This document shows, one piece after another, positions 1 through 64,000 of a DNA stretch of 64,000 bases. The notes under the pieces were generated by a model. It saw only the letters and a program-made list of their open reading frames with translations, had not been told where the DNA came from and did not search any database. Source of the DNA: SAR202 cluster bacterium (GTDB lineage Bacteria > Chloroflexota > Dehalococcoidia > UBA6926 > VFHL01). Position 1 is the stretch's first letter; the number at the start of each line of letters is the position of its first letter. The translations under genes and the position numbers were made by a program. The DNA lies in assembly GCA_009392005.1 (NCBI GenBank), contig VFHL01000004.1:1-64000 (forward strand), read 5' to 3'.

Positions 1-54
1 ATGATTTAGGATCATGTGCCGCAAGGCGTAGGAGTTCGAGTCTCCTCTTCCCCA
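1..54 (+). tRNA. tRNA-Leu(TAG), 5' part outside window
   Basis: Only the 3' two thirds are present. The window opens inside the anticodon stem; the loop reads TTTAGGA, giving anticodon TAG. A long class II variable arm follows (GCC-GCAA-GGC stem-loop), then a T arm with loop TTCGAGT and stem AGGAG/CTCCT, and a CTTCCCC acceptor strand with discriminator A at 54. CCA is not encoded. The long variable arm together with TAG fits leucine. Confidence 0.85.
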
Positions 55-94
55 TTGTTTTGACAGGCAGTAAAGAAAACGGCAGGAGGCAGTA

Positions 95-1120
95 TTGACT
101 ACGGAACAAGTACAGAAGATGCGGTCCGAGAAGAAGAAACTGCTGGAAGTTAAAGACTTGGCGACATCTTTTTTCACTGCTGACGGCGAAGTCAAGGCAG
201 TTGATGGCATCAGCTATGATGTTCACGAAGGTGAAATCGTTGGGATCGTTGGCGAAAGTGGTTGTGGGAAAAGTGTTGGCGTGATGTCAGTTATGCGACT
301 GATACCGTGGCCTCCTGGAAGGGTCGTTAATGGTGAGGCTGTGTTCGAAGGTCAAAATCTTCTTGATAAGACCGAGACAGAAATGCTTGAGATTCGCGGT
401 AATGATATGGCTATGATTTTCCAAGAGCCAATGACATCCATGAATCCAGTGCTGACAGTTGGTAAACAGATGACCGAATCCATTGAACTTCACATGGGAT
501 TGGATAAGGTTGCTGCAGAAAATCGCGCTGCTGAATTATTTGATCTTGTAGGTATTCCCGATGCACATGAGCGTTTGCGGGATTATCCTCACCAATTCAG
601 TGGTGGGCAAAGGCAGCGAATTATGATTGCGATGGCTCTCAGTTGTGATCCTAAACTTTTGATTGCTGATGAGCCTACTACCGCGTTGGATGTGACGATT
701 CAAGCTCAGATCTTAGAGCTGATGCAGAAGTTAAACAAAGAACTGGGTACTGCAGTAATTATCATTACCCACAATCTGGGTGTGGTTGCACGGTACGCAG
801 ATTGGGTGAATGTAATGTATGCGGGTCGTATCATCGAATCAGGACCTGCTCATGAGATCTATGGAAACCCAATGCACCCTTACACTCGTGGCCTCCTTGC
901 CTCTGTGCCGAGGCTTGATGAAGAGACGAAAGCAAAACTGGTACCGATTGAAGGTATTCCACCAGATTTGATTTATCCGCCCGACGGTTGCTACTTCCGA
1001 CCCCGATGCACGTATGCGGTTGATCAATGCCGCGAGTCGTATCCGCCGATGGAGCAGGTGGGTCCCATGCAACACAAGGCATGTTTTGTGACTGGTACAG
1101 ACGTGGAGGTGAAAGCATGA
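95..1120 (+). CDS. Oligopeptide/dipeptide ABC transporter ATP-binding protein (DppD/OppD type)
   Basis: Cytoplasmic ATPase that would power uptake of peptides or related solutes with a partner ATPase and two permeases. Visible motifs are Walker A GESGCGKS (residues 53-60), signature FSGGQRQ (168-174), Walker B LLIADEPT (188-195) and the cysteine-rich C-terminal extension typical of OppD/DppD (CYFRPRC and a later Cys pair). Length 341 aa is normal. The start is TTG, chosen because AGGAGG lies six bases upstream. The stop overlaps the ATG of the next gene, so the two are probably translationally coupled. No permease or binding-protein gene is adjacent: a tRNA gene lies directly upstream. The substrate cannot be told from sequence. 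Confidence 0.9.
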   Translation: MTTEQVQKMRSEKKKLLEVKDLATSFFTADGEVKAVDGISYDVHEGEIVGIVGESGCGKSVGVMSVMRLIPWPPGRVVNGEAVFEGQNLLDKTETEMLEIRGNDMAMIFQEPMTSMNPVLTVGKQMTESIELHMGLDKVAAENRAAELFDLVGIPDAHERLRDYPHQFSGGQRQRIMIAMALSCDPKLLIADEPTTALDVTIQAQILELMQKLNKELGTAVIIITHNLGVVARYADWVNVMYAGRIIESGPAHEIYGNPMHPYTRGLLASVPRLDEETKAKLVPIEGIPPDLIYPPDGCYFRPRCTYAVDQCRESYPPMEQVGPMQHKACFVTGTDVEVKA

Positions 1121-2106
1121 CTACTGAAATTGGCGAGACACTTTTGGATGTTGATGGCCTGAAGCAGTACTTTCCGGTAATGTCAAAAGGAATCATCCCG
1201 CGTCATGTTGCTGACATTAAAGCGGTGGATGATGTTTCTTTTACTGTGAGACGAGGCGAGACATTCGGTTTGGTTGGTGAGAGTGGTTGTGGGAAAACAA
1301 CTACGGGCCGAGCGGTCATGCGTTTATACGAACCGACTGCTGGGACTGTAACCCTTGACGGTGTCAACATCTCTGCACTTGATAATAAAGGCATGCGCGA
1401 AATGCGTCGGCGCATGGCGATGATTTTCCAAGACCCTTATGGATCGTTGGATCCACGTATGAAGTGCGGAGATATTATCGGTGAGCCGCTGGTGGTACAC
1501 GGTCTGACAAATAGCAGAACGGAATACCGAGATCAAGTACAAGAATTGCTAAGGGTTGTTGGACTAAGCCCGTACATGTATGACAGATTCCCACACGAAT
1601 TTAGTGGTGGACAACGCCAACGTATCGGTGTTGCGCGTGCACTTGCATCGCGCCCCGACTTGATCGTCGCGGATGAACCTGTCTCAGCTTTGGATGTGTC
1701 AATTCAAGCACAGATAATTAATTTGTTGGAAGAACTTCAAGAAGAATTTGATTTGACATATATATTTGTGGCGCATGATCTTTCGGTTGTTCGTCATATG
1801 AGTGATCGAATCGCTGTTATGTATCTGGGCCGAATTGTTGAAATCGCGACGAAAGCTGATTTGTATGAGAACCCCATGCATCCGTATACAAAAGCGCTTC
1901 TATCAGCGGTCCCAATTCCTGACCCAGTTGTTGAAAGAGAGAGGGAGCGGATCGTGTTGCTCGGAGAAGTGCCTAGCGCGATGCGAATTCCAGGAGCATG
2001 TCGTTTCCACACTCGATGTCCGATCGCGATTGATGTATGTCGTGAGGATGATCTGGGTCTTGAGGAGAAAGGACCTGATCACTGGGTTGCTTGTCACCGT
2101 GTGTAG
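1117..2106 (+). CDS. Oligopeptide/dipeptide ABC transporter ATP-binding protein (DppF/OppF type)
   Basis: Second ATPase of the pair, 329 aa. Walker A GESGCGKT is at residues 54-61, followed by signature FSGGQRQ, Walker B LIVADEPVSALD and the C-terminal oligo_HPY-type region (CRFHTRCP, later Cys). An upstream in-frame start would add 30 codons, but the ATG overlapping the stop of the preceding gene (ATGA arrangement) is the natural start. Heterodimer formation with the preceding ATPase is inferred from family behaviour. A strong hairpin terminator follows, so the unit contains only the two ATPases. Confidence 0.9.
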   Translation: MTTEIGETLLDVDGLKQYFPVMSKGIIPRHVADIKAVDDVSFTVRRGETFGLVGESGCGKTTTGRAVMRLYEPTAGTVTLDGVNISALDNKGMREMRRRMAMIFQDPYGSLDPRMKCGDIIGEPLVVHGLTNSRTEYRDQVQELLRVVGLSPYMYDRFPHEFSGGQRQRIGVARALASRPDLIVADEPVSALDVSIQAQIINLLEELQEEFDLTYIFVAHDLSVVRHMSDRIAVMYLGRIVEIATKADLYENPMHPYTKALLSAVPIPDPVVERERERIVLLGEVPSAMRIPGACRFHTRCPIAIDVCREDDLGLEEKGPDHWVACHRV

Positions 2107-2131
2107 TTGAGGTTAAAAAAGTAACTATTGG

Positions 2132-2168
2132 AAGAGCCCTTGTCAGATGCTGGCATGGGCTCTTTTCT
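2132..2168 (+). terminator. Rho-independent terminator after the ABC ATPase pair
   Basis: AAGAGCCC (2132-2139) pairs with GGGCTCTT (2157-2164) and is followed by a T-rich tail. It lies 26 bases after the stop of the second ATPase gene. Confidence 0.8.
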
Positions 2169-2261
2169 TTGACATTTAGGACAGTGTTGCTTCATTTTTT
2201 CGGTCCGTTCACCGAAAGTTCAGCTTATTGCCGGTTTGCGTGACGAAGAGGCATGTTAAAT

Positions 2262-5078
2262 ATGAAAAGCCAGATTTTAAATCAAGTATTTGTCTCTTTG
2301 GACCTAGAAACTACAGGGCTTAATTTAGATAATGATGAAATTATCGAAATTGGTGCCATTAAGTTTCAAAATGAAAAAGTTCTGGGGACATTTAAATCAT
2401 TTGTTAAGCCCCCTCGCATGATTCCTGCTTTTGTGTCTTTGATGACAGGTATCACGAATGATGACGTAAATGATGCTCCTGAATTAGACGAAATATCAGC
2501 TGACCTCACTGCGTTTGTTGGAGATTCTGCGATTGTAGGGCAGAACATTTCGTTTGATCTTTCCTTTTTACAAAAACGGGGCATTCTCTTTCGAGGGCCA
2601 GCATACGATACGCTTGAAATGTCACTTATTCTCTGCCCACGATTTCCTGAACATAATTTGTCGGCTCTAGCTCGGGAATTAGGCATAAATGTTAGTAGTG
2701 CGCATCGTGCTCTTGACGATGCGGATACAACGATGCAAGTTTTTAACAGACTGCTTAATAGGGTTGAATCCCTGCAAGAAGAAACGGTACACGCAATGGC
2801 TCCATTGGTTCAGGACCAACTCTGGCCATTTGGAATGTTGCTTCGGTCACGGATTGACTCTCATCTTGCAACAGATTCAGACCAATTTTCCAAACATTTC
2901 GTACAAATAATTTCAGAGCGTATGGATGAGAGTTTTGCCACTCACCCGCGTATTGTTCCGAATTCCACAAGGGAACCGGTAAGTCTTGATGATTTAGGTG
3001 CAATTTTCGACGGGGACAGCAAATTCGCGTCTGCTCGTCAAAACTATGAAATGCGCCCACAACAGAAGAAGATGGCTGTGTCTGTCGGAGAAAGCATCAA
3101 TGATTCTACAAAATTAGTTATTGAAGCTGGGGCTGGTACAGGTAAATCATTGGCATATCTGGTTCCCGCATTATCATATGCCCTGAAAAATGATGAGACT
3201 GTCGTTGTGTCTACATCTACCCGTGGTTTACAAGAGCAGTTAATGACAAAAGACGTTCCTGACGCATTGCTTGCGCTCGGCAAAACCGAAGCGGATGCTC
3301 ACGTAATCACGATAAAAGGGCAAGGTAATTATCTATGCCTCCAAAGATTGATCGAACGTATTCAGGCGATGGTGCAGAGTTATTCTTCAGAGGAAGCAAA
3401 ATTTTTGATTCGTTTGATTGTTTGGTTGGAAGAATCAATCACTGGTGACCAAGGGGAATTAACGCTGTGGGCCCACGAACGAAAATTATGGGACGCAGTT
3501 TCAGCCTGGGATTCAGAAAAGGGAGAGGATTGCTTGTTCCGGCGTCAGGGCAGATGTTTTGTCGATGTAGCTCGTAGACATACTCGTAGTGCACACTTAG
3601 TTCTAACCAACCATGCTTTTCTCCTCGCTGATGCGGCACGGAATAGCGGTTTTTTGGCGCATAGCAGCCATCTAATTGTCGATGAAGCTCATAAATTGGA
3701 AGATGAGGCAACGAATCAGTTTGGTGGAACCTTGGACCACAACGATTTAAGCGAATTGTTTTCTCCTTTTCTACCGCAAACACAAAAAAGAGACTCTTTT
3801 GGAGACCGCATTCAGCACAACATAAAAGGTAACGAGAATTTATCATTGCGTTTAATGGATGTTCAAAAGAGTATTACATCGATAATTGCGTTAGCGGAAC
3901 GGGGAAACAATAATTTGGATGTATTGTTTGACGGTCTCGCAAAATCGCTGAAATTACAAGCAAAAGAAAGTAATAATTATCAGCAACGTCTTCGGATTAC
4001 AAGTGCCACTCATAATCGTGATGAGTGGCATGGGATTGTGAGCACGGTTGAAGACCTAGCTATTCAGTTCAGTGGTCTTCATACTGAACTAGAACGTCTT
4101 GAGCGTATTATGGTCGGTGATGGCATGGCAGATGTTAACGCCGAAATTGTTTCGTTGCGACAGCAAATTGTAACGAAGCAAGAGATCCTCGTTCGCGTAT
4201 TGATTCACACGACAGTAGAAGACATTCGTTGGATCTCCCAAAATCCACGTGGCGGATTGAGCTTGAATTATGCTCCACTTGACGTTGGGCCAACGTTAAA
4301 TGAAAAAGTGTTTTCACAAAACAAGAGCACGGTTTTCACTAGTGCGACTATAAGTCTCGGCAGGACATTTGATTACTTTAAGGGACGATTAGGATTAGAT
4401 GATGCGCAGTCGATTTTACTAGATGAATCTTTTGATTATCGCGATGCAGCGGCTGTATTCATTCCTCGCGATATGCCGGATATGGATACATCGGAATATG
4501 ATAATTCTTTGGGTAATGCTGTGATTGATCTTGTTGAAGCATCGCAAGGTCATGCTTTAATGTTATTTACGTCTCATGCAGCGCTAAGGCGCGTGCACAA
4601 AGTGGTTGCACCTTCGTTGCAAGAGCTAGGTTTTGATGTACTTGCGCAAGGAATTGATGGAAGGCCGGGACAATTAGTTGCGATTTTTCGTGAAAGTGAA
4701 AAAACCTTGCTATTAGGAACAGGAACTTTTTGGGAAGGCGTTGATTTTGCTGGAGATGCTTTGCAATTGTTGATGATGGCTCGTTTGCCTTTTCGAGTCC
4801 CTAATGATCCGATATTTGCAGCGCGATCAGAGATTTATGAAGATCCTTTTAACGAAATGGCTATCCCTGAATCGATCTTGCGTTTCCGCCAAGGATTTGG
4901 ACGATTGATCCGTACTAATAAAGATCACGGGGCCGTGGTGCTTTTTGATAACCGCTTGATTAATAGGCCATACGGGCAATTGTTTCTTGATGCCTTGCCT
5001 GAGACAAATATACAGATGCCAACACTTGATGATCTCCCTGATTTCGTAGGTGGATGGATTCATGACTCAACCGGTTAA
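2262..5078 (+). CDS. dinG: DinG-type exonuclease/ATP-dependent DNA helicase
   Basis: Fusion of an N-terminal DnaQ-type 3'-5' exonuclease and an XPD/DinG superfamily 2 helicase, about 938 aa, as in Gram-positive DinG. The exonuclease DxE motif is in SLDLETTG near the N-terminus. Helicase motifs are Walker A AGAGTGKS, the DEAH box in IVDEAHKLED and the C-terminal RFRQGFGRLIR (motif VI). Only three cysteines are evident where [4Fe-4S] members have four (NYLC, DC, RC), so the cluster may be absent as in other exonuclease-fused DinG proteins. An ATG nine bases upstream is possible, but GAAGAGG is better spaced for the ATG at 2262. It likely acts in repair or R-loop/damage processing; a glycosylase gene follows 18 bases downstream. 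Confidence 0.9.
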   Translation: MKSQILNQVFVSLDLETTGLNLDNDEIIEIGAIKFQNEKVLGTFKSFVKPPRMIPAFVSLMTGITNDDVNDAPELDEISADLTAFVGDSAIVGQNISFDLSFLQKRGILFRGPAYDTLEMSLILCPRFPEHNLSALARELGINVSSAHRALDDADTTMQVFNRLLNRVESLQEETVHAMAPLVQDQLWPFGMLLRSRIDSHLATDSDQFSKHFVQIISERMDESFATHPRIVPNSTREPVSLDDLGAIFDGDSKFASARQNYEMRPQQKKMAVSVGESINDSTKLVIEAGAGTGKSLAYLVPALSYALKNDETVVVSTSTRGLQEQLMTKDVPDALLALGKTEADAHVITIKGQGNYLCLQRLIERIQAMVQSYSSEEAKFLIRLIVWLEESITGDQGELTLWAHERKLWDAVSAWDSEKGEDCLFRRQGRCFVDVARRHTRSAHLVLTNHAFLLADAARNSGFLAHSSHLIVDEAHKLEDEATNQFGGTLDHNDLSELFSPFLPQTQKRDSFGDRIQHNIKGNENLSLRLMDVQKSITSIIALAERGNNNLDVLFDGLAKSLKLQAKESNNYQQRLRITSATHNRDEWHGIVSTVEDLAIQFSGLHTELERLERIMVGDGMADVNAEIVSLRQQIVTKQEILVRVLIHTTVEDIRWISQNPRGGLSLNYAPLDVGPTLNEKVFSQNKSTVFTSATISLGRTFDYFKGRLGLDDAQSILLDESFDYRDAAAVFIPRDMPDMDTSEYDNSLGNAVIDLVEASQGHALMLFTSHAALRRVHKVVAPSLQELGFDVLAQGIDGRPGQLVAIFRESEKTLLLGTGTFWEGVDFAGDALQLLMMARLPFRVPNDPIFAARSEIYEDPFNEMAIPESILRFRQGFGRLIRTNKDHGAVVLFDNRLINRPYGQLFLDALPETNIQMPTLDDLPDFVGGWIHDSTG

Positions 5079-5096
5079 GTTTATTCATTTTGTATT

Positions 5097-5939
5097 ATGA
5101 TGATTAGTCTTCACCATCCGCTTGATTTAAAGCTGTCCCTTGACAGTGGACAAGCGTTCCGTTGGCGTGAAATTGACGGATGGTGGTGGGGAACTATGGG
5201 CAATGCAGCAGTTAAGATGCGTGTCTTTAGAAATAAGCTTGAAATATTTTCTGATCATGTTGACCAGGTGCAGCTAGGTACTATGGCGACGAATTATTTC
5301 TCTCTTGATGAGGACCATTCAGGGATTATTCAATCCTTTGGTAACGATCCATATTTGGTTCGTATTATCGATCAGTTTGCCGGGCTGCGTATCTTGCGAC
5401 AAGATTTTTGGGAATGTTTGATCTCCTTTTTGTGTTCCGCCGAATCCTCTGTGGCGCGTATTCGCCGTATGACTGAGGATATGTCCCGTGTCTTTGGCAA
5501 GGAGGTGCGGCTCGATGGTCACACACTTTGGACATTTCCTGAAATAAATGTACTGGCAAATGCTAGTGAGCAGGAATTACGTGATTTAGGCCTTGGGTTC
5601 CGTGCCCCCAATATTGTGGAGGCGGCTGAGCGAGTTGTTAATGGGGACATCAATAAAGCAAAATTTCAGAACATGACTCATTCTGAAGCCATGGGGGAGT
5701 TGATGAAATTCAAAGGGATTGGTCCCAAAATCGCTTCTTGTATCCTGTTATTTTCAATTGGTAAGGATGAAGCATTTCCTGTGGATCGATGGGTACGCCG
5801 TAGTCTTGAAAGGGTTTATGGGTTGCCCGAAAAAATGTCTCATACAGCGATCGAAGATTGGGCCCAAAATCGTTTTGGTCGCAATGCAGGTTTAGCCCAG
5901 CAATTCCTCTTCCATGCTGAACGAGATGGGGTGAATTAG
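5097..5939 (+). CDS. 8-oxoguanine DNA glycosylase (OGG1/HhH-GPD family)
   Basis: Bifunctional glycosylase/AP lyase that removes 8-oxoguanine, 280 aa. The N-terminal OGG domain is followed by ISFLCSAESS (109-118), matching the OGG core. The helix-hairpin-helix GIGPKIAS carries catalytic Lys211, and PVDRWV carries Asp230. The Lys-Asp spacing of 19 matches OGG1 (K249/D268). The gene starts 18 bases after the DinG-like gene, so a repair operon is likely. It converges on mnmA. A second ATG one codon later is equally plausible as start. Confidence 0.88.
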   Translation: MMISLHHPLDLKLSLDSGQAFRWREIDGWWWGTMGNAAVKMRVFRNKLEIFSDHVDQVQLGTMATNYFSLDEDHSGIIQSFGNDPYLVRIIDQFAGLRILRQDFWECLISFLCSAESSVARIRRMTEDMSRVFGKEVRLDGHTLWTFPEINVLANASEQELRDLGLGFRAPNIVEAAERVVNGDINKAKFQNMTHSEAMGELMKFKGIGPKIASCILLFSIGKDEAFPVDRWVRRSLERVYGLPEKMSHTAIEDWAQNRFGRNAGLAQQFLFHAERDGVN

Positions 5940-5999
5940 TTCTTGTGTCGAAGAAGGTAGGCCTTATGGGAACTAGATTTTGCAGCAAGCACATCGATT

Positions 6000-7094
6000 T
6001 TACGGTGCGGTTACCGCTTCTCTTATAACTGCGCCCCCTAGCACTCTGTCTTTATGATAAAAAACGACTGCTTGGCCAGGAGTAATCGCACGTTGTGGTT
6101 CTGAGAAATCTACCCGGATATCACCATTTTCTTGTGCTTTGATGATTGCTGGTTCTTCGCTAGCCTTATATCGAACTTTAACAGTTGCTTCGATTGGATC
6201 TTCTGGAATAGTACCAGAGACAAAATTCGCTCTATCAGCCACTAGTGATGAGTGATATAAGTCTTCGTCACTTCCAATAGTCACAGTCGCCAGTTCTGGG
6301 TTGATATCAATGACATAGACTGGCTTACCTTGGGCTGGGATCCCAAGATTGCGTCGTTGCCCGATAGTGTAATCGCTAACCCCCTGATGCATTCCGAGAA
6401 TTTTCCCATCAGCATTCATAATCGCCCCAGGCCTTTGATCGGTTCTTGAAGATAAGAATTCACGGTAATCGCCTGTGGGGACAAAGCATATATCTTGACT
6501 GTCCGGCTTGTCCGCAACAGGCAGGTCCAATTCTCTAGCGATTCTTCTTATATCTGATTTGTGGAAATCACCCATTGGAAATAGTACCTGAGACAACTCT
6601 TCTTGTCCCATTCCGTAAAGCACGTATGTTTGGTCCTTATCATCATCGACTGCTTTTTCAAGGTAATGCTCACCTTTATTGGTGGTGACCTTACGCGCAT
6701 AATGTCCGGTCGCAATAAAATCTGCTTCTAAAGCCTGTGCACGACGAAGGAAAAATGCGAATTTCATTTTGTCATTACAAGCAATACATGGGTGGGGTGT
6801 TCGCCCCTTGGCATATTCACTTATGAAATAATCGATAACGTGTTTTTTGAATTCCTTTTCAAAGTTCAGTGTGTAATGGGGGATGCCTAACAATTGACAG
6901 ACACGTTTAGCATCTAGCGCATCTTCAATAGAACAGCAAGATTTATTGTGTTTGGAAGCGTAAGGGTCCTCGGTACTAAACAATCGCATTGTTATTCCGA
7001 TGACTTGATATCCCTGTTCTTGCAATAGATAGGCCGCAAGTGAGGAATCAACACCACCGCTCATAGCGACGACGACTCTTTTTTTCTCATTCAT
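6000..7094 (-). CDS. mnmA: tRNA-specific 2-thiouridylase MnmA
   Basis: Makes the 2-thio group of wobble uridine (s2U34) in tRNA Lys/Glu/Gln using sulfur relayed from a desulfurase. The PP-loop SGGVDSS is at residues 12-18. The two catalytic cysteines lie in HPCIACN and QDICFVP. The C-terminal beta-barrel (IGQRRNLGI through GGAVIREA) is complete, and 364 aa is the usual length. The gene is monocistronic on this strand and converges on the glycosylase gene. Confidence 0.95.
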   Translation of the reverse strand: MNEKKRVVVAMSGGVDSSLAAYLLQEQGYQVIGITMRLFSTEDPYASKHNKSCCSIEDALDAKRVCQLLGIPHYTLNFEKEFKKHVIDYFISEYAKGRTPHPCIACNDKMKFAFFLRRAQALEADFIATGHYARKVTTNKGEHYLEKAVDDDKDQTYVLYGMGQEELSQVLFPMGDFHKSDIRRIARELDLPVADKPDSQDICFVPTGDYREFLSSRTDQRPGAIMNADGKILGMHQGVSDYTIGQRRNLGIPAQGKPVYVIDINPELATVTIGSDEDLYHSSLVADRANFVSGTIPEDPIEATVKVRYKASEEPAIIKAQENGDIRVDFSEPQRAITPGQAVVFYHKDRVLGGAVIREAVTAP

Positions 7095-7186
7095 AGTGAT
7101 TTCAGGATAGCAGGAACCTACGGAATCTCCAACTTTTATATATCAGCATCATAAATATGATCGGTTTTTTCAAACGTTTTATATAC

Positions 7187-7223
7187 AAGCAGGCCATCCC
7201 TCAAGAGCAAGGATGGCCTGCTT
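7187..7223 (-). terminator. Strong inverted repeat, terminator of the DUF35 gene
   Basis: A perfect 13-bp stem, AAGCAGGCCATCC (7187-7199) with GGATGGCCTGCTT (7211-7223), with an 11-base loop. It lies 26 bases beyond the stop of the minus-strand DUF35 gene. The downstream U tract on the minus strand is weak, so termination efficiency is uncertain. Confidence 0.7.
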
Positions 7224-7249
7224 ATTGTCGTGCGAGTATCGTAACCTAA

Positions 7250-7702
7250 TTAGCTGTCCACTGGTTTAAATACGGGGACGCTGATTGCATCAGTACGATC
7301 CTCAAAAGCGACTTCAACTGCCATGCCATGTGTTATGTGCGCAGCCATTTTTTCTGGATCCGGATCTTTTGGTATACCAACTAGATTTGTCGGTATTCGA
7401 CATCCTTCTTCAAGATCAACAATAGCAAGTACAAAAGGGGCATCTTCTCGAAATGCGGGTGTCGGTGGTCGTACAGTTATACCCCATGTATAGAGTGTTC
7501 CCTTGCCACTGGCCTTAATCCATTCAGTGTTTCTGCTGAAGCAGCAAGGACTGATATCGCGTGGATAGAAATAGACTTCGTTACAGTCCGAACATTTTCG
7601 GAGCCACAGTTCGTGCGCTTTGGCTTTCTCCCAGTAAAATTCATTGTCTTGCTGTGGTATAGGAGTCGGCTTTGGTGGTGGTGTTGATTGTTGTTGACTC
7701 AT
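7250..7702 (-). CDS. DUF35 OB-fold / zinc-ribbon acyl-CoA-associated protein
   Basis: 150 aa. The rubredoxin-like ribbon is seen as CSDC near residue 37 and CC about 14 residues later (SPCCFS), followed by an OB-fold with GTLYTWGITVRPP and the family's GCRIPTNLVG. DUF35 proteins bind acyl-CoA and partner thiolase-like enzymes; ChsH2-DUF35 with the aldolase Ltp2 in steroid side-chain cleavage is the characterised case. The gene follows the thiolase-like gene by 39 bases with a good ribosome site (AAGGAGATT), so the two products very probably form one complex. Confidence 0.88.
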   Translation of the reverse strand: MSQQQSTPPPKPTPIPQQDNEFYWEKAKAHELWLRKCSDCNEVYFYPRDISPCCFSRNTEWIKASGKGTLYTWGITVRPPTPAFREDAPFVLAIVDLEEGCRIPTNLVGIPKDPDPEKMAAHITHGMAVEVAFEDRTDAISVPVFKPVDS

Positions 7703-7741
7703 TGTTTAATCTCCTTCATGCTTTGTTGTTGTAATTTTTCT

Positions 7742-8884
7742 TTAGTCAATGCCGAGAAGGGTAGTTCCACCCGACGACAATGATCCACCCGTCCCGTGAA
7801 CCAAGGCTGTGTTGCACACGTCCAATTGCCGGTCGCCTGCTTCGCCTCTTAGCTGCGTGACGGCCTCAACAACAAGGAACATGCCATACATGCCTGAGTG
7901 GGTGTAAGAAAGCCCGCCACCACTTGTGTTCATTGCAAAGTCGCCGCCTGGACCAAGCGTCTTTGATTTGATGAAATCGGGGCCTTCCCCTTTACCACAA
8001 AAGCCAAGGTCTTCAAGGGTTAACAAGACCGTATATGTAAATGAATCGTAGATCATTCGCAAGTCAAGATCGTCATGTGTGATTCCAGCCATGTCGAAGG
8101 CCTGTTTGTGCGTTTCCCTTGCAATTAATGAGGTCACACTTGGCATCTGGCTAATAATGCCATGATCGTGTCCTTCGCCGAATCCAAGTACCTTCACGGG
8201 TTTCTTAGGAAGGTCGCGTGCTCGGTCAAGTGACGTGATGACGAAGGCGCCTCCTGCATCGGTAACGACGCAGCAATCAAAGAGATGAAATGGATACGTA
8301 ATCCATCGAGAGGCATCGTAATCCTCCCGAGTCATATCACCTCGTTGGTAAGCTCGTGGGTTTAGTTGAGCCCATTTTCTTGTCGACATTGCTATTTCTG
8401 CCCATGCATCTCGTGTTCGTTCTTGTCCAAACTCGTGCATGTAGCGATTGCCTGCCAAAGCATAATTTTGAGGAGCGCCGATGAATCCGTATGGTGATTC
8501 GTATTGAGTTCCCATGGCTGTGGGGTCGCCCCCGGCTCGTCCTCGGCTTGATTGCCCAGCCTGACCGTGCGTGACAAGCGCGACGTCAATAAGGCCGTTA
8601 GCGATTGCGCTTACCGCATGACCGATGTGGATTACAAAGGATGATCCCCCAACAGATGTTGAATCCGTGAATCTTGGATGGATTCCCAAGTACTCTGCTA
8701 ACTGTAAAGTTCCAGGTCCTGCGGTGAAAACTGCGTCAACGTCGTCTTTTGTTAACCCTGCGTCTTTTAGCGCATTATGCGCCGCTTCCGCATGATGTTG
8801 CATTGACGATTTGTGTGGCACTTTCCCCATTTCGTCTGACAGTGCTGCTCCTACTATAGCAGCAGCATTTTTCAGCTCAGCCAT
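7742..8884 (-). CDS. Thiolase-like (Ltp2-type) protein lacking the nucleophilic cysteine
   Basis: 380 aa, thiolase fold of the SCP-x/lipid-transfer branch. Where thiolases carry the acyl-accepting Cys there is serine (STSVGGSSFV), and the C-terminal CxG loop reads HGTGGSLSSGG without Cys. IYDSFTYT and NTSGGGLSYTHSG match the branch that includes Ltp2 retro-aldolases. With the DUF35 partner next door, a retro-aldol or acyl-CoA condensing/cleaving role is more likely than thiolysis; the substrate is unknown. Annotation as acetyl-CoA acetyltransferase would be misleading. Confidence 0.82.
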   Translation of the reverse strand: MAELKNAAAIVGAALSDEMGKVPHKSSMQHHAEAAHNALKDAGLTKDDVDAVFTAGPGTLQLAEYLGIHPRFTDSTSVGGSSFVIHIGHAVSAIANGLIDVALVTHGQAGQSSRGRAGGDPTAMGTQYESPYGFIGAPQNYALAGNRYMHEFGQERTRDAWAEIAMSTRKWAQLNPRAYQRGDMTREDYDASRWITYPFHLFDCCVVTDAGGAFVITSLDRARDLPKKPVKVLGFGEGHDHGIISQMPSVTSLIARETHKQAFDMAGITHDDLDLRMIYDSFTYTVLLTLEDLGFCGKGEGPDFIKSKTLGPGGDFAMNTSGGGLSYTHSGMYGMFLVVEAVTQLRGEAGDRQLDVCNTALVHGTGGSLSSGGTTLLGID

Positions 8885-9054
8885 CTTGCCCTCCTAATAT
8901 GCCGTTAGAAACGACCAATTTGTTTGCTAAATACTCTGTTCACGCAACGTGATTGTAACATGCCCGTAGTGCCAGAGGTGACGGTTGGATGTATTACGAA
9001 AATTTTTAGAGTAGACTCGCATGCTACGGAAGATTAAACTGTTTCATAAATAAA

Positions 9055-9429
9055 GTGACACAAAATCTGCTTAAGGAGAGTCCTCTGGATTCACTAGATC
9101 TCGCTCACAAACTCGTTGAAATTGCATCTGATAGACAAGCATCGGATGTGAAATTGCTTGATGTTCGAGATATTTCTAGTTTTGCTGACTATTTCGTTAT
9201 TTTGACAACGTTGTCGGCGAGGCAATCTGAAAGTGTTGTGGACCAGATTGTTAAATATCTCAAGGGCTCAGAGCTATCACTCATGCATCGTGAAGGCGAT
9301 AATAATTCCGGTTGGATTTTGATGGATTTTGGAGATATTATTGTCCACGTTTTCGCAGCTGAAGAAAGAATGTTCTATCGCTTGGAGGAATTGTGGAGTG
9401 ATGCGCCGACGCTGGTTACGATTCAGTGA
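9055..9429 (+). CDS. rsfS: Ribosomal silencing factor RsfS (Iojap/DUF143)
   Basis: Binds uL14 on the 50S subunit and blocks subunit joining under starvation. Typical core: [21 protein letters not shown], the [16 protein letters not shown] stretch and a C-terminal FYRLEELW. Length 124 aa. The GTG at 9055 has no clear ribosome site. An excellent AAGGAGAG (9073-9080) lies inside the frame, just ahead of an in-frame CTG at 9085, which would trim ten residues and still leave a complete domain. The 3' end overlaps the converging ndk gene by 14 bases. Confidence 0.9.
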
Positions 9430-9868
9430 TCCAGCGCTGTCCATCTCTTGGATAACTGACCAACTCGTCTTCGTCAAAGAATAGCGCTAATTCGGTCGCG
9501 GCATTCTCTTGAGAATCAGAACCATGAACTAAGTTCCGTCCAATATCCAAACCAAAATCGCCTCTAATTGTACCGGGGCTTGCCTCCAGTGGATTGGTAG
9601 AACCCATTGTCTGTCTCGCTGCTTCAATCGCATCTTTTCCTTCAACCGCGAGAGCAATTATTGGGGAGGAGGTAATAAAATCGACTAACCCCTGGAAAAA
9701 GGGTTTGTCTTTATGAACACCGTAATGCTGGTGAGCTAATTCATTAGATACTTTGAGCATCTTGGCACCAATGATTTGCAGTCCGCGCCGCTCGAGCCGC
9801 GTTATGATTTCGCCAGATAACGCGCGTTGTACTCCATCCGGTTTTACGAGAATCAACGTTCTTTCCAT
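9416..9868 (-). CDS. ndk: Nucleoside diphosphate kinase
   Basis: Transfers the gamma-phosphate between NTPs and NDPs through a phospho-histidine. Full length, 150 aa, with [12 protein letters not shown] at the N-terminus, the [19 protein letters not shown] region and the active-site histidine in NLVHGSDS. It is the last gene of the thiL-tsaE-tsaB-ndk run (95-base gap after tsaB). Its 3' end overlaps rsfS on the other strand, so the two transcripts are complementary at their ends. Confidence 0.95.
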
Positions 9869-9963
9869 GACAACTCCTGTGAAAAATTTCGTCTAGATAG
9901 TGTATCCGAATACGTTCTCATAATGAAGTCTGAAGGATGACGGATGCTTCAACAGAGTGTTTT

Positions 9964-10632
9964 TCAATCTCCAACAGGTGGTTTTCGAACGTATATTGGA
10001 GCGAGACTCGATGCATCTTCCGTTACTCCGGCTTTGATTTTTGCGTATCCGATGTAAGCGAGATCGCTAGCGTTTCGATATGGCAATGGGCCTCTAGGGA
10101 AAAGTGCTAAATCACCTAAGTGTGATTTGATGAGGTTAAGCATATCTGACGATATTGTTCCGCAGAAATTGGTTGGGGTGCTGATTCGGTCTGGTAGCAC
10201 ATCGGGGGAAAGCAGTTCAGGTTCAATTCTTGAATTAACGATGGAATGATCTTGATGGAAAATGACCGTCGCGATTTCTCCTCTTCCCATTTCGATTACG
10301 GAACATACATCATTGCCGGTGTTGAGGTAAGGGAAGGCATGGATTTCTAAGGAAGTCGCACTAATGATGTCAATGTTCAAAGTGAGTGCGAGCCCTTTTG
10401 CGACGCTCATTCCGACTCGTATTCCGTTGAAACTTCCCGGTCCTTTTGCGACGGCAATTCCTTTTAGATCGGTTTTCTGCACATCATGCTTCTCAAGGAG
10501 ATACCCTAATGATGGTGTCAATTCACTTGTTTGATTTCTACCTGCTATCCATATAGATTCACCGACAGTGCGCTCACCGTCGAAGAGGGCGATGCCGGCA
10601 GTTTCGGTACACGTGTCTATCGCGAGGTACAT
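9964..10632 (-). CDS. tsaB: tRNA threonylcarbamoyladenosine biosynthesis protein TsaB
   Basis: Partner of TsaD and TsaE in making t6A37 on ANN-decoding tRNAs. 222 aa, ASKHA fold: MYLAIDTCTETAGIALFD at the start, GIAVAKGPGSFNGIRVG and AKGLAL are hallmark stretches. It starts on the base after the stop of tsaE (TGA-ATG abutting), so it is translationally coupled. tsaD is not in this window. Confidence 0.93.
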   Translation of the reverse strand: MYLAIDTCTETAGIALFDGERTVGESIWIAGRNQTSELTPSLGYLLEKHDVQKTDLKGIAVAKGPGSFNGIRVGMSVAKGLALTLNIDIISATSLEIHAFPYLNTGNDVCSVIEMGRGEIATVIFHQDHSIVNSRIEPELLSPDVLPDRISTPTNFCGTISSDMLNLIKSHLGDLALFPRGPLPYRNASDLAYIGYAKIKAGVTEDASSLAPIYVRKPPVGD

Positions 10633-11124
10633 TCAGTCAAAGCTCATTTCTTTTAGTTTATTTACAATAGTTATCGATCTTTGTCCTTCACCAATAATCC
10701 GGAATCGTCTCTCAGTATCTGATCCTGAATCTAGCTCTACGATTAGTCGATCATCAGGGTAAATGCGCGGTGCGCGGTCTGCCCATTCGATCACGGAGAC
10801 CCCATTTCCAGTCAGATATTCTTCTATTCCAATATCCCAAGCTTCGAGGTCACCTTCGATACGATAAAGGTCTATATGGTTCAGATGGAGGCGCCCTTGG
10901 TATTCATGGACAAGAACGAAGGTCGGACTTTTTGTGTATTCTTCGATCCCGAGTCCCTTCGCGATACCCTGGGTCAGCGTTGTTTTGCCTGTACCTAACT
11001 CTCCGATTAATAGAACCGCTTCGCCACCTGATAAAATGCCTCCAATTGATTTCCCTAGTTTCTGCGTTTCCTCAGGTTTGTTTGTATTTAATTCTAGTAT
11101 TGATTGATTCAAAAGTGTGTCCAT
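10633..11124 (-). CDS. tsaE: tRNA threonylcarbamoyladenosine biosynthesis ATPase TsaE
   Basis: P-loop ATPase of the t6A complex, 163 aa. Walker A GELGTGKTT, then SPTFVLVHEY and HIDLYRIEG (family signatures), and VIEWADR near the C-terminus. The start overlaps the 3' end of thiL by 16 bases, and the stop abuts tsaB. The overlapping order thiL-tsaE-tsaB is common in bacteria and supports one transcript. Confidence 0.94.
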   Translation of the reverse strand: MDTLLNQSILELNTNKPEETQKLGKSIGGILSGGEAVLLIGELGTGKTTLTQGIAKGLGIEEYTKSPTFVLVHEYQGRLHLNHIDLYRIEGDLEAWDIGIEEYLTGNGVSVIEWADRAPRIYPDDRLIVELDSGSDTERRFRIIGEGQRSITIVNKLKEMSFD

Positions 11125-12110
11125 CCCATATTTGATATCTCGAGTTCCTGATCATTTGCCCCGATCAATAATATTCGTTTTTCTGTCTTATTAATCAACT
11201 CTCCGACTACTGTAACAGGACAATTGATTTTGGTCTCGATAATTGAAATCAAATCTGACCGTGCGGTGAACAACAGTTCATAATCTTCACCACCGTTTAG
11301 AGCTAGATCCATCCCAGTGTGTGGGAAATGGTGCTTAATTTTTGGATTCAAGGGGACTTGTTCAACAAAAATTCGTGCACTTAAGTCACTTGCTTGGGTG
11401 AGGCGCTCAGTGTCGATTAACAGGCCATCACTAATATCCATTCCAGTTCGTATACCAGATTCAATCAGCAGATGAGCGGCATCTACCCGACTGGGCGGAT
11501 TGAGGAATAGTTGAATTAAATCCGATCCTAGATCCACTTCTTCTTCATCAAACAAAAGTGATCTTCCCGCAGCCGCACCGCCCAGGGTTCCCGTGACTAA
11601 TATTTTGTCTCCTACCTGTCCTGTATTACGTTGAAGCGTTTGTTGTTTCTGGCCGCCTGATTCGATGGACTCCCCAATCATTGTTACCGCAATTGTGTGT
11701 TGCGTTGATTTGCTGACATCACCACCTACTATTGCAACGCCAGCTTCGTGGCATATTGCCCCAATCCCTCTATAGAGGTCTGCGATCCAATCTATGGGGG
11801 TCTCTGGTGGGCATGAGAGAGCGATTACTGCATATTTTGGCGTACCGGCCATTGCTGCAATGTCACTGATATTAATCGCCATCGTACGCCAACCCAAATT
11901 GAAAGCAGGAATTCTGTCGATTAAAAAATGGACATTCTCAATAGCTTGATCGGTTGTTATCAATATGTCTCCTGGAGGTTGATGCAGTATTGAGGCATCG
12001 TCCCCTATTCCAGTAATGACATCCGGGAGTGCGCCTTGCGCCCCTGAATCAATAAGGATCTGTTTGATCACATTGATTAACTCTATTTCACCCCAATCGG
12101 ATAATTTCAT
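11109..12110 (-). CDS. thiL: Thiamine-monophosphate kinase
   Basis: Phosphorylates thiamine monophosphate to thiamine diphosphate, the last step of cofactor synthesis. 333 aa with GIGDDASIL, the Asp-rich TTDQAIENVHF (usually TTDxLVEGVHF), NISDIAAMAG and GGDVSKS metal/ATP-binding stretches, and MDISDGL. First gene of the operon; a 211-base divergent spacer separates it from the phosphoesterase gene. That spacer holds a possible 30-codon minus-strand reading frame that I cannot support as a gene. Confidence 0.94.
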   Translation of the reverse strand: MKLSDWGEIELINVIKQILIDSGAQGALPDVITGIGDDASILHQPPGDILITTDQAIENVHFLIDRIPAFNLGWRTMAINISDIAAMAGTPKYAVIALSCPPETPIDWIADLYRGIGAICHEAGVAIVGGDVSKSTQHTIAVTMIGESIESGGQKQQTLQRNTGQVGDKILVTGTLGGAAAGRSLLFDEEEVDLGSDLIQLFLNPPSRVDAAHLLIESGIRTGMDISDGLLIDTERLTQASDLSARIFVEQVPLNPKIKHHFPHTGMDLALNGGEDYELLFTARSDLISIIETKINCPVTVVGELINKTEKRILLIGANDQELEISNMGWTHF

Positions 12111-12321
12111 GCAATTTAGTATACCTATTGGAAATCAACAGTCACAGCTGTAGCGAATTTTTTTAGAATAAAATCGCGTCTCATTTCAAATGCAATTTGT
12201 TCATCTTCGTATTTCATTTGTAATGCGCTGCTATTGTATTCTTGTCCGCGGAATTAATTTGTTGAGTTATACCAGATGTTTTCCTGATGGAATTCGGCGA
12301 CCTAGAGCAGTAAGGTAAAGT

Positions 12322-13059
12322 ATGCGTTACTTAGTGGTGTCAGATATCCATAGCAACATAGTTGCGTTTGAAGCGGTGTTAGAAGACACCCGGCGTCATG
12401 GTGGTTTTGATAGGATTCTGTGCTTAGGAGACATCATTGGATATGGGCCCTGGCCGAATGAGTGCATTGGGCTTTTGCGAGAGATTGACCATATTGCGGT
12501 TGCTGGTAATCATGATTGGGCCGCAATAAATAAGATTTCTGTTAACTCCTTTCACTCCGATGCAGCAGCGGCGTGCCTATGGAATGGGTCGCAATTGCAA
12601 ACCGAACATGTTTCATATTTGTTTAATTTGCCTCTTACAGCCATTGAGGGTGATTTTACCCTTGTACATGGCAGTTTAAGGGATCCTCTCTGGGAATATT
12701 TGCTAGGTCCCAAATCGGCAAAGGACAATCTTGACTTGCTTAAGACATCATTTTTACTTGTTGGGCATTCCCATTTGCCAATGCTTTTTTCTGAAAAAAC
12801 CAATGGTGGTGATCTGACAGAATTATCTTTTCAACCAGGTTCTTCATTCGAAGTTGATCAAAAGCGAACGGTCCTCAATCCTGGAAGTGTGGGGCAGCCA
12901 CGGGATGGTGATCCCAGGGCTTCATATGTTTTGTACGATAGCGAACTCCGCATTGCGAATCTTTATCGGGCAGAGTATTCAATAGATCTTGTTCAACATG
13001 AGATGGTTCGTGTTGGACTTCCGTCTCGGATGTCTGAAAGATTGCGTGAAGGATGGTAA
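12322..13059 (+). CDS. Calcineurin-like metallophosphoesterase (YfcE/DUF2436 type)
   Basis: 245 aa, binuclear metal phosphoesterase fold. The five metal motifs are visible: SDIHSN (residues 8-13), GDIIGYG, GNHD, a His in VHGSLRD and GHSH. The substrate cannot be assigned: family members hydrolyse cyclic nucleotides, phosphodiesters or phosphoproteins. It stands alone between divergent thiL and a converging pterin dehydratase. Confidence 0.88.
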   Translation: MRYLVVSDIHSNIVAFEAVLEDTRRHGGFDRILCLGDIIGYGPWPNECIGLLREIDHIAVAGNHDWAAINKISVNSFHSDAAAACLWNGSQLQTEHVSYLFNLPLTAIEGDFTLVHGSLRDPLWEYLLGPKSAKDNLDLLKTSFLLVGHSHLPMLFSEKTNGGDLTELSFQPGSSFEVDQKRTVLNPGSVGQPRDGDPRASYVLYDSELRIANLYRAEYSIDLVQHEMVRVGLPSRMSERLREGW

Positions 13060-13163
13060 TTTGAAAGCGGTAGGTTTTGGGAGTTCACGAGGGCTAGCTG
13101 AAGAGACGAGATGTTAGATCGTATTAAGATTTGACATATGTGGGTTCTCAAGACGGCCGGGAT

Positions 13164-13514
13164 TTAGGAGGATGTTTTTTCGAAAAGACGGTCTGTTTTT
13201 GCGGCCATTATGAAGTCGTTTCGGTGTAAATCATTGATGGCATGTGTCCACCAACTTACAGTCACTTTTCCCCACTCAATTACTATCTTTGGGTGGTGGC
13301 CTTCCTCGTTCGCAAATTCACCAATGTTTTGGGTAAAACTAAGTGCTGACGTGTATTTTCTGATCTTGAAAACCCTTTCGAGGGTAGGAACATTGTTTCC
13401 TGTCTCGATCTTCCATAAGGGGATTTGGGGTTTAAGGGTCTCAATTTCATCCCTTGTTGCTCGGGGAGAATCGGCGTGGCATGCGACACATCTTTCAGCA
13501 TCCAACGATTCCAT
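13164..13514 (-). CDS. Pterin-4a-carbinolamine dehydratase
   Basis: 116 aa. Dehydrates 4a-hydroxytetrahydrobiopterin formed by aromatic amino acid hydroxylases. Active-site EGHHP followed by VSWWTHAINDLHRNDF is diagnostic. The N-terminus has a CVAC pair, common in bacterial homologues. No aromatic hydroxylase is nearby; in bacteria lacking one the protein may serve molybdopterin or folate chemistry. Only 11 bases separate it from the upstream DRTGG gene, so the two are probably cotranscribed. Confidence 0.9.
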   Translation of the reverse strand: MESLDAERCVACHADSPRATRDEIETLKPQIPLWKIETGNNVPTLERVFKIRKYTSALSFTQNIGEFANEEGHHPKIVIEWGKVTVSWWTHAINDLHRNDFIMAAKTDRLFEKTSS

Positions 13515-13525
13515 GATAAATTCTT

Positions 13526-14482
13526 TTATCCGAGTTCCATAGGGATAGGGACAGCTTTTGAGAGGTTCAGGTGTTTTTCAACGAGGCTAACCGCTTGTTT
13601 GACTTTGTCTGGATGCATTTTGCCACGTCCAAATGCGCCATTTAATTTGTCCGCAATCGCAATTGTACCTTCGTCGACGATAATGACAGGAATTTCATGT
13701 TCTTGGACGCGATGCTCCATGTACGGAATTGGTCCTTCGCCGCCTGTTAAGATAAATCCTTTTGTATCGGTTTCTAGAGCGGCATTTTGTAGGTCAGGCC
13801 TATCCCAGCGCGTGATTACTAGTTTGTTTGGCTTTTGTTCGAAATAGTACACCCCACCGTCGAGCGCAAGGGCTCCAATCATGATGTTTTCGATTAAATC
13901 ATTTGATTTCTCTGGAAAGTACCGTAGTTCTCCATCCAAGTGTTTTGTAATTTCGCCGATTGTCGGAGCATCTAGTACTCGATCTTGGGGAAGGATTCCA
14001 AGCAACTCAATGTCGCGCTCTTGTAATTTTTGTGTGATGGTAATTTCAGCCTCGTGCATCCGTAATTGCGAGACGCCATTAACGACGACGCCCCCGAAAA
14101 ATTTGTTGTACGCTGCCGCTTTTTGAGCAATCAGTTCAATGTCGGCATCATCTTGATACCAAGCCACGAGGATCACTTTCGGTTCCAAATCTTGTATGGA
14201 TTCAACTTCTTTAGGATTGTTGGGGGTACTGCCTTCAATGATTAGGAGATCGGTGTTCTCGCGTAACGAATTTGCCAACGGATCTAAGCCATTAGTCTTA
14301 TCAGTGATTTTATCGATGCCTAAAGCTTTACTGACAAACTCATTGTCAGCATTTTCGTTATCGCCAGCAGGTTTGACGTAAGCAACACGCTTACCGTGGC
14401 TTAACGCTAATTGTCCAAAGGCGGTTGCGAGCAAGGTCTTGCCAGACTGCGGCTCAATTGAGGTGAGATAGAGGGTTTGCAC
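13526..14482 (-). CDS. BioD-like/DRTGG-domain protein (PTA N-terminal homologue)
   Basis: 318 aa, two domains. The N-terminal P-loop dethiobiotin-synthetase-like fold has EPQSGKTLLA and the region around LLIIEGS; the C-terminal DRTGG domain contains WDRPDLQNAALETD and GFILTGGEGP. The same pair forms the regulatory N-terminus of long phosphotransacetylases, here without the catalytic domain. No acetate kinase or pta gene is close. Function is unknown; a nucleotide- or metabolite-sensing role is an inference. Confidence 0.82.
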   Translation of the reverse strand: MQTLYLTSIEPQSGKTLLATAFGQLALSHGKRVAYVKPAGDNENADNEFVSKALGIDKITDKTNGLDPLANSLRENTDLLIIEGSTPNNPKEVESIQDLEPKVILVAWYQDDADIELIAQKAAAYNKFFGGVVVNGVSQLRMHEAEITITQKLQERDIELLGILPQDRVLDAPTIGEITKHLDGELRYFPEKSNDLIENIMIGALALDGGVYYFEQKPNKLVITRWDRPDLQNAALETDTKGFILTGGEGPIPYMEHRVQEHEIPVIIVDEGTIAIADKLNGAFGRGKMHPDKVKQAVSLVEKHLNLSKAVPIPMELG

Positions 14483-14664
14483 TCAATAAACTCCCTGAAA
14501 TATTCTGGACCGTATTGTAGCATATGGCGTCTTTGTATTTACCCTCTTTTGGGATAATCAGCTGATTTAATGAGCCATATTGACAGATACTTGATCGGAG
14601 TTACTTATTCACGGAATACAAGATACGCGGTGGCTTAATAAAGTTCACTCTTATGGTGCTGCAG

Positions 14665-14694
14665 TTGACACCGTGACTCTCGCGTAACTAATAT
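14665..14694 (+). promoter_or_regulatory. Promoter of the tRNA Phe-Gly-Leu operon
   Basis: Consensus -35 TTGACA (14665-14670) and -10 TAATAT (14689-14694) with an 18-base spacer, 12 bases ahead of tRNA-Phe. Confidence 0.8.
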
Positions 14695-14706
14695 GACATG
14701 ATGAGA

Positions 14707-14779
14707 GCCGAGGTAGCTCAGGTGGTAGAGCACGCGACTGAAAATCGCGGTGTCGGCAGTTCAACTCTGCCCCTCGGCA
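14707..14779 (+). tRNA. tRNA-Phe(GAA)
   Basis: Acceptor GCCGAGG/CCTCGGC pairs fully, the anticodon loop is CTGAAAA on a 5-bp GC-rich stem, and the T loop is TTCAACT. Discriminator A at 14779; CCA is not encoded (ACCT follows). First gene of a three-tRNA cluster. Confidence 0.95.
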
Positions 14780-14819
14780 CCTCATGTAGAGGTGCGAACC
14801 TTAACGGTTTGCAGATCGA

Positions 14820-14894
14820 GCGGAAGTAGCTCAGCGGTGGAGCGTCTCCTTGCCAAGGAGAAGGTCGCGGGTTCAAATCCCGTCTTCCGCTCCA
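14820..14894 (+). tRNA. tRNA-Gly(GCC)
   Basis: Acceptor GCGGAAG/CTTCCGC, anticodon loop TTGCCAA, T loop TTCAAAT, discriminator T and an encoded CCA (14892-14894). Confidence 0.95.
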
Positions 14895-14905
14895 TGTTTT
14901 CGCCG

Positions 14906-14992
14906 GCCGAAGTGGCGGAATTGGCAGACGCGCCGGTCTCAAAAACCGGTGAGGGTTCCCTCGTGTGGGTTCGAATCCCACCTTCGGCACCA
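14906..14992 (+). tRNA. tRNA-Leu(CAA)
   Basis: Class II tRNA. Acceptor GCCGAAG/CTTCGGC, anticodon loop CTCAAAA, long variable arm (GAGGG-TT-CCCTC), T loop TTCGAAT, discriminator A and an encoded CCA. Confidence 0.95.
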
Positions 14993-15002
14993 CATGCTAG
15001 CG

Positions 15003-15026
15003 GAACACGTTGATCACGCCGTGTTC
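15003..15026 (+). terminator. Hairpin after the tRNA cluster, possible terminator
   Basis: GAACACG (15003-15009) pairs with CGTGTTC (15020-15026). No clear T run follows, so it may be a processing or weak termination signal. Confidence 0.4.
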
Positions 15027-15083
15027 GTATGGATCTTGAACGCGATTCGTTTGAGAATGCGAACAATGATTGCAGATATTTAG

Positions 15084-15791
15084 CTACCTTAGTGTTTTAA
15101 ATGTTTGTCTGATCGTAAATATCCAGATAGGACAGGAAGTTAAGAATAATGCCAAACTATTTCCTGGCCCAGATGAGCGGTCTGTTATCCATCCGTCCAT
15201 CGGATGTTCTAGTATCGCTGTTTCAGTATTTTGATTAGATTGCTCCGTGGTTTGTTCTTTTGGTGCATCAATTTCGATGATGGTGGTATCTGATTCTTGT
15301 ACTATAAACTGGACTGCACTAGGGATTGTTGCTGTCAAAGACGAGAGCGCGACAAGCGAGAACACTAATAAACCCAGTAATGAGAAAACGCCCACAAAAT
15401 GTTCTGTTACTTCAGGGGCGATTGTTGCGAGTTTTCGTGCACCAAAGAGATGTCCACTCCATATAAGTAGTCCAACAATTGATAATGTGATGCCAATAAC
15501 CAATGATGCACTTGGTGATCCATCAACAACTATTCTTCGTGCGCCAGAGTAATATTCTTCATGTGAGCTGTAACTGAATTCCGGTCCGAAAACGAGCGAA
15601 AATACTGCTTGCACTAATGGGGTTAACCCACCAATTATCAAAATAAGAAGCCCGATCAGGGCGAATGTCCGAAAATATATCCAGAACAAAGATTTGACTG
15701 ATAGGGTTTGGTCATGACGAAGATATCGTATAAAGCACGTGAATATCACAATCAGAACGATAAAAACACAAAGTGCAACTAACCAACCCAT
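15084..15791 (-). CDS. Multi-pass membrane protein of unknown function
   Basis: 235 aa. I do not recognise the family. Four hydrophobic segments are seen: roughly residues 3-22, 40-65, 98-114 and 128-155. The first is followed by a basic loop, and an extracytoplasmic-looking stretch (SYSSHEEYYSGARR) lies between the second and third. The C-terminal third is polar and Gln/Thr-rich (TTEQSNQNTETA), followed by a further weakly hydrophobic stretch. No catalytic motif. It sits alone between the tRNA cluster and the globin gene. Confidence 0.65.
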   Translation of the reverse strand: MGWLVALCVFIVLIVIFTCFIRYLRHDQTLSVKSLFWIYFRTFALIGLLILIIGGLTPLVQAVFSLVFGPEFSYSSHEEYYSGARRIVVDGSPSASLVIGITLSIVGLLIWSGHLFGARKLATIAPEVTEHFVGVFSLLGLLVFSLVALSSLTATIPSAVQFIVQESDTTIIEIDAPKEQTTEQSNQNTETAILEHPMDGWITDRSSGPGNSLALFLTSCPIWIFTIRQTFKTLR

Positions 15792-15931
15792 GTTTTCCTC
15801 CTGAGCGTCCCATTCCCGCGGGCTTTACTCTCTGCTGTCATTCTTCGTCATTGATGAGGATGTATTTAACAATTCTGTCTTAGATGCTATCGGGAACACC
15901 ATTTTATTTACCAATTTGACGTACCTTAAGT

Positions 15932-16342
15932 TCAATTGATCGTATCTTGGTTCATTAACAAATTTGCTGTATTTTCGAAATATTCGTTCAATGATTTTGC
16001 ATCCTCTGGTGTGATGCTCATTGATTTCGCGGCATTCGTCATGTGCGTGACCCATGCATCACGTTCGCGTTTCCCGATCGAAAAGCGCATATGTCTGTTG
16101 CGCAAGCGAGGATGCCCTCTTTCGTCGGAATATTGGGGAGGCCCGCCCCAATATTGAGCAAGGAAATAGGCCAGGTGCTTTTTGCCTGGACCAAGGTCTT
16201 CGGGATACAAATGGCGAATTAAAGGCTCGTTTTCTACGTATGTGTAAAAGCGATCAACGAGTTCCACAAAAAATGCAGTGCCACCGACCCGTTCATACAG
16301 GTTCGTGATATCAATGTCAAAATCTTTACCATCTTCTTGCAT
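15932..16342 (-). CDS. Truncated haemoglobin, group II (GlbO/trHbO-like)
   Basis: 136 aa, 2-on-2 globin. LYERVGGTAFF (N-terminal), LYPEDLGPGKKHLAYFL, the group II YWGGPPQYSDERGHPRLR stretch and RHMRFSIGKRERDAWVTHM are characteristic. The proximal haem histidine is in RHMRF, and the Trp at the end of the G helix region is present (DAWVTHM). Family roles include O2/NO handling and peroxidase-like chemistry. Ferrochelatase is encoded about 4 kb away, but no operon link is visible. Confidence 0.9.
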   Translation of the reverse strand: MQEDGKDFDIDITNLYERVGGTAFFVELVDRFYTYVENEPLIRHLYPEDLGPGKKHLAYFLAQYWGGPPQYSDERGHPRLRNRHMRFSIGKRERDAWVTHMTNAAKSMSITPEDAKSLNEYFENTANLLMNQDTIN

Positions 16343-16375
16343 TATTTGTATCCGTTATTCTCGAGGGCTAATCAG

Positions 16376-17161
16376 TTAGTCATCTTCATAAATTAATGGA
16401 GGCAAATCATATTTAGACAAATCTGTAATTCCTTCTTCGCTTAGTACTTCGATATCTGTCACACTATTTCCGGTATACACCTTTGTGTCTCTAGAGATCA
16501 TCGTAGATATGGCGTCCGCGAATCTTTGGGGATCATGGCCATCACGGGGTGCCATCTTCATCGCTACCATCCCCTCTGTCCGTAATTTGGAATCAGCTGG
16601 CCAAATTGTGTTTACCGCTATGCTGTATTCTTTGAATTCTTCTGCCATGTTTAACGCTAGCATTGTTGCAGCTTGTTTTGATAATCCATAGGGCCCTCCG
16701 AATGTTTGGGATATTTGTGGTGACACGTTGATGATGTGCCCTTCCCCGGCTGCTTTCATTGATGGCAGGACTGCTTTCGTTAATGCCGCTAGTCCACGTA
16801 GATTAAGTCCCATCAAGATGTCCCATCTTTTCAAATCAGTTTCTTCTAATCCGCCCCTAGAAATCGCGGCTGCGGGGTGAACAAGGATGTCAATGCGGCC
16901 GAATTCATCTAAGGTGTTTTTTATCATGTTCTCAATGTCATCATCTGAGGCGACATTGCATCGAATTGGAAGTGCAATCCCACCCTCTGCTTGGATCTCT
17001 TGGGCAGTTTGTTTGATTGTGCCACCAATACGTGGATGCGGTTCCTCGGTTCTTGCTGCGATTGTGACTTTGGCACCCGATCGTGCAAATTGTTTTGCAA
17101 CCGCCTTTCCAAGACCTCGGCTACTACCTGTCACTATCGCAACTTTTCCATCCAAATCCAT
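16376..17161 (-). CDS. Short-chain dehydrogenase/reductase (HSDL2-like)
   Basis: 261 aa classical SDR. NAD(P)-binding TGSSRGLGKAVA near residue 11, catalytic YGLSK and a Ser in NVSPQIS. The inserted GGTIKQTAQEIQAEGG and the NTIWPADSKLRTEGM stretch resemble HSDL2, an SDR linked to fatty-acid or peroxisomal metabolism in eukaryotes. The usual NNA motif reads HPAAAIS, as in that subgroup. The substrate is unknown. Transcribed away from the divergent Fe-ADH gene. Confidence 0.85.
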   Translation of the reverse strand: MDLDGKVAIVTGSSRGLGKAVAKQFARSGAKVTIAARTEEPHPRIGGTIKQTAQEIQAEGGIALPIRCNVASDDDIENMIKNTLDEFGRIDILVHPAAAISRGGLEETDLKRWDILMGLNLRGLAALTKAVLPSMKAAGEGHIINVSPQISQTFGGPYGLSKQAATMLALNMAEEFKEYSIAVNTIWPADSKLRTEGMVAMKMAPRDGHDPQRFADAISTMISRDTKVYTGNSVTDIEVLSEEGITDLSKYDLPPLIYEDD

Positions 17162-17345
17162 GAAAGCCTCCCTGATTATGACGTAAACGAATGCAAGTAG
17201 ATTTATTCTAATCAGTTTACTTCAAAAGACCGAATACGCAACGAAGGGTGAAACGTATTTGTTTCATTGAACAATAAACAATGATTTCGATTCACGTACA
17301 ATGGGTTATGTGCATTGTCAAAGGTTAAAGAATAAGGAGTTCGTT

Positions 17346-18533
17346 TTGGATTTTACGACATCGTTTCGATATCTCAATCCTGGTGCTCGTATGTATGCTG
17401 GAAAAGGGATCATATCTCAAATTGACCGCGAAGTGCAGCGGCAGGGTGCGAAACGGGCATTTATTGTGATGAGTCCGACTGTGAATCGTGAAACGGACTT
17501 GTTAGAAAAAATCAAACGCTCCTTAGGCGATCTTTATGGGGGTGTGTATGATGGAGCGAATCGAGAAACACTCATTCCGACGGTAGATGCAGGTGTTGAT
17601 GCTGCACGTGACGCAGCAGCAGATGTGATCATTGCTGTTGGGGGGGGGAGTGCTGTTTGTACTGCTCGTGCGATTACGATCATGCTCGCCGAAGACGGAT
17701 CATACCAAGACCTCAGTACTAAGCATATCGATGGCAAAGGTTTAACAAGTCCGCGTTTGATTCAGCCTAAATTACCCAATATTTTGATTCTTACGACTCC
17801 GACCACTGCTGCGGACAGGGCGGGGGTTGCCGTGCGAGACAATAAGCGCCCATTCAGGCTCGAATTATACGATCCAAAAGTGCGACCGCAAGCAATTTTC
17901 TTGGATGAGGATGCGCTGCTGACCGCTCCGGCTTCGCTGTTTCTTGATACATCAGCCCATACTTTAGCTGGTCTGATTAAACGATTCGTTAAGCCGAAAA
18001 ATAATGGGTTCAATTTTGCAGATATACGGCAAGCGCTTGAATTATCCATTGTGTACATGCCTCAGTTGATTCAAAATCCAGCAGATCCGACGCCACGGAT
18101 CCAACTAGGTCTCGCAGCGTTATTGGCGAATCGTGCTGAAGATGCTCCGAACGTAGACACTGATCGCGATGGAAACGCCTTTTACCTCCAATTGTGTTTT
18201 CACTATGAGCATGTTGGTATGGGCATGTCTAGAACCGCGCTTTTAGGGTCTGAAATGCGTAGGTTGGGTAACAATATAACGGATGGAAAGATGCGATTGC
18301 TTCAAGTGTTTGAAAGTCTTGGGCAGGATGTTCAAGGCAAAGACTGTAGCGAAGTAATTGCAGATTTCCTTGGATCACTTGGATTACCGACAAGATTACA
18401 AGAGTTGGGTATCCCTGAATCTGATTTTCAGTTACTTGCTGAAGAAGAAGCTGCTGAACCTTCAGTGGATGCTGGTCCTGATAGGATGCGGGATGTTGGT
18501 GAATTAATAGAGGTATTGAAAGAGGCTTGGTAA
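17346..18533 (+). CDS. Iron-containing alcohol dehydrogenase / maleylacetate reductase-like protein
   Basis: 395 aa. The TTG at 17346 is preferred over an upstream ATG because AAGGAG lies six bases ahead. Rossmann-like GGGS (99-102) and TPTTAADRAG match the family, but the usual Asp after GGGS is Cys (GGGSAVCTAR). Metal ligands Asp201 and His205 (DTSAH) and His289 are in place. The fourth ligand position, 14 residues after His289, is Glu303 instead of His. The metal site and cofactor preference may therefore differ. Could be a maleylacetate reductase relative; the substrate is open. Confidence 0.8.
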   Translation: MDFTTSFRYLNPGARMYAGKGIISQIDREVQRQGAKRAFIVMSPTVNRETDLLEKIKRSLGDLYGGVYDGANRETLIPTVDAGVDAARDAAADVIIAVGGGSAVCTARAITIMLAEDGSYQDLSTKHIDGKGLTSPRLIQPKLPNILILTTPTTAADRAGVAVRDNKRPFRLELYDPKVRPQAIFLDEDALLTAPASLFLDTSAHTLAGLIKRFVKPKNNGFNFADIRQALELSIVYMPQLIQNPADPTPRIQLGLAALLANRAEDAPNVDTDRDGNAFYLQLCFHYEHVGMGMSRTALLGSEMRRLGNNITDGKMRLLQVFESLGQDVQGKDCSEVIADFLGSLGLPTRLQELGIPESDFQLLAEEEAAEPSVDAGPDRMRDVGELIEVLKEAW

Positions 18534-18675
18534 GGGGTGCGGAACAATTGCATGTGCAAAAGATGATCAGCGGTTGGGGAATCGAAAGGCCAAGAGATTG
18601 GATTTTTGATTCTTTCCGTTTGCTTAGTGTCCCCAGTGGAGTAAATGGGCGAGTATTCCATGGGAAAACCTTCGA

Positions 18676-19908
18676 ATGCTGATTCGTACACGCGGATACT
18701 TTGGTCGCAGTCTTTCTTCACTTTCTCATCGGGATTTTCGATATTTGGCGATTTCAACGATTGCTTTAGGTTTTGGACAGTGGTTCCAGATGATTGGGCT
18801 CGGATGGCTTGTATATGAAGTGACTGGATCAGCCATTCAGTTAGCCATGATTACATCTGTTCGGGGTATTCTGTCGACGGCGGGTGCCCCTTTAGGCGGA
18901 ATATTATCAGATAGATTCCGCCGAAAAAATGTCATGGTAATCAGTATTGGTTTGGCATGCACCCAAGCAACAGCGCTTTCAGCCCTGGTGTTTTTCGGCG
19001 AGATAAGTCTATGGCATCTTTATGTTTTTGCCGCACTAGAGGGCCTCGCTGCAGGACTATATCTTCCGGCCAGCCAAGCGCTGGTTTTCAATGTTGTTCC
19101 TGAAGAATCTATTAGCAACGCAGTCGCACTGAATTCAATATCGCAAAATCTGGCTCGTATTTTAGGTCCAGCTATAGCCGGCGCTATCATTGGGCTGACA
19201 GGATCCGCTAGTGCGGCATTTCTCATGGTTTCTGTATTTAAATTGAGTGCGGCGTTGATTAGCACTCAAATAGGCATGGTTAATGAGCAAATAATTACCA
19301 CAAAGGGCGAATCAGCGATTGGGAGTTTGGTTTCCGGGGTCAAATATAGTTTCCGAGATCGAACAATTTTAGCGCTCCTTATTATTGGTATTGTTCCATC
19401 TCTACTCGTTTATCCTTATGTCCAGATGTTGCCTTTTTTTGCTGAAGATGTTTTGGGAAGAGGCGCAAATGGATATGGATTGCTTGCTACAGCAGTGGGG
19501 TGGGGCGCCCTTGTGGGTCTTGCATGGCTTGTGTTCGCGGGAGATGTCCAACGCAAGGGTAAGATTGTTTTAATCACGTTATTCTTTTACGTGGTTTTTG
19601 TCGCTGCCTTTTCCCAGTCAAGAATTCTTGAGTTGTCAATGGCGTTCTTAATCGTTGCCGGGGTTTTCCACTCAGTCTCAATGGCATTGACTAATACCCT
19701 GTTCCATCTTTTTGTCACAGATGAATTCCGTGGGCGGGTATTATCTCTTTACACAATGAGTCATGGGATTCAACCATTAGGGGCATTACCGATGGGAATT
19801 GCGATTGAAGCGTGGGGTCCTCCGAATGCGATTTCCTTATTTATGATGATCGCATGCATAGTTATTGTGGGTGTAGGAGTTTTCGCTCCCGCACTAAGGA
19901 GAGCATAA
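18676..19908 (+). CDS. MFS transporter (MFS_3/EntS-like)
   Basis: 410 aa with about twelve hydrophobic segments. The loop 2-3 motif GGILSDRFRRKNVM is the MFS signature, and ARILGPAIAGAIIG fits the drug/siderophore-exporter branch. The N-terminus (LSHRDFRYLAISTIALGFGQ) is typical of that branch. Direction and cargo are unknown; export is the family norm. A small reading frame with a strong ribosome site follows immediately. Confidence 0.87.
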   Translation: MLIRTRGYFGRSLSSLSHRDFRYLAISTIALGFGQWFQMIGLGWLVYEVTGSAIQLAMITSVRGILSTAGAPLGGILSDRFRRKNVMVISIGLACTQATALSALVFFGEISLWHLYVFAALEGLAAGLYLPASQALVFNVVPEESISNAVALNSISQNLARILGPAIAGAIIGLTGSASAAFLMVSVFKLSAALISTQIGMVNEQIITTKGESAIGSLVSGVKYSFRDRTILALLIIGIVPSLLVYPYVQMLPFFAEDVLGRGANGYGLLATAVGWGALVGLAWLVFAGDVQRKGKIVLITLFFYVVFVAAFSQSRILELSMAFLIVAGVFHSVSMALTNTLFHLFVTDEFRGRVLSLYTMSHGIQPLGALPMGIAIEAWGPPNAISLFMMIACIVIVGVGVFAPALRRA

Positions 19909-19909
19909 T

Positions 19910-20095
19910 GTGCTCAACATCATTGCGTACTCGGTGGGGTTAATATTGGTTTTTGTTCACGCACTACAGATCCATAAACGCGATAGAAATGTTTTAAAAA
20001 GTTTTGTCTCTGATAAATTTGTTGGCCAGCGTTTAATCAGGTCATTTCAGGTTGATTCGTCCACCACTTGTAGATCTTGTAAAAGCGCCGAATAA
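19910..20095 (+). CDS. Possible small membrane protein
   Basis: 61 codons from a GTG that begins two bases after the MFS stop. The ribosome site AAGGAGAG (19896-19903) is strong and well placed. One hydrophobic helix (about residues 3-20) is followed by a basic tail. The last third overlaps an opposite-strand gene, and I do not recognise homologues. It may instead be a chance frame. Confidence 0.3.
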   Translation: MLNIIAYSVGLILVFVHALQIHKRDRNVLKSFVSDKFVGQRLIRSFQVDSSTTCRSCKSAE

Positions 20096-20309
20096 TCAAT
20101 ACTGCAACTATAGCTAAGATGAGAAAATACACCTTAAATCCAAAAATTGTGAACTCTTTAATGTCATCTAGATCCCACCCCAGAAAATAGGCGACTGCTA
20201 GTATTGAAATGCCATGTAACGCTCGAAGAAAAATGAAGAAAAGAACCGTGCGAACAATTTGTTTCCGTCCATGTTTGATTTTTGATAGGAATCTATTTGA
20301 ATTCACCAT
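20037..20309 (-). CDS. Small two-helix membrane protein, unknown
   Basis: 90 aa. Basic N-terminus (KIKHGRKQ), two hydrophobic helices (about 20-43 and 56-73) and a basic C-terminal IRRFYKIYKWW. No family recognised. The plausible topology is both ends in the cytoplasm. Downstream of hemH on the same strand with a gap of 127 bases. Confidence 0.5.
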   Translation of the reverse strand: MVNSNRFLSKIKHGRKQIVRTVLFFIFLRALHGISILAVAYFLGWDLDDIKEFTIFGFKVYFLILAIVAVLIIRRFYKIYKWWTNQPEMT

Positions 20310-20436
20310 GTGCCACTATTTTCAGTTGTCATTCTAATTAATGATTAACATCGATTGAGGCTTTATATTTTAAAACGTTTGGCTTTTGAGTGGTGTTCAT
20401 TTACGTTTAACTACAATCTTTGCGTACACAGCATTT

Positions 20437-21546
20437 TCACGATTCTTGGATAAACTTCCTATGTAGATAAGTATAAAAACTATCAACCCATTTAGTGTTG
20501 GCATTGAGCGCCGGAATCAACTTCAAGGAATCTCCACCAGCATCAACAAAATATTCGTTATTTCTGATTGCAATTTCTTCTAATGTTTCTAGGCAATCAA
20601 AAACAAAGGCGGGGCAGATTACTGAGATTTTCTTGATATTTTGGTTAGGGAGTTTTTCGATCACGTCAGTGGTGTTCGGTTGAATCCATGGATCAAATCC
20701 AAATCTACTTTGGAAAGATAAGCGAAATGGTTTTTTGGTTTTAACTCTTTCCATTATTTTTCTTGTTGTTTCGTGGCAATGAAATTTGTAACACATAGTG
20801 TTGTATTCGGACGGAGTGGCACAGCAATCATTTTGTCGGAGACAGTACTCTTGTGATTCGTCCATCTTTTTGATTTGTCTTTCAGGTAGTCCATGGAAGC
20901 TAAAAAGAAGTAATTCACTTTCATGGTAGTCAGCGTTATTCTCAATGGACTCGGCTAGGCTATCGATATAAAAATCTTCTTGGTAAAAATAATCATTTAT
21001 CATGTATGGGATTGGAATTCTTCTAGCCTCTATGATTTCGATTGCTTTTCGTACACAAGACCCAGATGTTGCTTGAGCATACTGAGGAAACATTGGCGAA
21101 AGAACTATTTTGTCGACACCTTCTTTTTGCAATTTTATTAGGCCCTCTTCAATTGAAGGGCTTCCATATCTCATACCTATCTCAAATATCACATCAGGAT
21201 TTTTGGTTGAGATTTTCTCAGCAAATCTAGTTGAGTAAGCTAAAAGGGGTGAACCTTCCTCCATCCAGATGCTTTTATACTGCGGTAATACTGTTCTCGG
21301 TCTGAACGGAACCACGAATAGATTCACAATAATCCAGCGTAATATAGGGTTTACATCTATAACATCTGGGTCAGACAAGAACTCCTTCAAATAAGTTCTC
21401 AATCCTTTCACCGTTGGTTCCGATGGAGTACCTATATTCAAGAGCAAAACGCCGGTTTTTTTAGGATTCAATATACTCAATATCGACTTTTCTATATAGA
21501 TTGCTTCAATGGAGTTGGAAAAAGTATATCGCAAATAGGGCCGCAA
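20437..21546 (-). CDS. hemH: Ferrochelatase
   Basis: Inserts iron into porphyrin, the last step of haem synthesis (or the coproporphyrin route in many Gram-positives). KTGVLLLNIGTP at the N-terminus, MRYGSPSIEEG, LSPMFPQYAQAT, the metal-site SFHGLPER and the CYKFHCHET region are family features. The annotated TTG start gives an unusual 28-residue leader; TTG codons at 21480 or 21471, just before NPKKTG, may be the true start. Several cysteines (NDCCAT, MCYKFHC) lie in the central region; I cannot say whether they bind a cluster. Confidence 0.9.
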   Translation of the reverse strand: MRPYLRYTFSNSIEAIYIEKSILSILNPKKTGVLLLNIGTPSEPTVKGLRTYLKEFLSDPDVIDVNPILRWIIVNLFVVPFRPRTVLPQYKSIWMEEGSPLLAYSTRFAEKISTKNPDVIFEIGMRYGSPSIEEGLIKLQKEGVDKIVLSPMFPQYAQATSGSCVRKAIEIIEARRIPIPYMINDYFYQEDFYIDSLAESIENNADYHESELLLFSFHGLPERQIKKMDESQEYCLRQNDCCATPSEYNTMCYKFHCHETTRKIMERVKTKKPFRLSFQSRFGFDPWIQPNTTDVIEKLPNQNIKKISVICPAFVFDCLETLEEIAIRNNEYFVDAGGDSLKLIPALNANTKWVDSFYTYLHRKFIQES

Positions 21547-21734
21547 TCAGAATTTTCCAAACATAATCTACCCTATTACATTAGTTGACGATGACATCCT
21601 TACTTACTAAATATGATATGCAAGGTGGGTGGTATGTCATGGATTTGAAGTTGATGAGAACGGAAGTTTGGTTAGATCTAGTATGTTGTTGATATGGATT
21701 CAATTGACCCTGTCACGAGAGATCATCGATCATC

Positions 21735-22472
21735 CTAGCGGATCAATTTCGCCGCCAAATCGGGGTATGTTTCGGATTCGATCATGTGTGGTTTTACGAC
21801 CTGCCTCAATGTAGTGACTTCTTGTTCAGTGACCGGTGGCGTTTCAGGTATAGAACTTGAGATATCTAGGTCAAAACCGGTGTTTTCTTGAACTTCCTGT
21901 GGCGTATATTTTTCGTGTATAGATTCTAACTCTAAAAGGCGGGTTTCTTGATTTAAAACTAAAATGCACATTGGTGTTATCACTCGGACTTCTCGTGTTC
22001 TGCGAGCGATGCCTTCTGGTGATGTGCCTGCTCCGGATTTATAGCTCACCGTTTCAGGAAAGCTTCTAGGGGTATGCTCAGTTCGAAACATTTGAATTCG
22101 TGGTACAGCGTAATACAGCATGCCAGTTCCGTATTGGCCAGGCATGAGGACATCAGGGTTGTCACGGTCTCCTATAACATGGAGGTTGAAGTTACCATAA
22201 CCGTCAATCTCAATCCCACTGATGTGGAATAGGTCTAGCTGTCCTCGCTGGGCATGGTAATGAAAATCTTTACCGGTAGAAAAAGGCGAATAATCGCGAC
22301 TACCCAGTATGATAATCTCCGCCATGGGTGCATGTGTGTGCTGTGCCAAAAGCATTCCTGCGGCTGGTATAAAAGAAAGTGCACCGCACGCAGACGTTTC
22401 AAAATCTCTAATACCGCGAGACAAGAGGATCGCGAGATGCTCCTCCAAAGTGAGGTCAAATAGTTCTGTCAC
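21735..22472 (-). CDS. Family I CoA-transferase-like subunit B (glutaconate CoA-transferase B/IpdB type)
   Basis: 245 aa, beta subunit fold. HISGIEIDGYGNFNLHVIGD and MYYAVPR-type stretches match the family. The usual catalytic Glu in an E-[SN]-G motif is not seen; the corresponding region reads IIILGSRDYS. Loss of that Glu is a feature of IpdB, whose complex with IpdA is a ring-opening hydrolase rather than a transferase. The ATG overlaps the stop of subunit A (ATGA), so the two are coupled. FAA-hydrolase genes lie upstream in the same direction. Confidence 0.82.
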   Translation of the reverse strand: MTELFDLTLEEHLAILLSRGIRDFETSACGALSFIPAAGMLLAQHTHAPMAEIIILGSRDYSPFSTGKDFHYHAQRGQLDLFHISGIEIDGYGNFNLHVIGDRDNPDVLMPGQYGTGMLYYAVPRIQMFRTEHTPRSFPETVSYKSGAGTSPEGIARRTREVRVITPMCILVLNQETRLLELESIHEKYTPQEVQENTGFDLDISSSIPETPPVTEQEVTTLRQVVKPHMIESETYPDLAAKLIR

Positions 22473-23341
22473 GCGTTGATAAGCTCAGGGGTTAGTGTCA
22501 AATTCATTAACTTAAGAAACTCTTCGTGGTTTAATACGTTGTGTACATATTTGTTTATATAATTCTTGAAGGTTTCTTCTGATTGTGCTGCATCGACATA
22601 TTCTTGGAGTTGGTCATTATCGGCTGAGTAGTAGCCCGGCGCTGCAGTTGGGTAAGCACCGAAGGGAGCATGAACCACTGCTGTAATATGTATAGATGGT
22701 ATCACCCATCCATCAGTATCATCCGGGTCAACTGTATCGACTATTTCTTCAACGGTGACGATGACTTTTCGAGCTGATTGAGCGAGCATTAATTCGTCGC
22801 CGCCTTTACGAACAACTACATTACCAAACTTATCTGCCTTCAAACCATGGAAAATTCCGATATCTGGATTGATTGCTTTTGCTACAACATACGTCTCATG
22901 CTGTTCAAACGGATTCCGTTCGATTTTAAACGTATCAGAGCGTCTTTCAATGATATCGGTACCTGAAAATCCTCTAACAGGTACATATGGAACTCCCATT
23001 GATCCAGCCTGGACCATTGAGTAGAGGATTCCTCAGGTGTTATCCAGCATCTTAATCTGGTTGCTTTTTTGATATCGTTCATAATTTGGTGCGACTCGCG
23101 AGAAACTGCCGAAGTCTAGGCTACATGTCTCCATTTGGCCGGTGGATCCTGAGCCGATCAGGAAATCCATGTTCATGGCTCCGCCAACGACCGCCATCGT
23201 GTAGACATCCTTGATCCCTTTGCGGACAAGTTCTCGAAGCATCGCCATGGGTGTCCAGTTCATGCCACCGTTAAAGATGATTTGATCACCATCGCGCACA
23301 ATCGTTGCTGCTTGATCCAAGGTAATCTGTTTATTTCGCAT
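22469..23341 (-). CDS. Family I CoA-transferase-like subunit A with in-frame TGA (codon 103)
   Basis: 290 codons from an ATG with ribosome site GGAGGGG. The reading frame is intact on both sides of a single TGA (23033-23035). Before it: QIIFNGGMNWTPMAMLREL and VVGGAMNMDFL. After it: MVQAGSMGVPYVPVRG, NPDIGIFHGLKADKFGNVV and the APGYYSAD region. No frameshift is needed: the second half simply continues in the same frame. By recalled alignment the TGA falls next to or at the catalytic Glu position of IpdA (E105). Options are nonsense mutation, assembly error or selenocysteine. Subunit B is translationally coupled and intact. Confidence 0.75.
23000..23016 (-). promoter_or_regulatory. SECIS-like hairpin downstream of the TGA in CoA-transferase subunit A
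   Basis: On the minus strand TGGTCC-AGGCT-GGATCA forms a 6-bp stem (one G-U) with loop AGGCT, starting 17 bases after the TGA. The loop resembles the AGGUCU loop of E. coli fdhF, and the distance lies in the bacterial range. Such hairpins are easy to find by chance, so this is suggestive only. Confidence 0.3.
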
Positions 23342-23485
23342 GAGAGACCCCTCCAATAATCCAATGGAACTCTTATCATTGTGGCCACTGCGTTATGGTA
23401 ACTTTATTCACTTCTCGTGTCAAAGCTGTTCTAATCAGATGGAGCAATTAATCCAACTAAATTTCATTGAATTCAGTTGCTTGCT

Positions 23486-24463
23486 TTAGACGCGATCTCC
23501 TCCTACTGCATTGAACGGCCATGTACCTGCATTTGGCTGATCTTTCATTGACTCTCTTCGGGCGGTAAGTACTTCTGGCTGACGAAGATCATGTGGATCC
23601 CATGACCTCTTTAATGCATCTTCAACATGATTTGTTGTACGACCAATTGATTCAATTTCGATCGTTGTCGTATCTCCATCTTGAAGTGGCCCAAGGTGAC
23701 TGTGGTTTGTTCCCCCGATAAGCAAATCACCTGGCTTCAAGGTCATTACGTGTGAAAGGGTTGCAATGGTGTATGCGATGCTATGCTCCATGTCATTTGT
23801 GTTGTAATTTTGGCGGAGTTCTCCATTCACCCAGTATTGGATTTGAAGGTTGTTCGGATTTTCAATTTCATCGGCAGTTGTAATAGCGGGGCCGATTGGT
23901 AGAAACGTGTCAAAACTCTTCCCATAATGAGCGTCCACCGTTCCCGGGAGGTCGGCTTCTCCTTCTTCGGGTGCCCGTGCAGAGACATCAACCCCTGTTG
24001 TGTATCCAAAAACATGGTCCAAAGCCTCATGTTCTTGAATTTTGTTTGCTTCTTTTCCAATGACAACTGCTAATTCTGCTTCGTGGTTAAATATCGTGGG
24101 CCGAAATGCGGGGAGGGTAATTGTGTCCCCTGGTCCTATGATTGCTTCTGGCGATTTGAAAAACGATTGCAGTGGTCGAGCTGGCTCGATTTTGACGCCT
24201 TCCATGTAATTCCCTTGACCCGCTAATATTTTTCCGGGGCGTGGGAGTGGTGGCCGTAGTCGCACTTGGTCTAACGGTATGGTGGTGCCTTGGTCGCTGA
24301 TCTTTTGGATTTCCTGTTGCAAATCTCCAAAGTTGACGATGATTCGCTGCATCAATATTTGCGGTGACGATATTTGGAGGTGTGACACTATCTCAGAAAG
24401 ATCTACTACGCCGTTTTCTTTTACTACGCAAGGTCGGAATTCATCATAAAATCCGATTTTCAT
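23486..24463 (-). CDS. FAA hydrolase family protein (paralogue 1)
   Basis: 325 aa, fumarylacetoacetate hydrolase C-terminal fold. Metal ligands Glu128 and Glu130 (NHEAEL) and Asp159 (GVDVSAR) are visible, as is GPGDTITLP. The family hydrolyses or decarboxylates C-C bonds in acylpyruvates and ring-fission products. It is closely similar to the upstream paralogue, so a tandem duplication is likely. The position beside CoA-transferase-like genes suggests a catabolic cluster for oxygenated organic acids, by inference. Confidence 0.9.
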   Translation of the reverse strand: MKIGFYDEFRPCVVKENGVVDLSEIVSHLQISSPQILMQRIIVNFGDLQQEIQKISDQGTTIPLDQVRLRPPLPRPGKILAGQGNYMEGVKIEPARPLQSFFKSPEAIIGPGDTITLPAFRPTIFNHEAELAVVIGKEANKIQEHEALDHVFGYTTGVDVSARAPEEGEADLPGTVDAHYGKSFDTFLPIGPAITTADEIENPNNLQIQYWVNGELRQNYNTNDMEHSIAYTIATLSHVMTLKPGDLLIGGTNHSHLGPLQDGDTTTIEIESIGRTTNHVEDALKRSWDPHDLRQPEVLTARRESMKDQPNAGTWPFNAVGGDRV

Positions 24464-24550
24464 CTTCTAGCTCTTTTCTTTGGCGGTTCTTTGGTTTTGT
24501 TTGTTTCGTGTGAACGAAAAGTTGGTTTGCCTCTTCGGTGCTTTCGTGCT

Positions 24551-25513
24551 TTATGATTCGCCACCGAATTTTTGAAATGGCCATGTTCCAGTATTCGGTT
24601 GGGTTTTCTGTGCTTCACGTCGCGCAACCAACACTTCGGGTTGCCTGAGATCATGCGGATCCCACGACCGTTTCAAGCTATCTTGGACATGGTTCCCGTT
24701 GCGACCGATCGACTCGATTTCGATTTCTGCAAAGTCCCCATCTTGCAATGGGCCTAAATGACTGTGATTAGTTCCGGCTAAGATCAAGTCACCGGGCATT
24801 AGCGTCATCACATGTGACAATGCCGCGATTGTGTATGCGACGCTGTGTTCCATGTCATCGGTATTGTAATCTTGGCGCAGTTCTCCATTGACCCAGTAAC
24901 GAACTTGTAAATTATTTGGGTTCGAGATCTCATCTGCCGTGGTAATAGCAGGCCCAATTGGCAAGAACGTGTCAAAACTCTTCCCATATCCACCCGGAAG
25001 GCCAGCTTCACCGTCTTCGGGCGCACGGGCAGATACATCGACACCCGTTGTATACCCGAAAACATGGCCTAATGCTTGATCTTCTTGAAGGTTCTTGGCT
25101 TGCTTCCCTATCACGATAGCAAGTTCAGCCTCATGGTTGAAGATTGTTGGTCGGAATTTGGGTAACGAAATAGTATCACCGGGTCCAATAACAGCATCAG
25201 GCGACTTGAAAAATGTTCGTAGTGGTCGTGGCGGATCGATTGGTACGTATTCCTTGTAGTTCGTGTTACCACAGAGAACTTTTCCTGGCCGCGGAAGAGG
25301 AGCCCTCAGTTGCACTTGGTCTAGCGGTGTTGCTTGTGAATTGCTTACGGCTGTTTCTAAACTGGGTCGTAAGGAATCAAACGAGCTAATGAGTCTTTCC
25401 ATCAATAGCTGAGGTTCGCCCTCGTTAATATTTGCGACGATATCACTTATATCAATAACCCCATCGGTCGTTATGAGACACGGGATGAAATTGTTGTAAA
25501 AACCTATCTTCAT
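24551..25513 (-). CDS. FAA hydrolase family protein (paralogue 2)
   Basis: 320 aa from the ATG at 25513, preceded by GGAGGG. Same architecture and ligands (NHEAEL, GVDVSAR) as the neighbour. It has a shorter loop around the AGLPGGYGKSFD region, four residues less than paralogue 1. The two share most of the sequence from LPRPGK to the C-terminal PHDLRQPEVL, which supports local duplication followed by divergence. First gene of the FAA/CoA-transferase run. Confidence 0.9.
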   Translation of the reverse strand: MKIGFYNNFIPCLITTDGVIDISDIVANINEGEPQLLMERLISSFDSLRPSLETAVSNSQATPLDQVQLRAPLPRPGKVLCGNTNYKEYVPIDPPRPLRTFFKSPDAVIGPGDTISLPKFRPTIFNHEAELAIVIGKQAKNLQEDQALGHVFGYTTGVDVSARAPEDGEAGLPGGYGKSFDTFLPIGPAITTADEISNPNNLQVRYWVNGELRQDYNTDDMEHSVAYTIAALSHVMTLMPGDLILAGTNHSHLGPLQDGDFAEIEIESIGRNGNHVQDSLKRSWDPHDLRQPEVLVARREAQKTQPNTGTWPFQKFGGES

Positions 25514-25656
25514 GGAACCCTCCATCAGCATAAAGTTAGTATCTCGTATTACAACAGTATACGCCGGTTAGATCACAGTTCCAAAGATTCATCCTGAGGC
25601 CCTAATGAATTCACAGCTAGTGAAGGGCTCACAATTTTACGCCTCTTTTTTCAGGG

Positions 25657-28600
25657 TTATTCAGTGCGTAACGCTTCGGCTGGATAAATTCTTGACGCTT
25701 GGCGTGCAGGAATGTATGCACTCACGATAGAGCAAATTGAGGTAAGTATGATTAAGGCAAGGACGTTCCGCCACGGGACGGTAAACTGCAATCCTTGAAC
25801 TTCCTTTGAGATCTCTGTGTATATATTCCATGATGTCAGAGTACCCAAGCCCATACCGATGACAACTCCCATGAGTGTGATAAACACCGCTTCCATTAGG
25901 AATTGCGCCTGGATCATTCGAGGCGTGTATCCAATCGCTCGGAGCGTGGCAATCGACGTTCTTCGTTCTACGACCGCACGAATTGCGAGAACACCAATTG
26001 CCGCTATGCCGACGATGAGACCAAGCCCTGTGAAACCTTGGAAAAGTTTGTTAAAAGCCTCCCCGGATTCCAAAGATTCATTGATTTGTTCTGACAGGCT
26101 CACAGCGTCAAGACCATTTTCTAAGAAAACCGTCTCCAAGAGGGGAATAATCTCGTTTGTCATACTGGGATCGGACAGTTTGATGCTATACGTGTCAAAT
26201 ATTGGGGGCGTCCCAGTTAGCTCTGTTAGCATATCCTCTTTGGTCACCAGGTATGTTGGGGATTCCCAATCACTTTGATCTACGACAGAGTCTAAAATGC
26301 CGATTACTTTACGTTTGATCGTTTGATCACTATCTCTTAGTGGGCGTAATTCTACTGAAATTGTCTTCCACTCGAGATCTCCTCCGCTTTGATCGAATCC
26401 TTCTACTGCAAAACCGCTACTTGGGCCCGAGAATGGGTCGCCTGTAGATATTGCAGCGTGGCTCAATACAGCGAGGTTTGGATTGTTGCGTAATTGGTCC
26501 CAGATTTCTCGTTCATTCGTGCCATATGATTTATCGAATGTGCTAAATTCATGTGTAGTGGTGGAAAAGTATGCATCATCCGCAATTTTTACCGTTAGGC
26601 GTTTAAAAACGCGTGCCTCAGCACCATCTTGCCTAGCAATCAAAGAGAAATTTGTTGACCTGCCAACTGCAATGAAATCATCCTGCTTCAGAATGTTTGA
26701 TGCCGCAACAGATTGGTCGAAGTCGTTAATGGGGAGATCTTCACTTGTTGTAGCTACAATATCAAATCCACCGGTAATTCTGTCTGGGTCACTTCGTCCA
26801 ACATTGTCCAAATTGCTTAATACCATATTGATCATTAGGGTGAAAATCACCATTGAGAACATAGCTATGGTTAAACCTGTCCGCAGACGCGCACCGAACG
26901 GATACGCGATCGCTACTTTGAAGACCGCTCGGAGTTTCGTGATGCGACCTAACGTGAAATTCAAAACGGATAAAATGATTTGTGTGTTGTGCATAACGAG
27001 CCATACGGAAGCGCCGACCATACTCGCCCCACTCAAAACAAAAACTTCTGGGCCAAAACTTAATTCACCTGTTAGTGGTTCAAGGGTATCAAATGGCATC
27101 CCCCAGAAAACCATCAAGGTTCCTCCTTCAAATGATCCTGCAATCCTTGACTGGGTTGTGCGTTGTAATTTCGTTCGTTGAAGGACCTTCCGTAGTAAGA
27201 GGCCTAAGCCAATGATTGATAACATTACGCCAATGCTGAAGGTTGATCCGACGTCGTTCTGCAACCCTCGTTGGCAGAAGGCGACACCTGCTATCGCTAC
27301 GGGCCAGCCCTGTACTACATATCGTTTCGTAGAGAGGATTAATATTCTGATCAGTCGAAATATTATTCTGAATACATAGATTGGAGGGATCGTTACGGCA
27401 ATAGCTTTAATAATTGTACGAACGGATATTGGAAGGCGTGTTTGATTTCCGACTGTATCTGAGGATTTTTCGCGCAAGCCACTGCGAATTACTGTGATGG
27501 GTCCACCTAGTGTTCCTATGAGTGTTCGGAATTCAGAAGACCAATCTGTTGTTGATTCACGAGCGAGTTCTTCGTTCAGGCCGCGGATTGCAACCACGAT
27601 ATTTAGGCGAGAAATCCGCGCCGCTGAAACAACAATAGTTAATAACGTTAAAAGAAAACCGACACCAAAAGTTATTACAATTGATTGCGGGGTAAAAGTT
27701 GTATAGATTTGAAAGCTGTCGACATTGATCGCGCGCCGTAGTAATTCGACGAGTACGAAACTTATTAAGAATCCCACCAATGTCCCAATCGCAGATGCAC
27801 CAGCAGCGTATACCCATCCTTCAAGAGCGAACATTTCTGTAAGGAGGGATCTTCTAAATCCTATTGCTCGGACCATTCCCATCTCTGTTGATCTAGCTGC
27901 TGCAAGCAATACCATTACCAGGAAAATTAATAAGAGACCAACAAGAATCGAGAAAGATCCAAAAATGGTCAAAAACAATGTTGTTCCTTGCCCCGCGCCC
28001 TCCGCAAGTCGAACAAGGTCATTCTTGATATCATTTACGTTGAATGAACTGAGGTTTCGTCTTAAAACTCCTAATTGGGCTTGGGATTCTCCTTCGTTGA
28101 CAGAGTCAATTGATGATGAGATGGCGCGGAATATTTCTGGATCAGCAATGAGCGTGGTGAATGCACTATTAAGTTCTCCAGTTTCCAGAGCGGACACAAT
28201 AGTTGTTAGATTGTCTTTCATCTCATCTGACATTGCGATGGCTTGATCATCCGAAATCTTGGCGTTCAAAAGGTCAATCACGTCAGACGTCGCAAGAAGT
28301 TGATAGATTTGGGTGGCTGTATCTTTATTTGTTAAAGCTAAACGAAAATACTTGGTTACTTCTTCCGAGTGCTCCAAACCGGTCTCTACGCCTCCGGCGT
28401 TCGAAATGAGGATCTCGTCAACTGCATCGTTTCGATTCGTAATGGTTTGCATCAAATCTTGAGACAAGAAAATTGAGCTGCTACCATCTCCAATGCCTAA
28501 ACCACTCTTTTCTATTATTCCTTTAACAATTACGATCTGCTGACCGGTTGGTGTAAGGAGTGTTAAGGGGGTACCTGTACTGGCATTGAGCGTTTCAGTT

Positions 28601-29172
28601 GCTTTCCGGTTGAGTAACGCGTCATTACCCTGCAGATCCGATATCTGTGTTCCAGTGCCATCAGCAAGTGTCGCGATCGTGATATTAGAACCAATGAAGT
28701 TCTTGATCCCATATGCATTCATACGGGCTTCAGAGCGTGAATTCGCTTCATTTATTGTAGGGAAGACTGATTCAACAGCTGTGGTGAAACCATCTACAAG
28801 GTCATTTTCTTGTGCCAACAGGAGAATCTCATTGACTTGTTCGCTTGTTAAATAATTCTCGCCGAAGAAACGAGACCCTTGTGGGGTGATGACTTCATCG
28901 GTTAGCGCAATACCATCAATTGCAGCTTTTCGAATAGAGTGTGTTACGGTATCGCCTACACCAAGGGACGCGCCAATTATTGCTGTGCTTAGCATCAATC
29001 CAAACATAATTAATGCGCTTTGGGTTGGGTAGCGAATTATGCTGCGGAAGCTGATCCGCAAGATGATCTGCTTTCTAATCGCCAGTATCGCTAAATACAA
29101 GAACGCAAGCGTTGTTAATGATGCGACCCAAATGAGAAGGGTTTCAGTGTGGAGGCCAAATATTTTATCCAT
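25657..29172 (-). CDS. Large MacB/FtsX-type ABC transporter permease with two FtsX modules
   Basis: 1171 aa, far longer than single MacB/LolC permeases. Two N-terminal helices are followed by a long extracytoplasmic domain (about 75-385) and an FtsX module with the RAIGFRRSLLTEMFALEG signature. A central block of several helices (about 590-740) comes next, then a second extracytoplasmic domain and a second FtsX module (TLRAIGYTPRMIQAQFLMEA), ending in the conserved YIPARQASRIYPAEALR. It pairs with the ATPase gene 33 bases upstream. Likely moves lipids, lipoproteins or a hydrophobic molecule, or acts mechanically; the substrate is unknown. Confidence 0.88.
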   Translation of the reverse strand: MDKIFGLHTETLLIWVASLTTLAFLYLAILAIRKQIILRISFRSIIRYPTQSALIMFGLMLSTAIIGASLGVGDTVTHSIRKAAIDGIALTDEVITPQGSRFFGENYLTSEQVNEILLLAQENDLVDGFTTAVESVFPTINEANSRSEARMNAYGIKNFIGSNITIATLADGTGTQISDLQGNDALLNRKATETLNASTGTPLTLLTPTGQQIVIVKGIIEKSGLGIGDGSSSIFLSQDLMQTITNRNDAVDEILISNAGGVETGLEHSEEVTKYFRLALTNKDTATQIYQLLATSDVIDLLNAKISDDQAIAMSDEMKDNLTTIVSALETGELNSAFTTLIADPEIFRAISSSIDSVNEGESQAQLGVLRRNLSSFNVNDIKNDLVRLAEGAGQGTTLFLTIFGSFSILVGLLLIFLVMVLLAAARSTEMGMVRAIGFRRSLLTEMFALEGWVYAAGASAIGTLVGFLISFVLVELLRRAINVDSFQIYTTFTPQSIVITFGVGFLLTLLTIVVSAARISRLNIVVAIRGLNEELARESTTDWSSEFRTLIGTLGGPITVIRSGLREKSSDTVGNQTRLPISVRTIIKAIAVTIPPIYVFRIIFRLIRILILSTKRYVVQGWPVAIAGVAFCQRGLQNDVGSTFSIGVMLSIIGLGLLLRKVLQRTKLQRTTQSRIAGSFEGGTLMVFWGMPFDTLEPLTGELSFGPEVFVLSGASMVGASVWLVMHNTQIILSVLNFTLGRITKLRAVFKVAIAYPFGARLRTGLTIAMFSMVIFTLMINMVLSNLDNVGRSDPDRITGGFDIVATTSEDLPINDFDQSVAASNILKQDDFIAVGRSTNFSLIARQDGAEARVFKRLTVKIADDAYFSTTTHEFSTFDKSYGTNEREIWDQLRNNPNLAVLSHAAISTGDPFSGPSSGFAVEGFDQSGGDLEWKTISVELRPLRDSDQTIKRKVIGILDSVVDQSDWESPTYLVTKEDMLTELTGTPPIFDTYSIKLSDPSMTNEIIPLLETVFLENGLDAVSLSEQINESLESGEAFNKLFQGFTGLGLIVGIAAIGVLAIRAVVERRTSIATLRAIGYTPRMIQAQFLMEAVFITLMGVVIGMGLGTLTSWNIYTEISKEVQGLQFTVPWRNVLALIILTSICSIVSAYIPARQASRIYPAEALRTE

Positions 29173-29205
29173 TTTTTTATGTTTGTCTTTGAAGAGCTAT
29201 TCGAT

Positions 29206-29871
29206 TTAGTTGATGATCTCACCGTCTTGCATGCGAACGATGCGATCTGCACGTGCTCCCACTTCTTCAGAATGGGTAACGAGCATAATTGTTTGTTTTG
29301 TCTCTTTATTTAATTGGAGAATCAAATCCATGACTTCGTTTTCAGTTTGACTGTCTAGATTACCCGTGGGCTCATCTGCCCATATGATAGCTGGGTCATT
29401 AACGAGGGCTCTTGCTATTGCGACGCGTTGTCGTTGTCCAACAGATAATTCAGCAGGTTTGTGTGCAGCCCGGTCAGGAAGTCCAATGAATTCAAGTTGT
29501 CGAAAAGCTTTTTCAGCGGCTTCTTTTGGAGAAACTCCGGATACAAGGAGAGGCATCTCTACGTTTTCTTGAGCTGTCAAAACAGGTAAAAGGTTGAATG
29601 TTTGGAAAACAAATCCCATAAAGCGTGCACGAAAATCACTCATCTGGTCATCCGATAGTGTTTGTATTTCGCGATCATCGATAAAAACTTCTCCCGCATC
29701 GATGCTATCAAGCCCAGATAAGCAGTTCAATAGTGTGGTTTTACCACACCCCGATGGTCCCATGATTGCTACCATTTCGCCTTCGTTAACCTCAATAGAG
29801 ACACTATTCAGTGCGTGTACTTCTAGGGTGCCAGCGCCATACGTTTTATGAACTCCATGTGCTTTTATCAT
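29206..29871 (-). CDS. LolD/MacB-type ABC ATP-binding protein
   Basis: 221 aa. Walker A GPSGCGKT, Walker [15 protein letters not shown] and an H-loop in MLVTHSEE. The signature reads [15 protein letters not shown], with Val in place of the second residue of the usual [32 protein letters not shown] follows the LolD pattern. Its start overlaps the stop of the beta-helix gene by four bases, and the permease follows 33 bases on. Confidence 0.93.
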
Positions 29872-30983
29872 TTCGCCCCTTTTTCGTCTGCATCAATATT
29901 GTCTTCTCTTTGGAATAATGAATCACTCTCTGGAGCGATATACCAGGGACCTGCGATGTTTCCACGTACATCATTTTTAATCGCTCTTCCTTGTCCTCCG
30001 TTGTGCACCATAATTCCCCCGCCGTTACCGAAAATCGTGTTTGAGATTAGTTCTGGACTTCCCCCAGTCTTGATTTCGATGCCGCTGAACTGGTTGTTTG
30101 AGATGTTATTGCCTTCAATCCTCCCAAGTGCGTTGTCAAATATGACGATTCCTGCTTCTTTTCCCTGGGTAATGGTATTACTTATGATAATCGGATTTGC
30201 TTTATTTTGAATAGCAATTCCACTTGAGTAATTTCCGGTTAGGTCATTATTTTCGATTAGACCTGATGCGTTTTGGTGAATGAGAATTCCTGCCTGCCTG
30301 CCTTCACTAATCTTGTTGTTTCGCACGATTGGATTTCCATGCTCGCGGATTTCAATTCCTGAGAGGCGATTTTGATAGATATCATTCCCAGTAATTGTAC
30401 CTTTTGCTTGACGCCACACTAATATTCCAGCTTCTTGCCCGTTGTAGATTTGGTTGTCTTGAATAGTTGGATCAGCCCCATCTTTCACTTCAATGCCTGC
30501 ATATTGATTTGAGAAAATTGAACAATTTTGAATTATCGCTTTACCAGTAATCAACACGCCTGCATTTATGCAGTCTTGGATTGTACAGGCATTAATTGTT
30601 GCGAAAGATGACTCTCCAATAAAAATGCCGGGAAGGGTAGCTCCCCGTACAATGCAATCTTTTATCGTTGGGTTACCTGACGTGATTGATATACCATTTC
30701 CAGGTTCGGCCAATATTTTTTCCACAGTGATGTTTTCGATGACGGGTTCGCCGCCGGTGCATTGAATAACCGTACCTAGACGGGATTGAATGATGACATC
30801 TTCAGGTTGTCCCAAACCAACAAGTGTGATTGATGAACTTAAGGTGATCTCTTCGGCATAAATTCCAGGTTGGATCAATACGCGATCACCTGATTTAGCA
30901 TCTGCGATGGCCTCACTAATTGTTTGGTAGCTTGTCTCGCCGGGTATCTTTACTATTTTGCCGCTAGGTGATTGTTCAGTCAT
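29868..30983 (-). CDS. Right-handed parallel beta-helix (NosD-like) repeat protein
   Basis: 371 aa from the ATG with AGAGG seven bases upstream. The N-terminal [20 protein letters not shown] is typical of pectate-lyase/NosD folds. About a dozen PbH1 repeats of roughly 23 residues follow, each with a pattern such as [18 protein letters not shown]. There is no signal peptide, unlike NosD itself, so a cytoplasmic or scaffold role is implied. Cotranscription with an ABC ATPase and permease recalls nosDFY, but the family of the permease differs. Confidence 0.85.
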
Positions 30984-31022
30984 TTTTTTGCCTCTTTCAA
31001 ACATTGGAGGGGATGTTGCATT

Positions 31023-31673
31023 TTAGGAATCGATTTTACTTGCACTGACAATATTAACGGGGTCTGTCGGATTTTGATCTCTTTGAGTAAAATCCCATGC
31101 TTTGGGTGGTGTCCAGCTCCCTGAATATGAGAAATAGGAAGCGATTAAGCTTGCTCTTTGTGTCATATCTAGTGACTTCCAAATAGCGATAGATTTAGTA
31201 GGGAACATCCTGTTTGAGTAGATGATATGGAAAGATGATCCCGGCTCTAAAATCCGGTTTGTTTCCCGAAAAATTTCAATTGGATGGGTCACGTATTGGA
31301 TGGAAACGGTGAGGATAGCGGCATTAAATTGCTCGCTTTCAAATGGTAATTGAGGATTTTGGTTTAAGTCATGGATAACCCATTCGTCTAAATCAGGATT
31401 GTCCTTCATCTCCTCTGCATTCAACCCTAATCCGATGGTTTGATTATTTCTATAATCATCAGGTAGGTGAGAACGCCAGCTGCTCATCAGGTCAAGAATG
31501 GTTCCATTTTTGGGTAACACTTGGCTCAAATATTGTTTGATCGCATTGATTGCCTTGTTATCTACATGGGTCACAAATCGAGGTTCAGCATAGAAGGTTT
31601 GATCGTTTGATTCATCATCTCGATCAAAAAATGATGATGGATGCTCGTTGCTGTCAAACTTTGATTTTTCCAT
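31023..31673 (-). CDS. Class I SAM-dependent methyltransferase
   Basis: 216 aa from the ATG two bases after the RND stop. The SAM motif is ILDLMSSWRSHLP, with post-I GLGLNAEEM, then DLNQNPQLPF and a motif III-like ILEPGSSFHIIYSNRMFPTK. The DLMSSW and SNRMFPTKS signatures define a conserved small methyltransferase group of unknown substrate. The longer reading frame overlaps the RND gene and is not preferred. Confidence 0.88.
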   Translation of the reverse strand: MEKSKFDSNEHPSSFFDRDDESNDQTFYAEPRFVTHVDNKAINAIKQYLSQVLPKNGTILDLMSSWRSHLPDDYRNNQTIGLGLNAEEMKDNPDLDEWVIHDLNQNPQLPFESEQFNAAILTVSIQYVTHPIEIFRETNRILEPGSSFHIIYSNRMFPTKSIAIWKSLDMTQRASLIASYFSYSGSWTPPKAWDFTQRDQNPTDPVNIVSASKIDS

Positions 31674-31675
31674 AC

Positions 31676-33988
31676 TTATGTTGACCTTGATATGTTTGGT
31701 TTTTCTGAACCGATTGTTGAAGGCCACCAGGTCCATTTCTTTAGCAAAAGGACAACACTTGGAACAAGCAGTGCTCGAACTATAAATGTATCAAGCAAGA
31801 TGCCTACTGCGACTGCAAATCCTAGTTGGAAGAGATCTCGCAGTGGAAGAGTTGTGAATACAGAGAAGGTTCCTGCGAGAATTAGTCCTGCAGATGTTAT
31901 GACTCCTCCAGTTTGACTGATTGCCTCGCGAGTTCCGTCGATAAGACCGAAACGCCTAATTTCCTCCCGAACACGTGACATGATGTAGATATTGTAATCA
32001 ACACCAAGCGCAACTAAGAAGATAAACATCCAGGGTAATAAAGAATACGCTACTCCTTGATGACCAAGTAATCCTTGAAAAACAAGAACTGATAATCCGA
32101 GAGCTGCTAGAAAACTGATGAGAACGCTGACCACCAAAAACGTAGGAGCTACTAAGCTACGGAGGAGCAAAACCAATATTATCCATATGGCTAGAATAAT
32201 TAGTGGTGCGACAAAGAGAATGTCACGATTGATTGATGCACGGGTGTCCGTGTTTACGGCTGTTTCGCCGCCGATTACGATCTCATAAGAACTCAAGGTT
32301 GTTTGTGCTATCGCTGTATTCGTTGTCTTGCGCAGATCACTGATAATGTCCATCGCGGCAGTGCTGTATGGATCTGTATCTAGAATAACCTGTAATTTTG
32401 CGGTTGTTTGGTCTTGTGAGACAAAAGTTTGACCTGCCATGTATATGCCCAGTGCTGCTTGTTGTTCTGGCGAGCTTTTGTGTTTGGGGTTTTCCTGTCC
32501 CTTGGCCTCAATGGCAAGTAATATTGCTTTACCAATAGGCGAAAAATCAGTTGATAGTGGTGCACCTTGTGGTCGTGTTGGGCCATTCACTTGAACAACC
32601 CTGGGTTGTTCGGCAAGAACGTTTGAAAGATATTCGATTGCTTCAAGCTGATTATAGATAGAACTGTTCTCACGTGTAATAAGCACATCGGTTGGAGCTA
32701 ATTCACCCGGTACAAAATCTTTTTGTAACAACTCGAAGCCACGTCGAGAATCAGTATCTTGTGGGAAACTGTCAAGGAAATTGAAACTCGGCTTCATTGA
32801 TGGTAGACCAGATGTGAAAATGAGTAACATGCTTAAGGTGACAATCATTATTGCGCCGGGTTTGCGGGCAACAAGGTCACTAACCTTTTTCCAGAATCTT
32901 CCGCTTTGATCTTTAGGCTTATCGATTTTGAATGGCCAGAAGGCGGCTTTGCCCAATAACACCGTTAATACGGGTATGACTGTCAATCCAAAAGCAAGCA
33001 TGACTAGAATCGCAACCGCAAGCATGGGGCCCATTGCTTTAAAGCTTCCATTTTGAGAAAGGATTAAAGCGAGCATCGCGATGAATGTCGTCCCGGCGCT
33101 GGATGTGATAGCGGGTCCGATGTTTTGCATCGTGGTTTGCATCGATTGCCTCGTGGGAAATCCTTTAGTCAATTCTTCTCGATATCGCGAAACAATGAAT
33201 AATGTGAAATCTGTTCCAACGCCAAACATTAAGACGGACATGATCGATACCACTTGATCATTAAGAGCTAGGTCAAAGTGCTTTGTGAGTAAAGCGGCAA
33301 TGGCATGCGCTGCTATCAGTGCCCAACTGACTCCAATGATTGGAAGTATCGCGAGAATTGGCGATCGATAGATCAATAATAAAAGAGTTAAAACCAGCAA
33401 AATTGTTATTGACGTTACTTTAAAATCAATATCGGAAAAAACATCTGTTAGATCTGTGGCGATTCCGGCTGGACCCGTAACAGAGACTTCTATTGTCGTA
33501 TTTACCACTTCTTTTTGCGCTGCAGAACGAATCCAATTTACGGTTTCATGTACAGCACCATCTGCGAAGGCACCAGAAATCGAGATTACAAACATCGTTG
33601 AATGCTGGTTTTTGGATAACAAGGTGTCCTTCGCTTCAGGATAGGAGAAGAGAGACAAAACGTTTTGGATTGTCGAGGGAGCTTCTTCACTTTGTAACAG
33701 TGCGTCAATGTTTCTGAGCACGTCATAGTCGTTGTCCGTGAAAGAAGTTTCTTTATGAACGACAAGAAGAGCCGGGATGCCTTGAGAGGAAGGGAATTTA
33801 GCTTGGACGAGTTCTATCGCACGAACTGAATCCACACCACGAGGAAGGAAATCCTCCTGTTGGTTCGTTGTCACGTCGCTTAGAGCTGGGGCATTTAAAC
33901 GCAATAAGACAACAAAGATTATGGCTAACGCAATAATCGCTGCATTTCCACGTTTTGATGAAACTAGGCGGGCGAGTAGGTGAAACAA
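31676..33988 (-). CDS. RND/MMPL-family transporter
   Basis: 770 aa with two homologous halves, each made of a helix, a periplasmic domain and five helices. Proton-relay-type motifs are GVGTDFTLFIVSRYREE in the first half and GVDYNIYIMSRVREE in the second, as in MmpL/hopanoid or lipid exporters. Gene order suggests export of a lipid or hydrophobic product. It is 25 bases downstream of the SRPBCC gene and two bases ahead of the methyltransferase. Confidence 0.9.
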   Translation of the reverse strand: MFHLLARLVSSKRGNAAIIALAIIFVVLLRLNAPALSDVTTNQQEDFLPRGVDSVRAIELVQAKFPSSQGIPALLVVHKETSFTDNDYDVLRNIDALLQSEEAPSTIQNVLSLFSYPEAKDTLLSKNQHSTMFVISISGAFADGAVHETVNWIRSAAQKEVVNTTIEVSVTGPAGIATDLTDVFSDIDFKVTSITILLVLTLLLLIYRSPILAILPIIGVSWALIAAHAIAALLTKHFDLALNDQVVSIMSVLMFGVGTDFTLFIVSRYREELTKGFPTRQSMQTTMQNIGPAITSSAGTTFIAMLALILSQNGSFKAMGPMLAVAILVMLAFGLTVIPVLTVLLGKAAFWPFKIDKPKDQSGRFWKKVSDLVARKPGAIMIVTLSMLLIFTSGLPSMKPSFNFLDSFPQDTDSRRGFELLQKDFVPGELAPTDVLITRENSSIYNQLEAIEYLSNVLAEQPRVVQVNGPTRPQGAPLSTDFSPIGKAILLAIEAKGQENPKHKSSPEQQAALGIYMAGQTFVSQDQTTAKLQVILDTDPYSTAAMDIISDLRKTTNTAIAQTTLSSYEIVIGGETAVNTDTRASINRDILFVAPLIILAIWIILVLLLRSLVAPTFLVVSVLISFLAALGLSVLVFQGLLGHQGVAYSLLPWMFIFLVALGVDYNIYIMSRVREEIRRFGLIDGTREAISQTGGVITSAGLILAGTFSVFTTLPLRDLFQLGFAVAVGILLDTFIVRALLVPSVVLLLKKWTWWPSTIGSEKPNISRST

Positions 33989-34013
33989 AACAAGCTCCTA
34001 ATTTTGTAGTTTT

Positions 34014-34499
34014 TCACAATAATGGTTCATCGGAAGACTTTTCTGGCGAGTTTCTTGTACTCAGAATTTCGGCTAATTTTTGTGCGCGATATTGAAAAAT
34101 CTTGTGAATATCTCCGATCACAAATAAGTAGTTAATTAAACGGTCTCCCCAAACGGCATACTTGAGTTCATCTCGGGCCAGTGTGCCACCATTTTGTTCG
34201 ATAAAATGATGAGTATGAATCCAATGGCGATAAGGTCCTTTTCTTTGAACATCGACGAATACATTTGGAGGATCCCAAAGTGTTATTTCGCTACGCCAAT
34301 TGATCGGTATGCCATGCAAGCGCAGTTTGTAATCAATTTCGGCACCGACATGCATTGTAATGGGTGTCGGGGTAACGATCGAAAAATGTAACCAAGGCGG
34401 AGTGATCGTCTCTAGGTTTTCGGCGTTCGCGAAAAATTCAAACACATCAGTAATTGGTTCAGGTACCCAAACCTGTTTTTCGAATGTAAACCATCGCAT
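34014..34499 (-). CDS. SRPBCC (START-like) ligand-binding protein
   Basis: 161 aa. Typical opening FEKQVWVPEPITDVFEFFAN, then GAEIDYKLRLHGIPINWRSE, RKGPYRHWIHTHHF and WGDRLINYLF, a set usually annotated as CDP-paratose epimerase-associated or cell-division-inhibitor-like SRPBCC. It probably binds a hydrophobic ligand. The next gene on the strand (TIGR01777) ends one base before its start; these two families are often paired or fused. Confidence 0.88.
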   Translation of the reverse strand: MRWFTFEKQVWVPEPITDVFEFFANAENLETITPPWLHFSIVTPTPITMHVGAEIDYKLRLHGIPINWRSEITLWDPPNVFVDVQRKGPYRHWIHTHHFIEQNGGTLARDELKYAVWGDRLINYLFVIGDIHKIFQYRAQKLAEILSTRNSPEKSSDEPLL

Positions 34500-34500
34500 T

Positions 34501-35448
34501 TCAGGACACCGCTATCGGACTTGAAGGTTTTTTCTGCAGGATGTCATAAATCGCTTCGTTAAAGAACGGGAATTGTAGGTCATAATTCGCTTTTTCCATC
34601 CTGACCGATGTGACGCGACGACTATTCAGGAATTCGGTGGCCATTTCACCCAACAGGCTTGTCAATATGAATCGCGGGACAGGCATGAAGCTTGGCCGGC
34701 CCATGATTTTTCCTAATCGTGCCATCAATTCACGCTGTTGCAGCGGCTCTCGGGATACCAAATTTAGTGGGCCCTCAAATGGTTCATTGAGGAGGTGCCC
34801 AATGCAATTGAGGACATCGTCTATATGAATCCATGGCCACCATTGTGCCCCAGATCCTAATGCCCCGCCCAAACCGAGATTTGTTACTTTGATTAGTGGG
34901 ACCAGCGATCCGCCAGTGCTTCCGAATACTAAACCAAGACGTAATGTCGTAACCCGGGCACCCAATCTCTCAGCCCCTCGGGCGGCTTGCTCCCAGCCTT
35001 CACATACGTCAGTTAAATATCCGAAACCTTTGCTGGATTCTTCCGTGAGAGTTTCTTGTCCTCGGTCACCATAGTACCCGACCGCACTCGCAGAAATGAA
35101 AACCTGGGGAGCTGTATTAGAAGCTTCTAGAGTTTCTATAAGATGGTTTGTTCCTAGAATTCTTGACTCGGAAATAGATACTCTTTTCCGTGAGGTCCAC
35201 AGACCAATCACAGGTTCACCAGCTAGGTGTATGATCGCATCTGTATTTTCAATACCGGGTATTCTTGATGGTCTTGCCGTTGGATCCCAATCAAACACAT
35301 GATTGACACGGAGTGTTCGTTTCAAATCATCTAAATCTTGATGGACACCTCTTCGAGTCAATATGGATGTCGAGTGACCAGCGTCAACAAGGGATTTTAT
35401 TAATTGCCGTCCAATGAAACCTGTGGCGCCGGTTACTAGGATTTTCAT
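34501..35448 (-). CDS. TIGR01777 family NAD(P)-dependent epimerase (YfcH-like)
   Basis: 315 aa, extended SDR. GATGFIGRQL at the N-terminus, HLAGEPVIGLWTSRKR, ISASAVGYYGDRG, the LGLVFGSTGGSL stretch, WPWIHIDDV and the C-terminal DUF1731-type SRRVTSVRMEKANYDLQFP. This family is found in light- or stress-induced gene sets in several bacteria, but its reaction is not known. First gene of the minus-strand run that continues to 25.7 kb. Its promoter overlaps that of the divergent B12-binding regulator. Confidence 0.9.
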   Translation of the reverse strand: MKILVTGATGFIGRQLIKSLVDAGHSTSILTRRGVHQDLDDLKRTLRVNHVFDWDPTARPSRIPGIENTDAIIHLAGEPVIGLWTSRKRVSISESRILGTNHLIETLEASNTAPQVFISASAVGYYGDRGQETLTEESSKGFGYLTDVCEGWEQAARGAERLGARVTTLRLGLVFGSTGGSLVPLIKVTNLGLGGALGSGAQWWPWIHIDDVLNCIGHLLNEPFEGPLNLVSREPLQQRELMARLGKIMGRPSFMPVPRFILTSLLGEMATEFLNSRRVTSVRMEKANYDLQFPFFNEAIYDILQKKPSSPIAVS

Positions 35449-35599
35449 ATGTGTTTGCTTTCAAAGTGTAAGTTGCGCAATGTTTCTTCGTCGTTACTCT
35501 TGTTTCGTCATTGAATGCCAACTAAGGATATTGTATTTAAATAAAGATTCCCATAAATAATCAGTTACCGTGATGCCGAACTTGCGGTAAAATCACACC

Positions 35600-35631
35600 C
35601 AACATTGATGGATATACAATACAACTGATGG
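35600..35631. repeat. Direct repeat, putative operator
   Basis: CAACATTGATGG (35600-35611) and CAACTGATGG (35622-35631) share CAAC and TGATGG, spaced 20 bases between their right ends (about two helical turns). One copy sits between -35 and -10 of the minus-strand promoter, the other just past the -10. Good position for a repressor; the match to a particular protein is inferred only from divergence. Confidence 0.4.
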
Positions 35632-35644
35632 TGGCAGATGTCAA
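35616..35644 (-). promoter_or_regulatory. Promoter of the epimerase-SRPBCC-transporter operon
   Basis: Reading the minus strand, -35 TTGACA (35639-35644), a 17-base spacer and -10 TATTGT (35616-35621). The -35 element is a perfect match. The spacer contains CCATCAGTTG, one copy of a direct repeat. Confidence 0.6.
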
Positions 35645-35645
35645 C

Positions 35646-35651
35646 TATAAT
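35646..35651 (+). promoter_or_regulatory. -10 element of the B12-binding regulator gene
   Basis: Perfect TATAAT, 29 bases ahead of the ATG; no good -35 is seen. It abuts the -35 of the divergent promoter, so occupancy of one site should affect both genes. Confidence 0.5.
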
Positions 35652-35680
35652 CCTCATAAACTCGTCAAGGGGTAGATTAT

Positions 35681-36583
35681 ATGGAACAAAAGGTGGGTGG
35701 AACATTGGCGATGCTCGTAGAGCGATATTTGATTGGGGTTCTGAGTGGAGACGTGCAATTGGTGGATGACGTTGTTGATGATTGTTATAGGTCATCTCAA
35801 AATGTGTTGGATGTTTACTTTAGATTGATTTCCACCGCCCAACAGCGGATTGGTGAAATGTGGCATGAAGGTGAGATTGGTATTGCACAAGAACACTTGT
35901 CCACTGAAATCGCTCTTAATCAAATGGAACGATTACGGGCACGACTACCGGTGGCGGAAATGAATGGTTTTTCGGTAACTGTAACAACTGTTGAAGGTGA
36001 ACATCATTTTATTGGTGCTCGCATGATTGCCGATTTACTTCAATCGATTGGTTGGGAAGTGCATTATCTAGGCCCGGAAACCCCTCGACATTCTCTTGTC
36101 GAGTATGTGGGTAAAAAAAATATTGATCTGGTATTGCTTTCATTTACACGATATGAAGCATTGTTGGAACTCCAAGAAACCATTCGTTTGTTACGGCAGT
36201 CGGATTCGTCTTTGCCAATTGTTGTTGGCGGAGCGGCGTCGAATTCATCAGAAGAGCAAATTCGTGAATCTGGAGCTGATGTCATTGCTGATCCCATCGC
36301 ATTGATGATTCATGCGCGAGAAATAGTCGGTGATTCCTTTGATGATTATTCTTTGAATAGACATCTCGAAAAGATTGGTGAGCGTATCCAAAGAATGAGG
36401 AAGAATAATGAATGGAGTCAACAAGAACTCGCCGAAAATTCAAGACTTGATCGAACATATATTAGTGGATTGGAAAATGGTCACCAAAATTTGACCTTGG
36501 GTGCGTTATTAAAAATAACGAATGCATTTGGTGTGTCGATTGATTCCATTATTTCTGAATCATTTGAGAATTACATTGAATAA
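35681..36583 (+). CDS. CarH-like cobalamin photosensor domain fused to C-terminal XRE helix-turn-helix
   Basis: 300 aa. Residues 8-88 form a four-helix cap with Trp61-His62 and Glu71-His72 in the CarH/LitR signature W-x9-EH (WHEGEIGIAQEH). Residues 97-215 are a B12-binding Rossmann fold with ExHxxG (EHHFIG, axial His109) and the usual GAD near 200. Residues 227-290 are a Cro/C1-type HTH (WSQQELAENS, TYISGLENG). In CarH the DNA-binding part is an N-terminal MerR domain; here it is XRE and C-terminal. Adenosylcobalamin-dependent light control is inferred from the conserved residues. Ribosome site AAGGGG precedes the ATG. Confidence 0.85.
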   Translation: MEQKVGGTLAMLVERYLIGVLSGDVQLVDDVVDDCYRSSQNVLDVYFRLISTAQQRIGEMWHEGEIGIAQEHLSTEIALNQMERLRARLPVAEMNGFSVTVTTVEGEHHFIGARMIADLLQSIGWEVHYLGPETPRHSLVEYVGKKNIDLVLLSFTRYEALLELQETIRLLRQSDSSLPIVVGGAASNSSEEQIRESGADVIADPIALMIHAREIVGDSFDDYSLNRHLEKIGERIQRMRKNNEWSQQELAENSRLDRTYISGLENGHQNLTLGALLKITNAFGVSIDSIISESFENYIE

Positions 36584-36661
36584 AAAAACGTTTTGGCAGT
36601 TGTCTTTTATAACGAGCGTTTTAAATCCTTTAGTGCAATAGGATCTGTGTCCATCATGAAA

Positions 36662-36689
36662 AGGGCGGAACATCTATAGATTCCGCCCT
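36662..36689 (-). terminator. Terminator, minus strand (possibly shared)
   Basis: AGGGCGGAA (36662-36670) pairs with TTCCGCCCT (36681-36689). On the minus strand a TTTT tract follows, consistent with termination of the dienelactone hydrolase gene. It also lies 79 bases past the regulator stop. Confidence 0.65.
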
Positions 36690-36728
36690 GTTAAACCAAT
36701 TTATGTAATTGCTCGACTTCAGTTTCAG

Positions 36729-37496
36729 CTAATCGGATAAATGTTTTTGAAAGAAATCCAGTGTCTTATTCCATGAATCCATTGCTGCTTCTGGTCTGTA
36801 TGCGGGCCGGTCATGGTACCAAAATCCGTGTCCAGCTCCGTCATATCGATGGAACTCATAATTTTTGCCATGCTTTTTCAACTCTTCTTCATGTTGCTCC
36901 ACTTGTTCAGGGGGAGGATTTTGATCTTCATTTCCGAAGATACCTAACAGAGGACTGTTTAGATCCTTCGTGAGGTCAATTGGTGAAATTGGAGTTCGTT
37001 CATTCAACGCATCTGGCGCCATGACGACTCGTCCACCCCACAAATCAACTGTCGCGTCGAATCCCGAAACGCTGCATGAAACGAGGAATGCGTGTCGTCC
37101 ACCCGAGCAAGGACCCGCAATTCCAACTTTCCCATTGCTGTTTGGGAGTCTTTTGATCGCTTGCATGGCGGCTTCACAGTCAGCAATGACAGAGGCGTCT
37201 TCTAATCCACCAGCACCTCGCGCCGCTGCTGCGACATCATCAGGAGCTCCTTGTCCGTAACGTTCAAAAATGTTTGGGCTTAGTGTGATAAAACCGTGAT
37301 GCGCAAATCTCCGCGCGAATTCTCGCGTGATTTCGTCCCATCCAGGCATGTGAGGAATGAAGACAATACCAGGGAACGGTCCTGGACCGAGGGGCCGTGC
37401 AAGGTATCCCTTGACATCATCACCATTGTATCCAGTTATCACAGTGGTTTCTGCAATCATTCCTTCATAATCGCTTGTATTGAAACTATTCCACAT
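36729..37496 (-). CDS. Dienelactone hydrolase family protein
   Basis: 255 aa alpha/beta hydrolase. Nucleophile Cys in GPCSGGRHA, His in GAGHGFWYHDR and an acid in the GNEDQNPP region form the Cys-Asp-His triad of dienelactone hydrolases. VKGYLARPLGPGPFPGIV is typical of the N-terminus. The family opens lactones of aromatic catabolism, but many members have other esters as substrates. Single gene with its own terminator. Confidence 0.88.
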   Translation of the reverse strand: MWNSFNTSDYEGMIAETTVITGYNGDDVKGYLARPLGPGPFPGIVFIPHMPGWDEITREFARRFAHHGFITLSPNIFERYGQGAPDDVAAAARGAGGLEDASVIADCEAAMQAIKRLPNSNGKVGIAGPCSGGRHAFLVSCSVSGFDATVDLWGGRVVMAPDALNERTPISPIDLTKDLNSPLLGIFGNEDQNPPPEQVEQHEEELKKHGKNYEFHRYDGAGHGFWYHDRPAYRPEAAMDSWNKTLDFFQKHLSD

Positions 37497-37667
37497 ATTC
37501 GCCTCCTTAATTTCTGGGGAGTTCGCGTATCAATTACCAGTTTACACTTTACATTGGTGAGCTCGCCTAGTCTACAATACTAGGTAATCTGAGTAGAGGA
37601 ATTACGGGCAGACTCAGGTGTTTATATATAATAAGAGATGAAAATCATGTTTGGATGGAGGGCCTAT

Positions 37668-38156
37668 ATGCCAGAATTGAGTTCTTACGCGATTGCTGTG
37701 GCCGAACTGTTAAAGGCAAGAGGAGAGAGTGTCGCTGTAGCCGAGTCTTCTGCGGGAGGATTGATTTCAGCTGCGCTTGTATCAATTGAAGGTGCGTCAA
37801 AATATTATGTTGGTGGAACCGTATCTTATACGAGAGGTGCGGGCCAAAATCTGCTCGCAATTTCTGATTCGAAGTTGGAAAATATTCGGGCGAGCACCGA
37901 ACCATATGCTTTAGTAAATGCTCGAGAAGTGAAAGAGAAGTTAGGGACAACCTGGGGACTTAGCGAAACAGGAGCGACGGGCCCGACGGGGAACCGTTAT
38001 GGTGACGCTGCAGGCCACGCATGTTTAGCTGTGGCTGGCCCGGTTGAAAAATCTATTACCGTCGAAACAGGTGATGCGGATCGGGAAGCAAATATGTGGG
38101 TGTTTGCCGCCGCCGCTTTGAGCTTACTTGAGGAGACCCTCAAAGAAGCTGAGTAG
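37668..38156 (+). CDS. CinA C-terminal domain family amidohydrolase (PncC-like)
   Basis: 162 aa from the ATG with GGAGGG five bases upstream (an earlier ATG is not preferred). AVAESSAGGLISAALVS, GGTVSYTRGAG and LSETGATGPTGNRYGDAAG are diagnostic of CinA/PncC, which deamidates nicotinamide mononucleotide in pyridine-nucleotide salvage. No N-terminal CinA (MoaB-like) domain. The gene lies alone between a divergent hydrolase and the aminopeptidase. Confidence 0.85.
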   Translation: MPELSSYAIAVAELLKARGESVAVAESSAGGLISAALVSIEGASKYYVGGTVSYTRGAGQNLLAISDSKLENIRASTEPYALVNAREVKEKLGTTWGLSETGATGPTGNRYGDAAGHACLAVAGPVEKSITVETGDADREANMWVFAAAALSLLEETLKEAE

Positions 38157-38306
38157 AATATGCTCTAAGGGATTCAGTAGTTAGGCAGTTGTGCAATCGC
38201 TGGCATTTCGTTCGGTTCCCGTGTAAAGGTACGGCAAGTTTTGGTGAATGTTGTATGCTTTGCTAAATCAACTCTGACTTTAGCATCACAATGAGGAGGG
38301 TACCCC

Positions 38307-40913
38307 GTGACGAGTGATCAAATTTCTTTGCTTCCAACTGGAGTGAATCCCCAAAGGTATGATTTGACCTTGGCTCCTGACCTGAAAACCTTCACCTTTC
38401 AAGGTGAGGCGCAGATACATTTAGAAATCCAAGATGCCGTGGATCAAATCACGTTGAATGCGGTGGAAATTGAGATCAAAACAGCAGAGATTACCGCCGA
38501 TCAGGAGAACCTAATTGCGTCAAACGTGACATATGATGAGAACGCGCAAACTGCAACGTTTAAGTTTGATGAAAAATTGCAAACAGGGAATGCAGTCTTG
38601 CACATAGAGTTTTCAGGGATTTTAAATGATCAACTCCATGGTTTTTATCGTAGTAGTTATGTAGACGTTGATGGTCAAGAAAAGTGGATGGCCACAACTC
38701 AGTTAGAAGCAACTGATGCGCGCCGTGCTTTCCCGTCATGGGATGAACCTTCTTATAAGTCTACGTTTAACGTGACCCTGATTATCCCACAGGATCTTGT
38801 GGCGATTTCCAACATGACGATTGCCGATGAGGTGTCCGTAGATGGTGAAACAAAAAAAGTGGTTTTTAATGAGACACCGCGAATGTCAACGTACCTTCTT
38901 GCATTTATAGTGGGTGATTTTGAATCGATAGAAGCGCAAGGAGATAATGATACAGTTGTACGTGTGTGGGCTACTCGTGGGAAATCAGAGCAAGGCCGTT
39001 TTGCGTTAGAAACCTCTGTCCGGTTGTTGGAATATTTCAACGGGTATTTTGGGATTCCATACCCTCTGGAAAAGCTTGACCATATCGCAATACCGGATTT
39101 TGCGGCAGGTGCTATGGAGAATTGGGGAGCGGTTACCTATCGAGAAATCGCACTGCTAGCTGATCCAGCGAACTCAGCGGCGGGTACTCGGCAGCGTATT
39201 GCAGAAATTATATCCCACGAAATGGCGCATATGTGGTTTGGTGATTTGGTAACGATGGAATGGTGGAACGATTTATGGTTGAACGAGAGTTTCGCGTCAT
39301 GGATGGGAGATAAAGCGATTGATGCGTTGTTCCCAGAGTGGGATATGTGGACGCAGTTTATTGTGAATGATACAAATGCTGGACTCGGTTTAGACGGCTT
39401 GAAAAATTCTCACCCAATTGAAGCGGATGTTCGTGATCCGGCTCAGATTCAGGAACTCTTTGATGCGATTAGTTATAGCAAAGGTGGAGCTATACTTCGT
39501 ATGTTGGAGCAGTATTTGGGTGAAAGTGTGTTCCAAAGTGGAATTCATGATTACCTTGATTCCCATTCTTATGAAAATGCGAAGACTACCGATTTATGGG
39601 ATGCATTAGAAAAAGCCTCTGGACAACCGGTTACCTCAATTATGGGGACATGGACACAGCAGATGGGTTATCCAGTCCTTTCGACTGAGATTGATCGTGA
39701 TAGTGATCGTGTTGACGTGAAGGTGTCTCAACGCCGTTTTGTTTACGATCAAACTGATGGTGATGTTGAAGATTCTTCTTTATGGCAAGTGCCTGTGAGT
39801 GTTGTTGGAGCCGGGGGGGACGGAATAGATCGGTCGCTATTAACTGAGAAAGATGGCGTTATCCACCTGCAAGAAGCAGGTGTGAATCTTACTTCAGAGG
39901 GATGGGTCAAGTTAAATGCTGGTACTACTGGCTTTTACCGAGTGAATTACACAGAGAATGAATGGGAGAAGTTTATTCCTGCGATCGAGAATCTTGAATT
40001 GTCAGCAAGTGACCGTCTCGGCCTTCAAGGCGATGCATATGCATTAGCCCGTTCTGGAATTTTACCAGCGACAAAGTATCTATCGATGGCAGGGGCATTC
40101 ACAAATGAGCAAGAATATGCGATTTGGGCGGATCTTGCAGGCAATTTACGACAAATGGAATCATTGTTAGGGCAAGAGGAATATCTTGAGGATTTCAGGT
40201 CTTTTGGAAGAGCTCTTTTTGGAACGATTGCCCGGCAAGTTGGTTGGGACCCCAAGGCCGATGAAGGGCATCTTCGTGTTCTTCTCCGATCTGTTGTTTT
40301 GGGGCAATCAGGTGGTTATGGTGATGAAGCAGTGATTGCTGAAGCTCAAAGCAGGTTCAATGAATATTTGAAAGATCCGGAAAAATTGGATCCGAATCTA
40401 CGCGCGATCGTATATGGGATTGTTGCACAAAATGGTGATGAAAGAGTCTTTGATACGATTCGCGATTTAGCAAACCAGGCTACCCTTCATGAAGAAAAAC
40501 TTCGGCTCCAAGGCTCTTTGAGCCGCTTCGAAGACCCTTTAGTTATTTCCAAGGGATTAAATCTGACACTTTCTGATGAGGTTAGATCGCAAGATACAGT
40601 GATGTTACTCACAGCTTTCGCTGGTAATAGCAAAGCACGAGATCTTACTTGGAAATTCATCAAGGATAATTGGTCTGAATTTGATAGGCGCTATGGAGGT
40701 GGAGGTTTCGCAATTATGCGGCTAGTTTCAGTAACCGGTGCCTTCACCCATGAATCTGACCGGCAAGATGTAGAGAGTTTCTTCGCTAAACATCCGGCAC
40801 CAGCGGCTGAAAGAACAATCCAACAATCCCTGGAAAGAATCAACTTGAATATTCGGTGGATCAACAGGAATAGAGAAGAACTTTCAGGCTGGTTGAGGGA
40901 CCGTACTGGTTAA
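38307..40913 (+). CDS. M1 family zinc aminopeptidase
   Basis: 868 aa, gluzincin aminopeptidase. Zinc ligands His304 and His308 (HEMAH) and Glu327 (LNE) are spaced as in the family; GAMENWGAVTYRE is the exopeptidase motif. A C-terminal ERAP1-like helical domain follows. The GTG start is supported by AGGAGGG eight bases ahead. No signal peptide, so cytoplasmic, resembling the tricorn-interacting or ERAP-like branch rather than E. coli PepN. Digests peptides for amino-acid supply. Confidence 0.93.
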   Translation: MTSDQISLLPTGVNPQRYDLTLAPDLKTFTFQGEAQIHLEIQDAVDQITLNAVEIEIKTAEITADQENLIASNVTYDENAQTATFKFDEKLQTGNAVLHIEFSGILNDQLHGFYRSSYVDVDGQEKWMATTQLEATDARRAFPSWDEPSYKSTFNVTLIIPQDLVAISNMTIADEVSVDGETKKVVFNETPRMSTYLLAFIVGDFESIEAQGDNDTVVRVWATRGKSEQGRFALETSVRLLEYFNGYFGIPYPLEKLDHIAIPDFAAGAMENWGAVTYREIALLADPANSAAGTRQRIAEIISHEMAHMWFGDLVTMEWWNDLWLNESFASWMGDKAIDALFPEWDMWTQFIVNDTNAGLGLDGLKNSHPIEADVRDPAQIQELFDAISYSKGGAILRMLEQYLGESVFQSGIHDYLDSHSYENAKTTDLWDALEKASGQPVTSIMGTWTQQMGYPVLSTEIDRDSDRVDVKVSQRRFVYDQTDGDVEDSSLWQVPVSVVGAGGDGIDRSLLTEKDGVIHLQEAGVNLTSEGWVKLNAGTTGFYRVNYTENEWEKFIPAIENLELSASDRLGLQGDAYALARSGILPATKYLSMAGAFTNEQEYAIWADLAGNLRQMESLLGQEEYLEDFRSFGRALFGTIARQVGWDPKADEGHLRVLLRSVVLGQSGGYGDEAVIAEAQSRFNEYLKDPEKLDPNLRAIVYGIVAQNGDERVFDTIRDLANQATLHEEKLRLQGSLSRFEDPLVISKGLNLTLSDEVRSQDTVMLLTAFAGNSKARDLTWKFIKDNWSEFDRRYGGGGFAIMRLVSVTGAFTHESDRQDVESFFAKHPAPAAERTIQQSLERINLNIRWINRNREELSGWLRDRTG

Positions 40914-40986
40914 GGCAAGAGTGCTCTTAATCCCTTCTAGTTCATTAAGATTCTCAGTGTAATTTGAAGAAGATATACTTAGATAG

Positions 40987-41862
40987 ATGAGCGACATTAC
41001 TTCCATAAAAGATGTGTTTAGGCAAACTGAAGGGATGTTGCGGGGCGTAGGAATTGACGATGCATTTACGGAAGCGCGTATCCTTCTCCAACATGTACTT
41101 GATGTTGATGGAGCAGGATTCTTGCTTCGTTTGGATGATTCTTTAGATCCTAGGGTGAAAAATACCATAGATGAGGTTGTGCGACGACGGTTGCGTCGTG
41201 AGCCTCTCGCTTACATTGTTGGGCACATAGAGTTTTACGATATTGATGTGATCGTGGATAGTCGAGTTTTAATACCCCGACCCGAAACGGAAATTCTTGT
41301 GGAGACTGCACTGGATTGGTTACGTGAAAGGCATGGCAATCCTTATATTGTCGACGTAGGGACGGGAAGCGGATGTGTTGCTGTGACAATTGCTAGGCAT
41401 TGTCCGCAAGCGAATATTGTTGCGATTGATACCTCTCGGGATGCTTTGGAAGTCGCTATGCAAAATATAGATCATTATGAATTGGGTGGGCGGATCATTG
41501 TGCGGCACGATGATCTGTTGAGGAACCACGAATTACCTATTGATCTGTTGGTAGCCAATCTACCTTATATCCCAACAGAAGATATTCATGGTCTTATGCC
41601 GGAAGTACGTGATTATGAACCACGAAGTGCTTTAGATGGAGGATCAGGTGGTTTACACATCATCCAAAATATTCTTCTGCAAGCACGGGATTTTATCAGC
41701 TCTACCGGCGCATTGATTTTTGAAATCGGTTTTGGTCAGGCAGCTGAAGCAAAGGCGTTAGCGCTTAGACATTTTCCATTTGCTGAAATAAGGCTAATTA
41801 ACGATTTTGCGGGCGTTGAAAGAATTCTTGCTATTCATTTAGTAGACGATGAAAACCCATGA
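40987..41862 (+). CDS. prmC: Peptide chain release factor N5-glutamine methyltransferase
   Basis: Methylates the Gln of the GGQ motif of release factors. 291 aa: N-terminal helical domain, HIEFYDIDVIVDSRVLIPRP, SAM motif DVGTGSGCVAV and the substrate-binding NLPYIPTED (NPPY in most, NLPY here). The prfA gene that usually accompanies it is not adjacent in this window. Confidence 0.92.
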   Translation: MSDITSIKDVFRQTEGMLRGVGIDDAFTEARILLQHVLDVDGAGFLLRLDDSLDPRVKNTIDEVVRRRLRREPLAYIVGHIEFYDIDVIVDSRVLIPRPETEILVETALDWLRERHGNPYIVDVGTGSGCVAVTIARHCPQANIVAIDTSRDALEVAMQNIDHYELGGRIIVRHDDLLRNHELPIDLLVANLPYIPTEDIHGLMPEVRDYEPRSALDGGSGGLHIIQNILLQARDFISSTGALIFEIGFGQAAEAKALALRHFPFAEIRLINDFAGVERILAIHLVDDENP

Positions 41863-42006
41863 GTGTAATTTATTTGGATGTGTAGGAGCAATCTCTTATG
41901 GGTATTCCGATTTATATGATGCTGTATGGAATCAGATGGATTCAAAAAGACATCTTGGTTTCATGATACAAATTACTTTGTTGAATGTTGCAATTATGGA
42001 GGGGAT

Positions 42007-42942
42007 ATGAATATTTTTGTTTTTGGTTCTCTTGCATATGATCCGATAATGACATTTCCTGGCAGATTTGCCGATAATATTTTGGTTGATAAGATCGATA
42101 ATTTGAATGTGGCTTTCATGGTTGACAGTTTTGTGGAAAGACCTGGTGGTACAGCTGGAAACATTGCATATAGCCTCATGTTGCATGGTCAGAAACCCAA
42201 AATTGTCGGTACGATTGGCTATGATTACCAAGAATATTTTGCATGGCTTGATCAAAATCAAATGATACGGGAACATGTGGAAATTATTCCTACAGATCCG
42301 ACGGCCCGGGCGTATGTTATTACGGATCAAGATGAAAACCAAATTACGATCTTTAATCCAGGTGCGATGCAGCACGCGACTCATTTTGGCCTGGAGATAT
42401 ACGATAGTACTGAAAGCATTGCGATCATATCACCCACTAATTTGGAGGATATGAAAATATATAGTCAGCGCTGTAAAGATCTAGAAATACGATACATCTT
42501 CGATCCCGGACAATCATTACCAGCATGGGAAGCGAGTGATCTGACCCATGCGATTAATGGCGCAGAGGTTTTGATTGCGAACGAATATGAAATCGAGTTG
42601 ATTCAAAACAAAACAGGACGTGGAATCAAAGATTTGGCGGTTGATGTTGGGGCGATAATTGTGACGATGGGAGAGCGTGGGGCTTTGCTTTTTCAGGAAC
42701 AGGACATGTCAGGAAGAGCTGTTCCCGTGACCCATCCAACTAAGGTTACTGACCCGACGGGAGCAGGTGATGCATTCCGCGGCGGCCTCCTGGCAGGCTT
42801 GGTTAATGGCATAGACTTGTATGGATCGTCCTTAATGGGCAGCGCTACGGCCTCTTTTGCAGTTGAAGTTATGGGCACCCAAGAATATCGATTTACCATG
42901 AGTCAATTTCAAAAACGACTTGCACAACTCGAAAAAGAGTAA
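42007..42942 (+). CDS. PfkB-family carbohydrate/nucleoside kinase
   Basis: 311 aa from the ATG after GGAGGGG; the longer frame from 41926 begins in non-coding sequence. Signatures: GGTAGNIAYSLMLHG near residue 45 and DPTGAGDAFRGGLLAGL with the catalytic Asp. The opening FGSLAYDPIMTFPG resembles adenosine/ribokinase-like kinases of Chloroflexota and archaea. The sugar or nucleoside substrate cannot be deduced. Confidence 0.9.
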   Translation: MNIFVFGSLAYDPIMTFPGRFADNILVDKIDNLNVAFMVDSFVERPGGTAGNIAYSLMLHGQKPKIVGTIGYDYQEYFAWLDQNQMIREHVEIIPTDPTARAYVITDQDENQITIFNPGAMQHATHFGLEIYDSTESIAIISPTNLEDMKIYSQRCKDLEIRYIFDPGQSLPAWEASDLTHAINGAEVLIANEYEIELIQNKTGRGIKDLAVDVGAIIVTMGERGALLFQEQDMSGRAVPVTHPTKVTDPTGAGDAFRGGLLAGLVNGIDLYGSSLMGSATASFAVEVMGTQEYRFTMSQFQKRLAQLEKE

Positions 42943-43149
42943 TTCAGTAATTCATTGGTCTGTGTTTTTATCACAATCGACATAATTGACTCCTGCGAGT
43001 GTTGTACCTTATCGTTACGTTGGTCCAAACGTTCACATTGATTTAATTTCGTAAGATTCTGATACACCTTGGTTTGGGTCTTGCGCTCGGTTTATGATGC
43101 GTCCCTTTGAAATTTTGCCCGGCATTTTTTATGTGAAAAAGAGATAACA

Positions 43150-44487
43150 GTGAAGATATTTCGTGGTTGGTATGTCGTTACTGCAGCTGCACTCATAAAT
43201 GTTTATGGTGCAGGGGTATGGTTCTATGGGTTTCCTATCCTCTATCCGGCGCTCTTAGATGAATTTGGATGGACTGCTGCAGGGGGCGCAGCGATCGCAT
43301 CTCTCTCGCGTTTGGAAGGTAGCTTGGAAGGACCAATCGTTGGTTGGTTGGTTGATCGATATGGTCCGCGAAGACTAGCTATCATTGGTGCTATTATTTT
43401 CGGATTTGGGTATATGGTAATGAGCCAAATCAGTGGTGATGGCTACGGTATTGGGCCGTTACAAATGACTGCGTTTAGTGCTTTCGTTCTTCTCTATGCA
43501 GGCTGGATGTCCATCGGTTACAACACCGGTTTTGGTCATGCCAGCCAAGCAGCTGTAAATGCATGGTTCATAAAGAAGAGGTCTCGGGCATTTATGCTGT
43601 TTTCTTTAGGCGCAGGTGGAAGCGGACTCACAGTTTTAGCTTTTGGTTGGGGCATCGCAAATTATGGTTGGCGGCCGACCGTGTTTTTGTCTGGTGTTGG
43701 GATATTTCTCATAATAATTCCCTTGTCTCTCGTTCTAGTCCATAAACCTGAACAGGTGGGACTGTTGCCGGATGGTGAAAGCCCAGAGGACCTGAAGGTC
43801 CAACCGAGCGATAGTGAATCTGCAATCGATTCTACAACCGATGGTGATGTCATTGAAAATGAGTATGACTTTGGCGTTATTGAAGCAATAAAAACATTTT
43901 CCTTCTGGATGATTATTGTTGGTACGGGGTCACGGTCTGTAGCGATGACATCTGTGATTATTCATCAGGTGAAATATTTGACCGATATTAGAGAGATATC
44001 TGATATACAGGCGAGTGCGGCTTTAGGAGCGACTGTGACTATTAGTGTTGTTGGGAGGACTATTTTTGGTTGGCTTGGTGATTACATTGATAAGCGATAT
44101 CTTTTAATTGCCGCGACTTTGCTCCAAGCCTTTGGAATATTCATTTTGGCAAATGCAACGAATATGGCTCTAGTTTGGGTATATGCTGCCATGTATGGAA
44201 TAGCATATGGAGGCGGGATCCCAGTATATATGGCTATCGTTGGGGACTACTTCGGTCGGAAGAATTACGCGACGATTCGTGGATTTATGCAAATGTTCCA
44301 GATCCCCGCAACGGTAACAGGACCTATTTTTGCGGGGTGGGTGTTTGACACAACTGGTAATTATCAAATTGCATTCACTACGTTCATTGGATCAATGCTT
44401 GTTGGAATAGTTTTCTTGTTTCTTGCGAAACGACCCCGGATTCCCACAGGGACTCCGCAAGGAAATATTGCTGAGATGACTGGGTAA
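43150..44487 (+). CDS. MFS transporter (oxalate/monocarboxylate, OFA-like)
   Basis: 445 aa, twelve predicted helices split by a charged loop (SPEDLKVQPSDSESAIDST). GWLVDRYGPRRL is the MFS loop 2-3 motif, and the N-terminal FRGWYVVTAAALINVYGAG is typical of the monocarboxylate/OFA branch. The start is GTG. Substrate inferred only broadly as an organic acid. The spacer of 207 bases upstream shows no other feature. Confidence 0.85.
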   Translation: MKIFRGWYVVTAAALINVYGAGVWFYGFPILYPALLDEFGWTAAGGAAIASLSRLEGSLEGPIVGWLVDRYGPRRLAIIGAIIFGFGYMVMSQISGDGYGIGPLQMTAFSAFVLLYAGWMSIGYNTGFGHASQAAVNAWFIKKRSRAFMLFSLGAGGSGLTVLAFGWGIANYGWRPTVFLSGVGIFLIIIPLSLVLVHKPEQVGLLPDGESPEDLKVQPSDSESAIDSTTDGDVIENEYDFGVIEAIKTFSFWMIIVGTGSRSVAMTSVIIHQVKYLTDIREISDIQASAALGATVTISVVGRTIFGWLGDYIDKRYLLIAATLLQAFGIFILANATNMALVWVYAAMYGIAYGGGIPVYMAIVGDYFGRKNYATIRGFMQMFQIPATVTGPIFAGWVFDTTGNYQIAFTTFIGSMLVGIVFLFLAKRPRIPTGTPQGNIAEMTG

Positions 44488-44595
44488 AAGGTAAACATAT
44501 CTGTATGGATTTTGATAATCAATCTGTTGGGTATAACTATCGGACAAATCAAATCTAGTTTGTACTAAGTAATGAGATGATATTAGGAGAAGCCC

Positions 44596-44957
44596 ATGGA
44601 CGAAATCGAAGTGATATTGCAACAATTCGATTCACGTGATGAAATAAAGATTTTTGATAAAGGTTCATATGAAACGGTAATAATAAATAATATGATAATG
44701 GGAGAGCGACCTATGAGCCAGGTTGGAAATGGTCAGAGCACGTAGGTCCTTCGATCGGGAAAGAATTTTGTGATGTAGAGCACGTTGGGATGGTTATCTC
44801 TGGTGTTTGTACAGCCGCATTTCCAGATGGAGAAGTTGCCACTATGAAACCCGGCGATATCTTTTTCGTGCCATCACGCCCCCATGATAGTTGGGTTGTT
44901 GGAAATGAGCCGTATGTTTCTGTTCATTTGCTAGGTGCTGATAACTATACGAAGTGA
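44596..44957 (+). pseudogene. Cupin-domain protein with a single-base frameshift
   Basis: Good ribosome site AGGAGA before the ATG. The first frame (44596-44745) gives a cupin N-terminus, then runs off into TAG. A frame shifted by -1 from about 44703 continues it: ATYEPGWKWSEHVGP, then VEHVGMVISG, MKPGDIFFVPSRPHDSW and the end at 44957. Restoring one base after ATGGG would give about 120 aa with the metal-binding His pattern. Either a real deletion or a homopolymer read error. Confidence 0.75.
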
Positions 44958-44967
44958 ATGATGCTCA

Positions 44968-45465
44968 TCAATTTGTGTGAGAAAGTCGCAAGGCCTTCCG
45001 TATTGCTTCAGCAGATGGTAGTCGACCTAATGCGCGCAATATTTCACTACCGTTTTGGTCTAGTAAGAGATATGTGGGCACGCCAACAACATTGGAATTT
45101 CGCATGAAATTTTGGCCATTGATTGTTCTGCTATCAACTCGCGTCACTGTGACTCTGCCTGCCAGTTCAGCCTCTAGCCTGTCAACGAAAGGCTTAGCCG
45201 CAAGGCATACAGCTCAGTAGTTCGAATACACTACAACGAGGCTAGGTTCTTGCATGCTATTGGTGGTTTCAGGATACAGGGGCGGTTCTAATCCTTGTTG
45301 GGAATTTGTGGATATAACTTGAAAGATCAATAGGACAAATATTGTGCAAGCCGTTCCAATTAAACCAGCCTTTAAGCCAAGTCTACTTTGCGCAATTAGG
45401 AATACGGTGGTTGCAATAAACATTGCAATTATGACAAATGAGTAAGTATTAAGAAACTTTTCCAC
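44968..45465 (-). CDS. Membrane-anchored thioredoxin-fold selenoprotein candidate (UxxC)
   Basis: 165 codons read from a GTG, with TGA (45214-45216) as codon 84. Two hydrophobic helices (about 7-25 and 31-50), then a linker and a thioredoxin fold: SLVVVYSNY, then TGA-Ala-Val-Cys, LAAKPFVDRLEAELAGRV, and the cis-proline GVPTYLLLDQNG near the end. The TGA falls exactly on the first Cys of the CxxC motif, the resolving Cys is kept, and the frame runs on to TGA at 44968-44970. Read as selenocysteine this is a UxxC redox protein facing outside the cell. A Cys-to-stop mutation is the alternative. Confidence 0.7.
45176..45194 (-). promoter_or_regulatory. SECIS-like hairpin after the UxxC TGA
   Basis: Minus strand AGCCT (45190-45194) pairs with AGGCT (45176-45180). 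Inside, a U-C mismatch, two more pairs and a GUU apical loop at 28-30 bases after the TGA fit the loose bacterial SECIS pattern (G in the first loop positions). Unproven. Confidence 0.35.
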
Positions 45466-45495
45466 TGAGTGGTGTCCAGCCTTATGAACGGTGAT

Positions 45496-45572
45496 TGGTA
45501 GCCCATACGGGATTCGAACCCGTGATCTCCGCCTTGAGAGGGCGGTGTCCTTGGCCGCTAGACGAATGGGCC
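45496..45572 (-). tRNA. tRNA-Glu(CTC)
   Basis: Acceptor GGCCCAT/ATGGGCT, anticodon loop CTCTCAA on a CCGCC/GGCGG stem, T loop TTCGAAT, discriminator A and an encoded CCA. Sits about 0.4 kb from gltX, whose product charges it. Confidence 0.95.
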
Positions 45573-45733
45573 ACATTTATCCCTGGAACGTGTTTTAGCT
45601 ACATTAATTGGTTGTATTTCCCTTGGTTTGCTTTGTGAAGTCATCTTCTGGGACACTTGAAGCAGATGGTTGTTTTATCAACATCGCGCCGGTACCAACC
45701 GACCAAGAGTCTTAGAAACATAGCCTCAAGTTA

Positions 45734-45910
45734 CTAACTTTCTAGAAATGCGCTCTCTTTATCCCACGGGTGGTCTCCGTCGCACGCTCCGCAAAACTTG
45801 AGGATGTGATCAAAAATCTCATTTTCATCATAAGATTTTTGATCTGGAGAAGACATCCCGGTTGCAACGTCTTGGCCTGTGGTAGGGCATTTAATCATGA
45901 TGCGTGGCAT
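45734..45910 (-). CDS. Small CxxC (zinc-ribbon-like) protein
   Basis: 58 aa from an ATG preceded by GGAGGT. CPTTGQDVATGM in the first half and FCGACDGDHPW near the end give four-cysteine-like spacing (Cys8, Cys40, Cys43 visible). HPWDKESAFLE closes the protein. Similar short proteins with this CPxTG...CxxCGxxHxW pattern occur in many bacteria with no known role. It accounts for most of the otherwise empty stretch between tRNA-Glu and gltX; the flanks of about 160 and 100 bases show nothing else. Confidence 0.7.
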   Translation of the reverse strand: MPRIMIKCPTTGQDVATGMSSPDQKSYDENEIFDHILKFCGACDGDHPWDKESAFLES

Positions 45911-46012
45911 AAATCTCTACCTCCGTATTCTCGTAAATTGGTTACTGAATCTGTTTTAAGTTTAACATGTCGTAGATATTCAGGGGCTTCAATGACATGT
46001 GGGGTTTGGTGA

Positions 46013-47527
46013 TTAATCAAGTAACGCGATCGCTTGCGATATTCTCTGTAAAGATTTCTCTCGCCCCAAGATCTTCATTGAAGGAAATAGAGGAGGTGAG
46101 ACTACACCGCCGGTAATTGCTACTCGTAAAGCACCAAAAAGTTGTCGCGGCTTGGTTCCTAAATTAGAGATTACTATTTGCAATGATTCTTCCATTGCCT
46201 CATCTTCCCATTCATTCAGTTGTTCCAAAGTATTAAGAGATACGCTTAGCCAATTTCTTACCTCAGGAGCATTTTCTGGTATTTCGATATGAGTACCATC
46301 TCTTTCCGCCCGTTGAGCTTTCTTATCCCCCATTCCTGACCACAACCGAATTGGTGGGTACTCAATATCGCCTTCCAAAAAAGAGATTTGGTTCCATACT
46401 TCATTAAGTTTCTTGGTTCTTTCTTGCACTAAAGGAGCGATTGCTTCTAAATGAGAGGAGGAAAATGAATTCGGTGTCTGGTCTGTCTGCCAAAAAGACG
46501 AAAGTTTTTCAATGAAATCACCATTCGATAAATTGCGAATGTACATGCCGTTAAACCATTCAAGTTTATCTACGTTAAAGATAGCGGGGGAAGAACCAAT
46601 CCGTTCGATCGTGAATGATTCGATCAATTCAGGTAGTGAGATCAATTCAGTACGGTCATCTAAGGACCAACCTAAAAGAGCCAAGAAATTTATCATTGCT
46701 TCGGCAAGAAAACCTTGGTCTTTGTATTCAAAAACTGAAGCCGCTCCGTGTCTTTTCGATAGCTTGCTTTTATCAGTTCCCAAGATTATTGGCAGGTGTA
46801 CGAAGATGGGTTTTTCATACTCTAGTGCATTGTATATTTGCCAATGCCGGGGTAGGGATGCGAGCCATTCGTCTCCACGGAGAACGTGGCTGATTTCCAT
46901 TGCGTGGTCATCCACGACACTTGCAAGATGATATGTTGGGAAGCCGTCTGATTTTACCATCACGAAGTCATCGAGGAGTTGATTTTCCCATGCAATTTCT
47001 CCACGGATGATGTCATGCGCTGTTGTGACTCCTTCAAGTGGCATTTTGAACCGGATGACTCCGTTTTTTGTCGAACCTTCAAATTGGGTGAAATCGCCGT
47101 TAGCGCCGAAATCCATGTCTCGGCAATGGTTGTCGTATCCGGGTGGTTCCTTACGTGCTTGTTGCGCCTTGCGGACTTCTCCCAACCTTTCTGAAGAGCA
47201 ATAGCAATAGTATGCACGGCCGTCTTTCACCAACTGAATCGCGGCTTCGCTATACAAATCAAGTCTTTTTGATTGGTGATAGGGTCCGTATTGTCCTCCA
47301 ACATCTGGTCCTTCATCTTGATTCAGTCCTAACCAGTTCAAGCTATCGATGATAGCCCTTTCAGCGTCAGCATCGTAACGTGCTTGGTCAGTGTCTTCTA
47401 TGCGGACAATAAAATCTCCATTGTTATGGCGTGCATATAGCCAAGCGAATAAAGCGGAGCGGATATTTCCAATGTGGGGTATCCCAGTCGGGCTTGGAGC
47501 GTATCTTGTTCGTATTTTTGAGGGCAT
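46013..47527 (-). CDS. gltX: Glutamyl-tRNA synthetase
   Basis: Class I synthetase, 504 aa. HIGH-type motif in PTGIPHIGNIRSA, KMSKS-type KLSKRHGA, and IEDTDQARYD. The C-terminal anticodon-binding helices are complete. Charges tRNA-Glu; in organisms lacking GlnRS it also makes Glu-tRNA-Gln for GatCAB. No second copy in the window. Confidence 0.95.
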   Translation of the reverse strand: MPSKIRTRYAPSPTGIPHIGNIRSALFAWLYARHNNGDFIVRIEDTDQARYDADAERAIIDSLNWLGLNQDEGPDVGGQYGPYHQSKRLDLYSEAAIQLVKDGRAYYCYCSSERLGEVRKAQQARKEPPGYDNHCRDMDFGANGDFTQFEGSTKNGVIRFKMPLEGVTTAHDIIRGEIAWENQLLDDFVMVKSDGFPTYHLASVVDDHAMEISHVLRGDEWLASLPRHWQIYNALEYEKPIFVHLPIILGTDKSKLSKRHGAASVFEYKDQGFLAEAMINFLALLGWSLDDRTELISLPELIESFTIERIGSSPAIFNVDKLEWFNGMYIRNLSNGDFIEKLSSFWQTDQTPNSFSSSHLEAIAPLVQERTKKLNEVWNQISFLEGDIEYPPIRLWSGMGDKKAQRAERDGTHIEIPENAPEVRNWLSVSLNTLEQLNEWEDEAMEESLQIVISNLGTKPRQLFGALRVAITGGVVSPPLFPSMKILGREKSLQRISQAIALLD

Positions 47528-47600
47528 CTAAATTATCCTATCAGTCATTTGGTGAATCAATCGCAAATCAACTATCCCGAAAAGAATTCTAGAGTACTTT

Positions 47601-48542
47601 TCATGTGTTATTCAACCAAGTATCGGGTTCAGCTTGTGCAATCAGGTCTAATGCTTCACGCAAGTCATTTGGGATGTCAGCTGTTAGAGCAACGGTGTCG
47701 TTTGTTCTCGGGTGGGTAAAAGATATCTTGTGTGCATGTAAGAATTGGCGGTTAATAAGAGCTGATTTTCCACCGTATGCGCGGTCACCTATTATTGGGT
47801 GTCCGATCGATGCCATATGGACCCTAATTTGGTGGGTCCGGCCAGTGTCTAAATAGACCTCAAGCAGAGATTGTTTTGTCGATTGTTGAAGAGTTTTGTA
47901 ACTCGTTCGGGCGTATTTGCCATTTGACACGATGGCCATACGTTTCCTATTGCGTGGGTCTCGTCCTATTGGCCCCTCAATAACTCCAGTGATGGATTTT
48001 GGTTGGCCAAATACCAATGCGAGGTATATTTTCTCCAACTTCCGGTCTTTAAATTGTTTACTTAGGTGATGGTGAGCGTAATCATTTTTTGCCACTAAAA
48101 TGATCCCGGACGTATCTTTATCTAAACGGTGCACAATTCCTGGTCGCTCGATCCCCCCGATCTCAGAAAGATCTGAAATTTGGGCAAGTAATCCATTGAC
48201 TAAAGTTCCACGCCGATTGCCACCAGAAGGATGGACAGATATACCTGCTGGTTTATTCACTACTACAATGTCTTGGTCCTCATACAAAAATTCAAGGTCT
48301 AGCCAATCTGGTTCAAGATCCAATGGTTCGGGAGCCGGAATCTCGACTGTTATGGTATCTCCCTGAACGAGCCGATTGCTTGCTTTCACGGCTCCTCCAT
48401 TTTTCAACACGTTCCCTGTCTTGATGAGTCTTTGAGCTGTAACGCGGGATATACTCGAGATGTGTAGTGGCAAAAATGCGTCAATACGAATACCACTATT
48501 GTTAACAACGAACTGATATTTCCTTGATTGGGCGGGTAGCAT
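47601..48542 (-). CDS. RluD-family 23S rRNA pseudouridine synthase
   Basis: 313 aa: N-terminal S4 RNA-binding domain (RIDAFLPLHISSISRVTAQRL region) followed by the RluA/RluD catalytic domain. Catalytic Asp in VHRLDKDTSGIILVAK; also NKPAGISVHPSGG and TGRTHQIRVHMASIGHPIIG. Full length. Divergent from the Trm112-like gene. Confidence 0.93.
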   Translation of the reverse strand: MLPAQSRKYQFVVNNSGIRIDAFLPLHISSISRVTAQRLIKTGNVLKNGGAVKASNRLVQGDTITVEIPAPEPLDLEPDWLDLEFLYEDQDIVVVNKPAGISVHPSGGNRRGTLVNGLLAQISDLSEIGGIERPGIVHRLDKDTSGIILVAKNDYAHHHLSKQFKDRKLEKIYLALVFGQPKSITGVIEGPIGRDPRNRKRMAIVSNGKYARTSYKTLQQSTKQSLLEVYLDTGRTHQIRVHMASIGHPIIGDRAYGGKSALINRQFLHAHKISFTHPRTNDTVALTADIPNDLREALDLIAQAEPDTWLNNT

Positions 48543-48611
48543 TTTATTTTCCTGCGGTTTGGTAAGATCTTATCTTTTGCGAATGGTACATTGAACAGGT
48601 ACAATCACACA

Positions 48612-48800
48612 ATGAAACGAACATGGATTGAAATCCTCGCATGCCCCGTGTGTAAAACGGAATTAAATATTACTGTTGATGAGGAAAAAGACTCGGAAAT
48701 CATCACTGGGAACCTGACCTGTCCGGATTGTGGTGATCTGTATCCAATCGTCGATTCGATACCAAATTTGTTACCGAAGTCACTTCGTGAAACGGAATAA
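48612..48800 (+). CDS. Trm112-like zinc-ribbon protein
   Basis: 62 aa from the ATG at 48612. Four cysteines as ACPVCKTEL and LTCPDCGDLYP, then DSIPNLLP: the Trm112/UPF0434 pattern. Eukaryotic and archaeal Trm112 activates methyltransferases of tRNA and release factors; bacterial members are thought to act similarly. No partner gene adjacent. Confidence 0.85.
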   Translation: MKRTWIEILACPVCKTELNITVDEEKDSEIITGNLTCPDCGDLYPIVDSIPNLLPKSLRETE

Positions 48801-48833
48801 GTGATCCGGTAATTTATCGGGTAACGCGCTCCC

Positions 48834-49649
48834 TTAAGAGCCCGTAAATTTCGGAGCTCGTTTCTCAAGTCTAAAGTTGCGAGATTCTGCTGCATCGTTA
48901 GTTGCGCGACGCGAAATACTAAGCCCTTGTGATTCAAACCTAAGTTGGTCTTCGAGCGACGAATTCATGCTGTGTTGCAAAACACGCTTTGCCATTTGGG
49001 TTGCTACTGGGGGCCATGCCGACATCTCTTTAGCTAGCTTAATGCTATCCTCTACCAGAGTTTCTTCTGGGTAGACTCGGTCAATCAAGCCAATTCGATA
49101 TGCTTCTTCGCTCTCAACCCATCGTGAGGAGTAAATTAGATCCAATGCACGGCTGTAACCGACAATTCGCGGAAGGAAATACGACATTCCTGAATCAGTG
49201 CTTATGTTTCGTTCTAAAAATACGGTCTTAAATCTTGTCAACGCTGATCCCGTTCTTAAATCGCAAGCGACTGATAAAGAGTACCCTGCTCCGGCCGCTG
49301 GCCCGTTTACTGCGGCAATCGTTGGTTTGTCCAGTCGTTTGTATATTGTTAAGGCTTGACGACCAATTTTCCCATATTCATCAAGCAATTCATCCCGCGT
49401 TAAACTTGGTTCATCAGCCGCTTCATCGCTATTTTCTGGACGCGGTGTAACGTCCGCACCTGAACAGAAGCCCCGTCCCGCTCCAGTAAAGACTACTGCT
49501 CTAACATCATCATCCGCACGCATTTCTTCGGCGACTTCACATATTTCGTCCCACAAAACTGAGTTGAGTGCGTTAAGTCGTTCTGGGCGATTGAGAGTTA
49601 CGATCGCTACATGTTCATCACGATCGACAAGTATATGTTGGTATGGCAA
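48834..49649 (-). CDS. Enoyl-CoA hydratase/isomerase (crotonase) family protein
   Basis: 271 aa. RPERLNALNSVLWDE, oxyanion-hole GRGFCSGADV and AAVNGPAAGAGYSLSVACDLR. The catalytic-region STDSGMSYFLPRIVGY has Asp in the position used by PaaG/PaaB-like isomerases rather than the Glu of hydratases. Acts in acyl-CoA catabolism, perhaps of aromatic or fatty acids. Confidence 0.88.
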   Translation of the reverse strand: MPYQHILVDRDEHVAIVTLNRPERLNALNSVLWDEICEVAEEMRADDDVRAVVFTGAGRGFCSGADVTPRPENSDEAADEPSLTRDELLDEYGKIGRQALTIYKRLDKPTIAAVNGPAAGAGYSLSVACDLRTGSALTRFKTVFLERNISTDSGMSYFLPRIVGYSRALDLIYSSRWVESEEAYRIGLIDRVYPEETLVEDSIKLAKEMSAWPPVATQMAKRVLQHSMNSSLEDQLRFESQGLSISRRATNDAAESRNFRLEKRAPKFTGS

Positions 49650-49764
49650 TTCAGTACTCCTTTATTGGCGCGCGGTAAGTTTTATTGTTAACAGCCTGAT
49701 TGTAGCGCAGAGTTTATGGAAGTAAAGCATTCACCATAATCATATTGGAGTAAAAAACCAACAT

Positions 49765-50262
49765 TCAGGGTGTTTTCGGGGGGGAGTGGTGCCAATGGAC
49801 TTCATCCGTTCCATCCCAAGCACGCGCTATTTCCGCTGCAGGTTTGGATGCTCCCGGAATAATCAAGAGTGGAGCTATCTCAGCGAGAGGAATCATCACG
49901 AATGCTCGTTCTAACATTCTTGGATGAGGAATCACTAAGTTAGGAGATGTGAATTGTTTATCTCCATACAAAAGAATGTCGATGTCAATGATTCTTGGTC
50001 CGTATCGTATGGTGTTTTCGCGCCCGAGTTGCGCCTCAACCAATTTTGCTTTCTCTAATAAATCGTGAATGTCTAAATCTGTACGTGCTCTGATAACCAT
50101 ATTTAAAAAATCCGGTTGGTCGAGATGTCCTACTGGTTTTGTTTCAAACATAGATGACATTTGGTCAATGGATATTTCAGGCTGTAGCTGTATGACTGTG
50201 TCACACAGATTGTTTTTTCGATCGCCGATATTTGTTCCGAGCCCTAGAAATATATTGGTCAT
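49765..50262 (-). CDS. folK: 2-amino-4-hydroxy-6-hydroxymethyldihydropteridine pyrophosphokinase
   Basis: 165 aa: LGLGTNIGDRKNNL start, FLNMVIRARTDL and GPRIIDIDILLYG are signatures. Makes the pyrophosphate substrate used by FolP, encoded just upstream on the same strand. Confidence 0.95.
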   Translation of the reverse strand: MTNIFLGLGTNIGDRKNNLCDTVIQLQPEISIDQMSSMFETKPVGHLDQPDFLNMVIRARTDLDIHDLLEKAKLVEAQLGRENTIRYGPRIIDIDILLYGDKQFTSPNLVIPHPRMLERAFVMIPLAEIAPLLIIPGASKPAAEIARAWDGTDEVHWHHSPPKTP

Positions 50263-50341
50263 GGTGTGAGATCTTTCCTAGTGGAAAATACTAAATAGTT
50301 GATCATATTTCCGTTTTTCAGTTTGTATGGTGATAGGCTGT

Positions 50342-51250
50342 CTAGGGATCAATAAGGCTTTCCGGAGTGTGTCGGACGATCGCATCTGCGACCTTGGCAA
50401 CACGTTGCATTTCACGGACGTCGTGCACACGGATCATATCAGCTCCGTTTGCTATTCCTATTGCGACAGTTGCAGCAGTTCCTTCGACCCGTTCATCGGT
50501 TGGTAAATTCAATATATATCCGATTGTTCCTTTCCGAGAAGTTCCAAGCAAAATTGGGTGTCCGAGTACTTGTAGCAGGTTCAATTCTCTGAGTAGAGCG
50601 AGATTCTGAGCCGCTGTTTTACCAAAGCCGAATCCGGGGTCAATGATAATCTTGTTCTGCTCAACACCCATTGTACGAGCTTGGTTGATACTGATTTCTA
50701 GACTTTTTATGATGTTAGGTAGAAGAGAATCATAGTGAGTGTTTTCTTGGTTATGCATTAAAACGAGAGCTGCCTCGTGGTTTGCAGTGATCCGCGCTAT
50801 TTCGGGGTTTTTTTTGAGGCCCCACACATCGTTTACGATTGTTGCTCCTGATTGAAGTGCGGCTTCGACGACCTCTGGTTTGTAACTATCTATGCTGATC
50901 GGAACCGACACGATTTTAGATAGCGATTGGATGACCGGTACGACACGTGCAATCTCTTCATCTGGAGAAAGTTCTACTACAGGGGAGGGATTCGTGCCGA
51001 ATTGGGCCGATTCTTTTTCAGCCGTCGTTGGTGGACGCGTGGATTGCCCCCCAATGTCAAGAATGTCTGCGCCATCCGTGACGAGTTGTTTGCCGTTCTG
51101 AATGGCGAGTTCGATATTAGTTATGCCGTCCCCTGAGAAAGACTCAGGGCTCGTATTTAAGATACCCATGATGTAAGTTCTTGATCCCCAATGGAAATCT
51201 TTGCCATTCACATAAGTTGTTTCTTTGATTTGTTTAATCTCCCGTTGCAT
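50342..51250 (-). CDS. folP: Dihydropteroate synthase
   Basis: 302 aa. MGILNTSPESFSGDG (pterin motif, slightly unusual NTSPES), GGQSTRPP, SIDSYKPEV, NDVWGLK and DPGFGFGKTAAQN are the family blocks. Joins para-aminobenzoate to the pterin. Between the Ham1-like gene and folK, so a folate operon. An insertion of about 10 residues follows GGQSTRPP. Confidence 0.95.
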   Translation of the reverse strand: MQREIKQIKETTYVNGKDFHWGSRTYIMGILNTSPESFSGDGITNIELAIQNGKQLVTDGADILDIGGQSTRPPTTAEKESAQFGTNPSPVVELSPDEEIARVVPVIQSLSKIVSVPISIDSYKPEVVEAALQSGATIVNDVWGLKKNPEIARITANHEAALVLMHNQENTHYDSLLPNIIKSLEISINQARTMGVEQNKIIIDPGFGFGKTAAQNLALLRELNLLQVLGHPILLGTSRKGTIGYILNLPTDERVEGTAATVAIGIANGADMIRVHDVREMQRVAKVADAIVRHTPESLIDP

Positions 51251-51293
51251 GCTGATGTTTCACCTTCCCTATTTACACTGCGTGTAATCATGA

Positions 51294-51977
51294 TCAAACG
51301 TACCACTGTGAATTCCTAGAGAATGATTCGATTTGTGTTTTTATGGTCGTCCAGGGATCATTTGATAGTGTTAGTTCGTTTGACGACATTTCAGGGATTG
51401 TTTTTTTTACGTTTGGGAAATAATGCAAAGAGGAAGTCCAGAGGCCATCAGGTGCGTGCCCATTAGGTTTCGGCAGGATGTAGCCCATCACGCTTTTGGC
51501 TGTCCATACGTTGACGAGTTCACCATTCTTGGCGATCGCGACTGATTCGATCCATGCTGCACGACGTTGCTCTTTGACCAAATTGCTCATCAAGGATAGC
51601 AAGAAATGAACCTTTTCTAGTCCCGATGTGTTGTCTCCAGCCGCTCTATTAGTTTTGGTGCTATCCCATTTGTTTTTTAAAGCAGGGATTAAAAGCCCGC
51701 CATCGCTCGATATCGCGAAACCATTTGCTACTTTTGACCAATAGCGAGCTTTTACGATTGCGATAGTATGATGATCGTCTCCTTCTTCAATTGGTGATGG
51801 CGCACTCTGGTCGGGTTCAATCGGTTCTAATTCTTTGCGCAAATTATCAAAAAGTGAGCGTAACAATGTCTGTTTCTCACGATTTTTGCTACCAATTAAG
51901 ATTGGTTGACTCAAACCTTTGGCCTTCCTTCGGTTTAAAATAGAGCCATCTAATATGGATTGTTGAAATGATTTCAA
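51294..51977 (-). CDS. Divergent Ham1/RdgB-like (non-canonical purine NTP pyrophosphatase) protein
   Basis: 227 aa. GSKNREKQTLLRSLF at the N-terminus, EEGDDHHTIAIVKARYW and SSDGGLLIPAL follow the RdgB order (SG-N-x-K, E-N-A-x-x-KA, DDSGL). The later GYDPIF and HRGRAL motifs are replaced by LWTSSLHYFP and nothing clear. Either a degenerate relative with other activity or a fast-evolving NTPase. It precedes folP by 43 bases. Confidence 0.6.
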   Translation of the reverse strand: MKSFQQSILDGSILNRRKAKGLSQPILIGSKNREKQTLLRSLFDNLRKELEPIEPDQSAPSPIEEGDDHHTIAIVKARYWSKVANGFAISSDGGLLIPALKNKWDSTKTNRAAGDNTSGLEKVHFLLSLMSNLVKEQRRAAWIESVAIAKNGELVNVWTAKSVMGYILPKPNGHAPDGLWTSSLHYFPNVKKTIPEMSSNELTLSNDPWTTIKTQIESFSRNSQWYV

Positions 51978-52020
51978 CCATCAAAGTACTGGTGGTATTT
52001 TCAATTCATGTTGAAGTTAT

Positions 52021-54690
52021 TTATGAATCGGTTACATTGCCCTCATTGTCAATATATTTGATGGGTATACTTAGGTCTTTGATCTGGGGTTCAATTGTTC
52101 GCAAATCTCCAACAACGATAACGGTTAGTTGTTCTAATTTGATCTGTTCTTTTGCAACGCGTGTGGTGTCTTCGAGTGTGACGTTCTCGATCTGATCTCC
52201 ATATTCGGAAAAATAGGATAGAGGTAGGTCGAAGTGAACCAATTCACCAAGTTGGCCGAGAATTTGGTCTGTGGTCGCAAATGATTCTGGGAGGCTACGA
52301 ATAATGCCTTCCTTGGCATATTTGAGTTCTTCCGCTGTGACGGGATGGTCGTTGGCGATGTTATTTAATTCTAAGATTGTTTCTCTTATTGCATCACCTG
52401 TGTTAGGTGTTTGAACACCACCTCCTGAGATGAACAGTGATGCGGGGTTTTGCCATTCTATCCACGAACGATATCCGTATGTATACCCTTTGTCCTCTCG
52501 GAGATTCTTGTTTAACCGTGAAGAAAAATGGCCACCCAAACTATATACAATTAGTGACATTGTGAAGTAATCAGGGTGGCTTCGTGGGATTGATTGATGC
52601 CCAATACGAAGTACCGATTGTGGAGCACCAGGTTTGTCTAGAAGTAGGATGCTTTGTTCTGGTTGAGAATGATTAACTATAGGTGGTATTTCTTTAGCTG
52701 TTTTGGAATTCGAATTCTTTGAACGCCATTTACCAAAGAGGTTTTCAATCTGTGTGTTTACGTCTGAAGCTTTAACATCACCCACCACTACAAGAGTAGC
52801 TACATCTGGTGAATATATTGATTCGTATTGCTGGGTCAGATCCGCCTGCTGGAGATTCTCGAGGCCTATTTTTGTGCCTGAGACTGGGTGGCCATATGGT
52901 GTGTTTGCACCGTATAGCGCCATGGGAGTCACTCGATCTGCCAAAGAAGTGGGGTCATCTTGGATACGTTCGATGTCGGTCAAGTGCTCTCTCAGTACTC
53001 TGGTTAGTTCCTTTGATGCGAATGTTGGATGCAAAACTATGTCAGCTGTTAAATTTAGGGCGTCGGACCAATGCTTCGTTAAGCTCTCCGAGTTTACCGT
53101 GGTGATTTCTCGGCGCGTTCCTGTGAATATCTGTGTTCCAAGTGATTCGAATTCTTCAGCAATTTGTTGGCTAGATCGCGTCTGGGTACCTTCAGTTAAC
53201 ATAGAAGCTGTCATGTAAGACAGGCCAGGCTGTAATTTTGGGTCAGATATCGCACCATTTTTTAGAAGTAAACCAAAAGTGATTACTGGTAACTCGTTCT
53301 TCTCGATCACTATTGTTTTCATACCGTTTTCTAAGGTGGTTTCGACTGCGCTTGGAGGAACGAATCTTGGTAGTCCTTGCGGTTTTGGCATGATAGATCT
53401 ATCCAAATTTGACACCGCGGCACTCAACTCTGCTTGAGGATTCACTGTCAATTCGACATGATTGTCTCCTAGAACTGAGTTTGCCACATCTTGTATTTGG
53501 TTGGCAGAAACCTCTAAATAGCGAGTTGTCTCGCTGTTTAGGAGATCGGGGTTCCCGGCAAGGACGTTGTATCGATTTAGCTGGTCAGCTCGCCCACCGA
53601 ATCCACCAATACGTTGTAGTCTACGAACAAAACGGCTTTCAAATCGATTCTTTGCCTTTTCCAGTTCATCATTCGTGACAAGAGTGGTTTGCACGGTTCT
53701 AATTTCTTCTAAAACGGCCTCTCTCAAGGCATTTGGTTCGTTTCCTGGCGCAGCCGTCACAGTTATATAGAATTCACCAGCGATTTCGCTCGGCATAAAA
53801 ACCGCGTTTACATCCTGCGCAATTTGTTTTTCATATACAAGAGATTGGTACAAGCGAGAACTTTTCCCATCTCCAATAATTGATGCTAAAAGAGACAGGG
53901 CAGGAGTATCCGAATCACGCCACGGTACTGTCGGCCAAGCGAAATAAAGGCGAGGGAGTGATACTTTGTCATTAATGGAAAGGATTATTTGAGCCGAGAG
54001 GCTAGAGTCTTGCCGGTGCATCCTTGGAAGTGGCTCACCAGGCGGAATGTCCTCAAAGTATTTCCGCACGAGTGCTTCAACATTGTTTCGGTCAAAATTC
54101 CCGGCAATACTTAGGCTGCAGTTGGAAGGAGAGTAATAGCGTTTAAAAAAGGCTTCAATGTCTTCAATACTTGCAGCATCAAGGTCTTCTTGAGAACCGA
54201 TCGTGAGCCAATTATAAGGGTGGGGTAGGGGAAATAAGGCCTCTTGGATATGAGCTATGGCCATTCCATACGGACGATTTTCATAACTTTGTCGCCGTTC
54301 ATTTTTGACCACGTCCCGTTGGACACGAAACCGTTCTTCGTCAAGAGTTTCAAGCAGGAATCCCATACGGTCAGATTCAAGCCAAAGCGCTAATTCAAGC
54401 GCATCTGATGGGATGTTCTCCCAATAATTTGTTCTGTCCGGATCTGTGGAACCATTGAGGTTCCCACCGACTTTCCACAAAGGTTCAAAAAAATCATGGT
54501 TGTGGTTTTTCGAACCCTCGAACATGACATGTTCGAAAAGGTGGGCAAATCCAGTCCGGCCGGGCTCTTCATTTTTCGATCCGACGTGATACCACAAATT
54601 CACGGCGGTAACCGGTAGAGACATGTCTTGGTGCAAGATGACTTGCAAACCATTTAGTAGAGTGAATTTATCAAAATCTATTTGCGTCAA
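52021..54690 (-). CDS. M16 family metallopeptidase (two-domain, insulinase-like)
   Basis: 889 aa. Zinc motif HLFEH (His50, Glu53, His54) with a Glu further on, in the first M16 domain. The second half is an M16C-type domain starting near TTLENGMKTIV, lacking a zinc motif. In such fused proteins the second half clamps the peptide. No signal peptide seen. Overlaps nothing; the Ham1-like gene follows 43 bases later. Confidence 0.92.
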   Translation of the reverse strand: MTQIDFDKFTLLNGLQVILHQDMSLPVTAVNLWYHVGSKNEEPGRTGFAHLFEHVMFEGSKNHNHDFFEPLWKVGGNLNGSTDPDRTNYWENIPSDALELALWLESDRMGFLLETLDEERFRVQRDVVKNERRQSYENRPYGMAIAHIQEALFPLPHPYNWLTIGSQEDLDAASIEDIEAFFKRYYSPSNCSLSIAGNFDRNNVEALVRKYFEDIPPGEPLPRMHRQDSSLSAQIILSINDKVSLPRLYFAWPTVPWRDSDTPALSLLASIIGDGKSSRLYQSLVYEKQIAQDVNAVFMPSEIAGEFYITVTAAPGNEPNALREAVLEEIRTVQTTLVTNDELEKAKNRFESRFVRRLQRIGGFGGRADQLNRYNVLAGNPDLLNSETTRYLEVSANQIQDVANSVLGDNHVELTVNPQAELSAAVSNLDRSIMPKPQGLPRFVPPSAVETTLENGMKTIVIEKNELPVITFGLLLKNGAISDPKLQPGLSYMTASMLTEGTQTRSSQQIAEEFESLGTQIFTGTRREITTVNSESLTKHWSDALNLTADIVLHPTFASKELTRVLREHLTDIERIQDDPTSLADRVTPMALYGANTPYGHPVSGTKIGLENLQQADLTQQYESIYSPDVATLVVVGDVKASDVNTQIENLFGKWRSKNSNSKTAKEIPPIVNHSQPEQSILLLDKPGAPQSVLRIGHQSIPRSHPDYFTMSLIVYSLGGHFSSRLNKNLREDKGYTYGYRSWIEWQNPASLFISGGGVQTPNTGDAIRETILELNNIANDHPVTAEELKYAKEGIIRSLPESFATTDQILGQLGELVHFDLPLSYFSEYGDQIENVTLEDTTRVAKEQIKLEQLTVIVVGDLRTIEPQIKDLSIPIKYIDNEGNVTDS

Positions 54691-54888
54691 TTAATCCCTC
54701 GCTCTAATCAAAATATTCTTTGGTACACGGTAATTGTAGCAGAGCGATGGTGGCAATTGACTGCTACGAATGGAGTCATGCATACATCCTAAATATGAGC
54801 GATCCGAGCATGATTGTGTAAAGCCCCATGAATTTACGATGTGAAGCGCTAGTTGACCAGTCATGCCATGTTTACATCTTAAAAACTT

Positions 54889-54894
54889 TATAAT
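54889..54894 (+). promoter_or_regulatory. -10 element before the degenerate ATPase gene
   Basis: Perfect TATAAT, 22 bases ahead of the ATG, followed by ribosome site GGGAGG. No good -35 at the normal spacing. Confidence 0.4.
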
Positions 54895-54916
54895 AGTCAA
54901 TTAGTGGGAGGTAAAT

Positions 54917-55681
54917 ATGAATAGCAATCCAACTATGATTCACTTGATCAAGAACAATACTTTAAATTCAGAAATGGCTTCAACCTTGTGGTCATTTATA
55001 TCTGCAGGTACATCATTCATTAGTTCAGCTGTACCCAGGTTGGCTGGTAAGACAACTATCGCAAATGCAGCTCTTAGTTTATTAGGTGAAAATGTGTCAA
55101 TCGAAAAATTGGATGGGTCAATCGAACATATGTTGTCGTATAAGAATAAACAGCCGAATGGTTATCTGACCATTAGTGAGATAAGTCAAGGACCATTTCA
55201 AGATTATATTTGGGGTAATGAAGTTCGTGAATTATTCAAAGTATTGCGTGTTGGCTACTCGCTAATGGCGACAATGCACGCGAGTGATGTTAGGGATGTA
55301 TTCAAACAAATTTGTTTTGACAACGATATTGAAGATCAAGATGCCCGGCGGATCGGACTGGTTGTTTGTATAAAGAGATTTGGTGATAATGACAGCAATT
55401 ACTGGCGTCGGGTCTCCGAGATATATCAAATTCATGGAGTCACAAATGGGATTCCAAAGACTTCTTTGTTGTTTCGTTGGGATGCTGGTGGGGATCAATT
55501 CGAAAGGGTATCAGAACCTATTAGTGCAAACTTTAATACGAACCAAAGCGAAATTATTCGGCGTGCTGAGAATTTAGAAACGTTGGCGGAGCAGGCCATT
55601 GGTAGAGATGACGAATGGTACTCGAAAATGACTGAACAGTTAGTGACTGCAGATTTGAAATATCAAGCAGACAATTATTGA
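54917..55681 (+). CDS. Orphan type II/IV secretion-like ATPase with altered P-loop
   Basis: 254 aa. The core resembles CpaF/VirB11/PilB ATPases: PRLAGKTT (residues 40-47) stands where the Walker A lies, but the first Gly is Val39; then a Walker-B-like YLTISEISQGPFQDYIWGNE and MATMHASDVRDVFKQ (the conserved HA box). No N-terminal domain of the secretion ATPases and no pilus or secretion genes around. Perhaps a regulatory or vestigial ATPase. Confidence 0.7.
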   Translation: MNSNPTMIHLIKNNTLNSEMASTLWSFISAGTSFISSAVPRLAGKTTIANAALSLLGENVSIEKLDGSIEHMLSYKNKQPNGYLTISEISQGPFQDYIWGNEVRELFKVLRVGYSLMATMHASDVRDVFKQICFDNDIEDQDARRIGLVVCIKRFGDNDSNYWRRVSEIYQIHGVTNGIPKTSLLFRWDAGGDQFERVSEPISANFNTNQSEIIRRAENLETLAEQAIGRDDEWYSKMTEQLVTADLKYQADNY

Positions 55682-55706
55682 AGCGTTATCGAATTGGAGG
55701 TTCGTA

Positions 55707-56651
55707 ATGAAAATTGTAAGGTTCTTGGCAACAAACGATTCCGATGACTCTCTTGCCCACATTGGCATCTCTAAGGATGAGGGTATTGTTGATATTGATG
55801 AGATTGTGGGTGACTTGAGAGGGGATGCTCCACAACTCCAGATGGAGCGGTTAATCAATAGATTTGAAGATTTACGGCCAGCGATTTCGCAATTGGTGGA
55901 CGCTACACCTCCGATGTCGGGTGATAAATACCGTCTTCTCCCACCTTTACCGAGACCGAGCAAAATTTTGTGTTGTATCGGAAATTATTGGGAACACATG
56001 GAGCGTACTCCAAGGCCCCTGAACCTATTTCTGAAATCCCCCGATTCCGTGGTTGGTCCTGGGGATACGATTCGTCTTCCAGCTTACACAGATCCATATG
56101 TGTTCCATCACGAAGCTGAGTTAGGTATCGTCGCGAGGGGCCCAGCCAAAAATATTGCTGAGGATAATTATCTGGAAGCGATATTTGGTTATACATGTAT
56201 GATTGATGTGTCAGCTAGGGCAGAAGAGCGCAGGACCTGGAGGTCTGGCAGTTGGATGGGCAAATCATTTGACACATTTGGACCGATCGGCCCATGCATT
56301 GTCACTGCGGACGAAATCCCTGATCCAAATGATCTAAACGTCAAATTCTGGAATAATGGTGATCTTCGCCATGACTACAATACCGATGATATGGAACACC
56401 GTGTGCCAGAAATTATAGCTTTTGCAACAAACATTATGACCCTTAATTCAGGAGATTTGCTGGCTTGTGGTACAAATCATGAGGGTATTGGCCCTTTGCA
56501 AGATGGGGAAAATGTTGAGATGGAAATAGTGGGAATTGGCAAAATGCAACTCGACGTTGCAGATCCGCTGAAAAGAACGTGGGAGCGTGGTGTTTATATG
56601 GGACCTAATTCAACCAATCCTGCGGCAAGAACACAGCAGCCAAATACTTAG
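55707..56651 (+). CDS. FAA hydrolase family protein (third, distinct)
   Basis: 314 aa, 25 bases after the ATPase gene. Metal ligands in HHEAELG and IDVSARAEE; NYWEHMERTPRPLNLFLKSPDSVVG and PGDTIRLPAYTDPYVF show the FAH fold. It differs clearly from the two tandem copies at 23-25 kb, so it is not a recent duplicate. Likely cleaves or decarboxylates a beta-keto or ring-cleavage product. Confidence 0.88.
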   Translation: MKIVRFLATNDSDDSLAHIGISKDEGIVDIDEIVGDLRGDAPQLQMERLINRFEDLRPAISQLVDATPPMSGDKYRLLPPLPRPSKILCCIGNYWEHMERTPRPLNLFLKSPDSVVGPGDTIRLPAYTDPYVFHHEAELGIVARGPAKNIAEDNYLEAIFGYTCMIDVSARAEERRTWRSGSWMGKSFDTFGPIGPCIVTADEIPDPNDLNVKFWNNGDLRHDYNTDDMEHRVPEIIAFATNIMTLNSGDLLACGTNHEGIGPLQDGENVEMEIVGIGKMQLDVADPLKRTWERGVYMGPNSTNPAARTQQPNT

Positions 56652-56907
56652 GCGGTATTGTAACCTTGAGGGATTGTGCGAAAATGTCGAGATTTGTTTG
56701 GTAACTGGGTAATGACTCGAATTCGCCGTCACGCGGTATAGATATCAAGGATTGGTGGATATAGGGTCAATATCCTTCTAAGAATGGATTTCTATTTATT
56801 CAATCAACAAAGATTGGTGTGGAGCAGTATAACTTTTCCAGTCGTATCGTTGATAAAAAGACTTAGTTGTAGATTCATTGGCTATCAACCATTCGGAGGT
56901 GCGCTAG

Positions 56908-58125
56908 ATGGCAGAGAATTCGGCTCGGGTTAATTCGTCGATTCAAATCACTAATACGCAGCGCGTTCTACTTTTGATTACTACGGTTTTTGGTCACTGC
57001 ATTAAGCATGCATTTAGTGCGGCGTTTTTTATTTTGATCCCTGAAATCAAAACAAGCCTTGGATTTACGAATTCTGAAGTTGGAGGGCTATCTGCAATTC
57101 GTAATGTTTTAGGAGGGCTTGCCAATTTACCTGGTGGGTTCCTTGCGGATCGATTTAGCCAGAGCCGCGCATTGATTTTGGGTGTCTCATTTGCTTGTAT
57201 CGGAATATTCGCGTTTTTTCTCGGATTATCAACAACTTTCTGGCAAATTGCGATCAGTTCCTCTTTCATGATTATCGCTATAACATTTTGGCATCCGGCC
57301 GCACTTTCTGCTTTGTCGGTGAGATTTGCTGATCGCAGGGGATTTGCGATATCCCTGCATGGTACGGGTGGTAGCATCGGTGAAGCTATCGGTCCAATTG
57401 TGACTGGATTATTACTTGCTTCATTCGCGTGGGTGGCTGTTGCCCAGGGCATGATTGTCCCTTCAATTGTATTAGGCGTATTCTTCTGGTTGGTGCTACG
57501 TAAACTTCCTATGCAAAGCGACGTTCCGATAACGACCAACGAATACGTTAGCTCTTTAATCGAATTGTTTGCGAATAGGCGACTGTTAATTGTTCTGGGA
57601 TTGGCTGGTGGATACGCGGCGGGTCAGAGCGTTTTTTTCACCTTTTTCCCTATATATATGAGAGAAGATATTGGTTCATCGACAGTTGAGGTAGGCATCT
57701 TTATTTCATTGGCACAAGTAGCGGGAATCGTAGCACAGCCCCTAATGGGTTACCTCTCGGACCGGCTAGGAAGAAAAGCGATACTAACGCCGAGTTTTTT
57801 GATTATGGGTGTTTCCCTTTTTGGTCTTTATGTTGTGCCTGCTTCTAATGGTGTTCTTTTTCTCATTGTTATTGTTATATTGGGGACCGTGTTGTTTTCG
57901 ACGATGGCAATCTTGCTTGCAGCGGCAGGTGATTTGGTGAGTAGTGAGGTCCAAGGCACAACAATATCGCTGGTTTTTGGAACTAGTATTATTGTTGCAG
58001 CGTTGTCTCCGTACATTGGAGGAATATTTGCTGATTGGTATGGCGTGAAGACCTCTTTTCTCTGGGCATCCGGGATTGTGATGTTTACCGCGATTACGGC
58101 GTTTTTCACGAAGTGGGATAAATAA
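56908..58125 (+). CDS. MFS transporter
   Basis: 405 aa, about twelve helices. LPGGFLADRFSQSRALI near residue 73 and GYLSDRLGRKAIL in the second half are the two MFS loop motifs. Good ribosome site GGAGGT. Substrate unknown. Preceded by a 256-base spacer in which I see no gene or repeat. Fosmidomycin-resistance-like MFS is a possible family. Confidence 0.85.
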   Translation: MAENSARVNSSIQITNTQRVLLLITTVFGHCIKHAFSAAFFILIPEIKTSLGFTNSEVGGLSAIRNVLGGLANLPGGFLADRFSQSRALILGVSFACIGIFAFFLGLSTTFWQIAISSSFMIIAITFWHPAALSALSVRFADRRGFAISLHGTGGSIGEAIGPIVTGLLLASFAWVAVAQGMIVPSIVLGVFFWLVLRKLPMQSDVPITTNEYVSSLIELFANRRLLIVLGLAGGYAAGQSVFFTFFPIYMREDIGSSTVEVGIFISLAQVAGIVAQPLMGYLSDRLGRKAILTPSFLIMGVSLFGLYVVPASNGVLFLIVIVILGTVLFSTMAILLAAAGDLVSSEVQGTTISLVFGTSIIVAALSPYIGGIFADWYGVKTSFLWASGIVMFTAITAFFTKWDK

Positions 58126-58129
58126 ATAT

Positions 58130-58678
58130 GTGTTCAACAAAAACAAAAGTGGGTTTGGGTTAATGTTCGGTCGAGATAGATTATTCATTATCTTGGCATC
58201 ATTCGCGGCAGTGGCGATTCTTGGTGGTTCTGCAATTATATTGAGCGAGCCCCTCTTTGGTTGGTTACTTGCGGCCTTTTTATTTTTGATGGTACTCGGA
58301 TTTTCACTGACTGGCGGCCTTAAGAGGCGCTATTTTGTTCTTGCGTTGGGTATAGAGATGTTGATAGCGGGTACTGTTGGGGGAATAATGTATCAGGAAG
58401 ATATCGTTTATACCCTTAGCGCGGAGCGCCGAGCAGTACAAACTGTTTACAATATGTTGGAAGCCTGTACGCATCCCGTTCCAGAGCGTTCGGATATTTC
58501 GGCCAAACCTGAAACGAGAGATCGTACGACCCATGTCGTGGCGATAGCGTCTCAGGTTTATAACTACGGTCTTTGGTATGTTCATGCGGACAAACGCCAA
58601 ATTTACCCAGCCGATAGCTTTGCTGAAGATTTAATGATGGGCGACAATGGATGCAAGCCTCTTGATCCCAGTGATTGA
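58130..58678 (+). CDS. Membrane protein of unknown function
   Basis: 182 aa from a GTG four bases after the MFS stop (an ATG 11 codons on is possible). Three hydrophobic helices lie in about residues 19-92, then a soluble tail of about 90 residues with Cys and a YNMLEACTHPVPERSD region. No family recognised. Likely cotranscribed with the MFS gene. Confidence 0.6.
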   Translation: MFNKNKSGFGLMFGRDRLFIILASFAAVAILGGSAIILSEPLFGWLLAAFLFLMVLGFSLTGGLKRRYFVLALGIEMLIAGTVGGIMYQEDIVYTLSAERRAVQTVYNMLEACTHPVPERSDISAKPETRDRTTHVVAIASQVYNYGLWYVHADKRQIYPADSFAEDLMMGDNGCKPLDPSD

Positions 58679-58698
58679 TAGCTTAAACTAATAGCCGT

Positions 58699-59541
58699 TC
58701 ACAAGTTTTTGAGAATTCGTTGCCCGTTTCGCACCAAAATGGATTCCATTTCCAAAGGTGTGAGTTCAGCGTTTTCTAAGTGGTCAAAAACTTTTTCATA
58801 CGGCATTAGGGGATAATCGGATCCAAACAAGATTCTTTCGACACCGACAATATTTATCATAGTTCTATATATTTTGGTGTCGTAAAGATATGGCGTAGCC
58901 GCTATGTCAAAATACACATTTTTCAAAAGCCGTCTAATTTCTGGCATATGTTTGAAGAGTGGTAGACCGCCACCCCAATGCGCCAATATCACGTTTAGTT
59001 CCGTATGTGAAGATAAAAAATATTCAAGTTCTTGAGGGTAGGTTGTTCCCTTTCCAGGGTATTGGTGGCCCAAAGGTTCGGAACTATGCATTAGTAGTGC
59101 AAGGTTGTTGCGCTCGATCACTTCGGTGAAGTCACTATATTCAAGGGGGGTTCTCAAGTTCCACTCTTGATTATCAGGCCGCATTTCCCCTAGGCCTTTG
59201 AGGCCCGCTTCAATGCATCGGTGCATTTCGTTGATTGTCTCCGCTTCATTTGAAGGTAGAACAGTAAAAAAGCCAATGAGTCTTTCGGGATATCTTTGGA
59301 CTGCATCAATGATCGTGTCGTTATGCTTTATGCATAATTCATTAGAAGACCATCCGAAACCACAGATGACAGCGCGCTTGATTTCCGCACGATCCAAAGC
59401 GTCTATTAGGTCATCAGCGCCAATAATGCGTGCATCACTTAGGGAGTAGATTCCGTCAAAACCAGAGTCCAGTTTCTGGTATGAATCCACGTTTTCGTGG
59501 ACATCTGGCGGGAAGATATGTGTGTGGAAATCAACAGTCAT
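58699..59541 (-). CDS. Amidohydrolase (ACMSD-like family)
   Basis: 280 aa metal-dependent TIM barrel. DFHTHIFP at the N-terminus, LMHSSEP, ILAHWGGGLP and the acid in FGSDYPLMPY complete the set used by the amidohydrolase_2/ACMSD family. Often a decarboxylase or hydrolase of aromatic-derived acids. Single gene between two plus-strand operons. Confidence 0.87.
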   Translation of the reverse strand: MTVDFHTHIFPPDVHENVDSYQKLDSGFDGIYSLSDARIIGADDLIDALDRAEIKRAVICGFGWSSNELCIKHNDTIIDAVQRYPERLIGFFTVLPSNEAETINEMHRCIEAGLKGLGEMRPDNQEWNLRTPLEYSDFTEVIERNNLALLMHSSEPLGHQYPGKGTTYPQELEYFLSSHTELNVILAHWGGGLPLFKHMPEIRRLLKNVYFDIAATPYLYDTKIYRTMINIVGVERILFGSDYPLMPYEKVFDHLENAELTPLEMESILVRNGQRILKNL

Positions 59542-59710
59542 TCCTGTTACAGTATATCATGCATGGGGTAGCGATCTCTGTGGATGATCATCGTGAAATA
59601 ACTAGTATTTCAGCGATCAACAGGGCGCCAACCCGGTCGTGGTTTGTGGCGAACAATGGAATGCACTGTTGTTAGTCGATACTCGATTTACTAGGAGTGA
59701 CCTTCGCAGC

Positions 59711-60541
59711 ATGTTGACTGATAACGTCACAGTCAAGAACCTTGAAGCTGTAGCGAAGCAAGTGCGTCGTAATATTGTTCGCATGTTAACTAAGTCACAA
59801 AGCGGTCACCCCGGTGGATCTCTTTCAGCAGTTGAGCTTTTAGTTGCTCTATATTTTTCTGTTCTAAAGTACGATCCCGATAATCCTGAATGGCCTGATA
59901 GAGATCGGTTTATATTGTCCAAAGGTCACGCCACTCCAGTTTTGTATTCGGTATTGGCTGAGTCGGGTTATTTTCCCGCTGACGAATTGATGACCTTCCG
60001 GCAGTTGGGTAGCCGGCTTCAGGGTCACGTTGATCGAGATTCCACACCTGGTGTTGAAATGTCGGGTGGATCTCTTGGTATGGGGTTATCCTTTGGCCTT
60101 GGGGTTGCGTTAGCAGCTCGTTTTGACGCAAAGGATTTTAATGTTTTCGTCATGATGGGAGATGGTGAATGTGAGGAAGGCCAAGTTTGGGAAGCGGCGA
60201 TGGCAGCGGCACATTTTAACTTGAATCGCGTAACTGCAATCATTGACCACAACAAGATACAAAATGATGGATATGTGAAAGACATCATGAATGTTGCTCC
60301 CCTAGCACCTAAGTGGAGCGCATTTGGTTGGCACACTATTGAAATCAACGGTCACCGGTTTGATGAGATCTTGGACGCCTACGATGAAGCAATGAAAACT
60401 GAAGATCGACCAAGTGTCATCATCGCTCATACTGTTAAGGGTAAAAGCATCAGTTTTATGGAGAACAACCCGGATTATCACGGTAAAGCGCCAACTGCTG
60501 AACAAGCTGAACAAGCGATTCGTGAGATTGATGAATCTTAA
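59711..60541 (+). CDS. Transketolase, N-terminal subunit
   Basis: 276 aa from the ATG at 59711 (the longer frame from 59639 has no support). Thiamine-diphosphate motif GDGECEEGQVWEAAM and ending near IIDHN; SGHPGGSLSAVEL is the opening block. Split transketolase as in many Chloroflexota and archaea. The partner subunit follows after 32 bases. Confidence 0.92.
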   Translation: MLTDNVTVKNLEAVAKQVRRNIVRMLTKSQSGHPGGSLSAVELLVALYFSVLKYDPDNPEWPDRDRFILSKGHATPVLYSVLAESGYFPADELMTFRQLGSRLQGHVDRDSTPGVEMSGGSLGMGLSFGLGVALAARFDAKDFNVFVMMGDGECEEGQVWEAAMAAAHFNLNRVTAIIDHNKIQNDGYVKDIMNVAPLAPKWSAFGWHTIEINGHRFDEILDAYDEAMKTEDRPSVIIAHTVKGKSISFMENNPDYHGKAPTAEQAEQAIREIDES

Positions 60542-60573
60542 AGCATAGCGACTGGCACAGGAGAAAACAGTTG

Positions 60574-61530
60574 ATGACAACTGAACAAGAAATAGCTTCG
60601 ACTCGTGTCGCTTATGGCCAAGCGCTCGCCGAAATTGGCTATACAAACCCAAATATCATTGTTCTTGACGCCGATTTGGCGAAATCAACACAAACAATTC
60701 TCTTTGGGAAAGAACATCCAGACCGGTTTTTTTATGTGGGGATTTCAGAACAGAATATGATGAGTATGGCTGCAGGCTTGGCAGCAAATGGCAAGACTGT
60801 TTTTGCATCGACGTTCGCGGTATTTGCAACTGGAAGAGCTTTTGACCAAGTGCGGGTTGGAATATCGTGGCCAAATTTGAACGTCAAAATAGTTGCAAGC
60901 CATGGAGGGATTTCGGTTGGAGAGGACGGAGCGTCAGCCCAGTCCATTGAAGATTATGCTCTTATGGCATCGCTACCAAGTTTCACTGTGGTGATTCCTG
61001 CGGATGCATACGCGGTCAAGAAGGCGATTCCATTAGTGGCAGAAGCAAAAGGACCGTTCTATGTTCGCACCCATAGGCCAGCGACTCCAGTTGTTTATAG
61101 TAGTGATGATTGTCCTTTCGAGATTGGTAAGGCGAATATGTTGCGCGATGGTACAGATGCGACAATTATTGCCGTCGGGATTCTGGTGCATGAAGCTGTT
61201 GCAGCAGCTGAAATGTTGCAAGAGGAGGAGGGGATCTCTTGTAGAGTCCTCGACATGCATACTTTGAAACCGATGGATGTTGATGCAGTAATATCTGCGG
61301 CGCAGGATACAGGAGCAATAGTGACTGCAGAGGACCATCAAGTTCAAGGCGGATTAGGTAGTGGAGTAGCGCGAATTCTCGCTGAGAATTACCCGGTACC
61401 TGTCGAATATCTTGCTCTAGATGGTTATGGTACGTCTGGTCCATATCTTGAGTTAATGACGCATTTCGATTTCACACCAGAAGCAATCCGTGAAAAAGTG
61501 AAAAATGTAATCGCGCGTAAAGTAGGTTGA
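60574..61530 (+). CDS. Transketolase, C-terminal subunit
   Basis: 318 aa, pyrimidine-binding and C-terminal domains. FYVGISEQNMMSMAAGLA (catalytic Glu in the ISEQN motif), SHGGISVGEDGASAQ and the TAEDHQVQGGLGSG block. With the preceding gene it forms the two-subunit enzyme of the pentose phosphate pathway. ATG chosen; a TTG one codon earlier is possible. Confidence 0.93.
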   Translation: MTTEQEIASTRVAYGQALAEIGYTNPNIIVLDADLAKSTQTILFGKEHPDRFFYVGISEQNMMSMAAGLAANGKTVFASTFAVFATGRAFDQVRVGISWPNLNVKIVASHGGISVGEDGASAQSIEDYALMASLPSFTVVIPADAYAVKKAIPLVAEAKGPFYVRTHRPATPVVYSSDDCPFEIGKANMLRDGTDATIIAVGILVHEAVAAAEMLQEEEGISCRVLDMHTLKPMDVDAVISAAQDTGAIVTAEDHQVQGGLGSGVARILAENYPVPVEYLALDGYGTSGPYLELMTHFDFTPEAIREKVKNVIARKVG

Positions 61531-61531
61531 G

Positions 61532-62650
61532 ATGGCCCAGATAGCGGTAAGTTCCCGGGAAGATTCAGAGACCCAATCCAGTCGCGCTAAGGTGGCTGTA
61601 CTCTATACAAAGCCTGAAACGGTTCTTGATGATATAGGTCGATTAATGCGGCTCGCCGATTATCAATCCACGTTGAAGGATGACCTCGAAACGATTCTTA
61701 AGATCAATATTTCATGGCAGGTATTTTACCCTGCCGTCTCATCGACGCCGTGGCAACTTGAAGGGGTGATTCGTACATTGCGCATGGATGGATTCAGGGA
61801 TTTGTTGCCTAGCCATAATGGAACAGTTGTCGTGGATGCACACGAAGGTGCGATAAAGAACAAGCATCATAGTGTCACCGAACGTTATGGCCTTCCGAGT
61901 GTTTATCTTGAGGAAGTACCATGGTCCCAGTATGTTCCCAAGGCAGAGATGATGGTGCTCGATGATATTTTTCCTGATGGAATCACTATTCCAGAGATGT
62001 TTCCAGGGAGAAATATTATTCACTTACCAACGATGAAAACCCATGTTTTCACGACAATAACTGGGGCGATGAAAAATGCTTTTGGTGGATTGCTGAATCA
62101 TAAACGACATTGGACCCATTCAGTGATTCATGAAACTTTAGTAGATTTGCTGGCGATTCAAAAGGAAATCCATCCAGGAATATTTGCAGTAATGGACGGG
62201 ACATTTGCGGGTGATGGTCCTGGACCACGCGCAATGCGATGGCACGAAAAAAATGTGATTTTAGCATCTTCTGATCAAGTGGCGATTGATGCTATTGCAG
62301 CCAAGATGATGGGTATCGATCCTATGTCGGTAAAGTTCATTCGATTGGCGCACGAACGAGGGTTGGGAGTTGGGGACCCTCGAGATATTGAAGTTGTAGG
62401 TGAAGATATAGAAGAGGTTAATTGGAATATGCAAGCTAGCGAAGAAACTTTTGCTAGCCGAGGGCAAAAATTGATCTATTGGGGGCCTTTGAAGCGTCTA
62501 GAGACCCTGCTATTGAGAACAGTCCTCGCTCCATGGAGTTATGCAGCATCAAACATATATCACAATGGATATTGGTACAATTTTGTTGGACGCCGCAGAG
62601 TGAAGGCGGCGTTACAAACCCCCTGGGGACGTTTGTTTCAGAAATATTGA
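61532..62650 (+). CDS. DUF362 domain protein
   Basis: 372 aa. HLPTMKTHVFTTITGAMKNAFGGLL and VMDGTFAGDGPGPRAM are the DUF362 core. The family is often linked to Fe-S proteins and may bind metal; here no ferredoxin domain is fused. The ATG starts one base after the transketolase stop, so it is in that operon. Reaction unknown. Confidence 0.85.
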   Translation: MAQIAVSSREDSETQSSRAKVAVLYTKPETVLDDIGRLMRLADYQSTLKDDLETILKINISWQVFYPAVSSTPWQLEGVIRTLRMDGFRDLLPSHNGTVVVDAHEGAIKNKHHSVTERYGLPSVYLEEVPWSQYVPKAEMMVLDDIFPDGITIPEMFPGRNIIHLPTMKTHVFTTITGAMKNAFGGLLNHKRHWTHSVIHETLVDLLAIQKEIHPGIFAVMDGTFAGDGPGPRAMRWHEKNVILASSDQVAIDAIAAKMMGIDPMSVKFIRLAHERGLGVGDPRDIEVVGEDIEEVNWNMQASEETFASRGQKLIYWGPLKRLETLLLRTVLAPWSYAASNIYHNGYWYNFVGRRRVKAALQTPWGRLFQKY

Positions 62651-62728
62651 ATGTTTCATTCCAATCAGATGTGTTGTTTTTAAATTTGATATCGGGATTC
62701 AACAGATTTCGCTGGAGTAATTTTTAGG

Positions 62729-63016
62729 ATGCCAACAGCACAAGTAGGGCAAAAAGTTTTGGTTGATACACCTGAATTGCAGGAGCCAGGAACATTAGTG
62801 GGCGGTAACGTAGTTGTGAACGGAATGGTGACAGAAGTCGACCCAAATAACCGTCTTGCAACGATACGTCTATCTCCGGCATTCTCTATCGGTGTTACTG
62901 GAACGATCAAGAATGTCAATGAAAGTACCGATATGGTGACTGTAGAACTTGATGAACCATTGGATGGCCAGGAAACAATTGTTGTCACAGCGGAGAGAGT
63001 AGCTGTTATTCAGTAG
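62729..63016 (+). CDS. Small beta-rich protein, unknown
   Basis: 95 aa, composed of alternating hydrophobic/polar strands with several Gly-rich turns (GTLVGGNVVVNG, SIGVTGTIKNV) and an acidic character. Suggests a small barrel (S1/KOW-like), but I do not recognise it. Its end overlaps the converging HerA-like gene by 11 bases. Confidence 0.55.
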   Translation: MPTAQVGQKVLVDTPELQEPGTLVGGNVVVNGMVTEVDPNNRLATIRLSPAFSIGVTGTIKNVNESTDMVTVELDEPLDGQETIVVTAERVAVIQ

Positions 63017-64000
63017 GTGATTTGAAAAGAGTTTCCCACTCTTCGGGATCCGCTTGGTCATCGGTTCCAACTGGAGGAAATGCTTTATATGAATCACTGG
63101 AGCCGTATTCTCTAGTTTGAATGACAATTGGCATCGGCACGCCATGTCCAAAGATCAGAGCCTGCTGTTTGCTCTCGAGGCGAGATAGTACTCGACGCAA
63201 TTCGGTTCGCGCCGCATTTCCTGATAAAACAGCATCGATATCCCGTTCATCATCAAGAAGGCAGGAGAACCGTGTTCCTAATTGGGACATAACATCGTCA
63301 TCGATACCGCTTGGTCTTTGATCTACGACGAGCAAAGTGACTTTATTTTTGCGATCTTCCCGGGCGATTGTACCGAAGATACTTCTTGAACCGACATCAG
63401 TGTTTAGAAATTTATGTGCTTCTTCGATTGTGATTATGAGTGGTTTTTGCTGAGAGTCATCATCCATGTCTGCGTAATTCGCATGTATTCGGCGAGTCAA
63501 CAAATTAGCAACTAACATATAAGCTGCGAGGTCACGACTATATTGCCCGAACTCTAGAACGACGGTCTTGCCAATTTTCAAGGCATTAAGCACGCGTTGA
63601 ATGGATTCATTTCCTTGTCCGTCACGCATGAATTTGAATCGCTTTACGTTTTGTAGACGTCTCCACAAAGCCTGGAGGGCACCTGGATGTGCATTGAATT
63701 CATCGGCAAGTTCTTCAAAGCTAGTGGTTTCACTTTTGTCGAAAAATGTACTTAACCAGCTATTGCCCCACCTGCCTTGAAGCAGATATGTTGTTTCCAC
63801 GCCAATTTCAGTGATGTTAAAGGTTTCACCAAGGACCGCGATGTCACTCGCAGTGATATCGTCGAATCCGATCTCAACGACGTGATCTATTTGATGGCGA
63901 TGTTTAACGGAATAATTTTGGTCCAAGGTAAATACTTCGACGCGATTAGGGTAAATCTGTTTGAGACCTTTGACTGGGTGGCCTGCTTCGCTGGACCCTT
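63006..64000 (-). CDS. HerA-like ATPase (DUF87 family), 5' part outside window
   Basis: The frame is open to the window edge (at least 331 aa seen), so the TTG near 63926 is not the start. Walker-B-like PLIITIEEAHKFL, an arginine-finger region TIAREDRKNKVTLLVVDQRPSG and GTRFSCLL match the C-terminal half of HerA/FtsK-like DNA-translocating ATPases. Walker A lies outside. A DNA end-processing or translocation role is likely; nurA would be expected next to herA in archaea, but is not seen here. Confidence 0.8.
   Translation of the reverse strand, partial: GSSEAGHPVKGLKQIYPNRVEVFTLDQNYSVKHRHQIDHVVEIGFDDITASDIAVLGETFNITEIGVETTYLLQGRWGNSWLSTFFDKSETTSFEELADEFNAHPGALQALWRRLQNVKRFKFMRDGQGNESIQRVLNALKIGKTVVLEFGQYSRDLAAYMLVANLLTRRIHANYADMDDDSQQKPLIITIEEAHKFLNTDVGSRSIFGTIAREDRKNKVTLLVVDQRPSGIDDDVMSQLGTRFSCLLDDERDIDAVLSGNAARTELRRVLSRLESKQQALIFGHGVPMPIVIQTREYGSSDSYKAFPPVGTDDQADPEEWETLFKSPTE

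Follow-up and report, generated by a model that had tools for sequence, protein, structure and literature searches.

A thioredoxin-like gene interrupted by TGA in a SAR202 bacterium: a predicted membrane-anchored selenoprotein of a family recurring in Chloroflexota

The DNA analysed here (the window) is a stretch of 64,000 nucleotides from contig VFHL01000004.1 of a SAR202 cluster bacterium. On its minus strand, immediately downstream of a tRNA-Glu gene whose end lies 30 bases before a GTG start codon, is a reading frame broken only by a TGA at codon 84 (Table 1). Translation yields 83 residues before this TGA and 81 after it, and the frame then closes with two TGA codons in a row, the second at 44965-44967. 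The GTG start is supported by relatives from other genera, because their N-termini (MSTLNENS, LFSFLNQTS, MQTFLNQYS) begin at the aligned codon; these relatives have an N-terminal [LI]NxYS motif in common. Scanned at Rfam gathering thresholds, the window gave tRNAs only. A cupin-like gene on the plus strand (approximately 44560-44955) converges with the interrupted gene. It is seemingly split between two frames, with a change near 44703-44720 that reflects either a frameshift error or a pseudogene.

Table 1. Features of the window discussed in the text (minus-strand coordinates are given in window numbering).
Feature	Position	Strand	Description	Basis
Predicted selenoprotein gene	44968..45465	-	GTG start at 45465; TGA stop at 44968-44970; 165 residues with Sec84	Translation
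Predicted Sec-UGA, codon 84	45214..45216	-	Position 1 of UxxC	Aligned TGA in 18 training and 19 held-out genes
Cys87	45205-45207	-	Second Cys of UxxC	
Thioredoxin domain	45022..45264	-	Residues 68-148	Pfam PF00085; AlphaFold2 model; best PDB matches
cis-Pro130	45076-45078	-	GVPTY	
Predicted bSECIS hairpin	45176..45194	-	8-bp stem with one mismatch, GUU apical loop	Covariation; held-out test; published rules
Predicted transmembrane helix 1	45379..45441	-	Residues 9-29	AlphaFold2 helix; hydropathy up to 2.19
Predicted transmembrane helix 2	45304..45375	-	Residues 31-54	AlphaFold2 helix; hydropathy; loop charge
tRNA-Glu (CTC)	45496..45572	-	Immediately upstream of the selenoprotein gene	ARAGORN and Rfam
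CoA-transferase alpha-subunit-like gene (PF01144)	22469-23356	-	TGA codon 108 at 23033-23035, NT-U-GILYSMVQAGS	
CoA-transferase beta-like gene	21738-22472	-	Overlaps the end of the alpha-like gene	

The region around and beyond the TGA corresponds to a thioredoxin domain. It scores 31.2 bits against Pfam Thioredoxin PF00085 (cut-off 23.5), and the AlphaFold2 model, built with 22 homologues (mean pLDDT 87.8), shows two helices followed by a thioredoxin fold, with thioredoxins as its best PDB matches. Score, fold, the redox motif UAVC and the GVP cis-Pro all agree with membership in PF00085. Against the thioredoxin equivalog model TIGR01068 the protein reached 30.3 bits, below the 96.8 cut-off, and should therefore be regarded as thioredoxin-like rather than as a canonical TrxA. 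The original prediction, made from the letters of this DNA alone, was that a minus-strand frame resumes in phase after the TGA, that this TGA takes the place of the first Cys of a CxxC motif whose second Cys is retained, and that a complete thioredoxin fold with a cis-Pro follows. All three points were borne out, and homologues with Cys have TGC or TGT at the site of the TGA.

Homologues of the gene were sought at increasing distance. Among 7 genomes of the order, it is carried by two other genera, both with TGA at codon 84 and approximately 30% identity. A query with the single protein against wider genome contigs found no relative, and a three-row alignment found five; Anaerolineales MAGs were among the named matches of this second search, which places the family in Chloroflexota. 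It recurs among the 393 genomes of the class and the 400 of the phylum that were searched, mostly with one TGA; in the phylum search, 30 loci were fetched for inspection out of many TGA matches. In translated members the TGA occupies the first redox position, and in others TGC or TGT is found there. Thus both forms anticipated for codon 84 exist in Chloroflexota, and the stops at random sites that would have spoken against a selenoprotein were not seen. The presence of the putative Sec codon at this position is far beyond what chance would produce, since relatives of 20-34% identity have their TGA at the identical codon, with the protein conserved on both sides. The same arrangement recurring across Chloroflexota argues for a real selenoprotein family.

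In a tree of 46 rows, 32 had TGA and 14 had Cys at the position of codon 84. Nine changes of the Sec/Cys label are needed on this tree, and at least four are forced by supported branches; the branch leading to the window protein is long (1.72). One genome (G189) carries both forms, L072 with Sec and L038 with Cys. Other arrangements were met along the way. At two loci (L033 of G384 and L037 of G146, approximately 2036-2584), a second UxxC thioredoxin gene lies directly downstream of the two-helix gene, with its own hairpin and what looks by eye like a lipoprotein-like N-terminus, forming a tandem selenoprotein pair. In a distant thioredoxin-like gene (L052, G353), two in-frame TGA codons form a UxxU motif (TDGUVPUAQTKP), accompanied by an 8-bp hairpin with no mismatch. 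Another locus (L103, G496) contains a partial second copy in tandem, with TGA and without the resolving Cys (SHYUARSLA, UxxS).

The original prediction hung on selA, selB, selC and selD being encoded in the genome, and all four were found upon scanning it (1.6 Mb, 94.9% complete): selA (542 bits), selB (378 bits, above cut-off), selD (377 bits) and selC, the tRNA-Sec (73.9 bits versus a gathering score of 47, also called tRNA-SeC by ARAGORN). The selD gene (L019, G000:C7, approximately 1402-2439, minus strand) itself has an in-frame TGA (motif NCAGUAGK), so that selenocysteine would be used elsewhere in the same genome; selenophosphate synthetase is listed among selenoproteins (PMC13188914). 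Among relatives, selA was present in 34 of 35 TGA-bearing genomes tested (15/16 in one set and 19/19 in the other), the lone exception, G034, being 71% complete. It was found in 13 of 15 genomes having only Cys forms, and in 11 of 20 without any family member. The comparison of TGA genomes with those lacking the family gives a Fisher p of 0.0002, which is only indicative, since shared ancestry keeps the genomes from being independent samples.

As foreseen, a hairpin with a GUU apical loop lies 28-30 nt past the TGA, that is, with 27 nt between UGA and loop. In the window its sequence is AGCCUUUC-GUU-GACAGGCU, in which 7 of 8 pairs form, with one U/C mismatch. The alignment of homologues is free of gaps from the TGA to column 51, stem and 3-nt loop occupying columns 23-41. 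Among 18 TGA genes, the 8-bp stem closed by a 3-nt loop had 89.6% standard pairs, versus 20-44% when the partner strand was slid by one to three columns. Covariation was 0.355; shuffled alignments gave 0.126, none of 500 reaching the observed value, and sliding the partner strand gave no more than 0.103. The phylum search supplied 19 further TGA genes that played no part in defining the structure. In these held-out genes, a mean of 7.0 of 8 pairs formed and G was first in the loop in every case; covariance model R1 recovered the hairpin in these genes with E values of 1e-8 or better. RNAalifold, run on the alignment, recovered only 5 of the 8 pairs.

The hairpin is tied to the TGA. Across 10 Cys genes, the same columns were 48.8% paired (mean 3.9 of 8), little above shuffles, and the mean was 3.2 of 8 in 6 held-out Cys genes. 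One Cys homologue (L090, G404), with the motif CLVC, keeps 6 of 8 pairs with a CUG loop, as if its SECIS were decaying following a recent replacement of Sec by Cys. Another homologue, L017, has the loop UUG instead of GUN. In 36 of 37 TGA genes, the third base of a Pro codon, a synonymous position, can pair with the first base four codons downstream (CG 24, UA 7, GC 5), whereas 100,000 shuffles gave a mean of 18.4 and a maximum of 29. Protein constraint alone would not explain this pairing, which is the cleanest signal of the putative hairpin.

Published rules for bSECIS elements ask for a loop of 3-9 nt, a stem of 4-16 bp, a G within the first two loop positions, and a distance of 16-37 nt from the UGA (PMC13188914). 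With its 3-nt GUU loop, its 8 bp including one mismatch and its 27-nt spacing, the window hairpin falls within the loop, stem and spacing rules. Folding energy was -5.5 kcal/mol for the 19-nt hairpin alone, weaker than the published threshold of -7.5, and -15.1 kcal/mol from UGA to +43, so that the threshold is reached only with the surrounding sequence counted in. The Rfam model SECIS_1 (RF00031) had no match in the genome; this blank is uninformative, because the model matched no control either. On comparative sequence evidence, the hairpin is a bacterial SECIS, maintained together with the TGA and lost in the Cys genes examined.

Could the TGA be something else than a selenocysteine codon? 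The genome is a MAG, and the cupin gene just downstream is apparently frameshifted, so one may think of a sequencing error, or of a disabling mutation that turned an ordinary CxxC gene into a pseudogene. However, dozens of genomes that were assembled independently and represent many families have TGA at this very codon, and the protein downstream of it is intact and accompanied by a covarying hairpin. This conservation at codon 84 refutes an error or a pseudogene, which we regard as exceedingly improbable. A true stop, leaving an 83-residue two-helix membrane protein with the rest silent or separate, would be in line with the normal use of TGA in the window, where it ends 18 of 52 long ORFs. 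It is nevertheless very unlikely, if slightly less so than an error: every relative preserves the part beyond this site as a full thioredoxin fold at the protein level, no break interrupts the frame in the Cys homologues, and the SECIS is kept only where the TGA is present. The same 18 ORFs, most of which have a short read-through, speak against a general reassignment of TGA to Trp, Gly or Cys in this organism, as do the complete Sec pathway and the TGA TGA at the end of the gene itself. With TGA terminating normally in the window and nothing specific in its favour, reassignment was rejected and has practically no credit left.

A different question is on which side of the membrane the selenoprotein would work. 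The original prediction placed the redox domain outside the cell, behind two N-terminal helices. The helices are indeed predicted, and the outside location is suggested by the charge distribution and a model. In 22 homologues, the mean net charge is +2.3 in the loop between the helices, -0.2 at the N-terminus and -1.0 after the second helix; the positive loop is thus predicted to be cytoplasmic, and with flanks neutral or negative, both ends and the thioredoxin domain should be outside. The alternative is a membrane-tethered thioredoxin with its domain in the cytoplasm, served by thioredoxin reductase. Two helices, being an even number, tell only that both ends share one side, and among solved structures the closest are those of cytosolic thioredoxins, but this arrangement runs counter to the charge pattern, and to the paralogues of G146 and G384 whose N-termini, judged by eye, are lipoprotein-like. 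We consider a cytoplasmic domain unlikely, with perhaps some chance of being right, and an outward-facing domain likely, given the charge distribution and the model.

Reading the window for further TGA-interrupted frames exposed a CoA-transferase alpha-subunit-like gene, probably a second selenoprotein of the window. Its TGA stands in the same alignment column in 13 of the 19 class genomes with the gene, the window genome included; among the other rows, L111 has TGC for Cys, four that are distant carry Gly, and L113 does not extend over this column. A hairpin of the type CUCC-AGGCU-GGAG, with AGGCU as its loop, follows the TGA by approximately 22 nt. Its 5 pairs are 98.3% kept in 12 TGA genes, one pair covarying, and by eye the Cys gene L111 is without it. 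Compared with the solved beta chain of glutaconate CoA-transferase (1POI_B), the neighbouring beta-like sequence has no ESG glutamate, a residue which we take to be catalytic. With this residue lost, the two subunits together may carry out a reaction other than CoA transfer. Neither the 2022 nor the 2026 selenoprotein review lists CoA-transferases, and this candidate may be more novel than the thioredoxin one.

How new is the thioredoxin-like family itself? The 2026 catalogue includes thioredoxin (PF00085) and several thioredoxin-like UxxC selenoproteins (PMC13188914), so the kind is already known. The window family shares with them the thioredoxin fold, an N-terminal redox Sec with Cys at +3, and a bSECIS within the coding region (PMC13188914). 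It differs by its two N-terminal helices, its [LI]NxYS motif, its spread over Chloroflexota, and a U-to-C spacer that is mostly hydrophobic (UAVC, UIAC, UIGC) instead of GP. None of the NCBIfam selenoprotein models matches the window protein at cut-off, including NF045500 (GOS_C) and NF047660. The rhodanese/DsbD-fusion model TsoB (NF045694) gives weak local similarity in the thioredoxin region (15.0 and 20.2 bits), far below its cut-off of 805 bits, and TsoB is a rhodanese fusion with UxxxxU. The C-terminal domain of DsbD (1VRS chain D) is a structural match with an extracytoplasmic thioredoxin fold, but the window protein lacks the fused electron-carrying membrane domain and has two plain anchor helices only. 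The group cd02950 is presumably that of the membrane-associated cyanobacterial TxlA. In the 2008 GOS survey, a set named 'Trx-like 3' comprises 212 UxxC sequences, distant to cd02950 and commoner in marine samples (PMC2398784). Marine origin, UxxC and a distant thioredoxin relationship recall our family, and the two, compared by description only, could be the same. If so, the family was seen in 2008, and the survey's passages on the set neither place it in Chloroflexota nor describe it as anchored. The claim of a new selenoprotein has in its favour that no NCBIfam model fits, and is weakened by the known kind and by 'Trx-like 3', which may include the family.

Altogether, the apparent stop is almost certainly read as selenocysteine, so that the product is a thioredoxin-like redox protein, complete and anchored in the membrane. 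The best explanation of the whole, in which we have high confidence, is a 165-residue Sec84 selenoprotein directed by SelB and bSECIS, with a two-helix anchor and a probably outward-facing UxxC oxidoreductase domain. SelB would deliver Sec-tRNA(Sec) to UGA-84, guided by the hairpin; the helices would hold the protein in the membrane with its two ends on the outer side, as the positive-inside charge suggests. From the UxxC motif, Sec84 would attack disulfides or oxidised thiols outside the membrane, and Cys87 would resolve the selenenylsulfide. As Sec and Cys were swapped several times in the family, the chemistry should be that of an ordinary UxxC/CxxC oxidoreductase, and the likeliest role of the protein would be to act on exported proteins, reducing their disulfides or oxidised thiols. 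Electrons may most plausibly come from the CcdA/DsbD-like membrane protein encoded in the genome (G000:C1:162077-162628), whose CcdA-like match barely passes its cut-off (27.2 versus 27.1 bits). The adjacent genes include no conserved redox partner, and gene context gives no function, because neighbourhoods are shared only among close relatives. With a marginal CcdA-like match and no conserved redox neighbour, donor and substrate are guesses.

Standard gene calling leaves here an anonymous 83-residue membrane fragment, and annotation tends to halve genes of this family; the covarying hairpin provides a specific SECIS model for finding more members. The paired Sec and Cys forms, both present in G189, offer a direct comparison of selenium's benefit. 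According to these findings, redox chemistry that depends on selenium is common throughout a phylum that is abundant but mostly uncultured. Tentatively, and with somewhat less than even confidence, we propose that a so far unnamed family of anchored Sec thioredoxins, facing outward and present phylum-wide, serves Chloroflexota as a main thiol reductase outside the cytoplasm, with the Sec form prevailing, repeated swaps between Sec and Cys, and loss of the SECIS in Cys forms. If this is true, the family would be a natural test of why selenocysteine is retained.
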